NCBI GenBank assembly: GCA_017559185.1 | Contig: JAFYSU010000027.1 | Span: 1 to 64,000 of the forward strand | DNA from: Oscillospiraceae bacterium | Lineage (GTDB): Bacteria; Bacillota; Clostridia; Oscillospirales; Ruminococcaceae | DNA: 64,000 nucleotides | Reading direction: 5' to 3' | Shown: in pieces, positions 1 to 64,000 of the stretch | Position numbering within the stretch: position 1 is the stretch's first letter | Layout of the letters: the number at the start of each line of letters is the position of its first letter | Notes under the pieces: generated by a model | The model's database searches: none | The model's input: only the letters and a program-made list of their open reading frames with translations | What the model was told of the DNA's origin: nothing | Program-made: the position numbers and the translations under genes

Positions 1-85
1 AGATTTTAAACGGTGCTATTATACTTGCATATATAGCGAAAAATAGTACATGATGAAGCAAATATATAAACTTAATCTGTTTATA

Positions 86-113
86 TAGACTTTTTACTTG
101 AATATGGTATACT
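86..113 (+). promoter_or_regulatory. Probable promoter of the GHKL/STAS module
   Basis: TATACT at 108-113 is preceded 16 bases upstream by TAGACT (86-91), which is a weak -35 match. The arrangement TAGACTTTTT...ATGGTATA recurs almost unchanged at 4943-4971 in front of a structured RNA, which supports it being a real promoter form. The start codon of the first gene lies 46 bases downstream. Confidence 0.5.
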
Positions 114-158
114 TTAATAAAATGTTAAACATATAATGATTTTGATAGGGATGAATGT

Positions 159-1310
159 ATGGAAAATATTAAAATGCTGTTTGAATACAATAGAAGATAT
201 TACCCTAGAATAAGAATGGAAAATAAATGTGTAACATTTGTTAATAGAAGTGATGAAATATCCGATAATACGATAAAAAGAATTATAGATTTTATAAATA
301 GTGTTCATAAAAATTATAGTGGTATTAGTATTCCTATAGTTTTTGATTTTAAAAAAATTAAGTTTGCTGACAAATTAACATATATTATTTTTGAATGTAT
401 ATGTTATTCTTTAATTAAGGATTATAAGCACTCAGTATATATATCACTCCTTCCAGAAAAAAACATTTTAACAGATGGAATATTCTATTCTCCGCTACAG
501 TATCTAACGGGGGATAAGTATGATCCGAAGAAATTTTTACATAAATTTAATATAGAGATATATCAAAAACATTATAGAACAGTTATTAATGGAGATGTAA
601 CAGATAATTATTTAGGAGTGTTGAATCAAAATATAGCAACCTTTTTATCGGCGTTTGGTATTGAAATTGAATGTAAAGAACAAATTACAGAAGTTATAGG
701 GGAGTTAGTAGGGAATGCGTGTGAACATGGACAGACGAGTTGCTTATTAGATATAGATATAACTACAGATTATTTTAAATCTGATGAGGATATTGAAGAA
801 GATGCTCTATACTATGGAATAAATATCGCAATTTTAAATTTTAGTAAAACTTTGTTCGGAGATGGTATTAAGTGTAAAATTGATAAAAAAGAATTGGGTA
901 CACGAAGATACATTGAATTAGCAAAAGCTTATGATTATCATAAGAAACATTTTTCGAATCAATATTCATATGTTGATTTTTGCAATATAGCTTCCTTGCA
1001 AGATAAAATATCAGGAAGACCAAATGAGGGAGAATCAGGAGGCACAGGATTAACAGTATTGATTCGTTCATTACAAGAAAAAGCAACAGAGAATAATTGT
1101 TATGTTTTAAGTGGGAATCGTAGTGTTGTGTTCGATAAAGAGTTATTACACTATGATGATAATAACTGGCTTGGATTTAATAAAACTAAAAATTTTTTTT
1201 CAGATATTCCAAATGAACTGGCTTTTTACAAATGTGAGGTTTTTATTCCAGGAACTGCTTATAATTTGAATTTAATTATGAAAAGGGATGATCTTAATGA
1301 AAGAAATTAA
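159..1310 (+). CDS. GHKL-fold ATPase with STAS-like N-terminus
   Basis: This 383-residue protein is probably soluble and ATP-binding. An N-box of the GHKL fold (histidine kinase / gyrase / MutL / RsbW) reads ELVGNACEHG at about 182-191, and a glycine-rich lid motif GESGGTGL lies at about 291-298. A looser central motif, NFSKTLFGDGI, sits where the G1 box is expected. There is no phospho-acceptor histidine domain and no transmembrane segment, so it is not an ordinary sensor kinase. Residues about 56-100 have the hydrophobic pattern of a STAS domain. The ATG has AGGGATGA upstream. It overlaps the next gene, which encodes a STAS-like protein, so an RsbW/RsbV-like partner switch is a reasonable model. 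Base composition is more AT-rich than the core genes. The ATPase call is good; the function is unknown. Confidence 0.72.
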   Translation: MENIKMLFEYNRRYYPRIRMENKCVTFVNRSDEISDNTIKRIIDFINSVHKNYSGISIPIVFDFKKIKFADKLTYIIFECICYSLIKDYKHSVYISLLPEKNILTDGIFYSPLQYLTGDKYDPKKFLHKFNIEIYQKHYRTVINGDVTDNYLGVLNQNIATFLSAFGIEIECKEQITEVIGELVGNACEHGQTSCLLDIDITTDYFKSDEDIEEDALYYGINIAILNFSKTLFGDGIKCKIDKKELGTRRYIELAKAYDYHKKHFSNQYSYVDFCNIASLQDKISGRPNEGESGGTGLTVLIRSLQEKATENNCYVLSGNRSVVFDKELLHYDDNNWLGFNKTKNFFSDIPNELAFYKCEVFIPGTAYNLNLIMKRDDLNERN

Positions 1311-1578
1311 ATTAAATTTTCCGAAGGATATAAATAGATTAGCGGGTTTTCCTTATGGGAAAAAAATCTATGTGGAACAGGTAGAACATTTAATTTCCGA
1401 TAAAGAGTTAATTACCATTGTTTTTCCCGAGCATATAGAAAAAGCAGCTTCATCGTTTGTACAGGGTTTCTTTTCTACATTAGTATCTACTATAGGGTAT
1501 GAGGGTATCGAGAAAAATATTGTTATAAAATCAGGAACTGATGAATTGTCTAATTCTATTAGAAGGAATATTTATTAA
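1297..1578 (+). CDS. STAS-like (DUF4325-type) small protein
   Basis: This 93-residue protein resembles the STAS-like DUF4325 family, recognised by the core around residues 47-62 (AASSFVQGFFSTLVSTIG). STAS-like proteins of this kind are commonly encoded next to GHKL ATPases, as here. I start it at 1297 because AAAAGGG (1281-1287) is then at proper distance; an in-frame ATG at 1288 lies directly against that site. It overlaps the end of the ATPase gene by 14 bases, implying translational coupling. The inferred role is binding partner or substrate of the ATPase. Confidence 0.65.
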   Translation: MKEIKLNFPKDINRLAGFPYGKKIYVEQVEHLISDKELITIVFPEHIEKAASSFVQGFFSTLVSTIGYEGIEKNIVIKSGTDELSNSIRRNIY

Positions 1579-1593
1579 TTGAGGTAATGAGTT

Positions 1594-2091
1594 ATGTATA
1601 CATTGCTTACTGCGGCATCAAATCCAACTGCATATAATATTTCAATAGATGCTAATGCTATAGTTGCTATAATATCAATATTGCTTCCTTTTGGATTTGC
1701 AGCTTTTGAAAGAAAATGGAACAGAGAAATTAATGAGATTAATTTAGAGGTGGACTTAGCGAAAAAAGTTTATCTTGATTATCTGTTAGAAGAAATCCCA
1801 AATTCTCGGAAAAAAATTACATATAATCATGTGCAGGTATCTGGAACCAAGGATTTGATAGAAACTTTAAATAATATGCGTAGGGCTTCTATATTTTATA
1901 AATTCTCTGATGAAGATTATTATAATAAAGTGTGTAAGGAGCTACAAGATTTGGAAGATATTTTGGTTGAAAAATCGGGTAAACCTTTTGTAAATGATAT
2001 TGACGGTAGTTTGAAATTGATGAATGATATTAATTTTAGAATTGGTTCGATTTATAATTTAATATTACAAAAGTGTACAGGAAAAAAATAA
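1594..2091 (+). CDS. Small membrane protein, third gene of the module
   Basis: This 165-residue protein is not assignable to a family by eye. It has one clear hydrophobic segment at about residues 22-40 near the N-terminus, followed by a charged, helix-rich cytoplasmic-looking domain (about 41-165) with no cysteine or metal motif. A GAGGT ribosome binding site lies ahead of the ATG and the gene begins 15 bases after the STAS-like gene, so the three genes form one operon. By position it is a candidate membrane effector or anchor controlled by the ATPase/STAS pair. That is inference from context only. Confidence 0.55.
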   Translation: MYTLLTAASNPTAYNISIDANAIVAIISILLPFGFAAFERKWNREINEINLEVDLAKKVYLDYLLEEIPNSRKKITYNHVQVSGTKDLIETLNNMRRASIFYKFSDEDYYNKVCKELQDLEDILVEKSGKPFVNDIDGSLKLMNDINFRIGSIYNLILQKCTGKK

Positions 2092-2205
2092 TAATTTATA
2101 TTTATTAGTATTGACAAAGTGTAAAAGTAAATATTATTTATGTGCTTTGCTAAGAAGATGATATTGAAGATATTATCAAAAATATTTGAAGGTTGGTATT
2201 ATTGC

Positions 2206-2245
2206 AAACAGCCGGCAGGGAACTATCCCTGCCGGCTTGTTTTGT
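2206..2245 (+). terminator. Rho-independent terminator of the GHKL module
   Basis: A perfect 10-bp stem (GCCGGCAGGG with CCCTGCCGGC) with a 6-base loop is followed by TTGTTTTG. It lies 115 bases after the third gene of the module. The stretch 2092-2205 holds no gene; a TTGACA at 2111 has only a weak -10. Confidence 0.85.
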
Positions 2246-2274
2246 GCTACAGTTTTTTAAGCCAATTCTGTTCG

Positions 2275-2303
2275 TTGAAAAACAAGGAAGAATATTGTAT
2301 AAT
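2275..2303 (+). promoter_or_regulatory. Promoter of the type I toxin mRNA
   Basis: TTGAAA (2275-2280), a 17-base spacer and TATAAT (2298-2303) form a near-consensus housekeeping promoter. It is placed to start a roughly 205-base transcript at about 2310 that ends at the 2486-2517 hairpin. Confidence 0.8.
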
Positions 2304-2341
2304 TCTTCCGTTGCCACTCCCTATATTGGCACAGAGGGGAG

Positions 2342-2370
2342 GGTTGACCTACGGAAATACTCATTTCATT
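2342..2370. repeat. Direct repeats shared by toxin and antitoxin transcripts
   Basis: The segment GGTTGACC...TACGG...TACTCATTTCATT at 2342-2370 recurs at 2524-2552; TACTCATTTCATT is identical in both copies. A second shared word, TTGCCTACT, occurs at 2397-2405 and 2552-2560. In the par locus of plasmid pAD1, such repeats (DRa, DRb) let the antisense RNA pair with the toxin mRNA at its translation start. Confidence 0.8.
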
Positions 2371-2437
2371 CATTATCTCTGTTGCGGCGAGTGTAGTTGC
2401 CTACTACATTTGCAAATGGTTGGATAGGGATACATAA
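2351..2437 (+). CDS. Fst-like hydrophobic peptide toxin, apparent ACG start
   Basis: This 28-codon frame encodes a hydrophobic helix (ILISFIISVAASVVAYYI) followed by a charged tail KWLDRDT. That is the layout of Fst-type type I toxins, whose tails commonly carry a WLD-like motif. A strong GGAGG (2338-2342) lies eight bases before codon ACG at 2351, exactly where ATG would be expected. No ATG, GTG or TTG exists in frame near it. Either ACG is used as a rare start or the gene has been inactivated by one T-to-C change. The peptide would insert into the inner membrane. Confidence 0.6.
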   Translation, partial: TEILISFIISVAASVVAYYICKWLDRDT

Positions 2438-2481
2438 GCGGCAACCAACCTAAGGTTTAGTCCACCTTGCCAAAACGGAAC

Positions 2482-2557
2482 AGAAAACCCCACGAGGTCG
2501 CAACTCGTGGGGTTTTTGCTTTTGGTTGACCTTACGGTCTACTCATTTCATTTGCCT
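2482..2557 (-). ncRNA. Antisense antitoxin RNA of the par-like locus
   Basis: The minus-strand promoter has TATAAT (2564-2569 as ATTATA) with TTGTAA 16 bases upstream (2586-2591 as TTACAA). It would start an RNA of about 75 bases ending at the shared terminator. Its first half is complementary to the toxin ribosome binding site and first codons through the direct repeats, and its 3' half is complementary to the toxin terminator. This matches the convergent RNA I / RNA II arrangement of pAD1 par. Confidence 0.7.
2486..2517. terminator. Bidirectional terminator shared by toxin and antitoxin RNAs
   Basis: AACCCCACGAG (2486-2496) pairs with CTCGTGGGGTT (2504-2514) around a 7-base loop. It has a T-run on the plus side and an A-run on the other, so it can end transcripts from both directions. 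A shared convergent terminator is a hallmark of Fst/par loci. Confidence 0.85.
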
Positions 2558-2654
2558 ACTCATATTATATCACGTATTCCCGTAATTACAAGCAAGCAAT
2601 TTATTATATGCGGAAATTTTAATAGGTATTCAAATACTTAAAGAAAAAAGAAAA

Positions 2655-2840
2655 CTAATCCATCTTTCCCATATCCTGCTCAATCAGCTGTTGAATGTAT
2701 TTGTTTAAAGAAAGTCCTTTGCTTTCAGCGTGAGCTTGGATTTTTTCACGCTCACCTTTTTTTACTCGTAGAAGAATAGAGTCATATGCCTTGGCGGAAT
2801 ATTTAGCCACAGCTCGTTTACCAGCTTCAGTATAAGCCAT
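2655..2840 (-). CDS. Ribbon-helix-helix (Arc-type) DNA-binding protein
   Basis: This 61-residue protein has an Arc/MetJ-like ribbon-helix-helix pattern: a short beta strand (SILLRVKKGE) followed by two helices (REKIQAHAESKG, SLNKYIQQLIEQD). Such proteins are dimeric DNA-binding antitoxins or plasmid copy/transfer regulators. Upstream, three TGATAGCAATAT repeats overlap its own likely promoter (-35 TTGCTA at 2882-2887, -10 TATTAT at 2859-2864, minus strand) and the spacer of a divergent promoter. It probably autoregulates and represses the 3020 ORF transcript. No toxin partner with a recognised fold is adjacent. Confidence 0.75.
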   Translation of the reverse strand: MAYTEAGKRAVAKYSAKAYDSILLRVKKGEREKIQAHAESKGLSLNKYIQQLIEQDMGKMD

Positions 2841-2878
2841 TACAACACCCCCAATATAATAATAAACCGTTTATATAC

Positions 2879-2955
2879 TGATAGCAATATACAAAGTGCA
2901 TAATATTGATAGCAATATTTCTACATATGGTCAATAGATATATTGATAGCAATAT
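2879..2955. promoter_or_regulatory. Three TGATAGCAATAT operator repeats between divergent promoters
   Basis: Identical 12-base copies lie at 2879-2890, 2907-2918 and 2944-2955; each core TATTG-ATAG-CAATA is a small inverted repeat. Copy 1 overlaps the -35 of the RHH gene. Copy 3 sits between the plus-strand TAGATA (2935-2940) and TATAAT (2958-2963). This is the expected layout for a ribbon-helix-helix autorepressor. Confidence 0.75.
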
Positions 2956-2975
2956 AGTATAATAAAGATGTACTA

Positions 2976-3175
2976 AAAAGTAAAGAAACCGCCCTCCAAA
3001 AATGAAAGGCGGTGAGCATATGCAAAGTAAGCGATTGTCAGAAATACTCAAGTTTGTAAAAGCAAATCCACAGCATCGCTACTCGTGCAGATACCATGCG
3101 GGAACATGGTACTTGCAAATCAGATAAGAAAACCACAACTTTAAACACGACTAAAAAGGCGGTTTCTTTACTTTT
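2976..3175 (+). repeat. 18-bp inverted repeat enclosing a short ORF
   Basis: AAAAGTAAAGAAACCGCC at 2976-2993 is perfectly complementary to 3158-3175. A third partner, GGCGG at 3009-3013, lies within the ribosome binding region of the 3020 ORF and can also pair with the 5' CCGCC. The two pairings exclude each other, which would let the transcript switch between a fold-back form and a local hairpin over the ribosome binding site. Confidence 0.7.
3020..3127 (+). CDS. Short basic ORF inside the inverted repeat
   Basis: This 35-residue frame (beginning MQSKRLSEILKF, rich in Arg, Lys and His, ending WYLQIR) has a plausible ribosome binding site, GGCGGTGAG, six bases upstream. Its own promoter is TAGATA-17-TATAAT (2935-2963), controlled by the RHH operator repeats. 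It has no hydrophobic helix, so it is unlike classical type I toxins. I do not recognise it. It may be a real peptide gene or only a regulatory leader. Confidence 0.4.
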   Translation: MQSKRLSEILKFVKANPQHRYSCRYHAGTWYLQIR

Positions 3176-3218
3176 AGATTATCAGGAAAAATATAACTTG
3201 TCAAATGAGGAATAGATT

Positions 3219-3593
3219 ATGAATAATAAAATGTCTGTTGTAATAGTAGAGCCGTTCAAAAAACCATATGCAGCTGAAATCGGTACCGAAGTGGAGGATA
3301 TGCAGCGAGTAGTTGATGGATATATTCAAGCTATATATCCATTCGATGACGAAGCAGCCATTGTGTGCAACGAAGAAGGTAAATTGAGAAGATTGCCACT
3401 TAACCGAGTGTTGCGAAATGAGGACGGAGGGATATGTGAAGTCATTGCCGGTACATTCATGATAGTAGGTGAGGGTGAAGAAAATTTTACATCCTTGAGC
3501 GAGGAACAAATACAGACATACATCGAAAGATTTAAAAATCCTGAAATGGTAGGAATGACGAACGGAAAACTTATAGCTGTACCGCTTGCTTAA
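3219..3593 (+). CDS. DUF3846 domain protein
   Basis: This 124-residue protein fits the DUF3846 family. It has an N-terminal VVIVEPFKKPY strand, the central GYIQAIYPFDDEAAIVCNEEGK and a following LPLNR and IAGTF. These proteins are common on conjugative elements and plasmids of Firmicutes; their function is unknown to me. The start follows GAGGAATAGATT. Its presence marks this region as mobile or formerly mobile. No conjugation genes are in the window. Confidence 0.75.
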   Translation: MNNKMSVVIVEPFKKPYAAEIGTEVEDMQRVVDGYIQAIYPFDDEAAIVCNEEGKLRRLPLNRVLRNEDGGICEVIAGTFMIVGEGEENFTSLSEEQIQTYIERFKNPEMVGMTNGKLIAVPLA

Positions 3594-3598
3594 TAAAA

Positions 3599-3637
3599 AT
3601 GGATACGGTCAACCGGTAATCGGTTGGTCGTATCCAT
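3599..3637 (+). repeat. Inverted repeat after the DUF3846 gene
   Basis: ATGGATACG-GT-CAACCG pairs with CGGTTG-GT-CGTATCCAT around GTAAT. The stem is long (15 pairs with one internal GT/GT bulge) but no T-run follows. It may act as a terminator or a 3' stabilising hairpin. Confidence 0.6.
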
Positions 3638-3659
3638 AGCATGAATAATAAACAGAGCA

Positions 3660-3692
3660 TTGACAATAATATATATCAAGATATATATTATT
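3660..3692 (+). promoter_or_regulatory. vapBC promoter and operator palindrome
   Basis: TTGACA (3660-3665) and TATATT (3684-3689) with an 18-base spacer form the promoter. They are overlapped by a perfect inverted repeat with 12-bp arms, AATAATATATAT / ATATATATTATT, around CAAG (3665-3692). This is a likely site for autorepression by the VapBC complex. Confidence 0.7.
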
Positions 3693-3709
3693 TATAGGAG
3701 GTGTTTATT

Positions 3710-3940
3710 ATGGATACAGCCAAAATATTTGAAAATGGAAGAAGTCAAGCTGTTCGTTTACCTAAAAAATTTAGATTTTCTGATGAAGAAGTGGTAGTTC
3801 AAAGATTAGGTGAAGCGGTTATTTTAATTCCTAAAACAGCTGTATGGCAAACATTTCTTGATGGACTAAATAGTTTTACAGATGATGTTTTCCAAAACGG
3901 AAGAGAAGCAGAAATAACAACAACGAGGGATACATTATGA
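3710..3940 (+). CDS. vapB: VapB-type antitoxin (AbrB/SpoVT fold)
   Basis: This 76-residue antitoxin has the swapped-hairpin AbrB-type DNA-binding N-terminus (AKIFENGRSQAVRLPKKFRF) typical of VapB. Its C-terminal tail wraps around and inhibits the toxin. I start it at 3710 because AGGAGG (3696-3701) is eight bases away; a GTG at 3701 lies on the ribosome binding site itself. Its stop overlaps the vapC start by ATGA. Confidence 0.88.
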   Translation: MDTAKIFENGRSQAVRLPKKFRFSDEEVVVQRLGEAVILIPKTAVWQTFLDGLNSFTDDVFQNGREAEITTTRDTL

Positions 3941-4338
3941 TTTATATGCTTGATACAAATATCTGCATATACGCAATAAAAAATAAGCCTGAGGCTGTTT
4001 TGAACAATCTAAAGAAAAATCTTCACAAGGGAATTTGTATTTCATCAATAACATTAGCGGAACTGGAGCATGGCATACAAAAAAGTGCATATCCCGAAAA
4101 AAATTCCATTGCACTTATTCAGTTTCTATCAATTTTATCGGTGATTCCATTTGATGATGTAGCTGCAGTAGAATATGGTAAAATTTGTGCTTACCTACAG
4201 AAGAAAGGTACACCAATAGGGACAATGGATATGCTTATTGCAGCACACGCAAAGACAGAGGGTTTAATTTTAGTTACCAACAATACCAGAGAATTTGAAA
4301 GAGTTCCGGAACTGGAGCTTGAAAATTGGGCGTTGTAA
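3937..4338 (+). CDS. vapC: VapC-type PIN-domain ribonuclease toxin
   Basis: This 133-residue PIN-domain endoribonuclease is probably Mg-dependent and active on tRNA or rRNA. The acidic residues are visible: MLDTN near residue 6, the LAELEHG glutamate near residue 44, TMDMLIAAHA near residue 100 and TNNTREF near residue 121. Length and motif order are normal for VapC, so the toxin looks intact. It is coupled to vapB by a 4-base overlap. Confidence 0.93.
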   Translation: MIYMLDTNICIYAIKNKPEAVLNNLKKNLHKGICISSITLAELEHGIQKSAYPEKNSIALIQFLSILSVIPFDDVAAVEYGKICAYLQKKGTPIGTMDMLIAAHAKTEGLILVTNNTREFERVPELELENWAL

Positions 4339-4341
4339 GAA

Positions 4342-4378
4342 CAAAAAAACAGCCAATCGAAAAATTCGGTTGGCTGTA
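4342..4378 (-). terminator. Terminator of the 4382-4759 gene
   Basis: The stem ACAGCCAA...TTGGCTGT (4349-4377) is followed on the minus strand by seven T. On the plus side it is followed by A-rich sequence, so it serves the minus-strand gene and not vapC. Confidence 0.75.
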
Positions 4379-4381
4379 AAA

Positions 4382-4759
4382 CTAAAAATAGTAATCCTTG
4401 CTTGTAACTATGTATTTATCAAGTATCAGCAATCCAGCGACAACTTCATCAATACAAAATCCATCTGGAAATGTTGTTATTAAATCTGTGATGTTATCAT
4501 TGGGGGTAAATACCTTTCCTTTTCCGTAAAGAATGACACCATCTTTTTCTTCTGATACGGCAACGGTTAGTTTGTTGGGGAAACATTCCCGTGAACGCTC
4601 CTCAAATTTAATGCAGGGGGCATTATCACCGAATGAGATGTTAAACTCACATTCCTGCTTTTCATAAATTTGGAATTTCAAATTTCCGTGTCGTGGTTCA
4701 AGATTTCCTTTTTTTCGGTTTTGTGTTACATACTCTATCAACTCTTGAAATTTTCTCAT
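4382..4759 (-). CDS. Hypothetical protein
   Basis: This 125-residue soluble protein is one I do not recognise. The N-terminus is helical and basic (MRKFQELIEYVTQNRKKG); the remainder looks beta-rich with several acidic patches, without cysteine motifs or membrane segments. I chose the start at 4759 because GGAGG lies seven bases upstream; a start seven codons earlier has no such site. It stands alone, convergent with vapC. Confidence 0.55.
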   Translation of the reverse strand: MRKFQELIEYVTQNRKKGNLEPRHGNLKFQIYEKQECEFNISFGDNAPCIKFEERSRECFPNKLTVAVSEEKDGVILYGKGKVFTPNDNITDLITTFPDGFCIDEVVAGLLILDKYIVTSKDYYF

Positions 4760-4869
4760 AGAATTCCTCCGTTTGCACACTATTATTTAAATTTAAGCTT
4801 CGTCATATAAAATGCCAACCTTACTAATAACATTTTAAAATGTAAATGTTATAAAAACTTTAATAAAAA

Positions 4870-4893
4870 AATACCAATTTGAAAATTGGTATT
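4870..4893 (-). terminator. AT-rich inverted repeat, possible minus-strand terminator
   Basis: AATACCAATTT and AAATTGGTATT are perfect 11-bp arms around GA. The minus-strand side carries a run of seven T. No gene on the minus strand ends here, so what it terminates is unclear. Confidence 0.5.
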
Positions 4894-4942
4894 TCAAGTG
4901 TGCAATAAATATAAGGATGAAAGGGAATAATTGCTGTTATTA

Positions 4943-4971
4943 TAGACTTTTTCAGGGTTTTATGGTATAAT
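4943..4971 (+). promoter_or_regulatory. Promoter of the 190-base structured RNA
   Basis: TAGACT (4943-4948), 17 bases and TATAAT (4966-4971), within the context TAGACTTTTT...ATGGTATAAT that also occurs at 86-113. Confidence 0.65.
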
Positions 4972-4977
4972 TATAGA

Positions 4978-5168
4978 AAATAAAAAAACTTCCACAGCGT
5001 GAGGAACGGCGGCAACCGAACTTCACGCATACGCCAAAACAGATTCGTTACATCTGTTAGTGACTTGTGAAAGTTAATCTTCAATGGCATTATAGCACAT
5101 TTTGAAGTGATTTTCAACACCAGCCACCAACAGACAAAGGCACTGTTTGGGAGGCTGGTTTTTGTTTT
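4978..5168 (+). ncRNA. Candidate small structured RNA of unknown class
   Basis: The interval between the promoter and an intrinsic terminator has no convincing ORF but dense pairing. AACTTCCACA pairs with TGTGAAAGTT to close a three-way junction. Arm one is GCGTGAGG...CTTCACGC with CGG...CCG inside; arm two is AACAGAT...ATCTGTT. A hairpin CTTCAA...TTGAAG follows. The final terminator stem ACCAGCC (5119-5125) / GGCTGGT (5153-5159) with an inner CCAACAG/CTGTTTGG is followed by TTTTTGTTTT. A G-T wobble in arm one and the T-run favour the plus strand. I cannot match it to 6S, tmRNA or a known riboswitch. Confidence 0.6.
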
Positions 5169-5192
5169 ATATCACGAAACTTTTCGTGATAT
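5169..5192. repeat. Perfect palindrome between two RNA genes
   Basis: ATATCACGAAA and TTTCGTGATAT (11-bp arms, CT centre) lie between the terminator of the first RNA and the promoter of the second. It could be a second terminator, as ATATATTTTT follows, or a regulator site. Confidence 0.6.
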
Positions 5193-5210
5193 ATATTTTT
5201 AAAACTTATT

Positions 5211-5219
5211 TGCTATACT
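5211..5219 (+). promoter_or_regulatory. Extended -10 promoter of the large structured RNA
   Basis: TGCTATACT (5211-5219) fits an extended -10 element. No good -35 is present. Transcription would start near 5226, just before a long series of hairpins. Confidence 0.5.
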
Positions 5220-5225
5220 TAAACA

Positions 5226-5730
5226 TAGCAAAGCTGAGCATTATCAATCTCACTTTTGAAAAATGCTCAGACAATTACTTTTTGATATTAAGCAGGCGCA
5301 ACTGCTTAATATAGATGATGCCATTAGTCAATGGTATCTTTTGAACCGGAAGGTTTGAACTGTTCCTTGACAACCGAATTTAAACATTCATTGGTACTGA
5401 ATCTGTTGCCGAAAGCTCTGACAAGCGATACCGCCATGACCTTTTACTTGTAGAAGTGAGCGATAACTATCGGCTTGCGATATTGGGTAGCACCCAAGAA
5501 AGCAACGACCGGCAACTTATCCTAATGACACTTCTGTCCAGTCTAAGGTCTGAGCGGTTGACAACCGTCGTAGGCAATGAGGGCAGCCTGGTGAGAACCA
5601 CGGGGAGGCATAGGACTTATTAAATAAGAACTATGACCTATGGGTTAGTAAGCTGCTAACCGTTAATGAATGAGTCGATTGACAAGTTATATTTTTCCTG
5701 TGCGGGGTGTTAGCGCACTCCGTACAGGTT
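5226..5730 (+). ncRNA. Large ornate structured RNA, ROOL/GOLLD-like candidate
   Basis: About 500 bases without a supportable ORF carry one hairpin after another: CTGAGCATT/AATGCTCAG; ATATTAAGCAG/CTGCTTAATAT (11 bp); GATGCCATT/AATGGTATC; GAACC/GGTTT; TTGGGT/ACCCAA; CGGTT/AACCG; CTTATT/AATAAG; GGTTAG/CTAACC; and a terminal CCTGTGCGG/CCGTACAGG (5697-5728). G-T pairs in several stems work only on the plus strand. Length, complexity and a tRNA gene 100 bases away fit the ROOL class (about 580 bases, often near tRNAs and in phage-like regions). The class assignment is inference; a structured RNA is well supported. Confidence 0.68.
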
Positions 5731-5763
5731 AATATACAAAGTCCCAAAAACTTCGTTATGCCA

Positions 5764-5788
5764 CAAAAAAGCCTATTTACATAGACTT
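5764..5788 (-). terminator. Terminator of tRNA-Leu
   Basis: On the minus strand AGTCTAT (5781-5787) pairs with ATAGGCT (5770-5776) around GTAA, followed by six T (5765-5770). Confidence 0.75.
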
Positions 5789-5833
5789 TCCTGTGACCTT
5801 ACGAGCAACAGCACATCAAGCGCTGTTCAATTT

Positions 5834-5920
5834 TGGTGCGGATGAAGGGACTTGAACCCATACAGTATTGCTACCACTAGAACCTGAATCTAGCGCGTCT
5901 GCCTATTCCGCCACATCCGC
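5834..5920 (-). tRNA. tRNA-Leu, anticodon CAG
   Basis: The 87-base tRNA has acceptor stem GCGGATG/CATCCGC, anticodon loop TTCAGGT (CAG), a long class II variable arm and T-loop TTCAAGT. CCA is encoded after the A discriminator. A strong promoter lies upstream and a terminator downstream. It marks the border between the accessory island (1-5830) and the core genes. Confidence 0.97.
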
Positions 5921-5960
5921 ATGTTTTGTTTTTGTGTGTTCCCTCAGTGGAACGATATTT

Positions 5961-5989
5961 ATTATATCACCGCTTTTCTGAAATGTCAA
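5961..5989 (-). promoter_or_regulatory. tRNA-Leu promoter
   Basis: On the minus strand TTGACA (5984-5989), 17 bases and TATAAT (5961-5966) form a full-consensus promoter. Between here and 6150 the sequence is AT-rich with runs of T and A and holds no gene that I can support. Confidence 0.92.
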
Positions 5990-6151
5990 CAGTTTTTTTA
6001 TTTTTTTAAAAAACTCCAAAAAGCCTTTAAATTCGGCATTTTTTGAGTTTTTTGAAAATAGAGTATGAAAAATTTTTAAAAAAGTTTTTTTAAATTTGTT
6101 TACTGTAAGTTATAAAAGATTAAAAACTAACGGCGGTGCTGCACCGCAAAC

Positions 6152-6190
6152 AAAAATATGAGCAGGCATAAAAGCCTGCTCATATTTTTT
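6152..6190. terminator. Terminator after the DtxR-family gene
   Basis: AAAAATATGAGCAGGC pairs with GCCTGCTCATATTTTT; it can work on both strands. The stop codon of the minus-strand gene lies at its edge. Confidence 0.85.
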
Positions 6191-6569
6191 ACTTGGAGTC
6201 CATAAGTTTTTTGGCAAGTTCATTTATCTTTTCAAAGGATTGGTCACTCAAATAATGCTCCATGCGGCAAGCATCTTCGTCGGCTGTTTCTTCGTCAACG
6301 CCAAGGTAGCACAAAAAATTTGTAAGAACCAGGTGACGGTTGTACACCCTGTTTGCAATTTCCAGACCTTCTGCGGTGAGTTCGATGTAGCCGTCCTTAT
6401 CTACAATTATGCAGCCCTTTTCACGAAGAAGTCCCATTGCACGGCTTATACTTGGTTTGGAAAAATTCATTTTTTGAGCAATGTCTATTGAACGAACATG
6501 TCCAAGCTCTTTTTTTAATGTGAGTATTGTTTCAAGATAGTCTTCAGACGATTCGTGAGATTTTCTCAT
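6189..6569 (-). CDS. DtxR/MntR-family metal-dependent repressor
   Basis: This 126-residue regulator has the DtxR-type winged helix at the N-terminus (EDYLETILTLKK; helix-turn-helix IAQKMNFSKPSISRAMGLLREKG at about 30-52). The metal-binding and dimerisation domain follows, with conserved HLVLTNFL and the EDACRMEHYLS motif at about 98-108. It lacks a C-terminal SH3-like domain, as MntR does, so it probably senses Mn or Fe and represses metal uptake genes. It is transcribed alone from a strong promoter with GGAGG before the ATG. The metal cannot be decided by eye. Confidence 0.88.
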   Translation of the reverse strand: MRKSHESSEDYLETILTLKKELGHVRSIDIAQKMNFSKPSISRAMGLLREKGCIIVDKDGYIELTAEGLEIANRVYNRHLVLTNFLCYLGVDEETADEDACRMEHYLSDQSFEKINELAKKLMDSK

Positions 6570-6599
6570 AATTCCTCCAAACGCATGATTTATTTAATT

Positions 6600-6628
6600 A
6601 TTATAACACACATGAAAATTTCTGACAA
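6600..6628 (-). promoter_or_regulatory. Promoter of the DtxR-family gene
   Basis: On the minus strand TTGTCA (6623-6628), 17 bases and TATAAT (6600-6605). No clear DtxR/MntR palindrome overlaps it. Confidence 0.8.
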
Positions 6629-6786
6629 TCCGTGTAAAACGGTGTAAATATAAAGCACGAATGGATATTCAAATTATTGTCAACTTGTAGTAAGATAAAA
6701 CCACAAAATTTTGTTTTAAAATCATGCGAAATGTTAAAGTTAAACTGCTGTGTAAAAAGTATCGTGAAGCAGGAGGAAAACAAGCT

Positions 6787-8148
6787 TTGAAAAGATTATT
6801 TTCATTTATAAAAACCATAGTTTTTTTACTTGTGATTTTTATTGCAATAAACCGTATGACATCGTTTAAAATTGCCGATATCGAAGCTGCGGTGCGTTCT
6901 TACCTGCCTTTAAAACAGGAAAACGAAATTGCGGTACAAAAATATAATGAGAAAATTGTAATTGATGAACCCGCACAATTTTACGGTACCGTTCAAAAAG
7001 ACGAACCAAAAGATAATGCACCTGAACCAGTGCAGGTGCAGCCGCAAGAGCAAAGCGAAGTTTTTTACCCATATTATGAAATGCTCACTCCAACCGAACA
7101 ACAGGTGTATGATATTGTGTTAAAAGCTGCATCCGAGCTTAAAACGGATATTCCTCTAACGCAAAAAATAACAATACAGCAGATGGAGCGTGCGGTAAGT
7201 GCGGTTTTGTTTGACCGTCCCGAGCTTTTCTGGTTGGAGTCGGAATATTCGTATACCTATGATGACCAAAAAATGGTTAGTGAGGTTACGCTTCATTTTA
7301 ATGAAACTGCAAATTATATAACTGCGGCAAGGAAGCGCTTTGATGATAAGGTCCAAGCAATAGTCCAACAAGCAAAGGAGCTTGACACCGACTTGGAACG
7401 AGAGCTTTTTGTGCATGACATTCTTGTGAAGAGCATTAAGTACGACAAAAATGCATTGCTTCATCAAAGTGCGTACAGTGCACTTGTGTTTGGGAATTCG
7501 GTTTGTGCAGGGTATACACGCGCATTTCAGCTTATTATGCAGCAGCTGGGCATACCATGTTATTATTGTGCAGGCTATGCAAACGAGGAACACGCATGGA
7601 ATATAATAAAACTTGACGAAGAATATCATAATGTTGATATTTCATGGAATGATACGGCAGGAAATGCGGACAATGAAATGTATTATGATTATTTTAATAT
7701 AAGTGATAAAAGAATAGGTTATGACCATGAGAGGAGAGGGTTGTCGCAGGAACTTCCCAAGTGTCAAAGTAATGAATTAAGCTATTTTAATTTGTATGGC
7801 TGGGATGAAAACAAACTGCACACCGAACTGTATACCCTAAATGAATTGGGTTACAGCAATGAACAGGTTATTGAAAATATGGACGATTACTACAATTACT
7901 GTCATGACCTTGTGCTGGCGGACGGTGTGGGAACACACACGCACACTGTATTACTTAAAAACGAGGCATTGTGCAAAAAAATTTCGAAAGCACTGGATTC
8001 ACAAAAGCTTTTTGAAAAAGCAATAATACCTGCCGCACAAAAACTGGAATTAAACGGTTATACCGCAAAGGTTGAATTCACATCAAGGCAGACAAGGGAT
8101 GGTTTTGTAATAGTTAACCAAACAATAACCCTTAATTCAGAGCGTTAG
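6787..8148 (+). CDS. Membrane-anchored transglutaminase-like protein
   Basis: This protein of about 453 residues has an N-terminal signal-anchor (about residues 7-22) and a long extracytoplasmic part ending in a transglutaminase-like cysteine domain. The triad is visible: Cys in NSVCAGYTRAF, His in NEEHAWNII and Asp in NVDISWND, followed by YYDYFNIS. Such domains act as peptidases or crosslinkers at the envelope. I start it at TTG 6787, ten bases after AGGAGG (6771-6776); an upstream ATG at 6724 has no ribosome binding site. It is transcribed away from the DtxR gene and stands alone. The substrate is unknown. Confidence 0.72.
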   Translation: MKRLFSFIKTIVFLLVIFIAINRMTSFKIADIEAAVRSYLPLKQENEIAVQKYNEKIVIDEPAQFYGTVQKDEPKDNAPEPVQVQPQEQSEVFYPYYEMLTPTEQQVYDIVLKAASELKTDIPLTQKITIQQMERAVSAVLFDRPELFWLESEYSYTYDDQKMVSEVTLHFNETANYITAARKRFDDKVQAIVQQAKELDTDLERELFVHDILVKSIKYDKNALLHQSAYSALVFGNSVCAGYTRAFQLIMQQLGIPCYYCAGYANEEHAWNIIKLDEEYHNVDISWNDTAGNADNEMYYDYFNISDKRIGYDHERRGLSQELPKCQSNELSYFNLYGWDENKLHTELYTLNELGYSNEQVIENMDDYYNYCHDLVLADGVGTHTHTVLLKNEALCKKISKALDSQKLFEKAIIPAAQKLELNGYTAKVEFTSRQTRDGFVIVNQTITLNSER

Positions 8149-8270
8149 GGTGCTAAAAACATAAAAAGTAACTAAAATGCAGTTTTGAAACAGTTTTTGT
8201 TTGAAAAACCAAGATAAATACGATAAACTTAATACGACTATGTGATAATTTACGACAGGGAGGCGACAAT

Positions 8271-10232
8271 GTGAAAAGTACAAAATTTGCAAACAAAACA
8301 GTTTTGCTTACCTTGTCGTTAATACTGGTTTTGAATATAGCATTTATTGGTACACTTTTTAAGGTTGACCAAGTAATGCAGGATACCAGCTACAATGCAC
8401 TTGAAAAATCGGCAAATCAGATTTCAAAAGAAGTTTACAAGATAACAAAAAATGACTTTGAGCATGTAAAAACGGTTGCAAATTTAATGTCCATGCACAG
8501 CGATTTTAGTTATGAAACAGCACAGCTGCACTTTGCCGATAATATTGAAAACAGTGAAATCAATAATATGGCTGTGTTGTTTCCCGATGGAGAAATGCTG
8601 TTTGGAAATCCCAAATACCAAGCCTTTGGGATGACATTGAATTTTGACAAAGAGTTGAAAAAGCTACCGTATTTATCGGATGTAAACACAATAAGCAACA
8701 GAAACAATTTGAAATTTTTGTATTACGCAGTGCCTGTAAATAAGCACGGCCGTACTTGTGCAATACTTTATCATTTTGTAGATGTGAACACGCTCATGGA
8801 AAAATACTCCATACCAAATTCAAACGAGCTCAGAATATTTATTATCAACGGTACTAACGGCAATTTTGTAATGAACAACCAGAACGATGAGCTTCGTAAT
8901 ATGTATTACGATGAGTTCTACACCTACCGTAAAACAAAAACTGAAAAAACCTTTGAAGGCATGAAGTCGGATATGTTTTCGGGAAGAAGCGGCAAAATTG
9001 CATTTTTACCAATGAATTCGGATGAATGGTATTATTCGTATTATGTGCCTGTTGGTGTGAACGATTGGATGCTGCAGGTAGTGGAAGCCGAAAGCGTTGT
9101 TTTGAGCGAGGCAAGGTCAATACGCAAAACGCTCATACTGCTTGCGGTTATGGAAAGCATTTCACTTGTGGTATATTTTCTGTTTGTGCTTTACAGAGTC
9201 ACAAAAGAATCGCGCGAAAATGAAGTGCAGCTGTCACGCACCTTGTATATGTACAAAGTGCAGGAAATACTGTTTGATGCTTACAAGCACCCCGAGCGTA
9301 TAAGCGATGCCTTGAAAAAAGTTGCGCAAACGCTGGAGGCAAATTATGCGTTCCTTTTTTCCATGGAAGGCAAGTTTATAAAGAAAGCTTATTTCTGGCC
9401 TTCACTTGGAGTTAGGGAAAAGGATTCGTTTTATCTTGAAGAAGCAGCACTGCCCGTGTTTAGAAATTCGCTGCTTGAAGGTAAAAATGTGCTGATGTAT
9501 CAAAAAGATATTGAAAAACTCAGTTATGTCGACAGAAAAAAATTAAAAGAAAACGATGTAAACAATATAATGATGGTTCCTGTTCGTGATGCCGAAAAAC
9601 AGCTGGTTGGTGTTTTGGGTGTTTTGAATATGGAACGCACATGGCACGATGCCGGATTGCTTGAATGTACGGCACTTAACTTTTTGATGGCTCTCAGCAA
9701 TATTGATTCCTATCAAATGGTTCATGAAATGGGTACTATAGATGCACTTACAGGTCTTAAAAACCGTAACAGTTACCAAACTGCACTTGTGGGTTATGCA
9801 GCTGTACCGACTTCGTTGGGCTGCATTTACATCGATGCAAACGGATTGCACGAGCTTAATAACGACCAAGGTCATGCAGCAGGGGATGAAATGCTCCAGT
9901 TGGTTGCAAAATCGCTTATACTTAACTTTGGTTCTACCAATACATATCGTATAGGCGGGGACGAATTTGTCGCTTTTGTTTCGGGTGCAAGCGAAGCAGA
10001 AATACAAGGAAAGCTTGGGTCTTTTTGTCAGCTTGTTGAACTGTACGGCTACCATGTTTCAACAGGTCTTGCATGGACAAAAACCGTTGATGACCTGAAT
10101 AAGCTTATAACAACCGCTGAACGCAGAATGTACGAGGACAAATACCAATATTATCGTGAGTCGGGAATACTTCAGAAAACTCGCAGCATAATAATGCCTT
10201 TTAATTTTGAAGAAATAGAAGACACTAAATAA
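8271..10232 (+). CDS. Membrane diguanylate cyclase (sensor-GAF-GGDEF)
   Basis: This 653-residue protein makes c-di-GMP from two GTP. Order: TM1 (about 10-30), an extracytoplasmic Cache-like sensor region (about 35-280), TM2 (about 287-308), a GAF-like region (about 330-480) and a C-terminal GGDEF domain (about 490-635). The active-site motif is RIGGDEFV and the domain opens with TIDALTGLKNRNSY, so it should be active. The inhibitory RxxD I-site five residues before GGDEF is absent. It starts at GTG 8271 after GGGAGGCG; the overlapping ATG runs into a stop at once. Confidence 0.9.
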   Translation: MKSTKFANKTVLLTLSLILVLNIAFIGTLFKVDQVMQDTSYNALEKSANQISKEVYKITKNDFEHVKTVANLMSMHSDFSYETAQLHFADNIENSEINNMAVLFPDGEMLFGNPKYQAFGMTLNFDKELKKLPYLSDVNTISNRNNLKFLYYAVPVNKHGRTCAILYHFVDVNTLMEKYSIPNSNELRIFIINGTNGNFVMNNQNDELRNMYYDEFYTYRKTKTEKTFEGMKSDMFSGRSGKIAFLPMNSDEWYYSYYVPVGVNDWMLQVVEAESVVLSEARSIRKTLILLAVMESISLVVYFLFVLYRVTKESRENEVQLSRTLYMYKVQEILFDAYKHPERISDALKKVAQTLEANYAFLFSMEGKFIKKAYFWPSLGVREKDSFYLEEAALPVFRNSLLEGKNVLMYQKDIEKLSYVDRKKLKENDVNNIMMVPVRDAEKQLVGVLGVLNMERTWHDAGLLECTALNFLMALSNIDSYQMVHEMGTIDALTGLKNRNSYQTALVGYAAVPTSLGCIYIDANGLHELNNDQGHAAGDEMLQLVAKSLILNFGSTNTYRIGGDEFVAFVSGASEAEIQGKLGSFCQLVELYGYHVSTGLAWTKTVDDLNKLITTAERRMYEDKYQYYRESGILQKTRSIIMPFNFEEIEDTK

Positions 10233-10235
10233 AAC

Positions 10236-10275
10236 AAAAAACTGCCTGCTTCGTAAATGAAGCAGGCAGTTTTTG
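10236..10275. terminator. Bidirectional terminator
   Basis: ACTGCCTGCTTC (10241-10252) pairs with GAAGCAGGCAGT (10259-10270) with A-run and T-run flanks. It separates the convergent GGDEF and AI-2E-family genes. Confidence 0.9.
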
Positions 10276-11457
10276 TTATTGTTCGTTTAGTTGTTCGGAT
10301 TGTGTGTCGTGTAATGCACGCTTGGTATCTATTCGTTTGTTTACATTTTCCCAGAACAATGCGTACAGCACGGAAAATGCGGGAACCATTACCAGCATTC
10401 CAAAAACGCCCATCATGCTTCCGCCAAGCGTAACCGCCAAAAGCACCCAAAGTGCGGGAAGTCCCACCGAGCTTCCAACTACCTTAGGATAGATGAAATT
10501 GCCTTCGATTTGCTGAAGTATAAGGAACAAAACAACAAACCAAACTGCTTGCATTGGATTGTTTACCATTATCAAAAATACTCCAACAGCCATTCCGATA
10601 AATGCGCCGAACACAGGGATGAGTGCCGTAAATGCGATTAGTACGGAAATAAGCAGCGAATACGGGAAGCCAAGCAAATTCATGCAAACAAAGAACATTC
10701 CGCCAAGTATAACGGCTTCCAAGCACTGACCTGTAAGGAAGTTTGTGAATATGCGGTTGCTCAAATTACAGATGTACAAAAAGCGGTCGGCTTTTTCGGT
10801 GGAAAGAAAAGCGTAAAGAACGCGTTTGCTTTGTTTTTCGCATTCTTCCTTTTGCAAAAGAATGTATGCGGAGAAAACAAAACCAAGACCAAAGTTTACA
10901 AGACCGCTGAAAACGGAGCTGGCAATTACAAAGGTAGAACCAACCAACGATGTCATGCTGTTGTGCAGAACATCCCAACCTTTTGAAAACAGTGTTTTCC
11001 AGTTAAGCTCCGAAAGAATTTGCGAGCTTTGCAGCCCCGGAGTGGCTTCGATTAACGGAGCAAGCCAATCCTGCATGCGTTTGCCGAATTCGGGGATTGT
11101 TTCGCCTATAATTCGTACGGTTTTAATTAGTTCGGGAACTACCAGAAATATTACAAGCGAAATAACCGCTACCACAAAAAGCAGCGCCAGTATGAAGCTT
11201 ACGGGACGCTTTAAATTTTGTCTTAGCAGTTCGGCTTTTCCTTTTTGCGGTTTACCAAACAATGTGCGTTCGATTGCAGACATGGGAACATTAAGCACGA
11301 ACGCAATACAAAGCCCCAAAAATACAGGCATAAGCAGACCGAATGTCAAGCTGACAAGGCTGTAGACTTTTTCGGGATTGTGTATTCCCCAATGAAGCAG
11401 GATGAGCACAGCGCCCGAGCTGAATATTGTAAAGAAGCTTTTTTTGTTAATTTTCAA
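10276..11457 (-). CDS. AI-2E family transporter (TqsA/PerM, UPF0118)
   Basis: This 393-residue integral membrane protein has seven to eight predicted helices and the family's conserved C-terminal part (ALIPVFGAFIGMAVGVFLI, then GSSVGLPALWVLLAVTLGG). Family members export small molecules or act as ion antiporters, so autoinducer transport should not be assumed. The start is TTG at 11457, with AAGGTGAT seven bases upstream. It is monocistronic. Confidence 0.9.
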   Translation of the reverse strand: MKINKKSFFTIFSSGAVLILLHWGIHNPEKVYSLVSLTFGLLMPVFLGLCIAFVLNVPMSAIERTLFGKPQKGKAELLRQNLKRPVSFILALLFVVAVISLVIFLVVPELIKTVRIIGETIPEFGKRMQDWLAPLIEATPGLQSSQILSELNWKTLFSKGWDVLHNSMTSLVGSTFVIASSVFSGLVNFGLGFVFSAYILLQKEECEKQSKRVLYAFLSTEKADRFLYICNLSNRIFTNFLTGQCLEAVILGGMFFVCMNLLGFPYSLLISVLIAFTALIPVFGAFIGMAVGVFLIMVNNPMQAVWFVVLFLILQQIEGNFIYPKVVGSSVGLPALWVLLAVTLGGSMMGVFGMLVMVPAFSVLYALFWENVNKRIDTKRALHDTQSEQLNEQ

Positions 11458-11808
11458 GATGGATCACCTTAATTGTAAATTTTGTTTTTGAAATGCCACA
11501 TAATTTGCAGGAACAAAAAATTTAGCTATTATGCGGTTATTATAGCATTTTTTTTGAAAAAAAACTTATTTTACCTTATTGTTTTAAGAAATTTAATATA
11601 TTTTTGCTTCAACAAGAGTACTTTAGGAGTTAAAAGTGTAAAAATTGCGGAGTGGAAAAAAGAAAAACTTACAAAATGTTGGATATTTTAAACAATGTTG
11701 TAGGAAAAATTGGAAAAAGGTTTACAAATATATGCTAATATTGTATAATTTATTAACAGTGTTAATAGATTATTAAAATAGCAATAATGTCGAGAGGTGA
11801 TAGAGTCA
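11458..11808. other. Intergenic region before the chemotaxis receptor
   Basis: This is 351 bases of AT-rich sequence between two divergent genes. It holds the receptor promoter (11721-11749) and a palindrome at its start point; I see nothing else that reads as a gene or a known RNA. Confidence 0.6.
11721..11766 (+). promoter_or_regulatory. Promoter and palindrome of the MCP gene
   Basis: TTTACA (11721-11726), 17 bases and TATAAT (11744-11749). ATTAACA-G-TGTTAAT (11752-11766) covers the expected transcription start, so a repressor could bind there. Confidence 0.75.
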
Positions 11809-13530
11809 ATGTTTAAAAACTTAAAAGTAGGTAAAAAACTCTTTTATTCATTTGCGGTTATTATTTTTATGTTTATTGTGAGTGTGGCACTGTCAAATAA
11901 TTCGTTCAGAACTATGAGGGCTAATTTTACTACCTTCCACGACGATGCATTCTTGATGTCCAACGCAAGCCAAACCTTGAGCACCAAGATGATGTATTTT
12001 TCATCTACCATAGGTGATTCTGTTATGGCTCCGGACGAAGAGTCGACAACTCGGGCTGTCCAGACTGCGGAGGCAATGTACAAGGAAATTCGCAATGATC
12101 TTAAAGTCATGCAAGAAACCGCTAACTCCGAGGAAATAAAAGCGTATGCTGCCGAACTGGACGAGCTTATGGCAAGCACCGAAGGGTTGAAAAACGAGGT
12201 GCTGCAGCTTAGCTGGCAAATGCGCAACGACGAAGCTATTGCATTGTACTTCAACGAATATCAGCCTGTTTTGTACAAAGGGCAGGCTATAATTGCAAAA
12301 ATGAATGAGTATACTGAACTTCACGCTGCAGATGTATACGATTTCTCAATGAAGACAATTGGCGGTACAATAATTCTTAATATTGCAGTTGCTGGTATAG
12401 CACTCGTGATTACTTTTATACTTTGTATTGTGGTAACACGAGCTATAACAAGACCTATCGCCCAGATGAGAGCGGCAGCTGAAGAAATGACCAAGGGCAA
12501 TCTTGGTGCATGGACAGATATTACATACGAATCCAAAGACGAGGTTGGTGACTTGGCGCAAAGCCTTATCTTTACAATGAAGACCTTGGGTGCGTATGTA
12601 GATGAAATTTCGGCTGTACTCAAACAACTTTCGACAGGTGACCTTACAATTCCAAGAAGCGAAATTACAGACTATCTTGGCGATTTTTCTGAAATTAAAA
12701 TATCTCTTGTTGAAATTCTCAAACGCTTCAACACAACCATTACCAACATTCACCGTTCCAGCGAACAGGTTGATATTGGTTCTCAGCAGGTTTCGACTGC
12801 TGCTCAGGCTTTGGCACAGGGTGCTGCAGAACAGGCAGCTTCCTTGGAAACTCTTTCCAGAGTGGTTAATGAAATTGCGGAAGATGTGCGCAGTAATGCT
12901 CAAAACGCAAACGAAGCAGATGCACTCACCACACAGGTACAGGGTGAGGTTGAAGAAAGTATGGCAAAAATGCGTGATATGAACAATGCAATGAATGATA
13001 TTCAAAACTCCTCGCAGGAAATTGAAAAAATCATCAAAACCATTGAAGATATTGCGTTCCAGACCAACATTCTTGCACTTAATGCTGCTGTTGAAGCTGC
13101 TCGTGCGGGTGAAGCGGGCAAAGGCTTTGCGGTTGTTGCGGACGAGGTTAGAAACCTTGCAAGCAAATCGGCTGAAGCAAGTAAGAATACAGCTGAACTT
13201 ATTGTTAGCTCCGTACAAGCGGTTGAAAACGGTATGGTAATTGCTCAGGATACAGCTAAATCACTTGAGGTTGTAAGAAGCACAACCCACGAAATTGTAG
13301 AACGCGTAAACCGTATTGCAAGTGCTTCGGAAAATCAGGCTCATGAAGTAGACAGCATTACACAGCTTGTTTCAGAAATTTCGGGTGTTGTTCAGACTAC
13401 ATCCTCCACCGCAGAAGAAAGTTCTGCTGCAAGTGAAGAGCTTTCCATGCAGGCAGCTGACCTTAATGTTATGGTTAGACGCTTCCAGTTGTTTGAAGAC
13501 AAAAAATCTGTTCAGGAAGCAACAGTATAA
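11809..13530 (+). CDS. Methyl-accepting chemotaxis protein
   Basis: This 573-residue receptor has TM1 (about 11-31), a four-helix-bundle type periplasmic ligand domain (about 32-180), TM2 (about 185-207), HAMP (about 210-260) and a long cytoplasmic signalling coiled coil. The hairpin tip contains the family signature [20 protein letters not shown]. The tip binds CheA/CheW. I start at ATG 11809 after GAGAGGTGA; a GTG at 11797 lies within that site. No other chemotaxis genes are in the window. The ligand is unknown. Confidence 0.93.
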
Positions 13531-13535
13531 AAATA

Positions 13536-13575
13536 AAAATACTCCGCACTTTTTTGAAGTGCGGAGTATTTTTAT
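13536..13575. terminator. Bidirectional terminator
   Basis: AAAATACTCCGCACTT pairs with AAGTGCGGAGTATTTT, with T-runs for both the MCP gene and the convergent recombinase gene. Confidence 0.92.
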
Positions 13576-14205
13576 TTACAGAAATGGCATTTTAAGGCGG
13601 TCGCTTGGCGGTTTGTAGCGTTGGGCTTGATACCTGAAGGTGGAGGGATTCATACCACATATCTTTGCAGCTTTGGCAGCCGATGCATTCCCTGACTTCC
13701 ACAGCATGTAAGCCTCGTGAAAATTTACAGGCAGCTCGTTGGGCGGTCGGCCAAGCCGCACACCGCGGCTTTTTGCTACGGCTATACCTTCGGCTTGTCT
13801 GCGTCGAATGTTTTCGCGTTCTGTTTGTGCCACAAACGATAAAACTTGAAGTACAAGGTCGGCAATGAATGTCCCAATCAAATCCTTGCCGCGGCGGGTA
13901 TCCAGCAAAGGCATGTCAAGCACAACTATGTCTATGCCAACCTTGTGGGTGAGTGATATCCACTGGGATTGTATTTCCTGATAATTTCGCCCCAGACGGT
14001 CGATGCTTGTAACATACAATACATCATTCTTTTTAAGCCTTTTAAGCATGGCTTTGTAGCGTGGGCGGTTAAAATCCTTTCCGGATTGCTTGTCTATGTA
14101 AATGTTTTTTTTCGGTATTCCGATTTTTTGCAATGCAGAAACTTGACGCGCTTCATTCTGATCGCTGTCGGAAACTCGAACATATCCGAATGTATTTACA
14201 CTCAT
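13576..14205 (-). CDS. Serine recombinase (resolvase/invertase family)
   Basis: This 209-residue protein has the catalytic N-terminal domain with the nucleophile serine in YVRVSDSDQNEARQ, the arginine cluster SIDRLGRNYQEI near residue 67, the long E-helix (TERENIRRRQAEGI) and a C-terminal helix-turn-helix (NASAAKAAKICGMNPSTFRY). Size and layout fit Tn3-type resolvases or Pin/Hin invertases. No transposase lies nearby and I found no clear pair of recombination sites around it, so its target is unknown. The start follows GGAG at a long spacing. Confidence 0.9.
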   Translation of the reverse strand: MSVNTFGYVRVSDSDQNEARQVSALQKIGIPKKNIYIDKQSGKDFNRPRYKAMLKRLKKNDVLYVTSIDRLGRNYQEIQSQWISLTHKVGIDIVVLDMPLLDTRRGKDLIGTFIADLVLQVLSFVAQTERENIRRRQAEGIAVAKSRGVRLGRPPNELPVNFHEAYMLWKSGNASAAKAAKICGMNPSTFRYQAQRYKPPSDRLKMPFL

Positions 14206-14482
14206 ATCGCAAGGTTTCTCCGTAATTAGTTAAATAAGCTTTCATGTGTGTGATGTTTATATAACATAATTATAACGCTTGCTACATTAAAATGGTATTA
14301 AAAAAAACACACCACTTTGCACCACTGTTGGGTTAAAAAAGCACCTTGTTTTCTGCAAAAAAAGGAAAACAAGGTGCTTTTTTTAAGGAAGTTTAATGTC
14401 GAAAGACAATGAATTTACAGTTAGTTGGTCGCTTTATACAAACAGTAAACTTTAAATTCGGTTTCTTTGCGATATTTTAATC
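14206..14482. other. Region between the recombinase and the dcw promoter
   Basis: No gene. It contains an AT-rich presumed recombinase promoter (TTATAAT on the minus strand near 14266-14275) and a strong hairpin at 14335-14384. Confidence 0.5.
14335..14384. terminator. Strong bidirectional hairpin terminator
   Basis: AAAAAAGCACCTTGTTTTC pairs with GAAAACAAGGTGCTTTTTTT. It insulates the dcw operon from upstream transcription. No gene upstream on the plus strand needs it directly. Confidence 0.85.
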
Positions 14483-14511
14483 TTGCTTTTTTAAGGAGCA
14501 AACTGTATAAT
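14483..14511 (+). promoter_or_regulatory. dcw operon promoter (Pmra)
   Basis: TTGCTT (14483-14488), 17 bases and TATAAT (14506-14511), 70 bases before mraZ. Confidence 0.85.
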
Positions 14512-14518
14512 CTAATTA

Positions 14519-14576
14519 GTGGTGAAATGTGGTTGATTTTACCTAAAAAATCCTAAAAGTGGTGAAGGTGTGGTGA
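14519..14576 (+). promoter_or_regulatory. Putative MraZ operator, repeated TGGTG boxes
   Basis: TGGTG-type boxes occur at 14520-14524, 14530-14534 (variant TGGTT), 14560-14564 and 14571-14575, between the -10 and the mraZ start. MraZ proteins bind short G-rich direct repeats in their own promoter, so autorepression is likely. The last box merges with the ribosome binding site. Confidence 0.6.
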
Positions 14577-14580
14577 GGAA

Positions 14581-15003
14581 GTGCTTTTTGGTGAATATCA
14601 ACACAGTATAGACGCAAAAGGCAGAGTAAACTTCCCATCAAAACTGCGCGAGGGATTGGGTACAACCTTCATGATTTGCAAGGGTCTTAGTGACCCCTGC
14701 CTTTTTGTCTATTCTATGGAAGGCTTTGAAGAGTTTAGAAAGAAATTGGACGAGCTTCCAATGGAACAGTCAAAAAAAATAAAGCGTGTAGTTTTTGCAG
14801 GTGCTTGCGAAGCTGAACCGGACAAGCAGGGCAGAATAGTTATACCTGCATCGCTCAGAGCTTACGCTAATTTAAGCAAAGATGTAATGGTAATAGGTGC
14901 TTCCGACCGTGCGGAAATTTGGGATAAAGACCAGTGGGAAAAATGCTGTGAAGAAATTACTCCGGAATTTATTGCACAGGCTACCAAGCATTTGAACATT
15001 TAA
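14581..15003 (+). CDS. mraZ: Transcriptional regulator MraZ
   Basis: This 140-residue protein has two AbrB/SpoVT-like DNA-binding repeats. Each carries the DxKGR(V/I)xxP motif: DAKGRVNFPSKLR near residue 11 and DKQGRIVIPASLR near residue 81. It assembles into a ring and represses its own dcw promoter. The GTG start is set by GGTGAGGAA. Length is normal and it is the first gene of the cluster. Confidence 0.96.
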   Translation: MLFGEYQHSIDAKGRVNFPSKLREGLGTTFMICKGLSDPCLFVYSMEGFEEFRKKLDELPMEQSKKIKRVVFAGACEAEPDKQGRIVIPASLRAYANLSKDVMVIGASDRAEIWDKDQWEKCCEEITPEFIAQATKHLNI

Positions 15004-15022
15004 AATCGTAAAAGGAGAAATT

Positions 15023-15952
15023 ATGGGATTTCATCACATTTCCGTTTTATTTGAAGAATGTATGCAAGGCTTGGCAATACGCCCCGACGGTATTTATGTT
15101 GACGGTACCGCAGGCGGTGCGGGACATTCAAGAGGTATTGCAGAACGCTTGGGTGAAAACGGAAAATTAATTGCTATTGATAAAGACCCCGATGCAGTTG
15201 CCACCGCAACCGAAAGATTGGCGGAATATCCGCAGGCACAGGTTGTGCATAACGATTTTTCGCACATACCCGCTGTTTTGGATGGCTTGGGTATTGATAA
15301 AGTTGACGGAATATTGCTGGACCTTGGGGTTTCCTCCCACCAGCTTGACACTGCCGAAAGGGGTTTTTCGTATAACTACGATGCACCACTCGACATGAGA
15401 ATGAGCCAAACGGGCTTGAGTGCTTACGATGTTGTAAACACCTATTCTCACGGCGATTTGGCAAGAATACTTCGTGAATACGGCGAAGAAAAGTTTGCCT
15501 CCAAAATTGCGGCAAACATTTTGAAGGACAGGGAAAAAGCTCCGATTGAAACAACATTTCAATTGGTTGAAATAATAAAAAAATCCATTCCTGCAGCAAA
15601 GCGCAGGGAGGGTGGTCACCCCGCTAAAAGAAGCTTTCAGGCACTCCGTATTGAAGTAAACGGTGAGCTTGAACGACTTGGCAGATGCTTGGATGATGCG
15701 TTTGACCGTTTGGCACCGGGCGGAAGATTTGCAATAATTACCTTCCATTCGCTTGAGGACAGAATGGTAAAACAAAAATTCGCGGCATACTGCAAAGGCT
15801 GTACCTGCCCACCTGATTTTCCGGTGTGTGTGTGTGACAACAAGCCAAAAGCAAAACTGGTAAACAAAAAGCCTATCGAGGCGGGAGAACAGGAAATACA
15901 AGCGAATAACAGAAGCCACTGTGCTAAATTGCGCGTACTTGAAAAGTTATAA
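15023..15952 (+). CDS. rsmH: 16S rRNA (cytosine(1402)-N4)-methyltransferase RsmH
   Basis: This 309-residue SAM-dependent methyltransferase modifies C1402 in the ribosomal P site. Motif I is VDGTAGGAGHSRGIAE near residue 27. The family motifs LDLGVSSHQLD (near 99), RGFSYNYDAPLDMRM and the C-terminal ITFHSLEDRMVKQKF are present. The position after mraZ is canonical. AAAGGAGAAATT precedes the ATG. Confidence 0.97.
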   Translation: MGFHHISVLFEECMQGLAIRPDGIYVDGTAGGAGHSRGIAERLGENGKLIAIDKDPDAVATATERLAEYPQAQVVHNDFSHIPAVLDGLGIDKVDGILLDLGVSSHQLDTAERGFSYNYDAPLDMRMSQTGLSAYDVVNTYSHGDLARILREYGEEKFASKIAANILKDREKAPIETTFQLVEIIKKSIPAAKRREGGHPAKRSFQALRIEVNGELERLGRCLDDAFDRLAPGGRFAIITFHSLEDRMVKQKFAAYCKGCTCPPDFPVCVCDNKPKAKLVNKKPIEAGEQEIQANNRSHCAKLRVLEKL

Positions 15953-16123
15953 ATGATATTATAGTTGTTTGACTTTTATATATCTTCTGTAAACCGCAGC
16001 TTTCCTTGCCGGGGGAGCTGCGGGAAATATTCTTAAATTTTGAAAATTATCATCAATTCGATGTTTTATTAAATCTTTATACTTTATTAAATCTTGCGTG
16101 AAAAAACAAAAGGAGGGATTACC
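15953..16123. other. rsmH-ftsL gap with a GC-rich hairpin
   Basis: A stem CCGCAGCT...AGCTGCGG (about 15995-16025) lies here without a T-run, so it may be a processing or pausing site. No gene seen. Confidence 0.5.
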
Positions 16124-16594
16124 ATGGCGGCATTAAGTGAAGCATACGACCTGTCATTGTTTGAGGTTCAGGAAGAAGTGCTGCAGCCAAAGCTCAAAGT
16201 TACCGAAAACAGAGCCGCAGCTGCGGAAAGAATACCTGCATATGCAATAGCTCTTGCCGCTGTGGCAATCGCCGCAATCGTAATGATGATTTTTATGCAG
16301 GTAAAAATCAGCGAAACCTCCGCACAGGTAAGCGCGGCAAGAGCACAGTTGGAAGTTTTGGAAAACGAAAACAGAATGCTCAAAAATCAGCTTGAGAGCA
16401 GCTTGTCCCTAAGAGCGATCGAAGAGCAGGCGATGCGTACATACGGTATGTCGGCAGCAGAAGATTATCAATTGGAGTATGTTGCACTTAATTCGGGAGA
16501 CAGCATTCGCGTAAAACAGGATAAAGAAACGAGCTTTATGCAAGACACAGCAGAAAAGGTCGGTAACTTCCTGGAATATATAGAACTCCGATAA
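16124..16594 (+). CDS. ftsL: FtsL-like cell division protein
   Basis: This 156-residue bitopic protein has a cytoplasmic N-terminus of about 40 residues, one transmembrane helix at about 43-63 (AIALAAVAIAAIVMMIFMQV) and an extracytoplasmic leucine-zipper-like coiled coil (about 66-110). That is the layout of FtsL, which joins DivIB and DivIC in the divisome. Sequence identity in this family is low, so the call rests on topology and on position between rsmH and the class B PBP. I start at ATG 16124 after AGGAGGG. Confidence 0.85.
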   Translation: MAALSEAYDLSLFEVQEEVLQPKLKVTENRAAAAERIPAYAIALAAVAIAAIVMMIFMQVKISETSAQVSAARAQLEVLENENRMLKNQLESSLSLRAIEEQAMRTYGMSAAEDYQLEYVALNSGDSIRVKQDKETSFMQDTAEKVGNFLEYIELR

Positions 16595-16604
16595 AATAAA
16601 ATTG

Positions 16605-16643
16605 GAAGTGATAGCCGGGTTAACATCTAGCTATCACTTTTTT
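16605..16643 (+). terminator. Terminator between ftsL and the PBP gene
   Basis: AAGTGATAGC (16606-16615) pairs with GCTATCACTT (16630-16639), followed by six T. It implies that the PBP gene is at least partly expressed from its own promoter. Confidence 0.8.
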
Positions 16644-16665
16644 CAATACACAGTATTTCGTCAAA

Positions 16666-16689
16666 ATATGACATTCTATTTTGTCATAT
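16666..16689 (+). promoter_or_regulatory. Inverted repeat upstream of the PBP gene
   Basis: ATATGACA-N8-TGTCATAT lies 23 bases before the PBP start codon and just after a terminator. It is a candidate operator for separate control of this gene. Confidence 0.5.
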
Positions 16690-16712
16690 CTTAAGAAAGA
16701 GAGCAGGCGTTT

Positions 16713-19235
16713 ATGAGTAAACAGGATAACACAAGAAAAAACAGACCAACCAAGCCTTCCACCAACAATTTTCGCGGAAGGCTTAGGTTTGTTTCTCTTG
16801 TTTTGGCTTTTTTTGTTCCGTTGGTTTTAATTGCCCGACTGTTTCAAATACAAATAATTGAAGGTGAGCATTACCAGAAAAGCGCACTGCGCCAACAGGT
16901 AAGCACAAATGTTATAAATGCACAGCGCGGAACAATTTACGACCGTAACATGAAAGCACTTGCAAGAAGTGCCACCGTTTGGACGATTGTTATGAACCCC
17001 CGAAATATATCCGGTGACGAAGAACGCGAGCTTTTGGCGGACACCCTTTCCGAACTGCTTGAAGTGGATAGGGAAAAGATAATAAACCAGTCCAAAAGGG
17101 AAAAAAGTCAATATGAAGTAATAAAAACCAAGGTGGAAAAGGAAACTGCCGACAAGGTTCTTGAATTTGTAAATTCCAATAAGTTTACCTGTATAGATTT
17201 AATAGAAGACAGCAAGCGTTATTACCCTTACGGGTCGCTTGCATCTACCGTAATAGGCTTTACCGACTACGAAAATAACGGTGCTTACGGCATTGAGTCC
17301 TACTACAACAAGGTGCTTAGCGGAACTCCGGGGCGTGTTACATCGGCAAAAACAGGCTGGCAGACCGACATGGATTTTCGTTATCAAAAAATGTATGATG
17401 CCAGTGACGGCAATTCGCTTGTGCTGACCATAGACGAGGTTATTCAGCATTCATTGGAAAGAAACCTTGAAACTGCTGTAATAGAACACGGAATAAAAAA
17501 ACGCGCCGTTGGAATAGTTATGGATGTTAACACCGGTGAAATACTGGCTATGGCAACTAAAGGTGACTTTGACCCAAATAACCCAAATGTTATTCAAGAC
17601 CCTGTAAAAAAGGCAAAGCTTGATGAAATGAAAAAAGCAGCCGAAGCATTGGAGGAAAGCTCCGGCGAGGAAGCGGCAAAACAGGCGTTTGATGATTATC
17701 GTGAAGCACTTCAGCAGGCACAGTTTGAGCAATGGAGCAACAAATGCATAACAGACCCAATGGAGCCGGGCTCGGTATTTAAAATAGTTACTGCATCGGC
17801 GGGGTTGGAAAGCGGAACATCAACCGTTAATTCAAACTTTGTTTGCAGCGGGGCAATACATGTTGCAGGCTGGAATATTAGCTGTTGGAAAACAGGCGGT
17901 CATGGTGCGCAGGACTTTAAACACGCGCTCATGCATTCCTGCAACCCTGCCTTCATTATGATAGGTCAGTCGATGGGTATACATACCTTCTGCAACTTTT
18001 TCGATGCATTCGGTATGAATGAACCAACGGGAATAGACCTTCCGGGTGAAGCAAACGGGGTACATCATGAAGAATCAAACATGGGTATAGTTGAGCTTTC
18101 CAGTTCCTCGTTCGGTCAGACCTTTAAGGTAACACCAATACAAATGGTAACAGCGGTATCGGCTGCTGTTAACGGAGGAAATCTGGTGCAGCCTCATGTT
18201 GTTAAGCAAATTTTAGATGCGGATAATAATGTGGTTGAAACCGTTCAGACTACTGTTAAACGACAGGTAATTTCCGAAGATACTTCTGCCAAAATCCGAG
18301 ATATGATGGAGGGTGTTGTATCGGGAGATACAGGTTCCGGTAAATCGGCTTATATTCCGGGTTACAGAATAGGCGGTAAAACAGGGACCAGTGAAAAGCT
18401 TGACCTTTACGATGAAAACGGTGTAAGAATAGTAGAATACGGACTTTCGTTTGTAGGTGTAGCGCCGATAGATGCACCTGAAATAGCGGTATATGTAATG
18501 CTTGACGAGCCAACAAGCGTTGGCTACGGTTCGGTTATTGCAGCTCCTATAGTTCAAAGCGTTCTAAAGGAAATACTGCCGTATATGGGCTTTGAACCGC
18601 AGTACAGCCAAGCTGAGCTTTCGCAGATGGAAATTACAGTTCCGTTTGTAATAGGCGAGGTAACACACGGTGCAACAAGTAAAATAACCTTGCAGGGGCT
18701 CAACCCCGAAATTATAGGTACAGGAAGCACCGTAATACGACAGGTTCCCGAAGGCGGTGCAAAAATGCCGCGCGGCGGTAAGGTTTTGCTTTACACCGAG
18801 CAGGAAGAAAACACCACAGTAACCGTTCCCGATGTAATTGGCATGGCAGGGCAGCTGGCAAATAAAACTCTTGTTAATGCAGGACTTAATGTTCGTCTTA
18901 GCGGAGTACTTGCCGACCAAGCTACTGATGTTGTAGTTAAACAAGACCCGAGTCCGGGCAGGACAGTAGAGGAAGGTACAGTGGTTACCATCAGCTTTTC
19001 CAATACTACACCTGCGCCAAGTGTATCCTCGCAGCCTGTGCTGAACATTCCGGCAGATGCCAATGCCGAGGAACAGCCAAAGCAGGAGACTGAGCAAGTG
19101 CAGGAAAGTGAACCAAAGGAAGAGGAAAAAGAAGAACAAGAAACCGCAAACAATAAAAGAAAAGGGAAGCAAACGGATGATGAAAAGAAGACGGATGCTG
19201 ACGGGGACGGTGTTTTTGTTTCAGGGGTAAACTAA
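16713..19235 (+). CDS. Class B penicillin-binding protein (FtsI/SpoVD family) with PASTA domains
   Basis: This 840-residue peptidoglycan transpeptidase of the division or spore septum has a cytoplasmic basic N-terminus, one TM helix (about 25-45) and a dimerisation domain opening with AQRGTIYDRN. The transpeptidase motifs are SVFK (Ser about 354), SCN (about 409) and KTGTSEK (about 556). Two PASTA domains follow (about 640-695 and 700-765), then a Glu/Lys-rich tail of about 75 residues ending after an Asp-rich stretch. Before the active site there is an unusual inserted coiled-coil-like stretch of roughly 60 residues (about 290-345). Whether it is vegetative FtsI or sporulation SpoVD cannot be decided here. 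A terminator and inverted repeat separate it from ftsL. Confidence 0.93.
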   Translation: MSKQDNTRKNRPTKPSTNNFRGRLRFVSLVLAFFVPLVLIARLFQIQIIEGEHYQKSALRQQVSTNVINAQRGTIYDRNMKALARSATVWTIVMNPRNISGDEERELLADTLSELLEVDREKIINQSKREKSQYEVIKTKVEKETADKVLEFVNSNKFTCIDLIEDSKRYYPYGSLASTVIGFTDYENNGAYGIESYYNKVLSGTPGRVTSAKTGWQTDMDFRYQKMYDASDGNSLVLTIDEVIQHSLERNLETAVIEHGIKKRAVGIVMDVNTGEILAMATKGDFDPNNPNVIQDPVKKAKLDEMKKAAEALEESSGEEAAKQAFDDYREALQQAQFEQWSNKCITDPMEPGSVFKIVTASAGLESGTSTVNSNFVCSGAIHVAGWNISCWKTGGHGAQDFKHALMHSCNPAFIMIGQSMGIHTFCNFFDAFGMNEPTGIDLPGEANGVHHEESNMGIVELSSSSFGQTFKVTPIQMVTAVSAAVNGGNLVQPHVVKQILDADNNVVETVQTTVKRQVISEDTSAKIRDMMEGVVSGDTGSGKSAYIPGYRIGGKTGTSEKLDLYDENGVRIVEYGLSFVGVAPIDAPEIAVYVMLDEPTSVGYGSVIAAPIVQSVLKEILPYMGFEPQYSQAELSQMEITVPFVIGEVTHGATSKITLQGLNPEIIGTGSTVIRQVPEGGAKMPRGGKVLLYTEQEENTTVTVPDVIGMAGQLANKTLVNAGLNVRLSGVLADQATDVVVKQDPSPGRTVEEGTVVTISFSNTTPAPSVSSQPVLNIPADANAEEQPKQETEQVQESEPKEEEKEEQETANNKRKGKQTDDEKKTDADGDGVFVSGVN

Positions 19236-19286
19236 CCCCATTTTTAGAAGATATCCAGATATAAAAAATCAATAGGAGAAACTGTT

Positions 19287-20723
19287 ATGAAGCTGCAGCA
19301 ACTGTTGGATGGCGTTGAATATAACACAATGCTGTCTGCCGATACACAAATAAATACTATTACCTGTGACTCAAGACGGGTGGAAAAAGGTTCGCTGTTT
19401 GTATGTATTAAAGGCGAACGCTTTGACGGGCACGACCATGCTGCAAAAGCGTTGGAAGATGGTGCAGCAGCAGTTGTTTGTCAGCGTGATTTGGGCCTTA
19501 AAGAGCAGATTTTGGTTTCTGACTCGCGTTTGGCGTATGCACTGCTTTGCCGCAACTTTTTCGGCAGAGCCTGTGACCGTTTAAAGCTGATAGGCGTAAC
19601 AGGAACAAACGGCAAAACAACCATTACATTTTTAATAAAACATATTCTTGAGGCCATGGGTAAAAAGGTTGGACTCATGGGTACTGTGGAAAACCAGATA
19701 GGTGACATAACAATACAGGCGACACATACTACTCCCGACCCATTCCAGCTGCACAGCTTGTTCAGCCGTATGGTAAAGGCAGGCTGCGAATATGCCGTGC
19801 TGGAGGTTTCGTCGCACGCAATGGCACAGCATCGTCTTGCCGGCTGCCATTTTGCCTGCGGAATATTTACAAATCTTACACAGGACCATTTGGATTATCA
19901 CAAAACCATGGAAAACTATTACCTTGCAAAGCGCAGTTTGTTTGAAATGGCAGACCTTGCGGTAGTGAATTATGATGACGAAGCAGGGCAGCGGATAATG
20001 CAGGAAATAAAAGTGCCTTTTGTAAGCTATTCCGTTAATAAAGACGATGCGGATTACACCGCACACGGAATAATAGGAATGCCAGCAGGAAGCAGATTTG
20101 ATTTTGTAGGAAAACAAGCAATAGGCAGAATAACATTTTCAATGCCGGGGGATTATTCCGTGAGCAACGCAATGGCAGCAGCTGCGGCAGTACTCGAGCT
20201 TGGATTTCCTGTAAACAAAATATGTGCAGCTCTTACCGATTGTCCTGGTGTTCCCGGAAGAACCGAGGTGATTCCCACAAACAGGGACTTTACGGTAATA
20301 AGGGATTTTGCACATTCGCCCGATGGTTTGGAAAAGGTAATAAGCACCGTGCGCAGATTTGCAAAAGCGGATATATTGGTAGTTTTTGGTTGTGCAGGCG
20401 AGCGCGACCGCACCAAACGAAATAAAATGACCGCGATAGTTTCAAAGCTTGCCGACAGGGTTATATTTACACTTGATAACCCAAGAAACGAAGACCCACG
20501 GCAGATAGAAGCCGACTCAATTGAAGGACTTAACAGCACAAAAACCCCTTACGAAGTGGTGGATGACCGCTGTGAAGCAATACGAAGAGCACTTGCGTAT
20601 TGCAAAAAGGATGATATACTACTGTTGTTGGGAAAAGGTCATGAGGATTATCAGGTTCTTGACTTTGGTACCGTTAATTTTGACGAAAGAAAGATTGTAC
20701 TTCAGCTTTTGGCAGAGCAATAG
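19287..20723 (+). CDS. murE: UDP-MurNAc-L-Ala-D-Glu:meso-DAP ligase MurE
   Basis: This 478-residue ligase adds meso-diaminopimelate to UDP-MurNAc-dipeptide using ATP. The Walker-type loop is GVTGTNGKTTI (about 108-118), the substrate motif is HTTPDP and the ATPase region is EVSSHAMAQHR. The amino-acid selectivity motif DNPR (in TLDNPRNEDP near residue 396) marks the meso-DAP type rather than the lysine type. Length and motifs are intact. Confidence 0.97.
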   Translation: MKLQQLLDGVEYNTMLSADTQINTITCDSRRVEKGSLFVCIKGERFDGHDHAAKALEDGAAAVVCQRDLGLKEQILVSDSRLAYALLCRNFFGRACDRLKLIGVTGTNGKTTITFLIKHILEAMGKKVGLMGTVENQIGDITIQATHTTPDPFQLHSLFSRMVKAGCEYAVLEVSSHAMAQHRLAGCHFACGIFTNLTQDHLDYHKTMENYYLAKRSLFEMADLAVVNYDDEAGQRIMQEIKVPFVSYSVNKDDADYTAHGIIGMPAGSRFDFVGKQAIGRITFSMPGDYSVSNAMAAAAAVLELGFPVNKICAALTDCPGVPGRTEVIPTNRDFTVIRDFAHSPDGLEKVISTVRRFAKADILVVFGCAGERDRTKRNKMTAIVSKLADRVIFTLDNPRNEDPRQIEADSIEGLNSTKTPYEVVDDRCEAIRRALAYCKKDDILLLLGKGHEDYQVLDFGTVNFDERKIVLQLLAEQ

Positions 20724-20755
20724 CTGAACGACACAGCAACGGGAGGATACCTATT

Positions 20756-22114
20756 TTGAAACCAATGACGATAAAAGAAATAGCAGCGGCTTTGGGAAAA
20801 CAGCTGGACGATGAAAGGGTGGTAAATGAAATTTCCACCGATTCCAGAAATGTTCCCGAAAACAGTGTTTTTGTGGCATTGAAGGGTGAAAAATTCAACG
20901 GGAATAAATTTGCTGCCGATGCCCTGCGCAATGGTGCGCTTTGCGTTGTTGTTGATGAAGATATCGACTGTGCTGACGGTACGGTTATAAAAGTAGAAAG
21001 TACCCGTCAGGCTCTTTTGGATATAGCGGGATATTACCGCAGCAAGCACAATGTTAAAATTGCGGCAGTAACCGGCAGTGTGGGAAAAACCACCACAAAA
21101 GAATTTATTTGGGCAGTGCTTAATTCACATTACAACACCCTTAAAACCGAGGGTAACCAAAACAACGAAGTGGGTCTGCCAAAAACACTTTTGCGCATTG
21201 ATGAAACTGTTGAAGCGGCTGTTTTGGAAATGGGGATGTGTGCACCGGGCGAGATACACGAACTGGCTGTTCCTGCTGCCCCTGATGTGGGTGTTGTGAC
21301 TTCCATTGGTGTTTCGCACATGGAACGCTTGGGAAGCCGTGAAAATATCTTAAAAGCTAAGCTGGAAATTATAGACGGCTTGCGCGAGGGTGCTCCGTTG
21401 GTGCTTTGTGCAGACAACGATTTGCTGCAGAATGTTAAAAGCGACAAGGTAAACATTATTTTTTACGGTGTGAAAAATAATGATGCTCATGTTCGTGCAG
21501 TGAACTGCCGCTTGGTTGGCGACAGCACTGAATTTGAAATTGCTTACGAAAACGAAAAATATCCCGTAAAAATACCATGTATTGGTGAACACAATGTGCT
21601 GAATGCGCTTGCAGCGTTTACTGTTGGTGTGTGTATGGGCATAACTCCAGATAAGGCAGCTGCGGCATTGGCAGATTACCAAACTTCTGGTATGCGCCAA
21701 AAGATAGTGAAGCATAATAACTACACTGTTGTGGAGGACTGCTACAACGCAAGTCCCGATTCAATGAAGGCTGCTGTTTCGGCGTTTAGTGCCATGAGCT
21801 GCAAGGGCAGAAGAATAATGGTTTTGGCGGATATGCTTGAGCTTGGAGCCAACGAGGTTGAGATGCACTATGAAATAGGTCGTTTGGCTGCACAAAACCC
21901 AATACACATTCTGTTGGCGGTAGGCAAGCTTGGCCGTGAGTATGTAAACGGAGCAATGGCAGCTGGACTAAACGAAGCATTTCACTTTGAAAATAAAGAC
22001 GAAGCCTTTAATTTCCTTAAAGCGAATGTTCAAGCAGAGGATATCTTGTGGTTTAAAGCCAGCCGAGGAATGAAGCTGGAGGATATTATCACAAGACTTT
22101 ACGAGGAGTGTTAA
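20756..22114 (+). CDS. murF: UDP-MurNAc-tripeptide:D-Ala-D-Ala ligase MurF
   Basis: This 452-residue Mur ligase finishes the pentapeptide precursor. The ATP loop is TGSVGKTTTKEF (about 103-114), followed by EGNQNNEVGLPKT and the C-terminal domain with DCYNASPDSMKAA. I use TTG 20756 because GGGAGG lies nine bases upstream; an ATG at 20765 is too far from it. It runs 32 bases after murE and seven bases before mraY. Confidence 0.97.
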   Translation: MKPMTIKEIAAALGKQLDDERVVNEISTDSRNVPENSVFVALKGEKFNGNKFAADALRNGALCVVVDEDIDCADGTVIKVESTRQALLDIAGYYRSKHNVKIAAVTGSVGKTTTKEFIWAVLNSHYNTLKTEGNQNNEVGLPKTLLRIDETVEAAVLEMGMCAPGEIHELAVPAAPDVGVVTSIGVSHMERLGSRENILKAKLEIIDGLREGAPLVLCADNDLLQNVKSDKVNIIFYGVKNNDAHVRAVNCRLVGDSTEFEIAYENEKYPVKIPCIGEHNVLNALAAFTVGVCMGITPDKAAAALADYQTSGMRQKIVKHNNYTVVEDCYNASPDSMKAAVSAFSAMSCKGRRIMVLADMLELGANEVEMHYEIGRLAAQNPIHILLAVGKLGREYVNGAMAAGLNEAFHFENKDEAFNFLKANVQAEDILWFKASRGMKLEDIITRLYEEC

Positions 22115-22120
22115 GACAAA

Positions 22121-23131
22121 ATGAAGGAATATTATTTGTTTGTAGCAGGGGGAGCTGCATTTTTGCTTACTGCGGCTTTGGGAAAGGTGCTCATACCTTT
22201 TCTGCACAAGCTTAAATATGGTCAAACAATATTGGATATAGGTCCAAGCTGGCATAAAAACAAACAGGGAACTCCAACCATGGGCGGTATAATGTTTATT
22301 ATAGGCATTACTGCAGCTGTATGTGCGGGGTATGCTGTGGGACAGTTTGCAAATCCTGCGTGGACTCAGCCCGATGCAAAGGCAGCAACCATGAAAATGT
22401 TCTTGGGACTTGTTATGGCACTGCTGTTTGGTGTGGTGGGCTTTTTGGACGATTACCTAAAGGTAGTAAAAAAACAAAACGAAGGCTTTACAGCAAAGCA
22501 AAAAAGCCTTTGTCAGCTGCTTATAGCGGTAGTGTATCTGTTTGGGCTGTATATAATGGGGGAACAATCTACCGTAATAGTTCTTCCGTTTATTGGTCAG
22601 CTTGATATTGGATTGCTGTATTACCCCTTTATGGTTTTCATAATTGTGGGCGTTGTTAATGCGGTAAATTTAACAGATGGCATAGACGGCTTGGCATCTT
22701 CGGTAACTTTGGTTGCAGCTGTTGGATTTATGGCAATAAGCGTAATGTTTTCGTCTTGGCAGAATAATCTGCTTGCTGTTGCGTTGGCAGGCGGATGTGC
22801 AGGCTTTTTGGTATGGAATTTTTATCCTGCAAAGGTTTTTATGGGTGATACAGGCTCGTTGTTTTTGGGAGGCTTGGTTGTAGCCTTGGCATTTGGACTT
22901 AACATTCCTGTTTTTCTTGTTTTTATAGGAATTGTGTATATGCTTGAAACACTTTCGGTTATTATTCAGGTAACCAGCTTTAAGCTTACAGGTAAAAGAG
23001 TTTTCAAAATGAGCCCTATACATCACCATTTTGAAATGTCAGGCTACAGTGAAATAAAAATTGTTATGTTGTTCAGCGCAGTAACAGCAATCGGCTGTGC
23101 TGCTGCTGTGGGTGCTGCAGCGCTGATATAA
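22121..23131 (+). CDS. mraY: Phospho-MurNAc-pentapeptide-transferase MraY
   Basis: This 336-residue, ten-helix membrane enzyme forms lipid I from UDP-MurNAc-pentapeptide and undecaprenyl phosphate. Catalytic aspartates lie in FLDDYLKV (about 108-115), in NLTDGIDGLASS (about 185-196) and in FMGDTGSL near 242. The histidine motif SPIHHHFE near 305 is present. murD, which commonly follows mraY, is missing here; ftsW follows directly. Confidence 0.97.
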   Translation: MKEYYLFVAGGAAFLLTAALGKVLIPFLHKLKYGQTILDIGPSWHKNKQGTPTMGGIMFIIGITAAVCAGYAVGQFANPAWTQPDAKAATMKMFLGLVMALLFGVVGFLDDYLKVVKKQNEGFTAKQKSLCQLLIAVVYLFGLYIMGEQSTVIVLPFIGQLDIGLLYYPFMVFIIVGVVNAVNLTDGIDGLASSVTLVAAVGFMAISVMFSSWQNNLLAVALAGGCAGFLVWNFYPAKVFMGDTGSLFLGGLVVALAFGLNIPVFLVFIGIVYMLETLSVIIQVTSFKLTGKRVFKMSPIHHHFEMSGYSEIKIVMLFSAVTAIGCAAAVGAAALI

Positions 23132-23158
23132 GTTAGTTTTAAATTTCGGAAAGGCGGG

Positions 23159-24343
23159 GTGGTTAAAATTAAGAGATACGAAAGACCAAAGTTTACCCTT
23201 TGGGGCAAAAACGGAACATTTCCTCTTGTGTGTACGACTCCGCTGGATCTTCCGTTTTTGGTGCTGGTGCTGGTTTTGCTCAGCATAGGTTTGATAATGC
23301 TGTTTTCGGCAAGCCATGCAAATGCCTTTTACTATGAAGAAAACAGCTTTGTGTATATTGCAAAGCAGTCTGTTTTTGCACTTATAGGCATTTTTATAAT
23401 GTTTGCGGTTTCGTATGTAAACTACAAGTTTTATCGCTATATTGCAGCGATAGCATATATAGCAAGCTTTTTATTGGTATGTCTTACAAGGTTTATGCCT
23501 GTTCATCAAGGGGCACGAAGATGGATAGTAATAGGTTCGTTCCAGTTTCAGCCATCCGAAATAGCAAAAGTAGCGCTTGTTTTGTTTTTAGCTCACATTA
23601 TTGCAAAATACTACAACCGGATGAATGAACTTAAAATAGGCATATTCTTAATGCTTGCAATAATGGGTATTATGGTAGCACCTATATTCATTCAGCCTCA
23701 CCTTTCGGCAACGGTTATTTTTATAGGAATTACAGGCGCAATGATGTTTACCGGAGGGGCAAGACTCAAGCACCTGTTTGTGTTTGCGGGAATAGCAGTT
23801 TCGGCAATTTTGATAGTATTGTTCCTTACCCCGATAGGCGAGCAGCTGTTTGCACACGCCCATGTCAGACTTCAGTACTGGCTTGACCCGTTTAAGGATA
23901 TGCAGGGAAAAGGCTACCAGTCGGTACAGTCCTTGTATGCAATAGGTTCGGGGGGCGTTCTTGGTGTTGGCTTAGGTGAGTCACGACAGAAATACATGTA
24001 CCTGCCGGAGGTGCAAAACGACTTCGTTTTTGCAATAGTTTGCGAAGAACTCGGGTTTATTGGAGCTGCGGTGGTAGTCATTTTGTTTGCAATGTTGGTT
24101 TGGCGCGGATATGTTATTGCAATGAAATGCCGCGACAAATTCGGTTCGCTTGTGGTTATCGGTCTGGTAACACAAATAGGACTTCAGGCATTTTTGAATA
24201 TTGCTGTAGTTACCAATACACTACCCAATACAGGTATAAGCCTGCCGTTCTTTTCTTACGGTGGTACGGCATTGGTGGTTATGCTTGCACAGATAGGCAT
24301 AATATTGGGAGTATCACGACAATGCAGTTATGAAAAAGTATAA
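23159..24343 (+). CDS. SEDS glycosyltransferase FtsW/SpoVE
   Basis: This 394-residue protein has about ten membrane helices. It polymerises lipid II into glycan together with a class B PBP. Family motifs: GARRWIVIGSFQFQPSEIAK (about 118-137), QNDFVFAIVCEELG (about 285-298) and PFFSYGGTALV near 363. FtsW (vegetative division) and SpoVE (spore cortex) cannot be told apart by eye; the pairing with the PBP at 16713 fits either. It starts at GTG 23159. Confidence 0.93.
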   Translation: MVKIKRYERPKFTLWGKNGTFPLVCTTPLDLPFLVLVLVLLSIGLIMLFSASHANAFYYEENSFVYIAKQSVFALIGIFIMFAVSYVNYKFYRYIAAIAYIASFLLVCLTRFMPVHQGARRWIVIGSFQFQPSEIAKVALVLFLAHIIAKYYNRMNELKIGIFLMLAIMGIMVAPIFIQPHLSATVIFIGITGAMMFTGGARLKHLFVFAGIAVSAILIVLFLTPIGEQLFAHAHVRLQYWLDPFKDMQGKGYQSVQSLYAIGSGGVLGVGLGESRQKYMYLPEVQNDFVFAIVCEELGFIGAAVVVILFAMLVWRGYVIAMKCRDKFGSLVVIGLVTQIGLQAFLNIAVVTNTLPNTGISLPFFSYGGTALVVMLAQIGIILGVSRQCSYEKV

Positions 24344-24364
24344 TTTGCAGCAGGGAGGAATTTT

Positions 24365-25483
24365 GTGAGGATATTATTTGCATGCGGAGGTACGGGCGGG
24401 CACATAAATCCTGCGCTTGCAGTAGCCGGATATATAAAAGAACGGCATAAGGATGCCGTAATAACCTTTGCGGGAAACCCAAAGGGAATGGAAGCTACCC
24501 TTGTGCCAAAGGCGGGCTTTGAATTCAGACCAATCGTAATAATGGGTATACAGCGCCAATTGAACTGGTTTAATATAAAATACAATCTTCGCTCCGTTTT
24601 TTACCTTGCAACTGCGGCACAGCGTTCGCGAAAACTGCTAAAAGAATTTGCTCCTGACATTGTAGTTGGTACGGGCGGATATGTAAGCGGGCCTATCCTT
24701 CGCGAAGCTGCGAAAATGGGTATAAAAACAATCGCACACGAACAAAATGCGTTTCCGGGTGTTACAAATAAATTGCTTGCACGCTATGTGGATAAAATGC
24801 TGTTGGCAGTAGGTGAAGCAAACAAACATTTAAACTGTAAAAATTTTTCGGTTGTGGGAAATCCCGTAAGGGAAAGCATTATCTTTGCAGATAGGGAAAA
24901 GGCAAGGGAAAAATTTGGCATAGGCAGCAGAACATGCCTGCTTTCCTTTGGCGGAAGCCTTGGCGCAAAGCGTCTTAATGAAGCAATTGCTGCCGTAATT
25001 AAAGACCACTATAAAACCAATCGTATATACCACATTCATGCTACGGGTAAGCTTGGTGTTTCATTAATGCCGCAGCTGCTTGGCGATGAATACAAAGCTG
25101 TAACCGAAAGCGGAAATGTTGATATCCGCGAGTATATAAACGATATGGACGACTGCTTGGCAGCAGCCGATTTGGTTATAGGCCGAGCAGGTGCAATAAC
25201 ACTTTCCGAGCTTCAGGCGGCAGGGCGTGCTTCGATTTTAATACCTTCTCCAAATGTTGCCGAAAATCATCAGTATCACAATGCAATGGTTTTGGCGGCT
25301 AAGGATGCTGCCGTGGTTATAGAGGAAAAGGACCTTACAGGTGAAGTGTTGTCGGCTGCTGTAATGAAGCTTTTGTATGACCCTAAACGATTGAAGCAGC
25401 TTGGTGAAAACGCACAGGCAATGGCAATTATTGATGCAAACCGCAGAATTTACGATGAAATTATGGCGGCACTTAAAGGCTGA
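24365..25483 (+). CDS. murG: UDP-GlcNAc transferase MurG (lipid II synthase)
   Basis: This 372-residue peripheral membrane GT-B glycosyltransferase has the first glycine loop ACGGTGGHINPALA at 6-19, GTGGYVSGP near 103 and HEQNAFPG near 127. The C-terminal UDP-GlcNAc site is GRAGAITLSELQAAGRASILIP near 278. The GTG start follows GGGAGG. It converts lipid I to lipid II on the inner leaflet. Confidence 0.97.
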   Translation: MRILFACGGTGGHINPALAVAGYIKERHKDAVITFAGNPKGMEATLVPKAGFEFRPIVIMGIQRQLNWFNIKYNLRSVFYLATAAQRSRKLLKEFAPDIVVGTGGYVSGPILREAAKMGIKTIAHEQNAFPGVTNKLLARYVDKMLLAVGEANKHLNCKNFSVVGNPVRESIIFADREKAREKFGIGSRTCLLSFGGSLGAKRLNEAIAAVIKDHYKTNRIYHIHATGKLGVSLMPQLLGDEYKAVTESGNVDIREYINDMDDCLAAADLVIGRAGAITLSELQAAGRASILIPSPNVAENHQYHNAMVLAAKDAAVVIEEKDLTGEVLSAAVMKLLYDPKRLKQLGENAQAMAIIDANRRIYDEIMAALKG

Positions 25484-25576
25484 GGCAAAAGCTTAAAAAT
25501 CACCACTTTTTAAAAATCCGCATAATATACCCTTGTAATGAGCAGTATTACTGCTTGTGGGAAAGGGTGCGTGATA

Positions 25577-26830
25577 ATGGGAAAATACATAGTGGAGGGA
25601 AACAACAGACTGTCCGGCGAGGTTGATATACACGGGGCAAAAAATGCTGTTCTTCCAATTCTTGCAGCTGTTTTGCTTTGTGATGACAGTGTAAGGATTG
25701 GAAACTGTCCGCACTTATCCGATGTCGAAGCTGCCAGAAATATTCTTGCACATTTGGGAAGAAGCTCTCACTGGGAAGGTTCAAGCCTTATTGTTGATGG
25801 CGGAGCACCCCAAATGTGTGATATACCCGAAAAATTAATGCGTGAAATGCGTTCGTCAATAGTGTTTTTGGGTGCGGTAATATCCCGCTGTTCAACTGCA
25901 AGAATATCGTTTCCGGGAGGCTGTGAGCTTGGACCAAGACCAATTGACCTTCACCTTGAAGCGCTTGAAAAAATGGGTGTTAAGGTTGTTGAGGACAATG
26001 GATTTTTAGAGTGCAGCTGTGAAAAAAAGCTAAAAGGTGCAGTTATAAATCTGGCATTTCCAAGTGTTGGTGCTACCGAAAATATAATGCTTGCAGCGTG
26101 CCGTGCCGACGGTGAAACCGTTATACATAACGGTGCCCGTGAACCTGAAATAGAAGACCTTGCAGGCTTTTTAAATGCTTGCGGGGCAGATATATCAATT
26201 GAACCGAATGGAACAATACACATTAAAGGTGTCGAAAAGCTTCATGGTGCGGAATATGATGTTATCCCGGACAGGATAGTTACGGTGACCTACATGTGCT
26301 GTTCAGCCGTAACGGCGGGTGAATTGCTGCTTAAAAGCGTAAATGTAAGGCATTTGCAATCGGTTATGCCGATATTTGAACAAATGGGTTGCATTGTAAA
26401 GGCAAATGAAGATACAATATACCTGCAAGCACCGCAAAGACTAAAGGCGGTTAAATGCATACAAACAATGCCCTATCCCGGGTTTCCAACCGATGCACAA
26501 GCACCGCTGATGGCTGCGGCTTGTGTGGCTTCGGGTACGAGCATATTTATTGAAAATATTTTTGAAAACCGATTTAAGCACGCATCCGAATTTAAAAGGA
26601 TGGGTGCTGAAATTGAAGTGCAGGGAAGAACTGCCGCAGTTCACGGAGTTTCGCACCTGCATGGTGCTAATGTTAAATGTACCGACCTGCGTGGCGGTGC
26701 CGCAGTGCTTGTTTGTGCACTGGCAGCACACGGAACAACCGTAGTGAGTGAAACCGAACACATTCTGCGCGGCTACGAGGATATTGACCGTCGGCTTGCT
26801 TTGCTTGGGGCGTCAATAAAAAAAGCATGA
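25577..26830 (+). CDS. murA: UDP-GlcNAc 1-carboxyvinyltransferase MurA
   Basis: This 418-residue enoylpyruvyl transferase catalyses the first committed step of peptidoglycan synthesis. N-terminal GAKNAVLPILAA binds substrate. The catalytic loop FPGGCELGPRPIDLH near residue 117 keeps the cysteine that fosfomycin alkylates. I start at ATG 25577 (MGKYIVEG, the usual family start) rather than at 25538. It sits between murG and divIB and overlaps the next frame by ATGA. Confidence 0.96.
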   Translation: MGKYIVEGNNRLSGEVDIHGAKNAVLPILAAVLLCDDSVRIGNCPHLSDVEAARNILAHLGRSSHWEGSSLIVDGGAPQMCDIPEKLMREMRSSIVFLGAVISRCSTARISFPGGCELGPRPIDLHLEALEKMGVKVVEDNGFLECSCEKKLKGAVINLAFPSVGATENIMLAACRADGETVIHNGAREPEIEDLAGFLNACGADISIEPNGTIHIKGVEKLHGAEYDVIPDRIVTVTYMCCSAVTAGELLLKSVNVRHLQSVMPIFEQMGCIVKANEDTIYLQAPQRLKAVKCIQTMPYPGFPTDAQAPLMAAACVASGTSIFIENIFENRFKHASEFKRMGAEIEVQGRTAAVHGVSHLHGANVKCTDLRGGAAVLVCALAAHGTTVVSETEHILRGYEDIDRRLALLGASIKKA

Positions 26831-26850
26831 AGGTAAAAAAGGAAAGACTA

Positions 26851-27933
26851 ATGAATGGGGGGAGCAAAATGCGTCGAAAGAAAAATAAGGGAGCAGGCGA
26901 CTCTCAGGCGCCTGCTCCTCTGAGTAAGCGCAGACGCTCGGCAAAAAGATATGCCATACATCTGACTTTGTTTTTTATATTTGCGGTAGCTTCGCTTATA
27001 ACACTCAGTCTTACCGAATTCTTTTTGATAACCTCCATTCAGGTAGAGGGCAATGACCGTTACTCCAACACCGAGGTTATTGAGTATTCGGGAATAAATT
27101 TGCAGGACAACCTTTTCAGAATAAATACAAAGCAAGCCTGCGAAAGAATTTCCGAAAATTATCCTTATTTTGAAACGGTTAAAACAAAGCGTATTCTGCC
27201 GGATGCTTTGGTTATTCAAGTTACAATGGCACAGCCGACTATTGCAATTGAAACCGAAACAGGTTATGTTCTTGTAAGCTCACAGGGGAAAATTTTGGAA
27301 ACCGATGTTCAAAATCCCAGTGAAAAGCTGCTCAGAGTACGAGGGTTGGAGGATTGGGAATATAATACAGGCAGCTTTATAACTGAATTTTCCGAAGAAA
27401 CACAGCAGGTACAGGAAAAGCTTGAAAAATATGAAATGCTCAAAAGCTTTGAAGCAGCACTTGGCAGTGTTCAGCTTTCGCCCATAAACTATATAGATTT
27501 GTCCGATAGGTACAATATCAGGGCATTGTATGACGAAAGAATATTGCTTGAGCTTGGCAGTGAAGCAAAACTGGAGTACAAGCTTAATTTTATTTCCGAA
27601 ATGCTCAAGGAGAACATACCGCGTGACTTTGGACAGGATTTTGAAGGTACAATAGATGCAAGCTTTGACAAAATGCTAAGGGTTCGTCCGCGTGATTTAA
27701 CACAAATTCTTGATGAACGCGCCCTTGACGGTGACTCAAACGAAGAAGAGGAAGAGTTTGTATACGGCAGTGATATGCTTCCGCTAATGGTGCCTGTTCG
27801 TCCTGGTGACGATGAGTCCGACGATGCAGACTTTGAAGATTTTTCACCGCAAAATGACGCTGATGCTGAAGATGAAGATGTGGCAGTGTTTGAGTCGGGT
27901 GTGAAAACAAAAGATGATGAAGAAACAGAATAA
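26851..27933 (+). CDS. ftsQ: Division protein FtsQ/DivIB
   Basis: This bitopic divisome protein has about 360 residues, with a basic cytoplasmic N-terminus, TM helix (HLTLFFIFAVASLITLSL), POTRA domain (SIQVEGNDRYSNTEVIEYSG) and beta domain, then a long very acidic C-terminal tail. Start choice is uncertain. ATG 26851 has AGGA at seven bases; ATG 26869 has GGGGGGAG at about four bases; ATG 26827 overlaps the murA stop as ATGA but has no ribosome site. The acidic tail of roughly 60 residues is longer than usual. Confidence 0.9.
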   Translation: MNGGSKMRRKKNKGAGDSQAPAPLSKRRRSAKRYAIHLTLFFIFAVASLITLSLTEFFLITSIQVEGNDRYSNTEVIEYSGINLQDNLFRINTKQACERISENYPYFETVKTKRILPDALVIQVTMAQPTIAIETETGYVLVSSQGKILETDVQNPSEKLLRVRGLEDWEYNTGSFITEFSEETQQVQEKLEKYEMLKSFEAALGSVQLSPINYIDLSDRYNIRALYDERILLELGSEAKLEYKLNFISEMLKENIPRDFGQDFEGTIDASFDKMLRVRPRDLTQILDERALDGDSNEEEEEFVYGSDMLPLMVPVRPGDDESDDADFEDFSPQNDADAEDEDVAVFESGVKTKDDEETE

Positions 27934-27972
27934 AGTTTTGAATAATTATTTGTGAAAATTGTGCCATATAAA

Positions 27973-28001
27973 TTGAAAGTTTAATGAAAATGTGCTAAAT
28001 T
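27973..28001 (+). promoter_or_regulatory. ftsZ promoter
   Basis: TTGAAA (27973-27978), 17 bases and TAAATT (27996-28001). A long-loop inverted repeat GGCATAAA...TTTATGCC follows at about 28024-28069 in the leader. Confidence 0.65.
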
Positions 28002-28138
28002 AGTAATGGTTGTATATTTTTCGGGCATAAAGGTCTGCTTTGGCGTTTAATTTAATGTTTTTATGCCATAGCAGGGGATTAAAAAGCAATATCGGAAAAA
28101 CGAAAAATAGATAAATGTGAAAAAGGGGAGAATGTCTT

Positions 28139-29359
28139 ATGGCAGAGTTTGAAATGGACCGTGACCTTCAAAACAATGTTGTCATCAAGGTAATAGGTGT
28201 TGGCGGAGGCGGCGGAAACGCTGTTAACCGTATGATTGAATCTGATATGCAGGGTGTGGAATTTATTTCCGTAAACACCGACAGACAGGCTCTTAACCAT
28301 TCCCGTGCTACACAGAAAATGGTTATTGGCGACAAATGCACACAGGGTCGTGGTGCAGGTGGTAACCCTGAAGTAGGTAAAAAAGCTGCAGAAGAAAGCA
28401 CCGAAAAAATTCAGGCAGCAATCAGAAATTCCCAGATGATTTTTATTGCAGCAGGCATGGGCGGCGGTACCGGTACAGGTGCAGCTCCTGTTGTTGCAAA
28501 AATTGCTAAAGATATGGGTATTCTTACCGTAGCGGTAGTTACCAAGCCTTTTAAATTTGAAGGTAAAAGAAAAATGGAACAGGCAGAGGAAGGTATCCGC
28601 AATCTGCGCGAAAATGTAGATGCGCTCCTCATTATTCAGAACGAACGCCTTAAATCCATTTCCGAAGGCAAAATTACACTGCTTAATGCATTTATTGAAG
28701 CGGACAATGTACTCAGACACGGTGTTCAGAGTATTTCCGACCTCATTTACCGTCCTGGTATAATCAACCTTGACTTTGCGGATGTATCCTCCAAGCTCAG
28801 TGGTGCAGGTATTGCACACATGGGTGTTGGCCGTGCTTCCGGCAAGGATAATGTTATTGAAGCAGCTAAAGCAGCTATTGCATCCCCATTGCTGGAATCC
28901 TCCATTGATGGTGCAAAAAGAATTCTGCTTAACTACTGCTTGTCCTCCAGTGCTATTCTTGATGATATCGAAGATGCGTGTGACTTGGTTTCCAGTGCTG
29001 CACATCCTGATGTTGACCTTAAATTTGGTATCTGCTTGGACGATGACCTTGGCGACGAAGTTGTATGTACAGTTATTGCGGCTGAATTCGACAACGCTCC
29101 GCCTATCGTAAGCGTACAAAGCAATCTGCACGACTTCCGCTCCAACTTTGCAGGTCAGCAGGGTCATCAGCAAACAGCGGCTTCCGTATCGGCAGCTTCT
29201 GCAAGAAACGGATTTACCGTTGAAACAACCAGCTCCCTGTTTAAAGATGAAAGCGAAAGCAAGGAATCCGTTTTCTCCCGCGATGGCGATTTCGACAGTA
29301 CATATGACGAAGGTCCTGTTGACGATTTGCTGGATATTTTCAAGAAGAAAATAAAATAG
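28139..29359 (+). CDS. ftsZ: Cell division GTPase FtsZ
   Basis: This 406-residue tubulin homologue builds the Z-ring. N-terminal [13 protein letters not shown], the tubulin signature [13 protein letters not shown] near residue 115, and the T7 region NLDFADV are intact. A variable linker (about 325-385) leads to a C-terminal peptide [12 protein letters not shown], which takes the place of the usual FtsA/SepF-binding motif. ftsA is absent beside it, so SepF is the likelier membrane tether. Confidence 0.98.
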
Positions 29360-29376
29360 TTTAACCTTGAAATTTT

Positions 29377-29416
29377 CAGAGCCTGTTCATTTTAGGAACA
29401 GGCTCTGTTTGCTTAT
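29377..29416 (+). terminator. ftsZ terminator
   Basis: CAGAGCCTGTTC pairs with GAACAGGCTCTG, followed by TTTG. Confidence 0.85.
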
Positions 29417-29452
29417 ATATAAAAATTGCTTTTGTGAAAGAGGGTATTTTAA

Positions 29453-30646
29453 ATGCAGTTCAAAATGTCGGATAAAATAATGAGAGTAAAGCCGTCGGCA
29501 ATAGGGGAAATATTAAAACATTCCTCTGACCCGTCTGTTATTGCATTTTCGGCAGGAAATCCTGCGCCTGAATCGTTCCCTGTAAAAGCAATAAAACAGA
29601 TAATTGATGAAATTTTTGTTGAAAATCCAATCGGAGCACTGCAGTATTCCGTAACGGAAGGCTATGCACCGCTTCGCCAAGCTTTGGCACAGATGTGTGC
29701 TGAACGCTATGGCATTGATATGTCTGAAAACGAGGTTATCCTCACAGCAGGGGCGCAGCAGGCAATAGACCTTTTGTGCAAGGTAATTTGCAACGAGGGC
29801 GATGCGGTAATAAGTGAAAACCCAAGCTTTGTTGGTGCGCTTAACAGCTTTCGTGCATATAATACCGAGCTTTTGGGCGTTGAAATGGAAGAGGACGGAA
29901 TAAACATTCAAGAGCTGGAAAATCTGCTTAAAGCAAAACCAAATGCAAAGCTGATGTACCTTATTCCAAACTTCCAAAATCCTTCGGGAAAAACAATGTC
30001 TTGGGAAAAACGCAAGGCAGTTTACGAACTTGCCTGCAAATACGACATTGTAGTAATCGAGGATAACCCATACGGAGAGCTCAGGGTAGCGGGTGAGGCT
30101 GTTCCTGCAATAAAAACAATTGACACCGAAGGCAGAGTTGTTTTTACAGGCAGTTTTTCAAAAATTTTGTCTCCGGGGCTGCGTGTGGGATTTATTGTAA
30201 TGAATAAAGCCTTGGTGGACAAATTCACTGTTGCAAAACAGTGCGGTGATGTACACACACCAATACTCAACCAGATGATATGCCATAAATTCATTACAGA
30301 ACACGATTTTGACGCACATATTAAAAATTTGCAGGAAGTATACCGCAGAAAATGTACTTTAATGCTTGAACACATCAAAAAGAACTTTTCCGAAAAGGTT
30401 AAATATACCGTGCCGGAGGGCGGCTTGTTTATATGGTGTACTCTGCCGAAAGAAGTAGACATGATGAGCTTTTGCTCCCGTGCGGTTGCCGAATACAAGG
30501 TGGCTGTTGTGCCGGGTACAGTGTTCGATTGTGACGACAACGCAGTTTCACAAAGTTTTCGTATGAATTTTTCCGCAGTGTCGGATGAAGCCATTATAAA
30601 AGGCTGCGAAATCCTTGGAAAATTAACAAAAGAGCTGTTGGATTAG
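29453..30646 (+). CDS. PLP-dependent aminotransferase, class I/II
   Basis: This 397-residue fold-type I aminotransferase has the PLP lysine in GSFSKILSPGLRVGF near residue 238; NPSGKTMS and EDNPYGELR are the standard cofactor-binding motifs. It resembles the LysN / 2-aminoadipate and aromatic aminotransferase branch. Because pheA lies downstream, aromatic transamination is a plausible role, but specificity cannot be read from the sequence. Its stop codon forms the first bases of the repeat element at 30643. Confidence 0.9.
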   Translation: MQFKMSDKIMRVKPSAIGEILKHSSDPSVIAFSAGNPAPESFPVKAIKQIIDEIFVENPIGALQYSVTEGYAPLRQALAQMCAERYGIDMSENEVILTAGAQQAIDLLCKVICNEGDAVISENPSFVGALNSFRAYNTELLGVEMEEDGINIQELENLLKAKPNAKLMYLIPNFQNPSGKTMSWEKRKAVYELACKYDIVVIEDNPYGELRVAGEAVPAIKTIDTEGRVVFTGSFSKILSPGLRVGFIVMNKALVDKFTVAKQCGDVHTPILNQMICHKFITEHDFDAHIKNLQEVYRRKCTLMLEHIKKNFSEKVKYTVPEGGLFIWCTLPKEVDMMSFCSRAVAEYKVAVVPGTVFDCDDNAVSQSFRMNFSAVSDEAIIKGCEILGKLTKELLD

Positions 30647-30926
30647 TCCAACGGTAATTGACACACACCGCATTTCAACGGCTCTATTCGTCGCTTTTGG
30701 ACTTGTCATCCTTGCCTTAGCACCTGCAAGGTAAGCGTCTTCCGCATCCAAAATCACTCGAATATTTCTCGCTGAAATGTGCAAAGCAGTTTTTTTGGTG
30801 CAAATTTTTGTCCGAGCAAGGCAATGTCCGCAGGTAATCCTTGTTGGCTTGCCAAGGACATTAACGCAGTTCGGGCGGGAATTCGCCCGAATAAAACCGA
30901 TGCGGGTTCAATTCCCGTTGGACTAA
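30643..30926. repeat. 284-bp element closed by a 12-bp inverted repeat
   Basis: TTAGTCCAACGG (30643-30654) is perfectly complementary to 30915-30926. Inside are CCTTGC/GCAAGG, CATTTCA/TGAAATG (long range), AATGTCC/GGACATT, TTCGGGCG/CGCCCGAA and a tRNA-T-arm-like GCGGGTTCAATTCCCGT next to the 3' arm. GTTGGA(T/C)TA also occurs as a direct repeat at both borders. On the minus strand a frame without a start codon reads protein-like (ILDAEDAYLAGAKARMTSP). It overlaps the aminotransferase stop and ends 18 bases before pheA. It looks like a dispersed repeat or structured RNA, not an intact tRNA. Confidence 0.6.
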
Positions 30927-30944
30927 CATGAAAGGATAATTCCT

Positions 30945-32114
30945 ATGGATTTAAAGCAAAGCAGGGAACAAATCGACCTGTTGGACGAGCAGATAGTTCG
31001 CCTTATGATACAGCGAATGGATTTAATGGAAGATGTTGTGCGCTACAAGGAAGAAAATAATCTGCCTGTTGAGTATATACAGCGTGAGCAGCAAGTGCTT
31101 GAGCATGCATTGTCCATTTCACCGCAGGATTATGCCGACAGCATGAAGCTGCTGTATTCCGCTGTTTTTGATATTTGCAGGGACAAACAGTACAGAAAAA
31201 TGTATAATGCCGAAGAGCATTTGAAAAAAGTGGCAGAAATTACCTGCACAAGCATTACAGACAACAAAGATACACGAGTATTGTGCCAAGGTGTAGAGGG
31301 TGCTTATGCGCACATTGCCGCAAAGGCGGTATTCAAAAACGCAGACATTGCCTTTGAAAAAACATGGAAAGATGTTTTTGAACAGGTACAATGCGGAAAA
31401 GCCGACTACGGTGTACTGCCGATAGAAAATTCCACAGCAGGCTCGGTAAATGAGGTTTACGACCTTATGTCGCATTACAACTGCTTTATTGCAAAGGCGG
31501 TAAAGCTTAGGATAGACCATTGTCTTGTTGCTTGCGAAGGTACAGAAATAGGCAGCGTTAAAAAAATTCTTTCGCATCCGCAGGCGTTAAGCCAGTGCAG
31601 CCATTATACCGAGGAGCTTAACGCAGTTACACAAGCTATGCCAAACACTGCCGTAGCGGCTGAATTTGTTTCCAAGCAAAAGGATAAAAGCTTGGCGGCA
31701 ATAGCCTCACGCCTTACTGCCGAGCTTTACGGCTTAAAGGTTTTGGACAGTGCTGTGCAGAACGCCGGCAACAACTACACAAGATTTATTGTTATATCCC
31801 GCAAAATGGTGCTTGCCGAAAATGCTGATAAAATAAGCCTGAGCATGGTTATTCCGCATACTGCGGGTTCGCTTAACCGAGTGCTTATGCGTTTTGCATC
31901 TTACGGGCTTAACCTTACCAAGCTGGAGTCCCGCCCAATTCCGAATACAAATTTTGAATTCCAGTTTTATTTTGATTTGGAGGGCAGTCTGCGGCAGGAA
32001 AAGGTGGTAATTTTGCTGAACTACCTTTCAAAGATATATTCCGAATTTCATTTTTTGGGAAACTATGACCAAATTTGTGCCGATTTGGAGGAAGATGTGA
32101 ATAACCAAGCCTGA
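30945..32114 (+). CDS. pheA: Bifunctional chorismate mutase / prephenate dehydratase
   Basis: This 389-residue P-protein is for phenylalanine synthesis. It has an N-terminal AroQ chorismate mutase (about 1-85; REQIDLLDEQIVRLMIQRM), a prephenate dehydratase (about 105-285; GVEGAYAHIAA, PIENSTAGSVNEVYDLM, NNYTRF) and a C-terminal ACT domain with the phenylalanine-binding ESRP motif near 334. It makes phenylpyruvate from chorismate with feedback by Phe. AAAGGA precedes the ATG. No T-box motif is visible upstream. Confidence 0.95.
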   Translation: MDLKQSREQIDLLDEQIVRLMIQRMDLMEDVVRYKEENNLPVEYIQREQQVLEHALSISPQDYADSMKLLYSAVFDICRDKQYRKMYNAEEHLKKVAEITCTSITDNKDTRVLCQGVEGAYAHIAAKAVFKNADIAFEKTWKDVFEQVQCGKADYGVLPIENSTAGSVNEVYDLMSHYNCFIAKAVKLRIDHCLVACEGTEIGSVKKILSHPQALSQCSHYTEELNAVTQAMPNTAVAAEFVSKQKDKSLAAIASRLTAELYGLKVLDSAVQNAGNNYTRFIVISRKMVLAENADKISLSMVIPHTAGSLNRVLMRFASYGLNLTKLESRPIPNTNFEFQFYFDLEGSLRQEKVVILLNYLSKIYSEFHFLGNYDQICADLEEDVNNQA

Positions 32115-32162
32115 AAAACAGAAAATAGATATCGCAGGGAAGCGGTTTAGTGTTTTTTTAGC

Positions 32163-32226
32163 TTGCAATTATACGGCTTGTTTGATATAATATATCGGTA
32201 CAGCTAAACTAAAACTGTACCGATAT
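32163..32226 (+). promoter_or_regulatory. Promoter and hairpin ahead of the SRP RNA
   Basis: TTGCAA (32163-32168), 17 bases and TATAAT (32186-32191) form a promoter. Right after it, ATATCGGTACAG (32192-32203) and CTGTACCGATAT (32215-32226) form a perfect 12-bp hairpin without a T-run. It may be a processing signal or a late pheA terminator. Confidence 0.7.
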
Positions 32227-32252
32227 TAAAATACCAATGTATTGACAGGGCA

Positions 32253-32402
32253 GTTTGTATGTTTTGTCATGCGGATGTATGGGTCCTGTGCGACAAGACG
32301 CCGTGAACCATGTCAGGCGGGGAACCGAGCAGCATTAAGCGGATTGCCATGTGCGCCGCAGGTAACCTGTGTGTCCGTATGATAGAGCATACAAACACCC
32401 TT
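32253..32402 (+). ncRNA. ffs: Signal recognition particle RNA, small type
   Basis: The apical domain IV is conserved: CCATGTCAGG, a GGAAC tetraloop-side strand and GAGCAGCA. Arms GTTTGTATG (32253-32261) and CATACAAAC (32388-32396) plus TCATGCGGA/TCCGTATGA close a single long hairpin of about 145 bases. A run of seven T follows from 32400. The place directly before dnaX is typical of Firmicutes. Confidence 0.93.
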
Positions 32403-32433
32403 TTTTTATTGCTTTGCAAAGGGGGACGCAAAA

Positions 32434-34020
32434 GTGCATCAGGCACTGTATCGCAAGTACAGACCCAAAAGCTTTGATGATGTTGTGGGACAGGAACATA
32501 TAACACGAACCCTGCAAAACGAAATTTCGGCAGGGCGTCCCGCTCATGCTTACCTTTTTACCGGTTCAAGAGGAACAGGTAAAACCACCTGCTCCAAAAT
32601 TATTGCAAAAGCCGTAAACTGTCCGCATCAGGACGACGGCAACCCATGCGGCTTGTGTGATATATGCCGTGGGGTTGATGATGGCTCGTTAATGGATGTA
32701 ACCGAAATTGACGCTGCAACCAATACAAGCGTCGACAATGTGCGCCAGCTGCGTGAGGAAGCACAGTTTACGCCGGCAACGGGTAAATACAGGGTTTATA
32801 TAATAGACGAGGTTCACATGCTTTCAAGCGGGGCATTCAACGCATTGCTTAAAATTATGGAAGAACCGCCCGCACATGTTATATTTATTCTGGCTACAAC
32901 CGAAGTACACAAAATACCCACTACAATAATTTCACGCTGCCAGCGGTTTGACTTTAAACGAATAGCACCGGACATAATAGCAGCCAGATTAAAAGAAGTA
33001 AGCCTAAACGAAGGCTTTGGTTTGCAGGATGATGCAGCACAGCTTGTTGCAAAACTGGCGGAAGGTGGTATGCGTGATGCGCTTTCACTGCTTGATGTAT
33101 GCCGTTCGTACAGCGATGATGTAACCGCGGACATAGTTGCTCATGCTGCCGGTCTTATGATGGAGGATACACTCTTCAAAATTGCCGAAAGCATACACGA
33201 TGGTGACCTGCCAACGGTTACGGCACTGCTTGACGAGGTTAACAGTACCTCGGTGGATTATTCATCACTTACGGCGCAAATGCTCAGGTATTACCGAAAC
33301 CTTATGCTTATTAAGGCTTCGGGCGGCAAAACCGAGGTTGCGGGCATTTTTGCTCAGCAAGCGGAAAAATATCGCGAGCAACAAGCAAAATTCACTTTAG
33401 AGTATATTTTGTACTGTTTGAGCGTGCTGCAGGAAACGGTTACCGCGCTTTCCCGTTCGCAGCAGCCAAGAATAGATTTGGAAATGGCTGTTGTTAAAAT
33501 GTCGGACATTACGCTGGACAGCTCGCCAAAGGCACTGCTTGCAAGAGTTGCCAAGCTGGAGGGTGACATTAAATCGGGAAAAGTTTCGGTACAGCCGAAA
33601 GCCGAAAAAGCTGCACAAGACGAACAGCAAAAAGCCGAAAGCTCGCAGGCGGTGTATCAAGATAAACCTGTTACCGACCTTACCAAGATAGTTCCGTTTA
33701 CAAAATGGGGCGAAGTATTGATAAAACTGCAAAAAAAGAACGCTGCACTGGCGGGAGCACTTGCCAAATCCGAAGCATTTTTGTATAATGACTTGGTACT
33801 TATAAAATCAGACGGTGAAATGTTCCTGAATATGATACGTACCAGCGATTTTGCAAAGCAGTCGATACATGAGTCCATTATCGAGGTTACAGGCAAAAAG
33901 CATCGTCTCGGCCCATACCGAAGCGATAAATACGAGATTGTTCAGGAAAAATCCGACCCGCTTGAGGAGCTTATTTCCAAGGTGGAAGCATCGAATGATG
34001 TGGATTTTTCCGTCAGATAA
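32434..34020 (+). CDS. dnaX: DNA polymerase III subunit gamma/tau
   Basis: This 528-residue AAA+ clamp-loader subunit has Walker A GSRGTGKTTCSK (about 44-55), a four-cysteine zinc module (CPHQDDGNPCGLCDIC, about 63-78), Walker B IIDEVHML near 120 and SRCQRFDFKR as sensor/arginine region. The C-terminal tau part after about residue 360 is variable. GTG start with AAAGGGGG upstream. It heads the conserved dnaX-ybaB-recR group. Confidence 0.96.
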   Translation: MHQALYRKYRPKSFDDVVGQEHITRTLQNEISAGRPAHAYLFTGSRGTGKTTCSKIIAKAVNCPHQDDGNPCGLCDICRGVDDGSLMDVTEIDAATNTSVDNVRQLREEAQFTPATGKYRVYIIDEVHMLSSGAFNALLKIMEEPPAHVIFILATTEVHKIPTTIISRCQRFDFKRIAPDIIAARLKEVSLNEGFGLQDDAAQLVAKLAEGGMRDALSLLDVCRSYSDDVTADIVAHAAGLMMEDTLFKIAESIHDGDLPTVTALLDEVNSTSVDYSSLTAQMLRYYRNLMLIKASGGKTEVAGIFAQQAEKYREQQAKFTLEYILYCLSVLQETVTALSRSQQPRIDLEMAVVKMSDITLDSSPKALLARVAKLEGDIKSGKVSVQPKAEKAAQDEQQKAESSQAVYQDKPVTDLTKIVPFTKWGEVLIKLQKKNAALAGALAKSEAFLYNDLVLIKSDGEMFLNMIRTSDFAKQSIHESIIEVTGKKHRLGPYRSDKYEIVQEKSDPLEELISKVEASNDVDFSVR

Positions 34021-34052
34021 AAAAGAAGAAATTATAAAAGGAGAATAATACA

Positions 34053-34403
34053 ATGAAAGCAAGAGTTCCAAGAAACGCAGGCGGCGCAGCTGCTAATAAC
34101 ATGCAGGGCATGATTCGTCAGGCTCAGAAAATGCAGGACGAAATGAAACTCAAACAGGATGAAATCGAAGCAATGGAATTCACTACCGAAGCAGGCGGCG
34201 GCATGGTTACCTGCGTTATGAACGGTAAAAAAGAAATTGTTTCCCTGACACTCAAAAAAGAAGCTGTTGACCCAGAAGATGTAGAAATCCTGCAGGATGC
34301 TATTAAAGCAGCAGTTAACGAAGCAATCAAGAAAATTGAAGATGTTACCACCGAAGAAATGACCAAAATCACCGGTGGAATTTCCATCCCAGGCCTGTTT
34401 TAA
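34053..34403 (+). CDS. YbaB/EbfC nucleoid-associated protein
   Basis: This 116-residue DNA-binding protein forms a tweezer-like dimer. Family core: MIRQAQKMQDEMKLKQDEIE helix and the following GGGMVTCVMNGKKEIVSLTL strands. It sits between dnaX and recR as in most bacteria. Confidence 0.95.
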   Translation: MKARVPRNAGGAAANNMQGMIRQAQKMQDEMKLKQDEIEAMEFTTEAGGGMVTCVMNGKKEIVSLTLKKEAVDPEDVEILQDAIKAAVNEAIKKIEDVTTEEMTKITGGISIPGLF

Positions 34404-34410
34404 TTGACAT

Positions 34411-35010
34411 ATGGGGTATCGCGTTGTACCGCTTACAAAGCTGATAGAACAGTTCGAGCGTTTGCCGGGGATAGGAAAAAAATCTGCGCAAAGGCTGGCA
34501 TTTCACCTGTTGAATATGCCGCAGGAAAAAGCAAAGGATTTTACGGATACAATTTTGTATGCGCGTGAGCATATACATCGTTGTGCCCGCTGCCAAAATT
34601 TAACCGACCAACCGCTTTGTCCTATCTGCGACGACCCCAACCGTGATGACTCCACAATATGCGTTGTGGAAAATCCACAGGATGTAATTGCAATCGAACG
34701 GACAAGGGATTATAAAGGTAAATATCATGTGCTGCATGGACTTATTTCGCCAATGGACGGGGTAGGACCTGACCAACTGTACATAAAAGAACTGCTTGGC
34801 ATTATTGGCGAAGGCAGAGTACAGGAGGTCATAATGGCTACCGACCCTACTGCCGAAGGCGAAGCCACTGCAATGTACATTTCACGCTTGCTCAAGCCTT
34901 TGGGGGTAAAGGTTACGCGTTTGGCATTTGGTATTCCAATTGGCAGCAATTTGGAATATGCGGACGAGGTAACTTTGAACCGTGCAATGCAGGGCAGAAG
35001 TGAAATTTAA
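34411..35010 (+). CDS. recR: Recombination protein RecR
   Basis: This 199-residue protein acts with RecF/RecO in gap repair. It has an N-terminal helix-hairpin-helix (RLPGIGKKSAQRLAFHLL), a C4 zinc finger (CARCQNLTDQPLCPIC, about 57-72) and a Toprim domain (EVIMATDPTAEGEATAMYI near 140). The start lies seven bases after the ybaB stop; its ribosome site is weak, which suggests coupling. Confidence 0.96.
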   Translation: MGYRVVPLTKLIEQFERLPGIGKKSAQRLAFHLLNMPQEKAKDFTDTILYAREHIHRCARCQNLTDQPLCPICDDPNRDDSTICVVENPQDVIAIERTRDYKGKYHVLHGLISPMDGVGPDQLYIKELLGIIGEGRVQEVIMATDPTAEGEATAMYISRLLKPLGVKVTRLAFGIPIGSNLEYADEVTLNRAMQGRSEI

Positions 35011-35035
35011 CCGAATTTATAACAATTGCATAAAA

Positions 35036-35066
35036 AGAGAACCGCATTTTTGGCGGTTCTTTTTTT
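35036..35066 (+). terminator. recR operon terminator
   Basis: AGAACCGC pairs with GCGGTTCT, followed by seven T. Confidence 0.9.
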
Positions 35067-35460
35067 ATGCTTAAAACAAGAAAAAAGCCCTAATTTGTGA
35101 CTAAAAATGACCTAAGTTCAAAAAACTTGTTTATTAAAATGACTTTGGTTCAATAGTTTTGGGATGTTTGTTGTGTTTTTTGTGCATGTTTAATAGAAAT
35201 ATTTGCTAAATATAAAAACTATATAGCCAGTAAACAAAAAGGGGGAATTCTACAAAAAAATGGTGTTTTGTGACCGAGTTGTGACTTGCTTAATGTAAAA
35301 TTTAATTCAGTAAGATAAAGTGTGTAGCTGAATGATGCTTTCAAACTTTCTTGAAAACTAAGTTCAGTAAAAAGAGGTTTTCCTGAAAATTTGGAAAACG
35401 AGTGGCAAATCATAATAATGCATAGCCGAAAGGTTTGCAAAGGTTAGCGAGGTAATTAAA
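35067..35460. other. Long leader region of the giant surface-protein gene
   Basis: About 390 bases without a gene. A weak promoter is possible near 35286. Close to the gene, GTTTTCC/GGAAAAC and GGC...GCC / GCAAA...TTTGC pairings (35376-35440) suggest a structured 5' leader, but I cannot match a known riboswitch class. Confidence 0.4.
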
Positions 35461-38400
35461 ATGGGTAAAATGTTCAGCAGGGTTGAAATTCGCAGAGCAA
35501 CAGCATTCCTTCTTGCAGTTCTCATGTTTACATCTCCTGGCGTGGAAGCTGCAAGCATTGCATATGCAAGCGAAAGCCTTGAAGAAGCAGCAGACAGCAA
35601 CCATGAAATTTGCGTATCCTACGAGCAAATTTTGAATGCTACCGACCCAAGAACTTGGGAAGACCAACACGCATCCGACGATGACGAGGATGAAAAAGAA
35701 GAAAACACCGAAGAAGAAGCTGTAGAAGAAGCAGTTTCCGAAGAAAGCACTGAAGAAGCTGTAGAAGAAACAGTTTCCGAAGAAAGCACCGAAGAAGAAG
35801 CTGTTGAAGAAGCAGTTTCCGAAGAAAGCACCGAAGAAGAAGCTGTTGAAGAAGCAGTTTCCGAAGAAAGCACCGAAGAAGAAACTGTTGAAGAAACAGT
35901 TTCCGAAGAAAGCACCGAAGAAGAAGCTGTTGAAGAAACAGTTTCCGAAGAAAGCACCGAAGAAGAAGCTGTTGAAGAAACAGTTTCCGAAGAAAGCGCT
36001 GAAGAAGAAGCTGTTGAAGAAGCAGTTTCCGAAGAAAGCGCTGAAGAAGAAGCTGTTGAAGAAACAGTTTCCGAAGAAAACACTAATGAAGAAAATTCCA
36101 ACGAAGTAACTTCCGAAGAAACACTCGTAACTGAAACCGAAGACGAGGAAGAAGACGAGGAAGAAGAACTCGTTATTGATAAAGAAATCCTGCGCAAAGT
36201 TGAAAGAGCAGGTCTTGAGCTGAACGAAGAAGCAGAAGAAGCACTGCTTGGTACAGTTCTTGTTGACTTCTACAACGAAAAAGACCTTGGTGATGACTGT
36301 GTTGCTTTGCTTGCAGCAGAACAGGATGACAACGACCTTGTACTGGTAGTATTTGGCGAAGAAGAACACCCATTCGAAGTTAAAGTTCTGTGGGAAAAAG
36401 GTGAAGACGGTGAAGAAGACGAATGGTTTGATGAATACCCTGTTGACACCGTTTATGTAGCACCTGAAACCGAAGAGGTTGAAGAAGTTGTTGAAGCAGT
36501 TGAAGAAGAAATCGAAGTTGTTTTTGAAGAAAGAGTAAACGGTACTGTAATTAAAGCAATCACCAAAGAAGGCGTTTTTGCTGAAGGTACAGTAATGAAT
36601 GTTCGTCTGGTTGAAAATCAGGAACAGCTGGAAGTTATTGCTGACGAGGTTTCCAACGAAAAAGACTCCGAAGTAACAACCGAAATGCTCACCGCAGTTG
36701 ATATCACCTTTACACTTGACGGTGAAGAAGTTCAGCCAAACGGTGAAGTTCAGATTGTTTTTGAAGACGAAACAATTACTGAAGAAACCGAAGTTGAAGT
36801 TTACCATGTTGAGGCACTTGCAGCAGCACCAATGCTGATGAGCCTTGACGAGGAAGAAACCGAATTCCCTGAAGAAGTATCAGTTGCAATTGAAGAAGAC
36901 GAGCAGGCTGTTTTCGTTTCCCTTGATGACATGGGTGCTGAAGCTGCACAGGGCGAAGCAACCTTTACTACCGACCACTTCTCCATTTATGTTTTTGTAA
37001 AGGATTTTGAATTGTTTGGAGACGACAAGGTACATTTCAGCAGCTGTATTGCTAAAGTAATGGGAGCAGGCTCTGATGTATCGAAATGGGAAACTATTTC
37101 TGAAGATGAAGAAATTGCAGTAGAAGTTAAGAATAATGGAAAATGTAAACCTGACAAACTTAGTGTTGCTGAGATTTATGGCTATGAGTATGCAAAAGAG
37201 CTGTATATTCTTGACAAAGATACCGACAAAATCCACAAGGTAAAACAACTGTCTTATGGCGATACTTGGGATACACTTGAAATTGCTTGTGAAAACGGCA
37301 AAAATATTAGCATGCGTAACGATGGAAATGCCGGTGTTTGGGGCGACACTGATTATCAGCTGATTTTCGTTTACCAACCAATTGTTTACACTGTTTCCGT
37401 AGGTAAGGTGCATTATCAGGATAAAGCATATCAGGTTCAAAGCCTTTTTGTAGGCAGCGATAACACCATTGAAGGCACTGTAAACAAAGCGGATTACAGC
37501 GAAGAATGGCTCAATAGTGATGATGTTATTGAATACATCGTTAACGAACTGAATGCCGATAACAGCAAAATTGACTGGGCAAACAAGTTCGGCCGCAAAA
37601 TTGACCTTACCAAAGACACCGTTACCGTTAGCGAAGTTTCTGTAAAAGGTAATCATATTACAGTTGATGTTGAAATTAACCGTTACAAACCGGCACAGCT
37701 TAACCTTACTGCTAATGTTGCAGTTGAAAATGGTGACACAATCGAAGTTGAACTGGGTAAGGTTGCTAACGAAGCGTACACAGCTGCTGATTTCGCTTCT
37801 TATGAAGATGACATGATGAGCGGTGCTGAACTTGACGATGAGTACTACTACCTTGATTACGCTAATGCCGAGGTTGTTGCAGGTGAAGATACCGTAACCC
37901 TTAATGTAGCTGCAAAACTTGTTAGAGAAGACATTACATTTACATTTACAAGTGAAGATGAAAATCTCACCGTAGACGATGTAACATTCTACGACGAAAT
38001 CAAAAAAGATATAAACTGGACTGACCTTCACACTAAAGTTGAAGAAAGATTGGCACTGAGCAATGCTTACGACATTGAATGGACTGACAACACAACAGGT
38101 AAAGTTGTTGTTCTTACCGATGAAGTTGAATTTAGTGTTATGAACCGTGTATTCGCTAAAGACGGCGAAATGGTTTCCTACAATGCAACACACAAAGTGC
38201 CAAGAAACACAACAAATAAAGCTTATCGTGACAGCGTTGTAAAAGCTGCAGCCGAAGAATTCTTTGGTTGGGGCGAAGCTGACTTCCAAATTGTTTGGGA
38301 CAGCGATACCACAGGTAATGTTGAACGCGAAGTTGTTGTTTATACCTTCAAAAATGGCGAAACAACTGAACTCAGAGCTTTGGGTGTAAGCCATACAACT

Positions 38401-41400
38401 GCTGACCTTGATGCAGTTAAAGCAGAAGTAGCAGCTGATTTCCTTGCATCTTACACTGAAGCAAACGGCAAAAATGCAGACCTTTACACACTTGAATGGA
38501 CTGCTGCCGAAGGTGAAGAAAACACTTTCGAAGCAGAAATTAAATTTAACGGCAAAGTAGTTAACATTTATGTTGACGGTCTGCTGTACGAAGCAAAAGA
38601 AGTTGCAGTTGATGCTGCTGTAAAAGCATCTACACCAACCGACGACAGTGCCGTATTTAAAAAGCTTAACGGCATGGTAAATGAAGGCTTTGTTGCAACA
38701 AACTACGAACACGAAGTAAATACCGATTGGTATGACATCACATGGAAAGTTGACGGCAACAACATTAACGGTACAATAGTTGAACGCGAATACAAACTTG
38801 GCTTCTTCATCCGTCATGACGGTAAAAATGCTGACAAAGAAGGCTTGAACACTCCAGATGCTGAATATACTCCAATCAGCAACATGGCAAACAAAACAAC
38901 ATTCCTTGGCAATCCAACTTCCAAGAAGGTTGTAAGCTACATTAGCGGCAACAGCTTTAAAGAACTTGTATTCCCAACAGACGAAAAAGTATTTGAACTG
39001 CTTGAAAATGTAAACGGTCTTAAAGATGCTGACGGCAACGATGTAGATGGTACTCTTGAAGGCAGATACACAGTTGAATGGTATGTTGTGAAAAAAGAAA
39101 GCAACGGTTACCATGTAGATGGTCGTTTGGTTCGCAACTTTGAAACAGCTGAATTTGTAATCGACGGTGTTGCAGTTCACTCTGCCGAAGTAGGCAAAGA
39201 CCTTGAAAGCATTGATGCAGCAGCAGTTCTTGGTGACAAAACAACCGATGAACTCCTTGCAGACTACGCTGCAAAAGCAAACGGTCTTGACGAAGCAGCT
39301 CTTGCAAAACTTGCACACGGCAGCAGATACTATCACATTAATTGGGATAATGGTACATTTGAAGACGGCAAATGGGTTGTTACAGGTACACTTAAAAATG
39401 TAATGTACGGCTTCAAAACATCCGTTTCCAAAAATCCTTTCAATGTTAAGGAAAACGGCAGTGCAGCAAACTATGTTACAATTCGTGCAATTAAACCTAA
39501 CATGACAACATATCTTGGTAAACCTGAAAAAGGTGAATACGGTCTTGTAATGGGCGGTATGTTGGAAGACGAAGTTGTAGATGTAGTAGCAGCTCTTGGC
39601 GATAGCTTCAATTCCGAAAAACTGCTCCCAAGCGATAGCGAAGTGTTTGGAAAAATGCAGGCAGATGTTGATGCAGGCAAAATTACAGATGCTGACGGAA
39701 ACATCGTTACAGGTAAACTTACCGAAGACAGATACACAGTTGAATGGTGTCAGTTCAAACACTTTGGTCAGGGCTACCACCTGAACGGTCGTTTGGTTGC
39801 AAAATTCAATGCTGTAACAGTTACCGTTGACGGTAACGATTACATCGTTGAACTGGGCAAAGACAAAAACTTTGCAGACCTTACAGACGCTGAAAAAACC
39901 ACACTTGTAACAACACAGTGCGGCGTTGAAATTCCTGAAGGCAAAAAGCTTGTTTGGAACGGAACCGAAGGCAGCATAGTAAACATTTACAATACTGTTA
40001 AGTTTGTAATTCAGGGTGTGGAAGTTTACTCCAACAGCAACACAGTAGAAAACATTGAAGATGTAGACGCAGCAGCAGTTGCAGATATGGTAGACGATAT
40101 GTTTGCAAAAGCTGACGGAAATTCTGCAAAAGAATGGACCTTGATTGATAAAGCTCGTAAAGAACTTAAAAAACAAGGTATTGAGCTTAAAGGCGGAATT
40201 GATTACTACTCCATTAACTGGGTAGGCGAAAACAACGAAAATGTTACATTTGCAGACGGTGTATGGACAGTAGTAGGTACTTTGGAAGAAAAACTCTATC
40301 CTGTACAGTACACACTCTACAATAACGAGGGTGTTAAAGTAGCAGAATATACTGGCACTTCAATCAACTGGATTGGTGGCGGAAATTATTTCGAAGACGG
40401 TAAAGAAATCGTAAATAATACTTGGGAAGGCGTAGCATTCCCACAGGATGCCGATGTTTTCGCAGCTATGAGTGATGCTCCAAATGCTGATGTGTACACA
40501 ATTAACTGGAACAGCATTATGTACAGCTTTGGCAACAAATGCTACAAAGTTAAAGGTACACTTGAAAAACAGCAGCAGACTGTTAAATTCACTGCAACCT
40601 TTGGTGAAGAAACAAAAGAATTCAGCACAACAGTTGACATTGATGTAACAGTAGACAAAGACATGAAAGCACTCGAACTCTTCGGTCTTAACAACGATGA
40701 GGGTAAATATATCCTTACATGGAACGAAGATGGCAGCAAAGTAGTTATCACTGAAAAAGTTGTTGATAACGATGACAACACCCCAAGTGGCGACACCTCA
40801 AGTGATGACACCCCAAGTGGCGACACCCCAAGTGATGACACCCCAAGTGGCGACACCCCAAGTGGCGACACCCCAAGTGATGACACCCCAAGTGGCGACA
40901 CCCCAAGTGATGACACCCCAAGCGGCGACACCCCAAGTGATGACACCCCAAGCGGCGACACCCCAAGTGATGACACCCCAAGTGGTGACACCCCAAGTGG
41001 TGATACCCCAAGTGGTGACGATGACACCACAGGTAACGAAGGTGAAACTGACACTGATGCTACAACAACCACAAACAGTGGTTCGGGCAGCAGACGCAGC
41101 CATCCAAGTGATAGATCCGGTTCTTCCGCAAGCAGCACTCCTGCTGCAAGCAATACAGTAAATATTGCTGATGAAGCAACTCCACTTTCAAGTGGTCCGG
41201 TTGCAGCAGCAACAGTTGTAAGCATTGCTGACGAAGCTACCCCACTTTCTGATGGTGCAAATGTAACAAACAGCAGCTCTAATGAAAGCACAAACGGCAG
41301 CTTTGCTGAAATCGGTGACGAAAATGTTCCGCTGGCAGATATTCCTGAGTTTGTTGAAGAAGAAACTCCTTCCAAAATGCCTGCATTCATTACAGCTTTG

Positions 41401-41487
41401 GCAAGTGCAGCTGCAATGGGTATTCTCTCCTTTATACTGCTTTTCTTCAAAAGAAAAAAAGATGAAGAAGATGAACAGAACGCATAA
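35461..41487 (+). CDS. Giant acidic repeat surface protein
   Basis: This 2008-residue cell-surface protein has an N-terminal signal peptide (about 12-35, ending near VEAAS). Nine tandem 14-residue Glu-rich units (EEEAVEEAVSEEST) span about 84-208, followed by globular parts. A series of about nine modules of roughly 80-110 residues (about 690-1760) each contain a Y-x-(I/V)-x-W strand and a G-(T/R)-L strand. Then come a TPSGDTPSDD linker (about 1775-1855), three (A/G)DE-x-x-PL motifs and a C-terminal TM helix with KRKK tail. No LPXTG is visible, so it is probably held by the helix or by a sortase with another signal. Adhesion is a guess. Confidence 0.85.
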   Translation: MGKMFSRVEIRRATAFLLAVLMFTSPGVEAASIAYASESLEEAADSNHEICVSYEQILNATDPRTWEDQHASDDDEDEKEENTEEEAVEEAVSEESTEEAVEETVSEESTEEEAVEEAVSEESTEEEAVEEAVSEESTEEETVEETVSEESTEEEAVEETVSEESTEEEAVEETVSEESAEEEAVEEAVSEESAEEEAVEETVSEENTNEENSNEVTSEETLVTETEDEEEDEEEELVIDKEILRKVERAGLELNEEAEEALLGTVLVDFYNEKDLGDDCVALLAAEQDDNDLVLVVFGEEEHPFEVKVLWEKGEDGEEDEWFDEYPVDTVYVAPETEEVEEVVEAVEEEIEVVFEERVNGTVIKAITKEGVFAEGTVMNVRLVENQEQLEVIADEVSNEKDSEVTTEMLTAVDITFTLDGEEVQPNGEVQIVFEDETITEETEVEVYHVEALAAAPMLMSLDEEETEFPEEVSVAIEEDEQAVFVSLDDMGAEAAQGEATFTTDHFSIYVFVKDFELFGDDKVHFSSCIAKVMGAGSDVSKWETISEDEEIAVEVKNNGKCKPDKLSVAEIYGYEYAKELYILDKDTDKIHKVKQLSYGDTWDTLEIACENGKNISMRNDGNAGVWGDTDYQLIFVYQPIVYTVSVGKVHYQDKAYQVQSLFVGSDNTIEGTVNKADYSEEWLNSDDVIEYIVNELNADNSKIDWANKFGRKIDLTKDTVTVSEVSVKGNHITVDVEINRYKPAQLNLTANVAVENGDTIEVELGKVANEAYTAADFASYEDDMMSGAELDDEYYYLDYANAEVVAGEDTVTLNVAAKLVREDITFTFTSEDENLTVDDVTFYDEIKKDINWTDLHTKVEERLALSNAYDIEWTDNTTGKVVVLTDEVEFSVMNRVFAKDGEMVSYNATHKVPRNTTNKAYRDSVVKAAAEEFFGWGEADFQIVWDSDTTGNVEREVVVYTFKNGETTELRALGVSHTTADLDAVKAEVAADFLASYTEANGKNADLYTLEWTAAEGEENTFEAEIKFNGKVVNIYVDGLLYEAKEVAVDAAVKASTPTDDSAVFKKLNGMVNEGFVATNYEHEVNTDWYDITWKVDGNNINGTIVEREYKLGFFIRHDGKNADKEGLNTPDAEYTPISNMANKTTFLGNPTSKKVVSYISGNSFKELVFPTDEKVFELLENVNGLKDADGNDVDGTLEGRYTVEWYVVKKESNGYHVDGRLVRNFETAEFVIDGVAVHSAEVGKDLESIDAAAVLGDKTTDELLADYAAKANGLDEAALAKLAHGSRYYHINWDNGTFEDGKWVVTGTLKNVMYGFKTSVSKNPFNVKENGSAANYVTIRAIKPNMTTYLGKPEKGEYGLVMGGMLEDEVVDVVAALGDSFNSEKLLPSDSEVFGKMQADVDAGKITDADGNIVTGKLTEDRYTVEWCQFKHFGQGYHLNGRLVAKFNAVTVTVDGNDYIVELGKDKNFADLTDAEKTTLVTTQCGVEIPEGKKLVWNGTEGSIVNIYNTVKFVIQGVEVYSNSNTVENIEDVDAAAVADMVDDMFAKADGNSAKEWTLIDKARKELKKQGIELKGGIDYYSINWVGENNENVTFADGVWTVVGTLEEKLYPVQYTLYNNEGVKVAEYTGTSINWIGGGNYFEDGKEIVNNTWEGVAFPQDADVFAAMSDAPNADVYTINWNSIMYSFGNKCYKVKGTLEKQQQTVKFTATFGEETKEFSTTVDIDVTVDKDMKALELFGLNNDEGKYILTWNEDGSKVVITEKVVDNDDNTPSGDTSSDDTPSGDTPSDDTPSGDTPSGDTPSDDTPSGDTPSDDTPSGDTPSDDTPSGDTPSDDTPSGDTPSGDTPSGDDDTTGNEGETDTDATTTTNSGSGSRRSHPSDRSGSSASSTPAASNTVNIADEATPLSSGPVAAATVVSIADEATPLSDGANVTNSSSNESTNGSFAEIGDENVPLADIPEFVEEETPSKMPAFITALASAAAMGILSFILLFFKRKKDEEDEQNA
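35710..36084 (+). repeat. 42-bp tandem repeat array, Glu-rich
   Basis: About nine near-identical units encode EEEAVEEAVSEEST and variants (A/T exchanges). The array is prone to length change by slippage. It also creates long open frames on the antisense strand, which are artefacts. Confidence 0.9.
40780..41020 (+). repeat. 15/30-bp tandem repeat array, TPSGDTPSDD linker
   Basis: Units of CCAAGTGGCGACACC and CCAAGTGATGACACC alternate about fifteen times. They encode a flexible acidic Pro/Ser/Thr linker, likely spanning the cell wall. Confidence 0.9.
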
Positions 41488-41501
41488 TTAACCCAACATT
41501 T

Positions 41502-41535
41502 AAAAAGGACTTTCCGATATCGGAAAGTCCTTTTT
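41502..41535 (+). terminator. Terminator of the giant gene
   Basis: A perfect palindrome AAAAAGGACTTTCC-GATATC-centred with a T-run. It is followed 30 bases on by a second, separate hairpin for the opposite strand. Confidence 0.9.
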
Positions 41536-41554
41536 GTCATACTGTATTTTTAAT

Positions 41555-41590
41555 AAAAACCAAAAGGACTTCCCATTAGGGAAGTCCTTT
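41555..41590 (-). terminator. Terminator of the threonine aldolase gene
   Basis: AAAGGACTTCCC pairs with GGGAAGTCCTTT (41563-41590); the minus strand then continues into TTTTGGTTTTT. Confidence 0.85.
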
Positions 41591-41594
41591 AAAA

Positions 41595-42623
41595 TTAACC
41601 TATAATTTTTGCAAAAACTTCGATTGCTGTGTCGATGTCCTGTTTGGAAATATCGTTATGTGTAACAAAACGGAATTCACCGTCTTCAATACCATTAATC
41701 AAAATATTTTCGGCAAGCATTTTGTCGGGCAGAGTGTTTATAACATCGGCAGGACGGTCAAGCTTAAAGAATAGCATATTTATTTCAACCGAGGACATAT
41801 CCAATGTAACACCGTCTATTTTGCTGAGTTTTTCAGCCATATATTTAGCATTTGCGTGGTCTTCGCCCAAACGCTTGGACATTTTTTCAAATGCAATAAT
41901 ACCTGCAGCTGCAAGTACACCGCACTGGCGCATACCGCCGCCAAGTATTTTGCGGTTACGACGAGCTTCTTCAATAAATTCGCGGCTGCCTGCAACTACC
42001 GAACCAACAGGTGCACACAAGCCTTTAGAAATGCAAACATTAACCGAATCACAATATTTTGCAATTTCCGAAGCTTCAACGCCAAGTGCTTCGGCAGCGT
42101 TGAAAATTCTTGCACCATCCATGTGAACAGGAATTTTGTGTTCTTTGGCTATGTCGTAAATTTCTTTAAGTGTTTCCAAAGGAACAACATTTCCTACTGC
42201 CAGCGGGTTTTCCACGCAAATCAAGCCGGTGCGTGGGTAATGTACATTACCGTGTTCACGAATTGCGGCACGAATTTTTTCAGGCTCAGGCAGTACATTG
42301 TCATAATGCAGTGGTCGCAGCATTACTTGGGAAAGTGCGGCTGCACCGCCGCCTTCGTGTACTGCTATGTGCGAAGCGTCGGAAAGTATAATTTCATCAC
42401 CACGGCGTGTGTGTGTCATAACACTAACCTGATTGCCCATTGTGCCGCTTGGTACAAACATTGCGGATTCCTTACCGAGCATTTCGGCAGCCAGAGCTTC
42501 AAATTTATTTACAGTAGGGTCATCTCCGTAAACATCGTCGCCTACAATGGCATCAAACATTGCCTGACGCATTTCGGGTGTTGGCTGGGTTACGGTGTCG
42601 CTTCTTAAGTCAATCATTCTCAT
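41595..42623 (-). CDS. ltaE: Low-specificity L-threonine aldolase
   Basis: This 342-residue PLP enzyme cleaves threonine or allo-threonine to glycine and acetaldehyde. Family motifs: IDLRSDTVTQPTPEMR at the N-terminus, GDDVYGDDPTVN, VPSGTMGNQVS, HMDGARIFNAA and the PLP lysine in SVNVCISKGLCAPVGS near residue 199. Length and motifs are intact and the gene is monocistronic. Confidence 0.94.
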   Translation of the reverse strand: MRMIDLRSDTVTQPTPEMRQAMFDAIVGDDVYGDDPTVNKFEALAAEMLGKESAMFVPSGTMGNQVSVMTHTRRGDEIILSDASHIAVHEGGGAAALSQVMLRPLHYDNVLPEPEKIRAAIREHGNVHYPRTGLICVENPLAVGNVVPLETLKEIYDIAKEHKIPVHMDGARIFNAAEALGVEASEIAKYCDSVNVCISKGLCAPVGSVVAGSREFIEEARRNRKILGGGMRQCGVLAAAGIIAFEKMSKRLGEDHANAKYMAEKLSKIDGVTLDMSSVEINMLFFKLDRPADVINTLPDKMLAENILINGIEDGEFRFVTHNDISKQDIDTAIEVFAKIIG

Positions 42624-42746
42624 GGTGTAAAAACCTCTTTTCCGAAAGAATTTATAAGTTATTATATCATCAAAGCACGGTGGTGTGAATAACGGCTTTT
42701 ATAAAAGATGTTTATATGCTAAAATTTAAAACAGAGGTGATAAAGC

Positions 42747-43103
42747 ATGAGTATATTGTTTTTGGAATATCCAAAATGTTCGACTTGTAAAAAGGCAAAA
42801 GCATGGCTGGACAGCAACGGCATAGACTATATTGACCGCCATATAGTTGAGGCAAACCCAACTGTAAGTGAGCTTGATGAATGGCACAAAAAAAGCAAAA
42901 TGCCGCTTAAAAGCTTTTTTAATACAAGCGGTCAGCTTTACCGTTCGCTTGAACTTAAAGATAAACTGGCGGATATGCCTCGTGAAGAGCAGCTTAAACT
43001 GCTTGCTTCAAACGGAATGCTGGTAAAGCGTCCGCTTATTGTTGGGGATGATTTTGTCCTTGCAGGCTTTAAGGAAGCATTGTGGCAGGAAAAATTAAAA
43101 TAA
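42747..43103 (+). CDS. ArsC/Spx-family thioredoxin-fold protein
   Basis: This 118-residue protein of the ArsC/Spx/YffB group has the redox motif C-S-T-C at residues 11-14 (YPKCSTCKKAKAWL) and the family's PLKSFFNTSGQLYR and VKRPLIVGDD motifs. The CxxC resembles Spx/MgsR, but the RNA-polymerase-binding features of Spx are not evident. It may be a reductase with glutaredoxin-like chemistry. No arsenic genes are nearby. Confidence 0.88.
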   Translation: MSILFLEYPKCSTCKKAKAWLDSNGIDYIDRHIVEANPTVSELDEWHKKSKMPLKSFFNTSGQLYRSLELKDKLADMPREEQLKLLASNGMLVKRPLIVGDDFVLAGFKEALWQEKLK

Positions 43104-43105
43104 AA

Positions 43106-43138
43106 CAAAAAGGCACTTCGTGTGAAGTGCCTTTTGCT
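43106..43138. terminator. Bidirectional terminator
   Basis: AAAAGGCACTTC pairs with GAAGTGCCTTTT, serving the ArsC-like gene and the convergent DUF1540 gene. Confidence 0.85.
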
Positions 43139-43153
43139 TTGGTGAGCCGCGTA

Positions 43154-43321
43154 TTAGCCTTTAAGACGGAAAGACTCACAGTCGGTGCATTCAATTTTGG
43201 TTGGGTTGGTTTCGTGAGTACCTACGGTAATTTTATCGAGTGTGCAGTAGTTTTCACTGCCGCAGTGATGTGTACACTGCTGAACTGTACAGCCAATGGA
43301 ACGATTTGCTTTGGAATTCAT
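43154..43321 (-). CDS. DUF1540 cysteine-rich small protein
   Basis: This 55-residue protein has paired cysteines in a DUF1540-like pattern: IGCTVQQCTHHC, then NYCTLDKITV and IECTDCESF. These probably bind a metal ion. The family is frequent in spore-forming Firmicutes with unknown function. GGGAGGTATTTCTC stands before the ATG at 43321. Confidence 0.8.
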   Translation of the reverse strand: MNSKANRSIGCTVQQCTHHCGSENYCTLDKITVGTHETNPTKIECTDCESFRLKG

Positions 43322-43531
43322 GAGAAATACCTCCCGTATTTTAAAATCAGCGAAGATAAAATGCAGTGCATTGTTCTTGAATTATCGTATAAATACGACA
43401 CATCAAGAACGGCTGCATTTCACCGCCGCAATAATATTTTGAACAGCTTTTCAAATAATAAACCATGTAATAAATTTAAATTTTTACAAAATGAACCTTG
43501 GGTAGAGAGTGTATCGACCAAATTTATACAA

Positions 43532-43577
43532 AAAACAGGTGCGGAAGTAATTGCAAGGTTTCCGCACCTGTTTTTTT
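43532..43577. terminator. Hairpin terminator after the gerQ-like gene
   Basis: AACAGGTGCGGAA pairs with TTCCGCACCTGTT with T- and A-runs on each side. The 43322-43531 stretch before it holds no gene; it contains an 8-bp inverted repeat GTTCTTGA/TCAAGAAC near 43374-43410. Confidence 0.8.
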
Positions 43578-44046
43578 AATAGAAAAATTTTATGAATTTT
43601 ATGTTGTAAAAGTCACAGGCAATAATGTCGTCGGTTTCATATTCGTTGATAAGAATGTAGTTTGCACCTACCGCAAGCAGTATGCCTGTACGGTCGACCA
43701 ATGTATTTGTTCCGATTAAGAATTCAACAAGAACCTTTCGACCGATTTGTGTACGCAAAAAGCCGTTTAGATACTGTATATTATTGCTGTTGATAGACGA
43801 TGGCTGGTCGCTTACATCTATTGCGGTAAGGCTGTTGTCGGTTTGCGGCATCTGCATTTGAGGAATGTTTGAATATATTGGCTGAAGTTCGGGAAGACCT
43901 GTGTAGCCAAGCACCTGCGGAGTACCACATCTGCCGTTTGTGCAGTACGGTACAGGCTGATACTGCTGCTGAACAGGGGAAGAGCCAACATTGTTATTTG
44001 CAGGGGTTTGCCACATACCCATGTTGTTCTGCTGTGGATTTGCCAT
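43576..44046 (-). CDS. gerQ: GerQ-like spore coat protein
   Basis: This 156-residue protein has a Gln/Asn/Pro-rich N-terminal half (about 1-95) and a compact C-terminal domain (about 98-156) that starts YLNGFLRTQIGRKVLVEF, matching the shape of GerQ's YIENILRLNRGK... domain. GerQ is a coat protein needed to place the cortex hydrolase CwlJ. A CwlJ-family gene lies directly upstream, as in Bacillus, which strengthens the call. I start at 44046 after GGAG; the frame extends further but without a site. Confidence 0.7.
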   Translation of the reverse strand: MANPQQNNMGMWQTPANNNVGSSPVQQQYQPVPYCTNGRCGTPQVLGYTGLPELQPIYSNIPQMQMPQTDNSLTAIDVSDQPSSINSNNIQYLNGFLRTQIGRKVLVEFLIGTNTLVDRTGILLAVGANYILINEYETDDIIACDFYNIKFIKFFY

Positions 44047-44125
44047 AATTACAGCTCCATTCTCCGGCAATCAGTTTTAAAAATTCAGTGCTGCCGTTTT
44101 GCCGGAATGCGGCAGCACTGTCGGA

Positions 44126-44581
44126 CTATGTTTTGGCATACCTTGAGGTTGGAATATAAAAGCAGTGATTATTTATGCGGTTATGGATAACTCCGGCACC
44201 GCCCGGAGGAAAGTAGGAGGCACAATTTGGACTGTACGGATTGTAATAAAACAAACTGTTATCCACACCGCTTTGAATACCGCCCGAAATGGCCCAGTCG
44301 GCTATTTGGTAGTGTATGTCCTGCGGGTCCATGTTCCACACATTCTGCGGGTTGTATCTTCCGCCCACAACATCGCGTACACAGTCGAATTGACCGGGCT
44401 GATTGATTATATTCCTCATGTTTCCGCCTTGGCTTACACGGGCAAATTCACCGTAATTAATGTTTGTTCGATTGCCTATTACGGTTGCAACTGCCCTCAT
44501 GCCTATTTCCCCTTCTCCTCCGGCTTCGCATTGAATAACTCGAGCAAGCAGCTCGCGGGTAGTGTAGGGAATTGGAATCAC
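44126..44581 (-). CDS. cwlJ: CwlJ/SleB-family cell wall hydrolase
   Basis: This protein of about 151 residues is of the Hydrolase_2 (SleB/CwlJ) family, which degrades spore cortex muramic-lactam peptidoglycan in germination. Features: RELLARVIQCEAGGEGEIGMRAVATVIGNR with the catalytic glutamate, then QFDCV and a C-terminal NHCFYIPTSRYA. There is no signal peptide, as for CwlJ. The open frame extends to 44695, but that extension runs through the terminator of the upstream amidase gene (44662-44704). I therefore choose GTG 44581, which gives a CwlJ-like length. No ATG is available. Confidence 0.82.
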   Translation of the reverse strand: MIPIPYTTRELLARVIQCEAGGEGEIGMRAVATVIGNRTNINYGEFARVSQGGNMRNIINQPGQFDCVRDVVGGRYNPQNVWNMDPQDIHYQIADWAISGGIQSGVDNSLFYYNPYSPNCASYFPPGGAGVIHNRINNHCFYIPTSRYAKT

Positions 44582-44661
44582 CTTCTTTACGCTTGAAGTC
44601 TGCCGTCCCTGTTGGAGCGACCTATTTACAGTATATGGCGCAGGTGAATATGTGTGCGATA

Positions 44662-44704
44662 AAAAATCCCTTGTTTCCGTATTGTTCGGAAACAAGGGAT
44701 TTTG
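44662..44704 (-). terminator. Terminator of the amidase gene
   Basis: AAATCCCTTGTTTCCG pairs with CGGAAACAAGGGATTT on the minus strand, followed by a T-run. It lies 15 bases after the amidase stop. Confidence 0.9.
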
Positions 44705-44718
44705 GATGTATTGTGCTG

Positions 44719-46581
44719 TTATTTAAGGGTTGCAATAATGCCTTCTGCAACTGCGTTTGCGGTTTGGTACAGATTTTGCGGGTCGCAAATGTCGTCGTAC
44801 TCAACAGGGTTGCAAATAAAGCCAAGCTCAAGCAGCAGGGAAGGTGCGTAGGTGTTCAAGGTGACACGGAAGATATTAAATTTAACTCCGCGCGATTTTC
44901 TTCCTGTTGCGGTGGTAAGACTATCGAGCATATGCTTGCCAAAGTCAATATGTTGGTCGTGGTAGTAATAAACCTCAATACCCTTTGCGTTGGAAGCATT
45001 TGCGCCTGTAGCAATGCTGTTGTAGTGCATGGAAATAAAGAAATCTGCCTTTTTAGCTTCGGAGATGAACATTCTTTCGTCCATGCTCATTGTTGAATCA
45101 TCACTGCGTGTAACTATTACATCTGCACCAAGCGATTCAAGTCGTTTTTGAGTTGCTAAAACTGCTGCAAGTGTAAGGTCTTTTTCGGTAGGGCCGTTCA
45201 AGCCGGCAGTACCTGCGGCACCATTGTCGTTACCGCCGTGTCCTGCATCAAGTGCAACTGTAATACCTTTTAAAGGCTGCTTAGAGGAGCTTGAAAGAAC
45301 AGGAGGCTTTTTAAAGTAAATTATGGTATCGTTTTTATCATATTCCACATTATAGCCCCAAAGAGACTGCGGGGATTTTTTTGTAAACACCATTTTTACA
45401 GCATCATTTTCCCGAGTTACAGTAACACCGCTGAAAATAGAGCTTTTTTTCATTGGTATGCTGTCTATGCCGCCGGTGTTATACAAGATAACTGTAAGGG
45501 CTTCGTTTGTTTCGTAAGCCTTGTACATGGAATTGGCTGTTCCCGAAAGAACAAGCTGTTCGCTTTTGCTGCCGCGGTCAAAGGTAATGTCACTTACCTT
45601 GTTGTAGCAGTTGCTTATTTCAGGAAGAATGGTTACACACTGTTTTGCTATCCAGCCTGTGCTTATTTTGAACATATCAGCCGATTGTCCTGCCACATAG
45701 CTGCTTGCATCGGTTATGTAGTCGGTAGCACCTTGGTGAAGTGTTGCGGTGAAGTTGCTGGCTGTGTTGTTTGCAGCGTAGGAAAGTGCCATTGCTTGGT
45801 TAACCTCGGCAACCAGTCGACCGCCTTGCGGAACAACAAAAATGCTTCCTTCGGACGATGCGGAGGTTGTTTTGCCGTTGTAGTACATAACATACTGTAC
45901 AGCACCAATTTCCTTTGGTTTGCTTACATTAGGCAGTTGGTAGGATGCTGTAAATGTAGCAGCAACGCCGGGAACGGCAGTAGCAGCAACTTGTTTTAAG
46001 TCCACGCGCTCACCGTTAATAACAGCGTAAACCGATGCGCCCGAAGGTGCAACACAGCGCAATGTGTATTTGGCTGCAGGTCGTGCAATGTCCTGTACGG
46101 AAGGCCGCAGAGAGGTCATGTTTTCGGTGGTTACAATATCCAACTGCGAAGAAGATGCAACACGGGTAATGGTGATGGTTTTGGTGTTTTCGCCCTGTTT
46201 GAAGGTGAAAACATTATCGCCTACATTCAGTGATGCAAATACTCCGAACGAGCCGTACATACCGCGGTTTTCCACTTCGTTTCCGTTAAGATAAAGTTTG
46301 TATGCGGGGTTAGATGTACCTGTTATGTAATAAGCGGAAGCGGTGGTTTTCATGTTTTTTGAAGGATTTGCAATAGACAAAGCCTGTGGTACATAAATAT
46401 CAACACCGGTATTGGTAATGACTTCGTAGTCGTTGTATGAATTTATGCTTGTTGTGTGCTGTACTTGCTCAGATGGCTGTACCTGCGTGGCTTTGGAAAC
46501 TGCTGATGCATAAAGTGTGGATTGACTGGTAATCAAAAGTGCAGCAGCCAAAGCGACAGTGAGTTTTGTGCTTTTTTTCAT
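44719..46581 (-). CDS. Secreted N-acetylmuramoyl-L-alanine amidase
   Basis: This 620-residue protein has a signal peptide (MKKSTKLTVALAAALLITSQSTLYASA) and a long N-terminal region (about 30-420) with beta-rich, possibly cell-wall-binding parts. A C-terminal Amidase_3 zinc domain spans about 428-618. Zinc and catalytic residues: DAGHGGND (His, near 440), PTEKDLTL (Glu), SMHYNS (His, near 518) and LLLELGFI (Glu, near 588). It cuts the bond between MurNAc and L-Ala. It is not in an operon with cwlJ because a terminator separates them. Confidence 0.92.
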   Translation of the reverse strand: MKKSTKLTVALAAALLITSQSTLYASAVSKATQVQPSEQVQHTTSINSYNDYEVITNTGVDIYVPQALSIANPSKNMKTTASAYYITGTSNPAYKLYLNGNEVENRGMYGSFGVFASLNVGDNVFTFKQGENTKTITITRVASSSQLDIVTTENMTSLRPSVQDIARPAAKYTLRCVAPSGASVYAVINGERVDLKQVAATAVPGVAATFTASYQLPNVSKPKEIGAVQYVMYYNGKTTSASSEGSIFVVPQGGRLVAEVNQAMALSYAANNTASNFTATLHQGATDYITDASSYVAGQSADMFKISTGWIAKQCVTILPEISNCYNKVSDITFDRGSKSEQLVLSGTANSMYKAYETNEALTVILYNTGGIDSIPMKKSSIFSGVTVTRENDAVKMVFTKKSPQSLWGYNVEYDKNDTIIYFKKPPVLSSSSKQPLKGITVALDAGHGGNDNGAAGTAGLNGPTEKDLTLAAVLATQKRLESLGADVIVTRSDDSTMSMDERMFISEAKKADFFISMHYNSIATGANASNAKGIEVYYYHDQHIDFGKHMLDSLTTATGRKSRGVKFNIFRVTLNTYAPSLLLELGFICNPVEYDDICDPQNLYQTANAVAEGIIATLK

Positions 46582-46974
46582 TTAGGACAAACCTCCCTTT
46601 GTATCTTTAAATATAATTTACAGAAATAATATTAAAATAAGCTGTAATATGCATTATACAAGTGTAAGGAAAATGTAAAAATACTGCATATATCAGAAAA
46701 ATTAAAAGAAATTTGTGTTTTTTTTCACAACCTCTAAATTTCATAATATCAGAAAATTAAAAGGCAATCAAGCAATAAAATGTGAACAAGAAAATATTGG
46801 CAGTAATATTTATAGAACAAAAAGGCTTGGCATTATGAAAAAATGGATTACGAAAAATTGTAAAAAATTTTCTTTTATATGGCGAAAGAATTATTTTTAT
46901 GGTATAATACTAAAGTTCGTAAAAAGAGCAGTCGGCAGGTATCCGTGTAGTACGCTTTTAAAAGGTTCGCAAAT
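46582..46974. other. AT-rich divergent intergenic region
   Basis: This is 393 bases between the amidase and helicase genes. It is very AT-rich and holds an extended -10 promoter for the helicase gene, TGGTATAAT (46900-46908), with about 65 bases of leader. I see no other gene. Confidence 0.55.
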
Positions 46975-48858
46975 ATGAAGAACCGCAGCGTTAAAGACAG
47001 TTATAATTTGCGAGCAGGACGCTTCGAGGAAATCGAAACGCCCTGCTTTGTTATTTGTAAGGATATAAAGTCGGCAAAAGCACAAAGAAGTGCGTTAAAT
47101 GCTCTTGCCGATGATTATGAAAAAAGAAAGAGTGAAATTTTGAGCAATTTGTTATTTGAAAGCATTGGACTTTCCAAAGAAGTACAAAGAGCTGTATCCG
47201 AAGTAGGGTACACACAGGCAACCGAAATTCAGGCAAAAGCTATCCCACTGGTTTTGGCAGGTGAAGATGTGCTTGGCCGTTCGGGAACAGGTACAGGCAA
47301 AACAGCCGCTTTTGGTATACCTGCGGTTGAAAGCATTGAAGGCGGCATGGGTAAGGTACAGATATTGATACTGGCACCTACTCGTGAGCTTGCAATGCAG
47401 ATTACCGATGAACTCAGAAAATTTGCAAAATACAAACAAGGCGTTCGTGTAACCGCAGTATACGGTGGTCAGGCAATGGACCGCCAGATAATGCAGCTTA
47501 AAAGTGCAAATGTGGTAGTTGGTACACCTGGGCGTGTTATGGACCACATGCGCCGCCGCACACTTCGTCTTGATAACCTTAAAATGGTTATTCTTGATGA
47601 AGCTGACGAAATGCTTAACATGGGATTCCTTGAGGATATACAGACTATTTTGGGACAAGCTCCCGAAGAACGCCAGACCTTGCTGTTTTCGGCAACAATA
47701 CCGCCTGCAATTTTGGAAATTGCAAAAGAATTCCAAAAAGAACCTAAAAGGGTTGAGGTGGATAATGGTCAGCGTACAGTTGACAGCATTGAACAGTATT
47801 TCTTCCAAGTACCACAAGCAAGAAAAACCGACATGGTAAACCTTTTGCTGCAGTGCTACGACCCACGCCGTTCGGTTGTTTTCTGCAATACCAAAAAAAT
47901 GGTTGATGAGCTTGTGGTTTACCTGAACGAACATGGCTTTAAAAGCGTGGGGCTTCATGGTGACATGAAGCAAACTGTGCGCACACAGGTAATGAACGAT
48001 TTTAAATGCGGCAGAACAAGAATTCTTGTTGCAACTGATGTTTGTGCCCGCGGAATAGATGTTGAGGATATTGACGCAGTATTCAACTACGATATACCGC
48101 AGGAATTTGAATACTACATTCATCGAATTGGCCGTACAGGTCGTGCAGGGAGAACAGGTAAATCGTACACATTGGCTTGCAACGGTAAGCAGCTGCGCAC
48201 CATTCGCGAAATCGAACGCTTTACAGGTGCACAGATTGTACAGCTGCCAATTCCATCCGCTGCGGATGTAGCATACAAAAACCAGCGTGCTTTTGCCGAA
48301 AAAATTAAAAATGCCATTACCGAAGAAACCACTATGCTGTGGGAACAGCAGCTTCAGGAGCTTGTTGATGAAGGCTTTGACCTTAAAGCTGTTGCAGCAG
48401 CAGCTTTGGAATTGGCAGGCAGCAAAAGCAGAAGAAAAGTTCCTGTAATTAAACAAAGCGGTTCTGCAAGAGCAGTAGCAACACCTGCAACAGGTGGAGA
48501 AAAGGTAACACTTCGTGTAAACCTTGGCCGCAGCCATCAGGTAGCACCAAATCACATTGTGGGTGCTATTGTTGAGGAAACAGGATTGCCTGCAAAATCT
48601 ATTGGTAAAATCAGAATTTATGCTGACCACACCGATGTTGATATGCTTGAAGAAGATGCAAACACTGTAATTGAATATATGACAGGCACAAAAATTAAAA
48701 ACCGTCCTGTTATTTTTGAAATAGCTTCTTCCGAAAGCCCACGCCGTGCTTTTGCACACAAAGGCAGAGGCGACGGAAGACGCCAAGGCAGAGGTGGTGC
48801 ATGGGGCAGAAAAGGCTCGGAGCATTACACAAAGCGCAAAGGCCACAGCCACAGATAA
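46975..48858 (+). CDS. DEAD-box RNA helicase with DbpA-type C-terminal domain
   Basis: This 627-residue ATP-dependent RNA helicase has Q-motif region FESIGLSKEVQRAV, motif I SGTGTGKTAA (about 103-112), PTRELA, DEADEML (about 208-214), SAT and HRIGRTGRAGRTG. A DbpA-like RRM spans about 505-583 and a basic Arg/Gly-rich tail ends the protein. This fits CsdA/DeaD cold-shock or ribosome assembly helicases. The first 58 residues before the Q-motif are unusual. Translation might instead start at TTG 47140, leaving the earlier part as a structured leader. Confidence 0.92.
   Translation: MKNRSVKDSYNLRAGRFEEIETPCFVICKDIKSAKAQRSALNALADDYEKRKSEILSNLLFESIGLSKEVQRAVSEVGYTQATEIQAKAIPLVLAGEDVLGRSGTGTGKTAAFGIPAVESIEGGMGKVQILILAPTRELAMQITDELRKFAKYKQGVRVTAVYGGQAMDRQIMQLKSANVVVGTPGRVMDHMRRRTLRLDNLKMVILDEADEMLNMGFLEDIQTILGQAPEERQTLLFSATIPPAILEIAKEFQKEPKRVEVDNGQRTVDSIEQYFFQVPQARKTDMVNLLLQCYDPRRSVVFCNTKKMVDELVVYLNEHGFKSVGLHGDMKQTVRTQVMNDFKCGRTRILVATDVCARGIDVEDIDAVFNYDIPQEFEYYIHRIGRTGRAGRTGKSYTLACNGKQLRTIREIERFTGAQIVQLPIPSAADVAYKNQRAFAEKIKNAITEETTMLWEQQLQELVDEGFDLKAVAAAALELAGSKSRRKVPVIKQSGSARAVATPATGGEKVTLRVNLGRSHQVAPNHIVGAIVEETGLPAKSIGKIRIYADHTDVDMLEEDANTVIEYMTGTKIKNRPVIFEIASSESPRRAFAHKGRGDGRRQGRGGAWGRKGSEHYTKRKGHSHR
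47013..47060 (+). promoter_or_regulatory. Terminator-like hairpin inside the 5' part of the helicase gene
   Basis: AGCAGGACGCTTCGA pairs with TCGAAACGCCCTGCT (13 of 15 positions) and is followed by TTTGTTATTTGT. If translation starts downstream at 47140, this would be a leader attenuator. Confidence 0.35.
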
Positions 48859-48865
48859 TAAAAAA

Positions 48866-48909
48866 TAAAAAAGGACTGAACAAGCTGAAAAGCTGTTCAG
48901 TCCTTTTTG
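48866..48909. terminator. Bidirectional terminator
   Basis: AAAAAGGACTGAACA pairs with TGTTCAGTCCTTTTT, between the helicase and the convergent SDR gene. Confidence 0.9.
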
Positions 48910-48941
48910 TTTTATGAATAAGAAGAAATAGTGTTTTAAGG

Positions 48942-49676
48942 TTAAAGCACAAAAGCTCCTTCTACCAACAATACCTGACCGGTAGCGTAGCTTGCAGCAT
49001 CGCTTGCAAGAAAGTAAACCGATTCGGCAATATCTTCGGGTGTACCAAGGCGTCCCATTGGCATTTCGGTTTTAAGCAGCTCAATGGTTTCTTTGCCCAA
49101 AGGCTCAAGCATTTGAGTATCAATTACACCAGGAGCAACGCAGTTAACACGAATGTTCGAGGGTGCAAGCTCTTTTGCAAGTGAACGAGTAAACCCAATT
49201 ATTGCAGCCTTGGTGGAAGAATAGGCAGATTCGCACGAAGCACCTCGTGTGCCCCAAATGGAAGAAATATTAATTATGCTGCCCTTTTTGTTGTGCAGCA
49301 TATTTGGGAGTACTGACTGAGAACAATAAAATGTTCCAAAAAAGTTTACTGCAAATATTCTTTTGAGGTATTCCTCGGAAATATCTTGGAACATTTGCTG
49401 TTTGGCAATACCGGCATTGTTTACAAGTACATCAATTTTCCCAAGGTCTTGTTCGATTTGTTTTACCATGTTGTCAACAGCTTGTTTGTCGGCGACATCG
49501 GCTTGGTAAGCTTTGGCATTTATTCCTTTTTCGTTAAGCTCGCGGCAAAAGCTTTCGGCAAGCTCCTTGCTTTGAATATAGTTTACTGCAACACTGTAAC
49601 CGTTGTCAGCAAATTTTTGTGCGATTGCTTTGCCTATTCCACGGGAAGAACCGGTTACAAGAACAACTTTTGACAT
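48942..49676 (-). CDS. SDR oxidoreductase, FabG / YmfI-like
   Basis: This 244-residue NAD(P)-dependent short-chain reductase has the Rossmann motif VTGSSRGIGKAIA (7-19), NNAGIA near 85, catalytic Ser in INISSIWGTRGAS and YSSTK (Tyr-Lys, about 152-156). The stretch SSIWG...GASCE...AKELAPSNIRVNCVAPG resembles YmfI, the elongation factor P 5-aminopentanone reductase, more than housekeeping FabG. No fatty acid genes are nearby, which fits that reading. Confidence 0.88.
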   Translation of the reverse strand: MSKVVLVTGSSRGIGKAIAQKFADNGYSVAVNYIQSKELAESFCRELNEKGINAKAYQADVADKQAVDNMVKQIEQDLGKIDVLVNNAGIAKQQMFQDISEEYLKRIFAVNFFGTFYCSQSVLPNMLHNKKGSIINISSIWGTRGASCESAYSSTKAAIIGFTRSLAKELAPSNIRVNCVAPGVIDTQMLEPLGKETIELLKTEMPMGRLGTPEDIAESVYFLASDAASYATGQVLLVEGAFVL

Positions 49677-49728
49677 TAAATACAGCTCCTTTGTATATAC
49701 TTATTACGGTAACAATTTTATTAATGGG

Positions 49729-50487
49729 TCAGACAGGGTTAGGAAAGGCATCGTTCGGCTGGGAAAAGATACTTGAAACACGGTTTTCCAAGGCAGAAAC
49801 ATCAAGAATTATAATTTTACCGTGTGCTGTTTTTAGTAAGCCGTCGGCTTGGAATTTTCGCAGTATTCTGCTTACAACCTCGCGTGAAGTTCCTATGGTA
49901 TTGGCAATTTCTTCGTGTGTGCCTTTTATTGTTGCGGTGTCGTTTTCTATTAATCTTTCAAGAGATAATTTTTGATAAAGATGCATTATAAGCATTTGTT
50001 CAAGCGAAAGAAATACAAATGCCCGCATAGACCTTACTATTACCTCAATCATTTTATTTTTTATTGCGATGGTGTACTTGCACGCCAAATGGGAGTTTTC
50101 CATAAATTCATTCCAGTCATCAAGAGGAATGTACAGCACAGAAAGCCCTGCAACTGCTTGAAAATCAATGTCATCTCCGCTTTCGTCAATTAAAATTATG
50201 TCGCAGACAAATGGATTGTTTTTCCCCGGAGAAATAGCAAACAAACTAAATTCTTTTCCGTTTCCCGCAAGTGCAAATGCCTGTATACCGCTTTCAAGAA
50301 TGATGTAAAGTCCATAGTTTTTATTCAAATAATTGTGGATAGTCTCATAGGGGGAAAATGAACGAAGTATACAAGCGTCAAAAAGCTGTTGCTTTTGTTT
50401 TTTTGAAAGCTCATTGTAAAACGGCAGGTTTTTTTCCAGTATTTTATGTACTGTGGATGCTTGGAATGTTTTGTTTAAGGTTTTCAT
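49729..50487 (-). CDS. Crp/Fnr-family transcriptional regulator
   Basis: This 252-residue regulator has an N-terminal cyclic-nucleotide-binding-like beta barrel (about 15-135), a dimer helix and a C-terminal winged helix with GTHEEIANTIGTSREVVSRILRKFQADGL (about 185-213). No cysteine cluster for a 4Fe-4S centre is evident at the N-terminus, so it is probably not an FNR oxygen sensor. I start at 50487 after GGGAGATAATC. It is divergent from the reductase operon and a 20-bp palindrome lies between, which suggests local control. Confidence 0.9.
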   Translation of the reverse strand: MKTLNKTFQASTVHKILEKNLPFYNELSKKQKQQLFDACILRSFSPYETIHNYLNKNYGLYIILESGIQAFALAGNGKEFSLFAISPGKNNPFVCDIILIDESGDDIDFQAVAGLSVLYIPLDDWNEFMENSHLACKYTIAIKNKMIEVIVRSMRAFVFLSLEQMLIMHLYQKLSLERLIENDTATIKGTHEEIANTIGTSREVVSRILRKFQADGLLKTAHGKIIILDVSALENRVSSIFSQPNDAFPNPV

Positions 50488-50603
50488 GATTATCTCCCGT
50501 TTCAATAAATAACAGTGATAATGGCAAAATAAACTAATAAAAGATGATTGATTGACTTTTTTTAGAGCAAATGCCGAAAAAAGCCTAAATAGTTCTACAT
50601 TGC

Positions 50604-50623
50604 TCCGTGACTTAAGTCACGGA
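50604..50623. promoter_or_regulatory. Perfect 20-bp palindrome, likely Crp/Fnr operator
   Basis: TCCGTGACTTAAGTCACGGA is fully symmetric. The TGAC-N4-GTCA core fits the TGA-N6-TCA form of Crp/Fnr-family sites. It lies 117 bases from the regulator start and 106 bases before the flavoprotein gene. Confidence 0.75.
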
Positions 50624-50728
50624 ATAATCATCAAAAAGATTGTAGCATATTTATTGAAAGGGAACAATATGTTCTAAAGAATAACGGAACATTTTAGAAA
50701 TAATAATTATTCTTAAGGAGGAATATTT

Positions 50729-52531
50729 ATGAAATTTACTCCGGGTATCTACACTGCAACAGCCACCGGTTATGACAAAAAAGTACCGGTAACAGTTGAA
50801 ATGACATTTAGTGAAGAACGCATTGAAACCGTAAAAATCGTAAGTCATAACGAAGTTTTCGGTATCAGCTGGGGTATGCACAACACACCTATCGAAGTTT
50901 ATCCGGAACAGATAGTTCGTTACCAGTCACTCGGTCTTGAAAAAATTGTAGGTGCAGGTCTTACTTGTAAAGCAATTTTGACAGCTTGTGAAGAATGTGC
51001 AAAACAAGCTGGTGCAGATGTTGAAGCCTTGAAAGCAGCTCCAATTCCAAAAACAACACCTGTTGACGAATTTTACAATGTTAAACTTGTAATTGTAGGT
51101 GCAGGTGCAGGCGGTATTGCAGGCGGCATTGAAGCTATTGAAGGCGGCATGGACCCAAAAGATGTTATCATCGTTGAAAAACAGGGTATCGCAGGCGGTG
51201 CATCTGCTCGTTCCGGCGGTAAGATTTTGGCTACAGGCACAAAATTCCAGCGTGCACAGGGCATTATCGACACTCCAAAAGATTTGTTCGATTACATGAT
51301 GTCCAAAGGCGACGGTATGCTCAACGAAGAAAAATTGATGAAATACTGCGAAAACTCCGCAGAAAACCTTTACTGGGCTATCGACCACGGTGCTCACCAC
51401 TCCCGTGACCCATGGAATAAAACTGCTCCTCGTCTGGGCTGCACACCTGACAACAAACCGCCAACAGTAGTAGAAGCTACACACTCCAGTATTCCACAGT
51501 GGCGTGTACATAACGCAGTTAACGGTGGCTTTATGACCAATGGTGACGGCGGTCGTGTAACCGGTCCATTGACAATGACCTATGTTGGCATGGGCGGTCG
51601 CTTCCTGTTCAACACAGCAATGAAAACCATTCTTATGCAGGATGGCAAGGCTGTTGGTATTTATGCTGAAAAATCCGACGGTTCCAAAGTAACCATTAAA
51701 GCTGACAATGTTCTTATTTGTACAGGTGGTTATGCTGCAAACCACGAAAAAACAATGGCACAGTATCCATCGCTTAAAAACGGTCACTTCCACAATGTTC
51801 CCGACGGCAATGTTGGTGACGGTGAAGCTGCTGCAAAAGCTGTTGGTGCTAAAGTAATCGATTCCCCAGGTATTCAGAATGTATATACCAGCTTGACCTG
51901 CGGTGTAGGTATTAACGAAGAGGCTGACCTTATCGTTTCCGAAACAGGTCGTCGTCATGCTGACGAATGGACCTACATGTATCATGTAGCTACCGAACAC
52001 ATGAAAGCTGAGCAGCCAACAATGCTGTATCTGATTGTTGACAAAAATACCCCTTATCCAATGGCTCAGTATGGTATCAGTCTGCCTGCACACCTGTCTC
52101 CAACAGGTAATACAGTAGAAGAACTGTGCGAAAGCATTAAACAGGCTGTAGCAGTAAATCCGCTGTATGCAGGAAGAAAAGAAATTGACCCTAAGGTTCT
52201 TCAGGCAACCATTGACCGTTACAACGAGCTTTGCGAAAAAGGCGTTGACGAAGACTTCGGCAAACCTGCTGTAAGAATGAGAAAACTTGAAGGTCAGCTT
52301 TGGGCACTGCCAATGGTTCCATTCCCAACCGTAACATTCGGCGGTATTGAATCCGACAGCTGTTCTCGTGTACTTGACAATGACGGCAAAGTTATTCCTG
52401 GTCTGTACGCTGCGGGTGAAGTTTCCCATGTTGGTTTGTACGGTGTTGAATACCCAACCTGCGGTATGGGTCTTGGCGGTACAATCTTCTTCTGTCGTGA
52501 AGCTGTTAAAGACATCCTGAAAAAAGGCTGA
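50729..52531 (+). CDS. Flavoprotein reductase: FMN-bind domain plus FAD_binding_2
   Basis: This 600-residue cytoplasmic enzyme has no signal peptide. Residues about 1-95 form an FMN_bind-type domain; the usual SGATxTS flavinylation site is here degenerate (GAGLTCKA), so covalent FMN is doubtful. From about 116 a fumarate-reductase-like FAD domain follows: VIVGAGAGGIAGGIEA, then VEKQGIAGGASARSGGK, and a C-terminal GLYAAGEVSHVGLYG...TCGMGLGG. This family reduces activated C=C bonds (fumarate, urocanate, cinnamate and others). The substrate is unknown. GGAGG stands before the ATG; an SDR follows in the same operon. Confidence 0.88.
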   Translation: MKFTPGIYTATATGYDKKVPVTVEMTFSEERIETVKIVSHNEVFGISWGMHNTPIEVYPEQIVRYQSLGLEKIVGAGLTCKAILTACEECAKQAGADVEALKAAPIPKTTPVDEFYNVKLVIVGAGAGGIAGGIEAIEGGMDPKDVIIVEKQGIAGGASARSGGKILATGTKFQRAQGIIDTPKDLFDYMMSKGDGMLNEEKLMKYCENSAENLYWAIDHGAHHSRDPWNKTAPRLGCTPDNKPPTVVEATHSSIPQWRVHNAVNGGFMTNGDGGRVTGPLTMTYVGMGGRFLFNTAMKTILMQDGKAVGIYAEKSDGSKVTIKADNVLICTGGYAANHEKTMAQYPSLKNGHFHNVPDGNVGDGEAAAKAVGAKVIDSPGIQNVYTSLTCGVGINEEADLIVSETGRRHADEWTYMYHVATEHMKAEQPTMLYLIVDKNTPYPMAQYGISLPAHLSPTGNTVEELCESIKQAVAVNPLYAGRKEIDPKVLQATIDRYNELCEKGVDEDFGKPAVRMRKLEGQLWALPMVPFPTVTFGGIESDSCSRVLDNDGKVIPGLYAAGEVSHVGLYGVEYPTCGMGLGGTIFFCREAVKDILKKG

Positions 52532-52587
52532 TAAATAATAAAGCTGAAACTGTATATGAAACTGTATAATTAGGAGGATAAATTTTT

Positions 52588-53412
52588 ATGAAACAGATAT
52601 TTAAAGATCGCTTTAAAGATAAAGTTATGATTATTACCGGTGGTGCAAGAGGTATTGGTGCTGTAACAGCTATTCGTGCAGCTGCTGAAGGTGCAAAGGT
52701 GGTTATTGCTGACATCCGTGAAGAAGAAGGCAATGCTACAGTTGCTCAGATTAAAGAAGCAGGCGGCGAAGCAATGTTCCTGCACCTTGACATCAGCATT
52801 GAAGAAAACTGCAAACTGTTGGTAGAAAAAACAGTTGAAAAATACGGTCGTCTTGACCTCGCTGTTAACAACGCAGGTGTAACAGGCAACGGCGGTAAAG
52901 TTGAAAACATTACTCGCGAAGGTTTGGACATCTGCATGCTCAACAACTTCTATGCTTGCTTCTTCTGCTGCAAATATGAACTTCAGCAGTTCTCGAAACA
53001 GGAAGAACCTGCTGCAATTGTTAACTTGGGTTCTATCAACGGTCTTATTGGTCCGGGTAACTCCCCATACACCTGCTCCAAGCATGCAATCAACGGTCTT
53101 ACAAAAGCAATCTCCTTTGAATATGCTCCAAAGGTTCGCTGCAACTCCGTAAACCCAGACCGTACAAATACCCCAATGATTAAAGAAGCGGAAGATATCG
53201 TTAAAAATATCTTCGTAAGCCGTGGTATGAAAGTTCCGGATCAGAGCGCTATTAATCAGATGATGAACCAGTCCATGAGAAAAACACCTCTGTATCCTGA
53301 AAATGCTGAGCCGGACGAACAGGCAGCTGCTATCCTCTTCCTGCTGTCCGACGATGCTTCCCACATCAGTGGTCTTACAATGGCTGTTGACGGCGGTTAT
53401 TGCTCATTCTAA
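52588..53412 (+). CDS. SDR oxidoreductase of the reductase operon
   Basis: This 274-residue short-chain dehydrogenase has cofactor motif ITGGARGIGAVTA (16-28), the acidic residue in VVIADIREEE (NAD preferred), NNAGVTG near 95, catalytic Ser in NLGSINGLIG and PYTCSKHA (Tyr and Lys near 168-172). It follows the flavoprotein gene by 56 bases with TAGGAGG before the ATG. Together they could oxidise an alcohol or hydroxyl and reduce a double bond of one substrate. The pathway is not identified. Confidence 0.88.
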   Translation: MKQIFKDRFKDKVMIITGGARGIGAVTAIRAAAEGAKVVIADIREEEGNATVAQIKEAGGEAMFLHLDISIEENCKLLVEKTVEKYGRLDLAVNNAGVTGNGGKVENITREGLDICMLNNFYACFFCCKYELQQFSKQEEPAAIVNLGSINGLIGPGNSPYTCSKHAINGLTKAISFEYAPKVRCNSVNPDRTNTPMIKEAEDIVKNIFVSRGMKVPDQSAINQMMNQSMRKTPLYPENAEPDEQAAAILFLLSDDASHISGLTMAVDGGYCSF

Positions 53413-53432
53413 TATATATTCCTGCTCCCAAA

Positions 53433-53463
53433 CAAAAAAACCGGCTTTAAGCCGGTTTTTTTG
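53433..53463. terminator. Bidirectional terminator
   Basis: AAAAAAACCGGCTT pairs with AAGCCGGTTTTTTT. It separates the SDR gene and the convergent sppA. Confidence 0.92.
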
Positions 53464-53470
53464 TTTAAAA

Positions 53471-54538
53471 TTATTTTGCAGTAAATGTAATAGTGCTGTT
53501 TTCGGATTTTTCGATTATTTCAAGAACCTGCGAAAGCTCTGTTGCATTTGTCTGCGGCAGCTGTGTTATACCAAGCTTGGAGAAAAATACGGTCATAAAT
53601 GAAGTATCGGTATAACCTGCTTCAATGAGTTCACAATCGGAAAATTCAACTCGGGACATCATATCTGATTTAAAGTCGGCATAATCGGCAATTCCGTCGA
53701 TAAGGTTAAGCTCAAGCGCCTGTGTAGCGGTGTAGGTTCTGCCGTCTGCAAGGGTTATAACATCATTGCGGTCAAGGCTGCGTGAGTAGGAAACTATGTC
53801 TACAAAGGTGTTGTAGTATTCGTCAACGGTATCCTGAAGAATTTTTTCCTGTTCAGGGGTAAGTTTAGCGGCGCCAATTGCTTTATTTGGACCGCTTACA
53901 ATGTTTACCTGTTCAATGCCCAACTTTTCAAGAAATCCCGAGGTATCAAGAAAACTCATTATAACCCCAATGGAGCCTGTGGTTGTCATAAGGTTGGCGT
54001 ATATTTCGTCACCTGCCATAGCAGCCATAAGTCCGCCCGATGCAGCGTATTGTGCCATGTAAACATAAATTGGATTTTCGGTTGTCTCCTTATAACGCTG
54101 CAAGGCTGTGTAAAGCTCGTAGCTTTCATAAACTCCGCCGCCGGGGGAATTTATGTAAAGGATAATGCCTTTGTTAAGCTCGTCTTTGGAAAGACGGTCG
54201 ATTTCATCAAGTGTCCACTGGTGCTGGTAGCCTATTGCCATACCGTAGGAATTCACATTTCCTTCTTGAATTGTGCCTTCAACGGTGAGTATTTCTACAT
54301 AAGGTTCAACCTGTGCTGTATTGGTTTCTTCTTCCGAAGAAAAAAGGGATACAAAGAAAGAAAAAATCAAAAACATTCCAAACATTATGCAAAGTACAAC
54401 GCCAAGTGCAACAAGGCAGCCGCTGCTCATTCCTTTGTTGTAGTTGGTGTTGTAATTTGTGTTATAGTTTACAGAACGGTTTTCGGAAGTATTGTTTTGA
54501 TTATCAAAGCTATTATTGGAGTTGTTATTAAAAAACAT
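53471..54538 (-). CDS. sppA: Signal peptide peptidase SppA, S49 family
   Basis: This 355-residue membrane-bound serine protease has an Asn-rich cytoplasmic N-terminus (about 1-35), one TM helix (about 40-68) and an S49 domain. The nucleophile serine is in AQYAASGGLMAAMAGDEI near residue 170 and the substrate strand INSPGGGVYESYEL near 130. The general-base lysine lies further on, after the SIGVIM stretch. It degrades leftover signal peptides and may act in envelope stress. Short single-domain form, as in Gram-positives. Confidence 0.92.
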   Translation of the reverse strand: MFFNNNSNNSFDNQNNTSENRSVNYNTNYNTNYNKGMSSGCLVALGVVLCIMFGMFLIFSFFVSLFSSEEETNTAQVEPYVEILTVEGTIQEGNVNSYGMAIGYQHQWTLDEIDRLSKDELNKGIILYINSPGGGVYESYELYTALQRYKETTENPIYVYMAQYAASGGLMAAMAGDEIYANLMTTTGSIGVIMSFLDTSGFLEKLGIEQVNIVSGPNKAIGAAKLTPEQEKILQDTVDEYYNTFVDIVSYSRSLDRNDVITLADGRTYTATQALELNLIDGIADYADFKSDMMSRVEFSDCELIEAGYTDTSFMTVFFSKLGITQLPQTNATELSQVLEIIEKSENSTITFTAK

Positions 54539-54703
54539 AACCTATACACCTCTGCGAAAATAATGATGACGCTGCATCTAAAATAATATTATATCATGAA
54601 AGAAAAGAATAAAACAGAGCGAAAGTTCAATTTTTAATGCTTCGGAAAAGAATATTAAAGCTGATTTATAAGTATCTATTAAAAAGAAAGGCAGGGATGT
54701 GTT

Positions 54704-55474
54704 GTGCAGGTATTTACCGTTAAAGGAAAAAGGTATGCCGTTATTTTTTTTGCACTGATAGCTGCGGTGGGATATTTACTGGGTATAGGCGGTGTAAAGG
54801 CAGTACAGGTTTTTACTCCGACACGCCTGCTTCCAATTTATTCGGTTGAAACCTCAAAAAAACAGATAGCTTTGGGTATAAACTGTGCATGGGATAACGC
54901 AGATATTTCCGATATGCTGAAAACATTGGAGGGAAAACAGGTGAAAGCCACTTTTTTTGTTTTGGGAGAATGGTGCGATAAATATCCAGAAAGTGTAGTG
55001 GAAATAGCCAAAGCCGGTCATGAAATAGGTAGCCACAGCAATTCACATACAAGTCTGGACAGCCTTGGTGCAGAAGCTGTAAAAAAAGAAGTGACTGTTT
55101 CAATGGATAAAATTCAAAAACTTACAGGACAAAAGGCAGAGCTGCTGCGTCCGCCGTCGGGAGCATACAGCGATACTGCAATTCAAATAATTTACGATAT
55201 GGGTTATTTCCCAATACAATGGGATTGTGACAGCATTGATTGGAAAGGCTTAACTGAGGATGAAATAATTTCAAGAATAACCCAGAAGGCACAAAACGGT
55301 TCAATAACATTACTGCACAGCGGTGCAAAGAATACTGCAAAAGCTTTGCCAAGGCTTATTACAGAGCTTGAAAACAATGGTTTTGAAATAGTTACGGTAG
55401 GCAGTATGATATACAGGGATAATTTTGGAGTTGATGTCACGGGACGGCAATATTCACTTTCGGAACAGGTGTGA
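54704..55474 (+). CDS. Polysaccharide deacetylase, PdaB-like
   Basis: This 256-residue NodB-fold protein has an N-terminal TM anchor (about 12-32). Metal and catalytic motifs: SHSNSH (HxxxH, near 112), RPPSGAY (near 149) and the terminal LLHSG. The usual N-terminal TFDDG is replaced by NCAWDN, close to the TFDISWG form of PdaB, the sporulation deacetylase. It likely acts on peptidoglycan of the forespore. The GTG start is 54704. Confidence 0.85.
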   Translation: MQVFTVKGKRYAVIFFALIAAVGYLLGIGGVKAVQVFTPTRLLPIYSVETSKKQIALGINCAWDNADISDMLKTLEGKQVKATFFVLGEWCDKYPESVVEIAKAGHEIGSHSNSHTSLDSLGAEAVKKEVTVSMDKIQKLTGQKAELLRPPSGAYSDTAIQIIYDMGYFPIQWDCDSIDWKGLTEDEIISRITQKAQNGSITLLHSGAKNTAKALPRLITELENNGFEIVTVGSMIYRDNFGVDVTGRQYSLSEQV

Positions 55475-55485
55475 AAATTTAGGTG

Positions 55486-55513
55486 TTGACATTTATTAAA
55501 CAAGTGCTATAAT
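55486..55513 (+). promoter_or_regulatory. Promoter of the riboflavin operon
   Basis: TTGACA (55486-55491), 16 bases and TATAAT (55508-55513), just upstream of the riboswitch. Confidence 0.9.
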
Positions 55514-55550
55514 AAAGTGCGAAAGGGAAACATTCCCACAAATTGAATAG

Positions 55551-55661
55551 GATATCTTCAGGGCAGGGTGCAAGTCCCTACCGGTGGTAAAGCCCACGAG
55601 CCGCAAGGCATGATTCGGTGAAATTCCGAAGCCGACAGTACAGTCTGGATGGAAGAAGATG
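55551..55661 (+). promoter_or_regulatory. FMN riboswitch (RFN element)
   Basis: The conserved RFN blocks are all present: CTTCAGGGCAGGGTG, CCCTACCGG, AGCCCACGAGCC, GATTCGGTGAAATTCCGAAGCCGACAGT and GGATGGAAGAAG. FMN binding should favour the downstream terminator and shut the rib operon. Confidence 0.97.
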
Positions 55662-55716
55662 AATTTTTAAATGCAGCGAAAGCATATTTTCGTTTTTGCG
55701 TTTGTTTGTGTTATTT

Positions 55717-55757
55717 GGCTCTGAAATCATAATTTGATTTCAGAGCTTTCTTGTTTG
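55717..55757 (+). terminator. Riboswitch-controlled terminator
   Basis: GCTCTGAAATCA (55718-55729) pairs with TGATTTCAGAGC (55735-55746), followed by a T-rich stretch. Confidence 0.8.
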
Positions 55758-55810
55758 CAGCACAAGCATACAAAAAGGCGGAGGTGCAGTTTGTGTTACA
55801 ATGAATTTTT

Positions 55811-55845
55811 ACGCCCTGAACTTTTGTAAGTTCAGGGCGTTTTTG
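55811..55845 (+). terminator. Second terminator-like hairpin before ribD
   Basis: ACGCCCTGAAC pairs with GTTCAGGGCGT, followed by TTTTTG. It ends only 16 bases before ribD. CCCTGAA is complementary to TTCAGGG of the riboswitch 5' side (55557-55563), so it may also exchange pairing with the aptamer. Confidence 0.65.
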
Positions 55846-55860
55846 TTGGAGTGATAAAGC

Positions 55861-56943
55861 ATGACAGAGGAAAAATACATGGGATTGGCAATAGAACTGG
55901 CTCAACGAGGCTGCGGAAGGGTAAATCCAAACCCAATGGTAGGTGCTGTAATAGTTAAAGACGGTGCAGTAATAGGGCAAGGGTGGCATGAGTATTACGG
56001 TGGACTACATGCCGAGCGCAATGCTATTGCAAATTGCAGCTGTGACCCAAGGGGTGCGGTAATGTATGTAACTCTTGAACCATGCTGCCATTACGGAAAA
56101 ACACCACCTTGTACGCAGGCAATAATTGAAAGCGGAATAAAAAAAGTGGTTGTGGGTTCGTTTGACCCTAATCCACTGGTAAGCGGAAAAGGAATTGAAA
56201 CCTTGCAAAAGGCAGGGGTTGAGGTGCAAACTGGCTGCATGACAGAAGAATGTGACCGTATAAATGAGGTGTTTTTTCATTACATAAAAAACAAAATCCC
56301 ATTTGTTGTAATGAAATATGCAATGACAATGGACGGAAAAACAGCAACCCGTACAGGGGCATCCAAATGGATAAGCGGTGAACAATCACGGCATAATGTT
56401 CATCACAGCCGTCACAGGTATATGGGAATAATGGTGGGTGTGGGAACGGTATTGGCAGATGACCCAATGCTGAACTGCCGATTGGAAAACGGTAAAGACC
56501 CAATACGAATAATATGCGATACAAAACTAAAAACACCGCTTAACAGCAAAGTTATAAATACAGCAGGACAGATACAAACCATAATTGCAACAGCATCGAA
56601 TGATGAGCAGCGGTGTGAAGAGTATCAAAAGACAGGCTGCAAGATACTCAAGGTGAAGGAAAAAGACGGTAGTGTGGATTTAAACCAGCTAATGGAAGAG
56701 CTTGGAGAACTTGGGATAGACAGCATACTGCTTGAAGGCGGTTCAACACTTAATTACAGTGCGTTGCAGGCGGGCATAGTCAACAAAATTCAAGTTTACA
56801 TTGCTCCAAAATTATTTGGTGGAGCGAATGCAAAAAGCCCGATAGGCGGACTGGGTGTACAGCTTCCCGAACAGGCGTTTAAGGTAAAAAATATGAAAAT
56901 TACGGCAATTGGCGAAGACTTTTTATTGGAAGGAGATTTGTGA
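55861..56943 (+). CDS. ribD: Bifunctional riboflavin deaminase/reductase RibD
   Basis: This 360-residue enzyme has an N-terminal zinc deaminase (about 1-145) with HAERNAI and PCCHYGKTPPC zinc ligands. A C-terminal DHFR-like reductase (about 146-360) carries KYAMTMDGKTATRTG and LLEGGSTLNYSAL. It performs the second and third steps from the GTP-derived pyrimidine. The ATG follows TTGGAGTG. First gene of the rib operon. Confidence 0.97.
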   Translation: MTEEKYMGLAIELAQRGCGRVNPNPMVGAVIVKDGAVIGQGWHEYYGGLHAERNAIANCSCDPRGAVMYVTLEPCCHYGKTPPCTQAIIESGIKKVVVGSFDPNPLVSGKGIETLQKAGVEVQTGCMTEECDRINEVFFHYIKNKIPFVVMKYAMTMDGKTATRTGASKWISGEQSRHNVHHSRHRYMGIMVGVGTVLADDPMLNCRLENGKDPIRIICDTKLKTPLNSKVINTAGQIQTIIATASNDEQRCEEYQKTGCKILKVKEKDGSVDLNQLMEELGELGIDSILLEGGSTLNYSALQAGIVNKIQVYIAPKLFGGANAKSPIGGLGVQLPEQAFKVKNMKITAIGEDFLLEGDL

Positions 56944-56947
56944 ATAT

Positions 56948-57595
56948 ATGTTTACCGGAATAGTTGAAGAGGTTGGAACTGTTGCAGCCATACAAAAAGG
57001 ACAAAAATCTTCGATTTTAACAATACAGGGAAGGGTTATTTTTGAAGATATTAGATTAGGGGACAGCATAGCGGTGAATGGTGTGTGTCTTACGGTTACA
57101 AGCTTTGCAGACAACAAATTTACAGCAGATGTTATGAGCGAAACACTAAACAGAAGCTCATTAGGTTCATTAAAAACGGGAAGCGGAGTAAACCTTGAAC
57201 GCGCAATGGCAGCAAACGGCAGATTTGGCGGGCATATAGTATCGGGGCATATTGACGGTACGGGAACAATAACCAACATTCGACCCGATGACAACGCCGT
57301 ATGGTATACGGTAAAAACAGCATCAAAAATAATGCGTTACATAGTGGAAAAAGGCTCAATAGCAATAGATGGAATAAGCCTTACAGTAGCCACTGTAAAC
57401 GATGATACATTTAGTGTTTCAATAATACCTCATACGGCGAAATGTACCATACTCTCGCAAAAAAAAGTGGGTGACATCGTAAATCTTGAAAACGATATTA
57501 TAGGTAAATATGTCGAAAGACTAATACATCCAATCGAAATCGAAAATAAGCAAAGCAGAATAACCGAAGCGTTTTTACACGAAGCAGGTTTTTAG
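56948..57595 (+). CDS. ribE: Riboflavin synthase alpha subunit
   Basis: This 215-residue protein has two lumazine-binding repeats: MFTGIVEEVGTV...NGVCLTV (about 1-85) and GHIVSGHIDGTG...DGISLTVA (about 95-185). It dismutates 6,7-dimethyl-8-ribityllumazine to riboflavin. I start at ATG 56948, the family start. It lies four bases after the ribD stop. Confidence 0.96.
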   Translation: MFTGIVEEVGTVAAIQKGQKSSILTIQGRVIFEDIRLGDSIAVNGVCLTVTSFADNKFTADVMSETLNRSSLGSLKTGSGVNLERAMAANGRFGGHIVSGHIDGTGTITNIRPDDNAVWYTVKTASKIMRYIVEKGSIAIDGISLTVATVNDDTFSVSIIPHTAKCTILSQKKVGDIVNLENDIIGKYVERLIHPIEIENKQSRITEAFLHEAGF

Positions 57596-57623
57596 TAAGT
57601 AAAAATACAAGGAGGACATAAAA

Positions 57624-58823
57624 ATGTTTAAATACAATACTATCGAAGAAGCTTTGGAAGATTTGAGACAAGGAAAAATTATTCTTTGCACAGATGACCC
57701 TGACCGAGAAAATGAAGGAGATTTTATTTGTGCAGCGGAATTTGCCACTACCGAAAACATTAATTTTATGGCTGTTCACGGCAAAGGGCTTATTTGTATG
57801 CCAATGAGTGAGTATTATGTAAAAAAACTAAAATTGCCTCAAATGGTTACAGAAAATACTGACAATCATTGTACAGCTTTTACGGTGTCCATTGACCATG
57901 TGGATACAACAACGGGGATTTCGGCAGCTGAACGCTCGGTTACTGCAATGAAATGTGTAGAGGAAGATGCAAAACCCGAAGATTTTCGCAGACCCGGACA
58001 TATGTTTCCTCTGCTTGCTAAAAAGTCGGGTGTGCTTCAGCGTGATGGGCATACCGAAGCTACAGTTGACCTCATGCGTCTTGCAGGTCTTAAAGAGTGT
58101 GGTTTGTGCTGTGAAATAATGCGTGAAGACGGCACAATGATGCGCGCTCCGGAACTGCAGGAGTTTGCAAAAAAATACGACATGAAGTTTATTACCATTA
58201 AAGATTTGCAGGATTACCGCAAAAAGCACGATAAGCTTGTTGAATGTGTTGCCAAAACAAATATGCCTACAAAATATGGAAAGTTCAAAGCGTACGGTTA
58301 TGTAAACAAGCTGAATGGAGAGCATCATGTGGCTTTGGTAAAAGGGGATCTTGGTGACGGCAAGGATGTATTGTGCCGTGTTCATTCGGAATGTCTTACA
58401 GGTGATGCTTTCGGCTCCAGCCGTTGCGATTGCGGTGACCAGCTTGCAGCAGCAATGCGCCAGATTGAAGAGGAAGGCAGAGGTATTATGCTTTACATGC
58501 GCCAAGAGGGCAGAGGTATAGGACTTATAAACAAGCTGAAAGCTTATGAACTTCAGGATAAGGGCATGGATACCGTTGAAGCAAACCTTGCACTTGGCTT
58601 TGCCGAAGACCAGCGTGAATATTACATAGGTGCACAGATACTTCGTGACCTTGGAGCAAAAACATTAAGACTGCTTACAAACAATCCGCAAAAGGTTTAT
58701 GGTTTGGCAGACTTTGGCATGGAGATAATTGAACGAGTTCCGATTAAAATTCAGCCTACGGAATTTGATGAATTCTACTTGAAAACCAAACAGGAAAAGA
58801 TGGGACATATTTTAGATTTGTAA
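57624..58823 (+). CDS. ribBA: Bifunctional DHBP synthase / GTP cyclohydrolase II
   Basis: This 399-residue enzyme has an N-terminal RibB domain (about 1-200; [11 protein letters not shown] acidic site and [11 protein letters not shown]) that makes the four-carbon unit. A C-terminal RibA domain (about 205-399) has zinc ligands in [18 protein letters not shown], catalytic [10 protein letters not shown] and LLTNNPQKV. Both domains look active. Confidence 0.97.
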
Positions 58824-58868
58824 AAACATTTACACAATATACAAATAGTTGATAAAAGGAGAATGATT

Positions 58869-59333
58869 ATGCAAGTTTTTGAAGGTAAATTGGTATCTAA
58901 AGACATTAAAGTTGGAATAGTAGCGGCGAGATTTAATGAATTCATTACAAGCAAGCTGCTTGCAGGTGCAATTGACGGACTTAAAAGACATGATGTTAAA
59001 GATGAAGACATTGATGTTGCATGGGTTCCGGGTGCATTTGAAATTCCTTTAATCGCATCTAAAATGGCAAACAGCGGCAGATATGATGCTGTAATTTGTG
59101 TGGGTGCGGTTATAAGAGGAAGCACAAGCCATTACGACTATGTTTGCAGTGAGGTTTCAAAAGGTATTGCACAGGTTTCCATGCAAAGCGGCATACCTGT
59201 TATGTTTGGTGTGGTAACTACCGAAAACATTGAACAGGCAATTGAACGAGCAGGAACAAAAGCAGGAAACAAAGGGTATGATTGTGCAGTTTCAGCAATA
59301 GAAATGGTTAATTTGGTAAAAGAACTGCAGTAA
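58869..59333 (+). CDS. ribH: 6,7-dimethyl-8-ribityllumazine synthase
   Basis: This 154-residue lumazine synthase assembles into pentamers or capsids. Motifs: [42 protein letters not shown] with the catalytic His, and [25 protein letters not shown] start at the second ATG (58869) because AGGAG is then seven bases away. Last gene of the operon. Confidence 0.97.
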
Positions 59334-59350
59334 TTTACAAATAGTAAAAA

Positions 59351-59379
59351 ATGGCGGGTTTATACCTGCCGTTTTTGCT
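59351..59379 (+). terminator. rib operon terminator
   Basis: GGCGGGT pairs with ACCTGCC (one G-T pair), followed by five T. Confidence 0.8.
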
Positions 59380-59499
59380 TTAAAAGTAGTTGCCATATGC
59401 AAAATTATTCTTTGTGATGTTTGTATGTAGTAAAAATTTGTGTTAAAATTAAAAGATAATGCAATGCTTATCACAATGAGTAGTTTGGAGGAAACATAA

Positions 59500-60177
59500 T
59501 TGAAAAAACTGTTTATGATAATTGCAGCATCGCTTGTAATGACAGCAGGCAGTGTTTTTGCATCTGCACAGAGCGAACAACAACCCGAGCCATACCGTAC
59601 AACACAGGGTGAATATACTCTTGTTATATCCGATGAGTCGCAGGAAAGCGGTGTGTACAAAGCCGATGAACTGCTTTACACCTTGCCTGATACCAATAAT
59701 ATAAGTGAGGTATACCTTACCGATGACGGTATGCAGGCGGCAATAGTTTACGATGCTTTTACAGGCAGTTCAAAAGAAAGCCTTGCGGTTGCTTTTTACA
59801 ATAACGGCAGATTAACACAAAGTTACACAGTAAACGACCTTGTACTTGGCTTTATGACCGAAGAAGGCGAAAACGGTACAATCTGGGAAGATGCTGAACA
59901 ACGCTTTTTTGATTTGCAGGCAGAAAATTTAACCATTGTGTGCAAGGATAACTCAAAGCACATTTTCAGCATGATAAACGGCAGCAAATTGTATGAAGAA
60001 AACCCAATGAAGATAGGCGTTTATGCAGGTGGTTTTCTGCTTGCGGTTGTACTATTTGTAGTATACTGGTTTTCCAAGTATTGCAGCCTGCGTAATGCAA
60101 GCGAAGAGCTGCGCAAGCAGGACAAGCAGCATGAATGCGGCAAAAGCAAAGGCTTTGAAGAAGAAAAAGGTGAATAA
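59500..60177 (+). CDS. Unknown exported, C-terminally anchored protein
   Basis: This 225-residue protein belongs to no family I recognise. It has a signal peptide (about 1-23), an extracytoplasmic, probably beta-rich domain with acidic patches (about 25-165) and one TM helix at about 172-192 (GVYAGGFLLAVVLFVVYWF). A short charged cytoplasmic tail ends it. The start is TTG 59500 with GGAGG. It is probably monocistronic, between the rib operon and the ABC importer. Confidence 0.65.
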   Translation: MKKLFMIIAASLVMTAGSVFASAQSEQQPEPYRTTQGEYTLVISDESQESGVYKADELLYTLPDTNNISEVYLTDDGMQAAIVYDAFTGSSKESLAVAFYNNGRLTQSYTVNDLVLGFMTEEGENGTIWEDAEQRFFDLQAENLTIVCKDNSKHIFSMINGSKLYEENPMKIGVYAGGFLLAVVLFVVYWFSKYCSLRNASEELRKQDKQHECGKSKGFEEEKGE

Positions 60178-60179
60178 AA

Positions 60180-60258
60180 CACAAAACAGGCACTTCAATT
60201 TGAAGTGCCTGTTTTAATGTAAATAAAAATGCTGTTGGATAAAACCAACAGCATTTTT
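60180..60258. terminator. Two tandem terminators, one per strand
   Basis: AAACAGGCACTTC/GAAGTGCCTGTTT (60182-60215) ends the upstream gene. AAATGCTGTTGG/CCAACAGCATTT (60226-60256) ends the ABC operon on the minus strand. Both have A and T flanks. Confidence 0.88.
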
Positions 60259-60272
60259 GAAGCTCCTGAATA

Positions 60273-61343
60273 TCAGGTAAGAATTTTTGTGTGTGCTTCG
60301 CCGTCATCAGGATACACAAGGAAGTCGGAAAGCTCCATAAACAATTCTTGACCAAGCTTGAGGTCGTGCAGGTCAGGGTAGGTGGACATTCTGATAAAGA
60401 TGTCATCACCCAACTGTACACGGCAGTCATTTTCATTGCCAAGGTAGTAAATGTGAGACAAAGTACCACTGAGAACGGAAATTTCTTTTGGAGTGATGTG
60501 GATGTTTTCAGGACGAATACAAACCATAACATCACCGGTCAAAGGACCTGTGTATGGAAGCGACTGGCTAAGACCTTTAAGCTGAATACGACCGTTTTCA
60601 ACTTTACCTTTAAGGAAATTCAGTTTACCTACAAAGTCAGCAACAAACTGGTTTGCAGGGCGTTTGTAGATATCTTCAGGAGAACCTACCTGCTGAACAA
60701 CACCGCGGTTGATAACGAATACGCGGTCGGACATAGTCATAGCTTCAATCTGGTCATGTGTTACATATACAACAGTGATACCCAGTTTTTTCTGAATATC
60801 TTTAATTTCGTAACGCATGTTTTCACGCAATTTTGCATCAAGGTTGGACAATGGCTCGTCCAAAAGCAACAGCTTTGGTTCGGCAACAAGCGCACGACCA
60901 AGTGCAACACGCTGCTGCTGACCGCCGGAAAGCTGAGAAGGAAGACGGTCTGCATACTGGCTGAGGTGAACAACCTCGAGTATATCCATTACCTTCTTTT
61001 TGATAACATCTTTTGGAACCTTTTTGATTTTCAAAGGATAAGCAACATTATCAAAAACAGTCATGTGAGGCCAAACAGCGTAAGACTGGAACACCATGCC
61101 GATTTCGCGTTTTTCCGGTGGAATAAACACTGTATCGGAGTTTACAACAACACCGTCAATGCTGAGTTCGCCGGAGGTTGGACGCTCGAAGCCTGCAAGA
61201 ATACGAAGCATGGTGGTTTTACCGCAGCCGGAAGGACCAAGCAGGGTAATGAATTCGCCGTCTTGGAATACTTCATTAAAATCCTTCAATACTTGAACAT
61301 CACCAAAAGATTTAGTGATATGTGAAATCGAAATAACCGACAT
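60273..61343 (-). CDS. ABC transporter ATP-binding protein, FbpC/PotA-like
   Basis: This 356-residue ATPase has Walker A GPSGCGKTTML (about 37-47), the signature LSGGQQQRVALGRAL (about 135-149), Walker B LLLLDEPLSNLD and H-loop VTHDQIEAM. A C-terminal TOBE-type domain (about 280-345) has ICIRPENIHI. It belongs to the CUT1/FbpC/PotA group that powers importers of ferric ion, polyamine or similar. It follows the permease gene by 20 bases in the same operon. Confidence 0.93.
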   Translation of the reverse strand: MSVISISHITKSFGDVQVLKDFNEVFQDGEFITLLGPSGCGKTTMLRILAGFERPTSGELSIDGVVVNSDTVFIPPEKREIGMVFQSYAVWPHMTVFDNVAYPLKIKKVPKDVIKKKVMDILEVVHLSQYADRLPSQLSGGQQQRVALGRALVAEPKLLLLDEPLSNLDAKLRENMRYEIKDIQKKLGITVVYVTHDQIEAMTMSDRVFVINRGVVQQVGSPEDIYKRPANQFVADFVGKLNFLKGKVENGRIQLKGLSQSLPYTGPLTGDVMVCIRPENIHITPKEISVLSGTLSHIYYLGNENDCRVQLGDDIFIRMSTYPDLHDLKLGQELFMELSDFLVYPDDGEAHTKILT

Positions 61344-61363
61344 TTAAAACGCTCCTCCTCTAA

Positions 61364-63070
61364 TTAAATGGAAAACTTGCCTTTAGTCAGTTTGTTAAGC
61401 AGAATGTTCATTGTCATAACAACAATGAGTATTGCGGAAGCCAGTGCCGAAGCTGTTTGCTGGCTGTGATAGGTTTGGTAGGTATAAAGCTCAACGCCAA
61501 GGGTTTTGGTGTCAGCAGAATACAACAGTGTAGACATTGTAAGTTCATAGAAGCAAGGCATGAAGATAAGGAACCAGCCTGCAACTATGGATGGCAAAAT
61601 CAAAGGAATAATAATGTCCTTAAATCTTCTTACCCAACCAGAACCGGATATTTGAGCAGCTTCTTCAAGCGATGGACTTATCTGCGAGAATGCCGAAACT
61701 ACGCTTCGCATACCCATGAGCATATACTTAATCATATATGCAATAACCATAATAGCCATTGTGTTGTAAATGTTAATGCCAAACTTACCGGACATTGTCA
61801 TAATCAAAGCCAAAGCAATAACTACGCTTGGGGTACCGGAACCAACTGTAATAAGGAAGTCCGGAATATGACGGCCTTTAACATTGGTGCGTTTGAGCAG
61901 GTAAGCCATAACGCAGGACACCAGCAAACCAAATGTAGCAGCAAGGAAAGCAGCTGTAATACTGTTTTGTGTGGAGGAAATAATTGCTTTTCTGGAGAAG
62001 ATGGTATTCCAATATTTAAAGGTCATGTTGTCAAGAGTAAGCGGTTTACCCATATTCATTGTAAAGGAAGTTGCGAATACGGTAGCAAAAGGAATAACTA
62101 CCACAACTATTGCAAACAGGGTAACGCCAAGAGTTGCAACCCAACGCCATTTGCCCAAGTCAACAATATTTGGACGAGTGGATTTACCGGAAACGGTAAT
62201 GTACTGGCGTTTCAAAGGAATATTGGAAACATAAAGAACAATAAGAGCCAATGCCATCAGGAATACCGCCAAAACGGTTGAGTCGGTAATACCTTCCTGA
62301 TTTCCTATGTATACATAATCTATAATGCGGGTGGTGACGGTGTGAATTTGTCCGGGAGCACCAACAATAGAAGGAATTCCGTAGCAAGAGATAGCTGCAA
62401 CAAATACAAGAAGTGCAGCTGCAACAATACTTGGCATCATCAATGGCAATGTAACGGTAAACAGTGTACGCAAAGGAGAAGCACCGGAGATGCGAGCAGC
62501 TTCTTCAAGCGAAGGGTCCATTTTTTCCATTGCACGGGAGATGGTAATGAATGCGTAAGGATAATAAAAGCTTGTAAGCACCCAAGTTAAGCCGCCAAGT
62601 GTATAAATGTTAAAAGGTGCCTCTGCAAGGTGGAAAAGGTCCATAAGGAATTTATTCAAAATACCTGCATTAGGGTTAAGCAGACGCAGCCATGCCATAG
62701 CACCAACATAAGGTGGAACCATGTATGTCATAACAAACAATGTGCGGAAGAAATTTTTGCCGTACATATTGGTGCGTCCTACCAGCCAAGCCAAAGGGAA
62801 TGCAATAAGCACACCAAAAATCATAGCGGCGCCGCCGGTAATGATTGTGTTTTTCAGCGCAGTCCAGTTGAGAGCATAGGAGTAAATACGAGCAAATGCT
62901 TCAAGAGAAAAATGACCTTCGGGAAAGAAGGAACGAACAAGCAAGTAAATCAGAGGAAGCACCTGAAATACAAGCAGGAAAGCAATGATTGCTATAATAA
63001 ATATCCATTTGGCGTCAAAGTGGAACGAACCTCTTTTCGTGGAAATCGCTGCGGATTTCTGAGAAGCCAA
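61364..63070 (-). CDS. Fused ABC permease, FbpB-like
   Basis: This 568-residue membrane protein has two permease domains in tandem, about 12 helices in all. Each half has an EAA loop: SLEEAARISGASPLRTLFTVTLPLM near 192 and SLEEAAQISGSGWVRRFKDIIIPLI near 480. This fused form is typical of FbpB (ferric ion) and related importers. The start is TTG 63070 with GGAG at nine bases. Confidence 0.92.
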   Translation of the reverse strand: MASQKSAAISTKRGSFHFDAKWIFIIAIIAFLLVFQVLPLIYLLVRSFFPEGHFSLEAFARIYSYALNWTALKNTIITGGAAMIFGVLIAFPLAWLVGRTNMYGKNFFRTLFVMTYMVPPYVGAMAWLRLLNPNAGILNKFLMDLFHLAEAPFNIYTLGGLTWVLTSFYYPYAFITISRAMEKMDPSLEEAARISGASPLRTLFTVTLPLMMPSIVAAALLVFVAAISCYGIPSIVGAPGQIHTVTTRIIDYVYIGNQEGITDSTVLAVFLMALALIVLYVSNIPLKRQYITVSGKSTRPNIVDLGKWRWVATLGVTLFAIVVVVIPFATVFATSFTMNMGKPLTLDNMTFKYWNTIFSRKAIISSTQNSITAAFLAATFGLLVSCVMAYLLKRTNVKGRHIPDFLITVGSGTPSVVIALALIMTMSGKFGINIYNTMAIMVIAYMIKYMLMGMRSVVSAFSQISPSLEEAAQISGSGWVRRFKDIIIPLILPSIVAGWFLIFMPCFYELTMSTLLYSADTKTLGVELYTYQTYHSQQTASALASAILIVVMTMNILLNKLTKGKFSI

Positions 63071-63135
63071 AACTGATCACTCCGTTTCAAAAGTATGAAA
63101 AAAATACAAAAAATGTAAAGCATGACTAAATAGGA

Positions 63136-63172
63136 GAAAAGGGACAGACCTTTAAAAGCTCTGCCCCCATCT
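63136..63172 (-). terminator. Leaky terminator between binding protein and permease
   Basis: On the minus strand GGGGCAGAGC pairs with GGTCTGTCCC (with G-T pairs) and is followed by TTTTCT. A partial terminator here would keep the binding protein in excess over the membrane parts. Confidence 0.6.
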
Positions 63173-63198
63173 CCGAAACTCACAGTAAAACGCTGTGA

Positions 63199-64000
63199 TT
63201 ATTTGGATTCAGGAATTGTTACATGTTCCTGGAACAATGTACGGATAGCATCTCTTTCCTGATAGCATTTATTCCAATCGATAGCAATGGAGTTAGCCAT
63301 GATTTCGGTAGTTGGAATTGCATCGTAAGGATTTCTTGCAAAATCGTTACGGGTGGAGTGCATCCAAGCGCTAACGATGTGGTTCTGACCTTCTTCAGAC
63401 AGGAACCAGTCGGTAATAGCCTGACAAGCAGCGGTGTTCTGGTTTGCGTTCCATTCATCGTTAACAGTTACGATTGTGGAAGGAATGCACAGAGTACCGT
63501 CGGTTGGGTAGATAACTTCCAGCATGGAGCCTTCTTCTTCTCTTTTCTTGAGAACGGATTCTTCAAGAATCATGATAACATCACATTCGCCGGTTTCCAG
63601 TTTGGTCAGAGCAACGGAGCCAGATTCAACAGCAACATTCTGGTTGCCGAGTGCTTCGAAGTATTCTTCACCGTAAAGGTCAAGCAGACCAACGATAGAA
63701 GCCATGGAAGTACCGGAAGTAAGTGGGTTACCCATGGAGATTTTGCCCTGTACAGCTGCGTTTTTAGCAAAGTCTTCAAAGCTGTTTGGAATAGCATCTT
63801 TGGAAACTTTTTCTGGGTTGTAAGCAAGAACCATGTTGCTCACGCGAACAGGATACCAGTAGCCTTCTGCATCGTAGTCAAAACGCAGGTTGCCAGCTTC
63901 TGGGGAAACATAAGCGTGAAGAACGCCTTTTTCTTTCAGTTCAAGGGAGTAAGCTGGTTCTGCAACCATCAGCATGTCGCAGCCCAGTTTGCCGGATTCC
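63199..64000 (-). CDS. Extracellular solute-binding protein of the ABC importer, partial
   Basis: The visible 267 codons are the C-terminal part; the gene continues past the window end, so the signal peptide is not seen. The segment contains family-typical stretches VLAYNPEKVSKDAIPNSFEDF, GNPLTSGTSMASIVGLLDLYG and an ALTKLETGECDVIMILEES pattern of class I binding proteins of the Fbp/2-aminoethylphosphonate type. With the fused permease it suggests an iron or related anion importer. The substrate is open. Confidence 0.85.
   Translation of the reverse strand, partial: ESGKLGCDMLMVAEPAYSLELKEKGVLHAYVSPEAGNLRFDYDAEGYWYPVRVSNMVLAYNPEKVSKDAIPNSFEDFAKNAAVQGKISMGNPLTSGTSMASIVGLLDLYGEEYFEALGNQNVAVESGSVALTKLETGECDVIMILEESVLKKREEEGSMLEVIYPTDGTLCIPSTIVTVNDEWNANQNTAACQAITDWFLSEEGQNHIVSAWMHSTRNDFARNPYDAIPTTEIMANSIAIDWNKCYQERDAIRTLFQEHVTIPESK

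Follow-up and report, generated by a model that had tools for sequence, protein, structure and literature searches.

What kind of RNA is encoded in the structured stretch beside a tRNA-Leu gene in an Oscillospiraceae bacterium, and what might it do there? The window analysed here comprises the first 64,000 nucleotides of contig JAFYSU010000027.1, in which a first-pass annotation had placed a probable giant ornate RNA of the ROOL/GOLLD type. Below, we assign this RNA to another family, extend the architecture of that family and compare it with a known antiterminator of conjugative elements.

A structured non-coding RNA adjoins tRNA-Leu

The observation of a structured non-coding stretch near tRNA-Leu is confirmed. 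Interval 5211-5745 of the plus strand folds with a minimum free energy of -188.4 kcal/mol, compared with -133.1 +/- 6.6 kcal/mol for 100 dinucleotide shuffles (z = -8.34), and no shuffle equalled it. The 11-bp perfect stem that had been described is present at about 5285-5295/5302-5312, and the tRNA gene lies beside the interval, as had been noted, on the minus strand. Plus-strand open reading frames overlapping the interval are of 55 aa, in agreement with the claimed lack of coding potential, and the proposed plus orientation is borne out both by the Rfam match described below and by the helices kept among relatives, all of which lie on that strand. The proposed extended -10 promoter held in part: the motif TGCTATACT can be seen by eye at the very start of the interval, while the promoter scanner did not report it. 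The general picture of a large structured RNA adjoining a tRNA in mobile-element DNA stands.

The conserved RNA occupies about 5362-5728 of the interval, and its homology in more than 100 relatives extends from a boxA-like element at the 5' end to a 3' hairpin (Table 1). For the four hairpins of the preceding leader, no convincing counterpart was found in relatives.

Table 1 Features of the structured RNA and of its surroundings, in window coordinates.
Feature	Position	Strand	Remarks
DUF3846 gene	3219-3593	+	
Window-specific 5' leader: extended -10 TGCTATACT (5211-5219, seen by eye) and four hairpins including the 11-bp perfect stem	5211-5361	+	
boxA-like element GTTCCTTGACAACCGAAT	5362-5379	+	Compare GTTCTTTGAAAATTGAATA of rRNA spacer
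P1 5' strand CATTCATTGGT	5385-5395	+	Pairs with 5662-5672, 11/11
P2 5' strand GTTGCCG	5405-5411	+	Pairs with 5510-5516, 7/7 Watson-Crick
P3 (5422-5430/5468-5477, one bulge) around conserved CGCCATGACC, P4 and GAGCGA	5422-5477	+	
P4, inside P3	5444-5449/5454-5459	+	z = 9.5
P5 hairpin TTGGGT/ACCCAA	5483-5497	+	z = 20.2
P2 3' strand	5510-5516	+	Family covariation z = 23.3
RF02913 pemK core	5522-5643	+	41.2 bits, cut-off 34.8
P7 hairpin GGTTAG/CTAACC	5643-5661	+	RNAalifold subgroup, window pairs
P1 3' strand GTTAATGAATG	5662-5672	+	Family covariation z = 25.7
P9 hairpin with GGGGTGTT	5697-5728	+	z = 9.2
Flank common to window and second copy (84%), up to tRNA-Leu 3' end	5729-5836		
tRNA-Leu (CAG)	5834-5920	-	Compare ICE in L187 ending at tRNA-Leu

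The RNA belongs to the pemK family

When all Rfam families were scanned, the sole match above threshold in the interval was pemK RNA (RF02913). The match spans the full model (positions 1-61) with an insertion and clears the gathering cut-off, with a score among the lower ones. By its sequence, the window RNA is thus a member of RF02913. ROOL and GOLLD are large structured RNAs in the mobile DNA of Firmicutes, and the window RNA resembles them in being large, structured, close to a tRNA and in mobile DNA. Yet no ROOL, GOLLD or OLE match reached threshold in the window, and a permissive Rfam search over 4900-5830, up to E = 10, gave no match to these three models and pemK as the sole significant one, which contradicts the ROOL/GOLLD assignment and leaves an ornate RNA of the ROOL, GOLLD or OLE type with a practically negligible probability. 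A group I/II intron and an RNA-guided nuclease scaffold, both considered from motifs, were dropped as they found no Rfam support.

Within the same bacterial family RF02913 is frequent, with matches in 69 of 198 genomes and at most nine in any one of them; in the rest of the phylum, 26 of 398 genomes have it. In addition, an exact-pattern scan of named genomes yielded 74 loci in Enterococcus, lactobacilli, Listeria, Erysipelothrix, Tissierella, Clostridium and others. As far as the literature found goes, pemK RNA has so far been without a tested function, and a paper that names it beside RAGATH-18 merely lists it as a defence-gene neighbour.

Covariation defines an architecture well beyond the Rfam model

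The RF02913 model has 61 positions and is typed as Cis-reg, and its core matches the window RNA above the gathering score. The conserved RNA is much larger, about 300-370 nt, with the boxA-like element and long-range helices lying outside the model. Comparing relatives by eye revealed further conserved blocks, some 160-200 nt before the core and some 100 nt after it. Aligned globally with MAFFT, 88 diverse sequences left too many gaps for RNAalifold, and we therefore tested the helices without alignment and on a subgroup of 14 members. In the alignment-free test, the pairing between a sequence's own 5' and 3' strands is compared with the pairing to the strands of other sequences, using 59-114 sequences for each helix; the sets for P3 and P4 exclude the window sequence itself. 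The z-values for P1, P2, P5, P4 and P9 are listed in Table 1, and P3 gave z = 6.8. Two control pairings gave z = -2.6 and z = -0.7, and a third (P2 5' strand against P1 3' strand) z = 5.3, probably because in some sequences these segments run into strands of adjacent helices. P1, P2 and P5 lie far above this highest control, whereas P3, slightly above it, is weak taken alone.

Unprompted, RNAalifold recovered the same architecture from the 14 related members, with 60 pairs, 43 of them showing compensatory double changes. The window copy itself can form every pair of these helices, not just those of P1 and P2 but also those of P3 (5/5 and 4/4), P4 (6/6), P5 (6/6), P7 (6/6) and P9 (8/8).

A variant of the RNA at L156:640-1000 (G116:C1:144000-146000) carries a boxA, a TACGCC-like block, GAGCGA and GGATACTTC. 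It is absent among the Rfam matches listed, which suggests that more divergent members exist.

A boxA-like element precedes the RNA

Almost all loci carry a sequence resembling GYTCYTTGAMAAYTGAATA immediately 5' of P1. The pattern CHTTGAMAA was present in the expected place at 112 of 134 loci, compared with 2 of 128 control intervals farther upstream and a shuffle mean of 2.5. The same motif (GTTCTTTGAAAATTGAATA) follows the 16S gene in the spacers of three rRNA operons of a relative, genome G131. A motif like GCTCTTTGAMAA is found here at a constant position ahead of the structured non-coding RNA, and we take it to be a boxA antitermination signal; in Tn1549 the boxA-like sequence is weak. 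Such signals are bound by NusB-S10. Antitermination of rRNA and of lambda N both involve boxA (PMC12691694).

The pemK core lies within canT of Tn916

A plasmid search with relatives of the RNA returned matches on Enterococcus plasmids. In pCF10 the match lies in a Tn916-type element, between sigma/helix-turn-helix genes and xis-int, and it has the same position in pCTN1046; the vanB (Tn1549-type) element of pMG2200 likewise carries an RF02913 match at the Tn916 position, the orf8-xis gap. The Rfam scores are 55, 55 and 57.8 bits, respectively. In Tn916, an integrative and conjugative element (ICE), the segment between orf8 and xis is canT (Wirachman and Grossman 2024, PMC11658703), established by experiment as an orientation-specific, cis-acting, processive antiterminator that is needed for conjugation-gene expression after excision (PMC11658703). 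Structure predictions for canT were judged hard to interpret by its own authors (PMC11658703).

In the inactivating mutation canT(S3), ATA is replaced by TGC at a Tyr codon belonging to the antisense reading frame orf5 (PMC11658703). As orf5 has two tyrosine codons only, both inside the pemK core ATAATGATAC, S3 necessarily lies within that core. Moreover, Tn916 forms the helices defined above (P1 10/10, P2 9/9, P3 6/7, P4 7/7 and P5 6/6), so that canT and the window RNA share the RF02913 core, the boxA-like element and P1-P5, and canT and the ICE relatives share the position downstream of sigma/orf8 genes. On these sequence grounds, RF02913 pemK RNA is here equated with the core of Tn916 canT. 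The canT paper (PMC11658703) makes no mention of pemK, Rfam or boxA; the pemK/RF02913 literature found, a set that does not cover the original 2017 description, gives no sign of a discussion of Tn916; and neither the pemK-canT link nor the boxA is mentioned in the literature searched. The Tn916 region also carries Rfam SQ2397 and Enterococcus sRNA_0030 (L158:4553-4782 and 1727-1891).

By its action, canT works like EAR of the eps operon, put of HK022, conAn of pLS20 and the rRNA and lambda boxA systems (PMC11658703, PMC12691694), in which a cis-acting RNA gives rise to a terminator-resistant polymerase. The likeness to EAR, put and conAn is one of action, with no membership by sequence or structure claimed, and the rRNA signal is the only one of these that the boxA-like motif resembles.

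Could pemK RNA instead be an ordinary cis-regulatory leader, acting on translation or local termination of whichever gene follows (pemK, xis or parA)? Rfam types it so, and the RNA is always followed, on the same strand, by a gene for a recombinase, PemK or ParA. However, the downstream gene varies while the RNA is constant; furthermore, the Tn916 segment antiterminates heterologous terminators in tandem, and excision is unimpaired in canT mutants (PMC11658703). We consider such a leader improbable. Antitermination by RF02913 members beyond Tn916 canT would instead follow, by analogy, from the shared core, helices, boxA and element position.

Equating pemK RNA with canT joins an unexplained family to a known function. 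For its part, canT has so far been a function without a defined structure and thereby gains one based on covariation, which suggests why the S3 mutation is fatal. Antitermination is predicted in more than 100 elements, including the vanB element of pMG2200, and the rRNA-like boxA at the 5' end of the RNA points to NusB-S10 as a testable host factor. The window RNA matters because through it the pemK family becomes tied to antitermination and shows an rRNA-like boxA signal.

The window copy probably marks the end of a former ICE

At all 40 other copies with wide flanks, a tyrosine/serine recombinase or ParA gene lies downstream on the same strand, and usually a sigma-like gene lies upstream. 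No recombinase or ParA gene of that kind lies beside the RNA in the window or beside L002, a second copy in this genome, and at the window copy no downstream operon needing antitermination is evident. The second copy is 82% identical from about 5493 on and lacks the 5' half. Both adjoin tRNA-Leu genes, and the roughly 105 nt between RNA and tRNA-Leu are common to the two, with similarity falling off at the tRNA 3' end; L002 has an extra stretch of about 64 nt before the tRNA. This common flank is probably the right end of a former element, and the tRNA-Leu (CAG) gene its probable integration site. In a relative, genome G116, an ICE with a canT-type RNA, pemK, xis and int (L187) ends at tRNA-Leu in the same orientation. 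In addition, in at least 12 relatives a homologue of the DUF3846 gene shares its contig with a canT-type RNA at a distance of 8-25 kb, and the window's DUF3846 gene is a likely remnant of the same element as the RNA. No att repeats of the tRNA-Leu end were found in the window, where the contig ends at position 1. As judged from the sequence, the simplest and most likely account is a decayed ICE at tRNA-Leu with the RNA kept at its right end.

The window copy thus differs from canT in lacking xis/int and a conjugation operon, in having a leader of its own and in its diverged loops. It does not lie between orf7/orf8-type genes and xis/int of an ICE, as canT does, and since no such genes are found near it we class it as a member of RF02913 related to canT rather than as canT proper.

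Between P1 and P9, the linker 5679-5700 is a 22-nt perfect complement of 3183-3204, which lies 15-36 nt upstream of the DUF3846 start codon. Exaptation of the window copy as an antisense regulator of DUF3846 through this linker would be favoured by the perfect match and by the 10-16 nt at most that the remaining copies scanned match in their own flanks. The match could, however, be a scar left by recombination within what was once a single element, and the start codon is outside the pairing; we regard this exaptation as quite unlikely, even more so than the cis-regulatory leader. As a guide or general antisense feature, the complement was dropped, being unique to the window among the copies scanned.

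Diverged loops and the activity of the window copy

The core in the window reads CTAATGACACTTC where the family has ATAATGATACTTC, a near-invariant stretch as judged from the relatives and not by any Rfam criterion. The window has GACAC against GATAC or GGTAC in the family, with TAC in 126 of 128 relatives, a count inflated because the pattern used to find 74 of the loci fixed that base. The TGARATT (TGARATTCC) loop of the family is replaced by a hairpin insert in the window and by a stem in L002 as well; likewise, GAGRACAAAT after P9 has become a stem in both copies. With several near-invariant loop bases changed, activity of the window copy in place is uncertain. That it is a non-functional, still undecayed canT-type pseudogene, which would be compatible with ICE ancestry, has a chance somewhat short of even: near-invariant bases have diverged, no ICE genes lie nearby and the second copy is without its 5' half, whereas all conserved helices of the window copy are intact and it folds far better than shuffles.

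Taken together, the window RNA is best explained as an antiterminator of the canT type that has diverged and was left behind by an ICE now decayed, a reading that we hold with good confidence. In the mechanism we propose, the nascent RNA would fold into a compact multi-helix domain (P1-P5, pemK core, P7 and P9) behind the boxA-like element. The boxA would recruit NusB-S10, and folded domain and boxA together might keep the RNA attached to RNA polymerase, so that downstream terminators would be read through. In an active ICE, such readthrough would link excision with the expression of the long operon. The copy in the window, outside any ICE operon, is most likely what remains of the right end of an ICE formerly inserted at the 3' end of tRNA-Leu, its xis/int and conjugation genes having disappeared.

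A broader reading, taken as a single whole, stands at about even odds: RF02913 in general may consist of boxA-bearing canT-type processive antiterminators that copy the host rRNA antitermination signal and serve mobile elements of Tn916/Tn1549-like and ParA type across Firmicutes, and the window copy may be a stand-alone descendant, which may still cause readthrough into the adjoining chromosome or, by way of its 22-nt complement, act on DUF3846 mRNA.

Other elements in the window

Upstream of the RNA, a candidate small RNA of about 100 nt (4980-5082, minus strand) has a long closing stem followed by a U-run (fold z = -4.9) and a sigma-70 promoter, TTGAAA-17-TATAAT, at 5117-5089; it has no Rfam match and short echoes in two relatives. 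A plus-strand promoter at 4943-4971 faces it. A MazE-like antitoxin and PIN-domain toxin form a VapBC-like pair at 3701-4338 (plus strand), and an 18-nt perfect inverted repeat surrounds a very short HicA-like reading frame at 2976-3175. The window further carries a bacterial small SRP RNA at 32277-32375 and an FMN riboswitch at 55550-55664, both on the plus strand.
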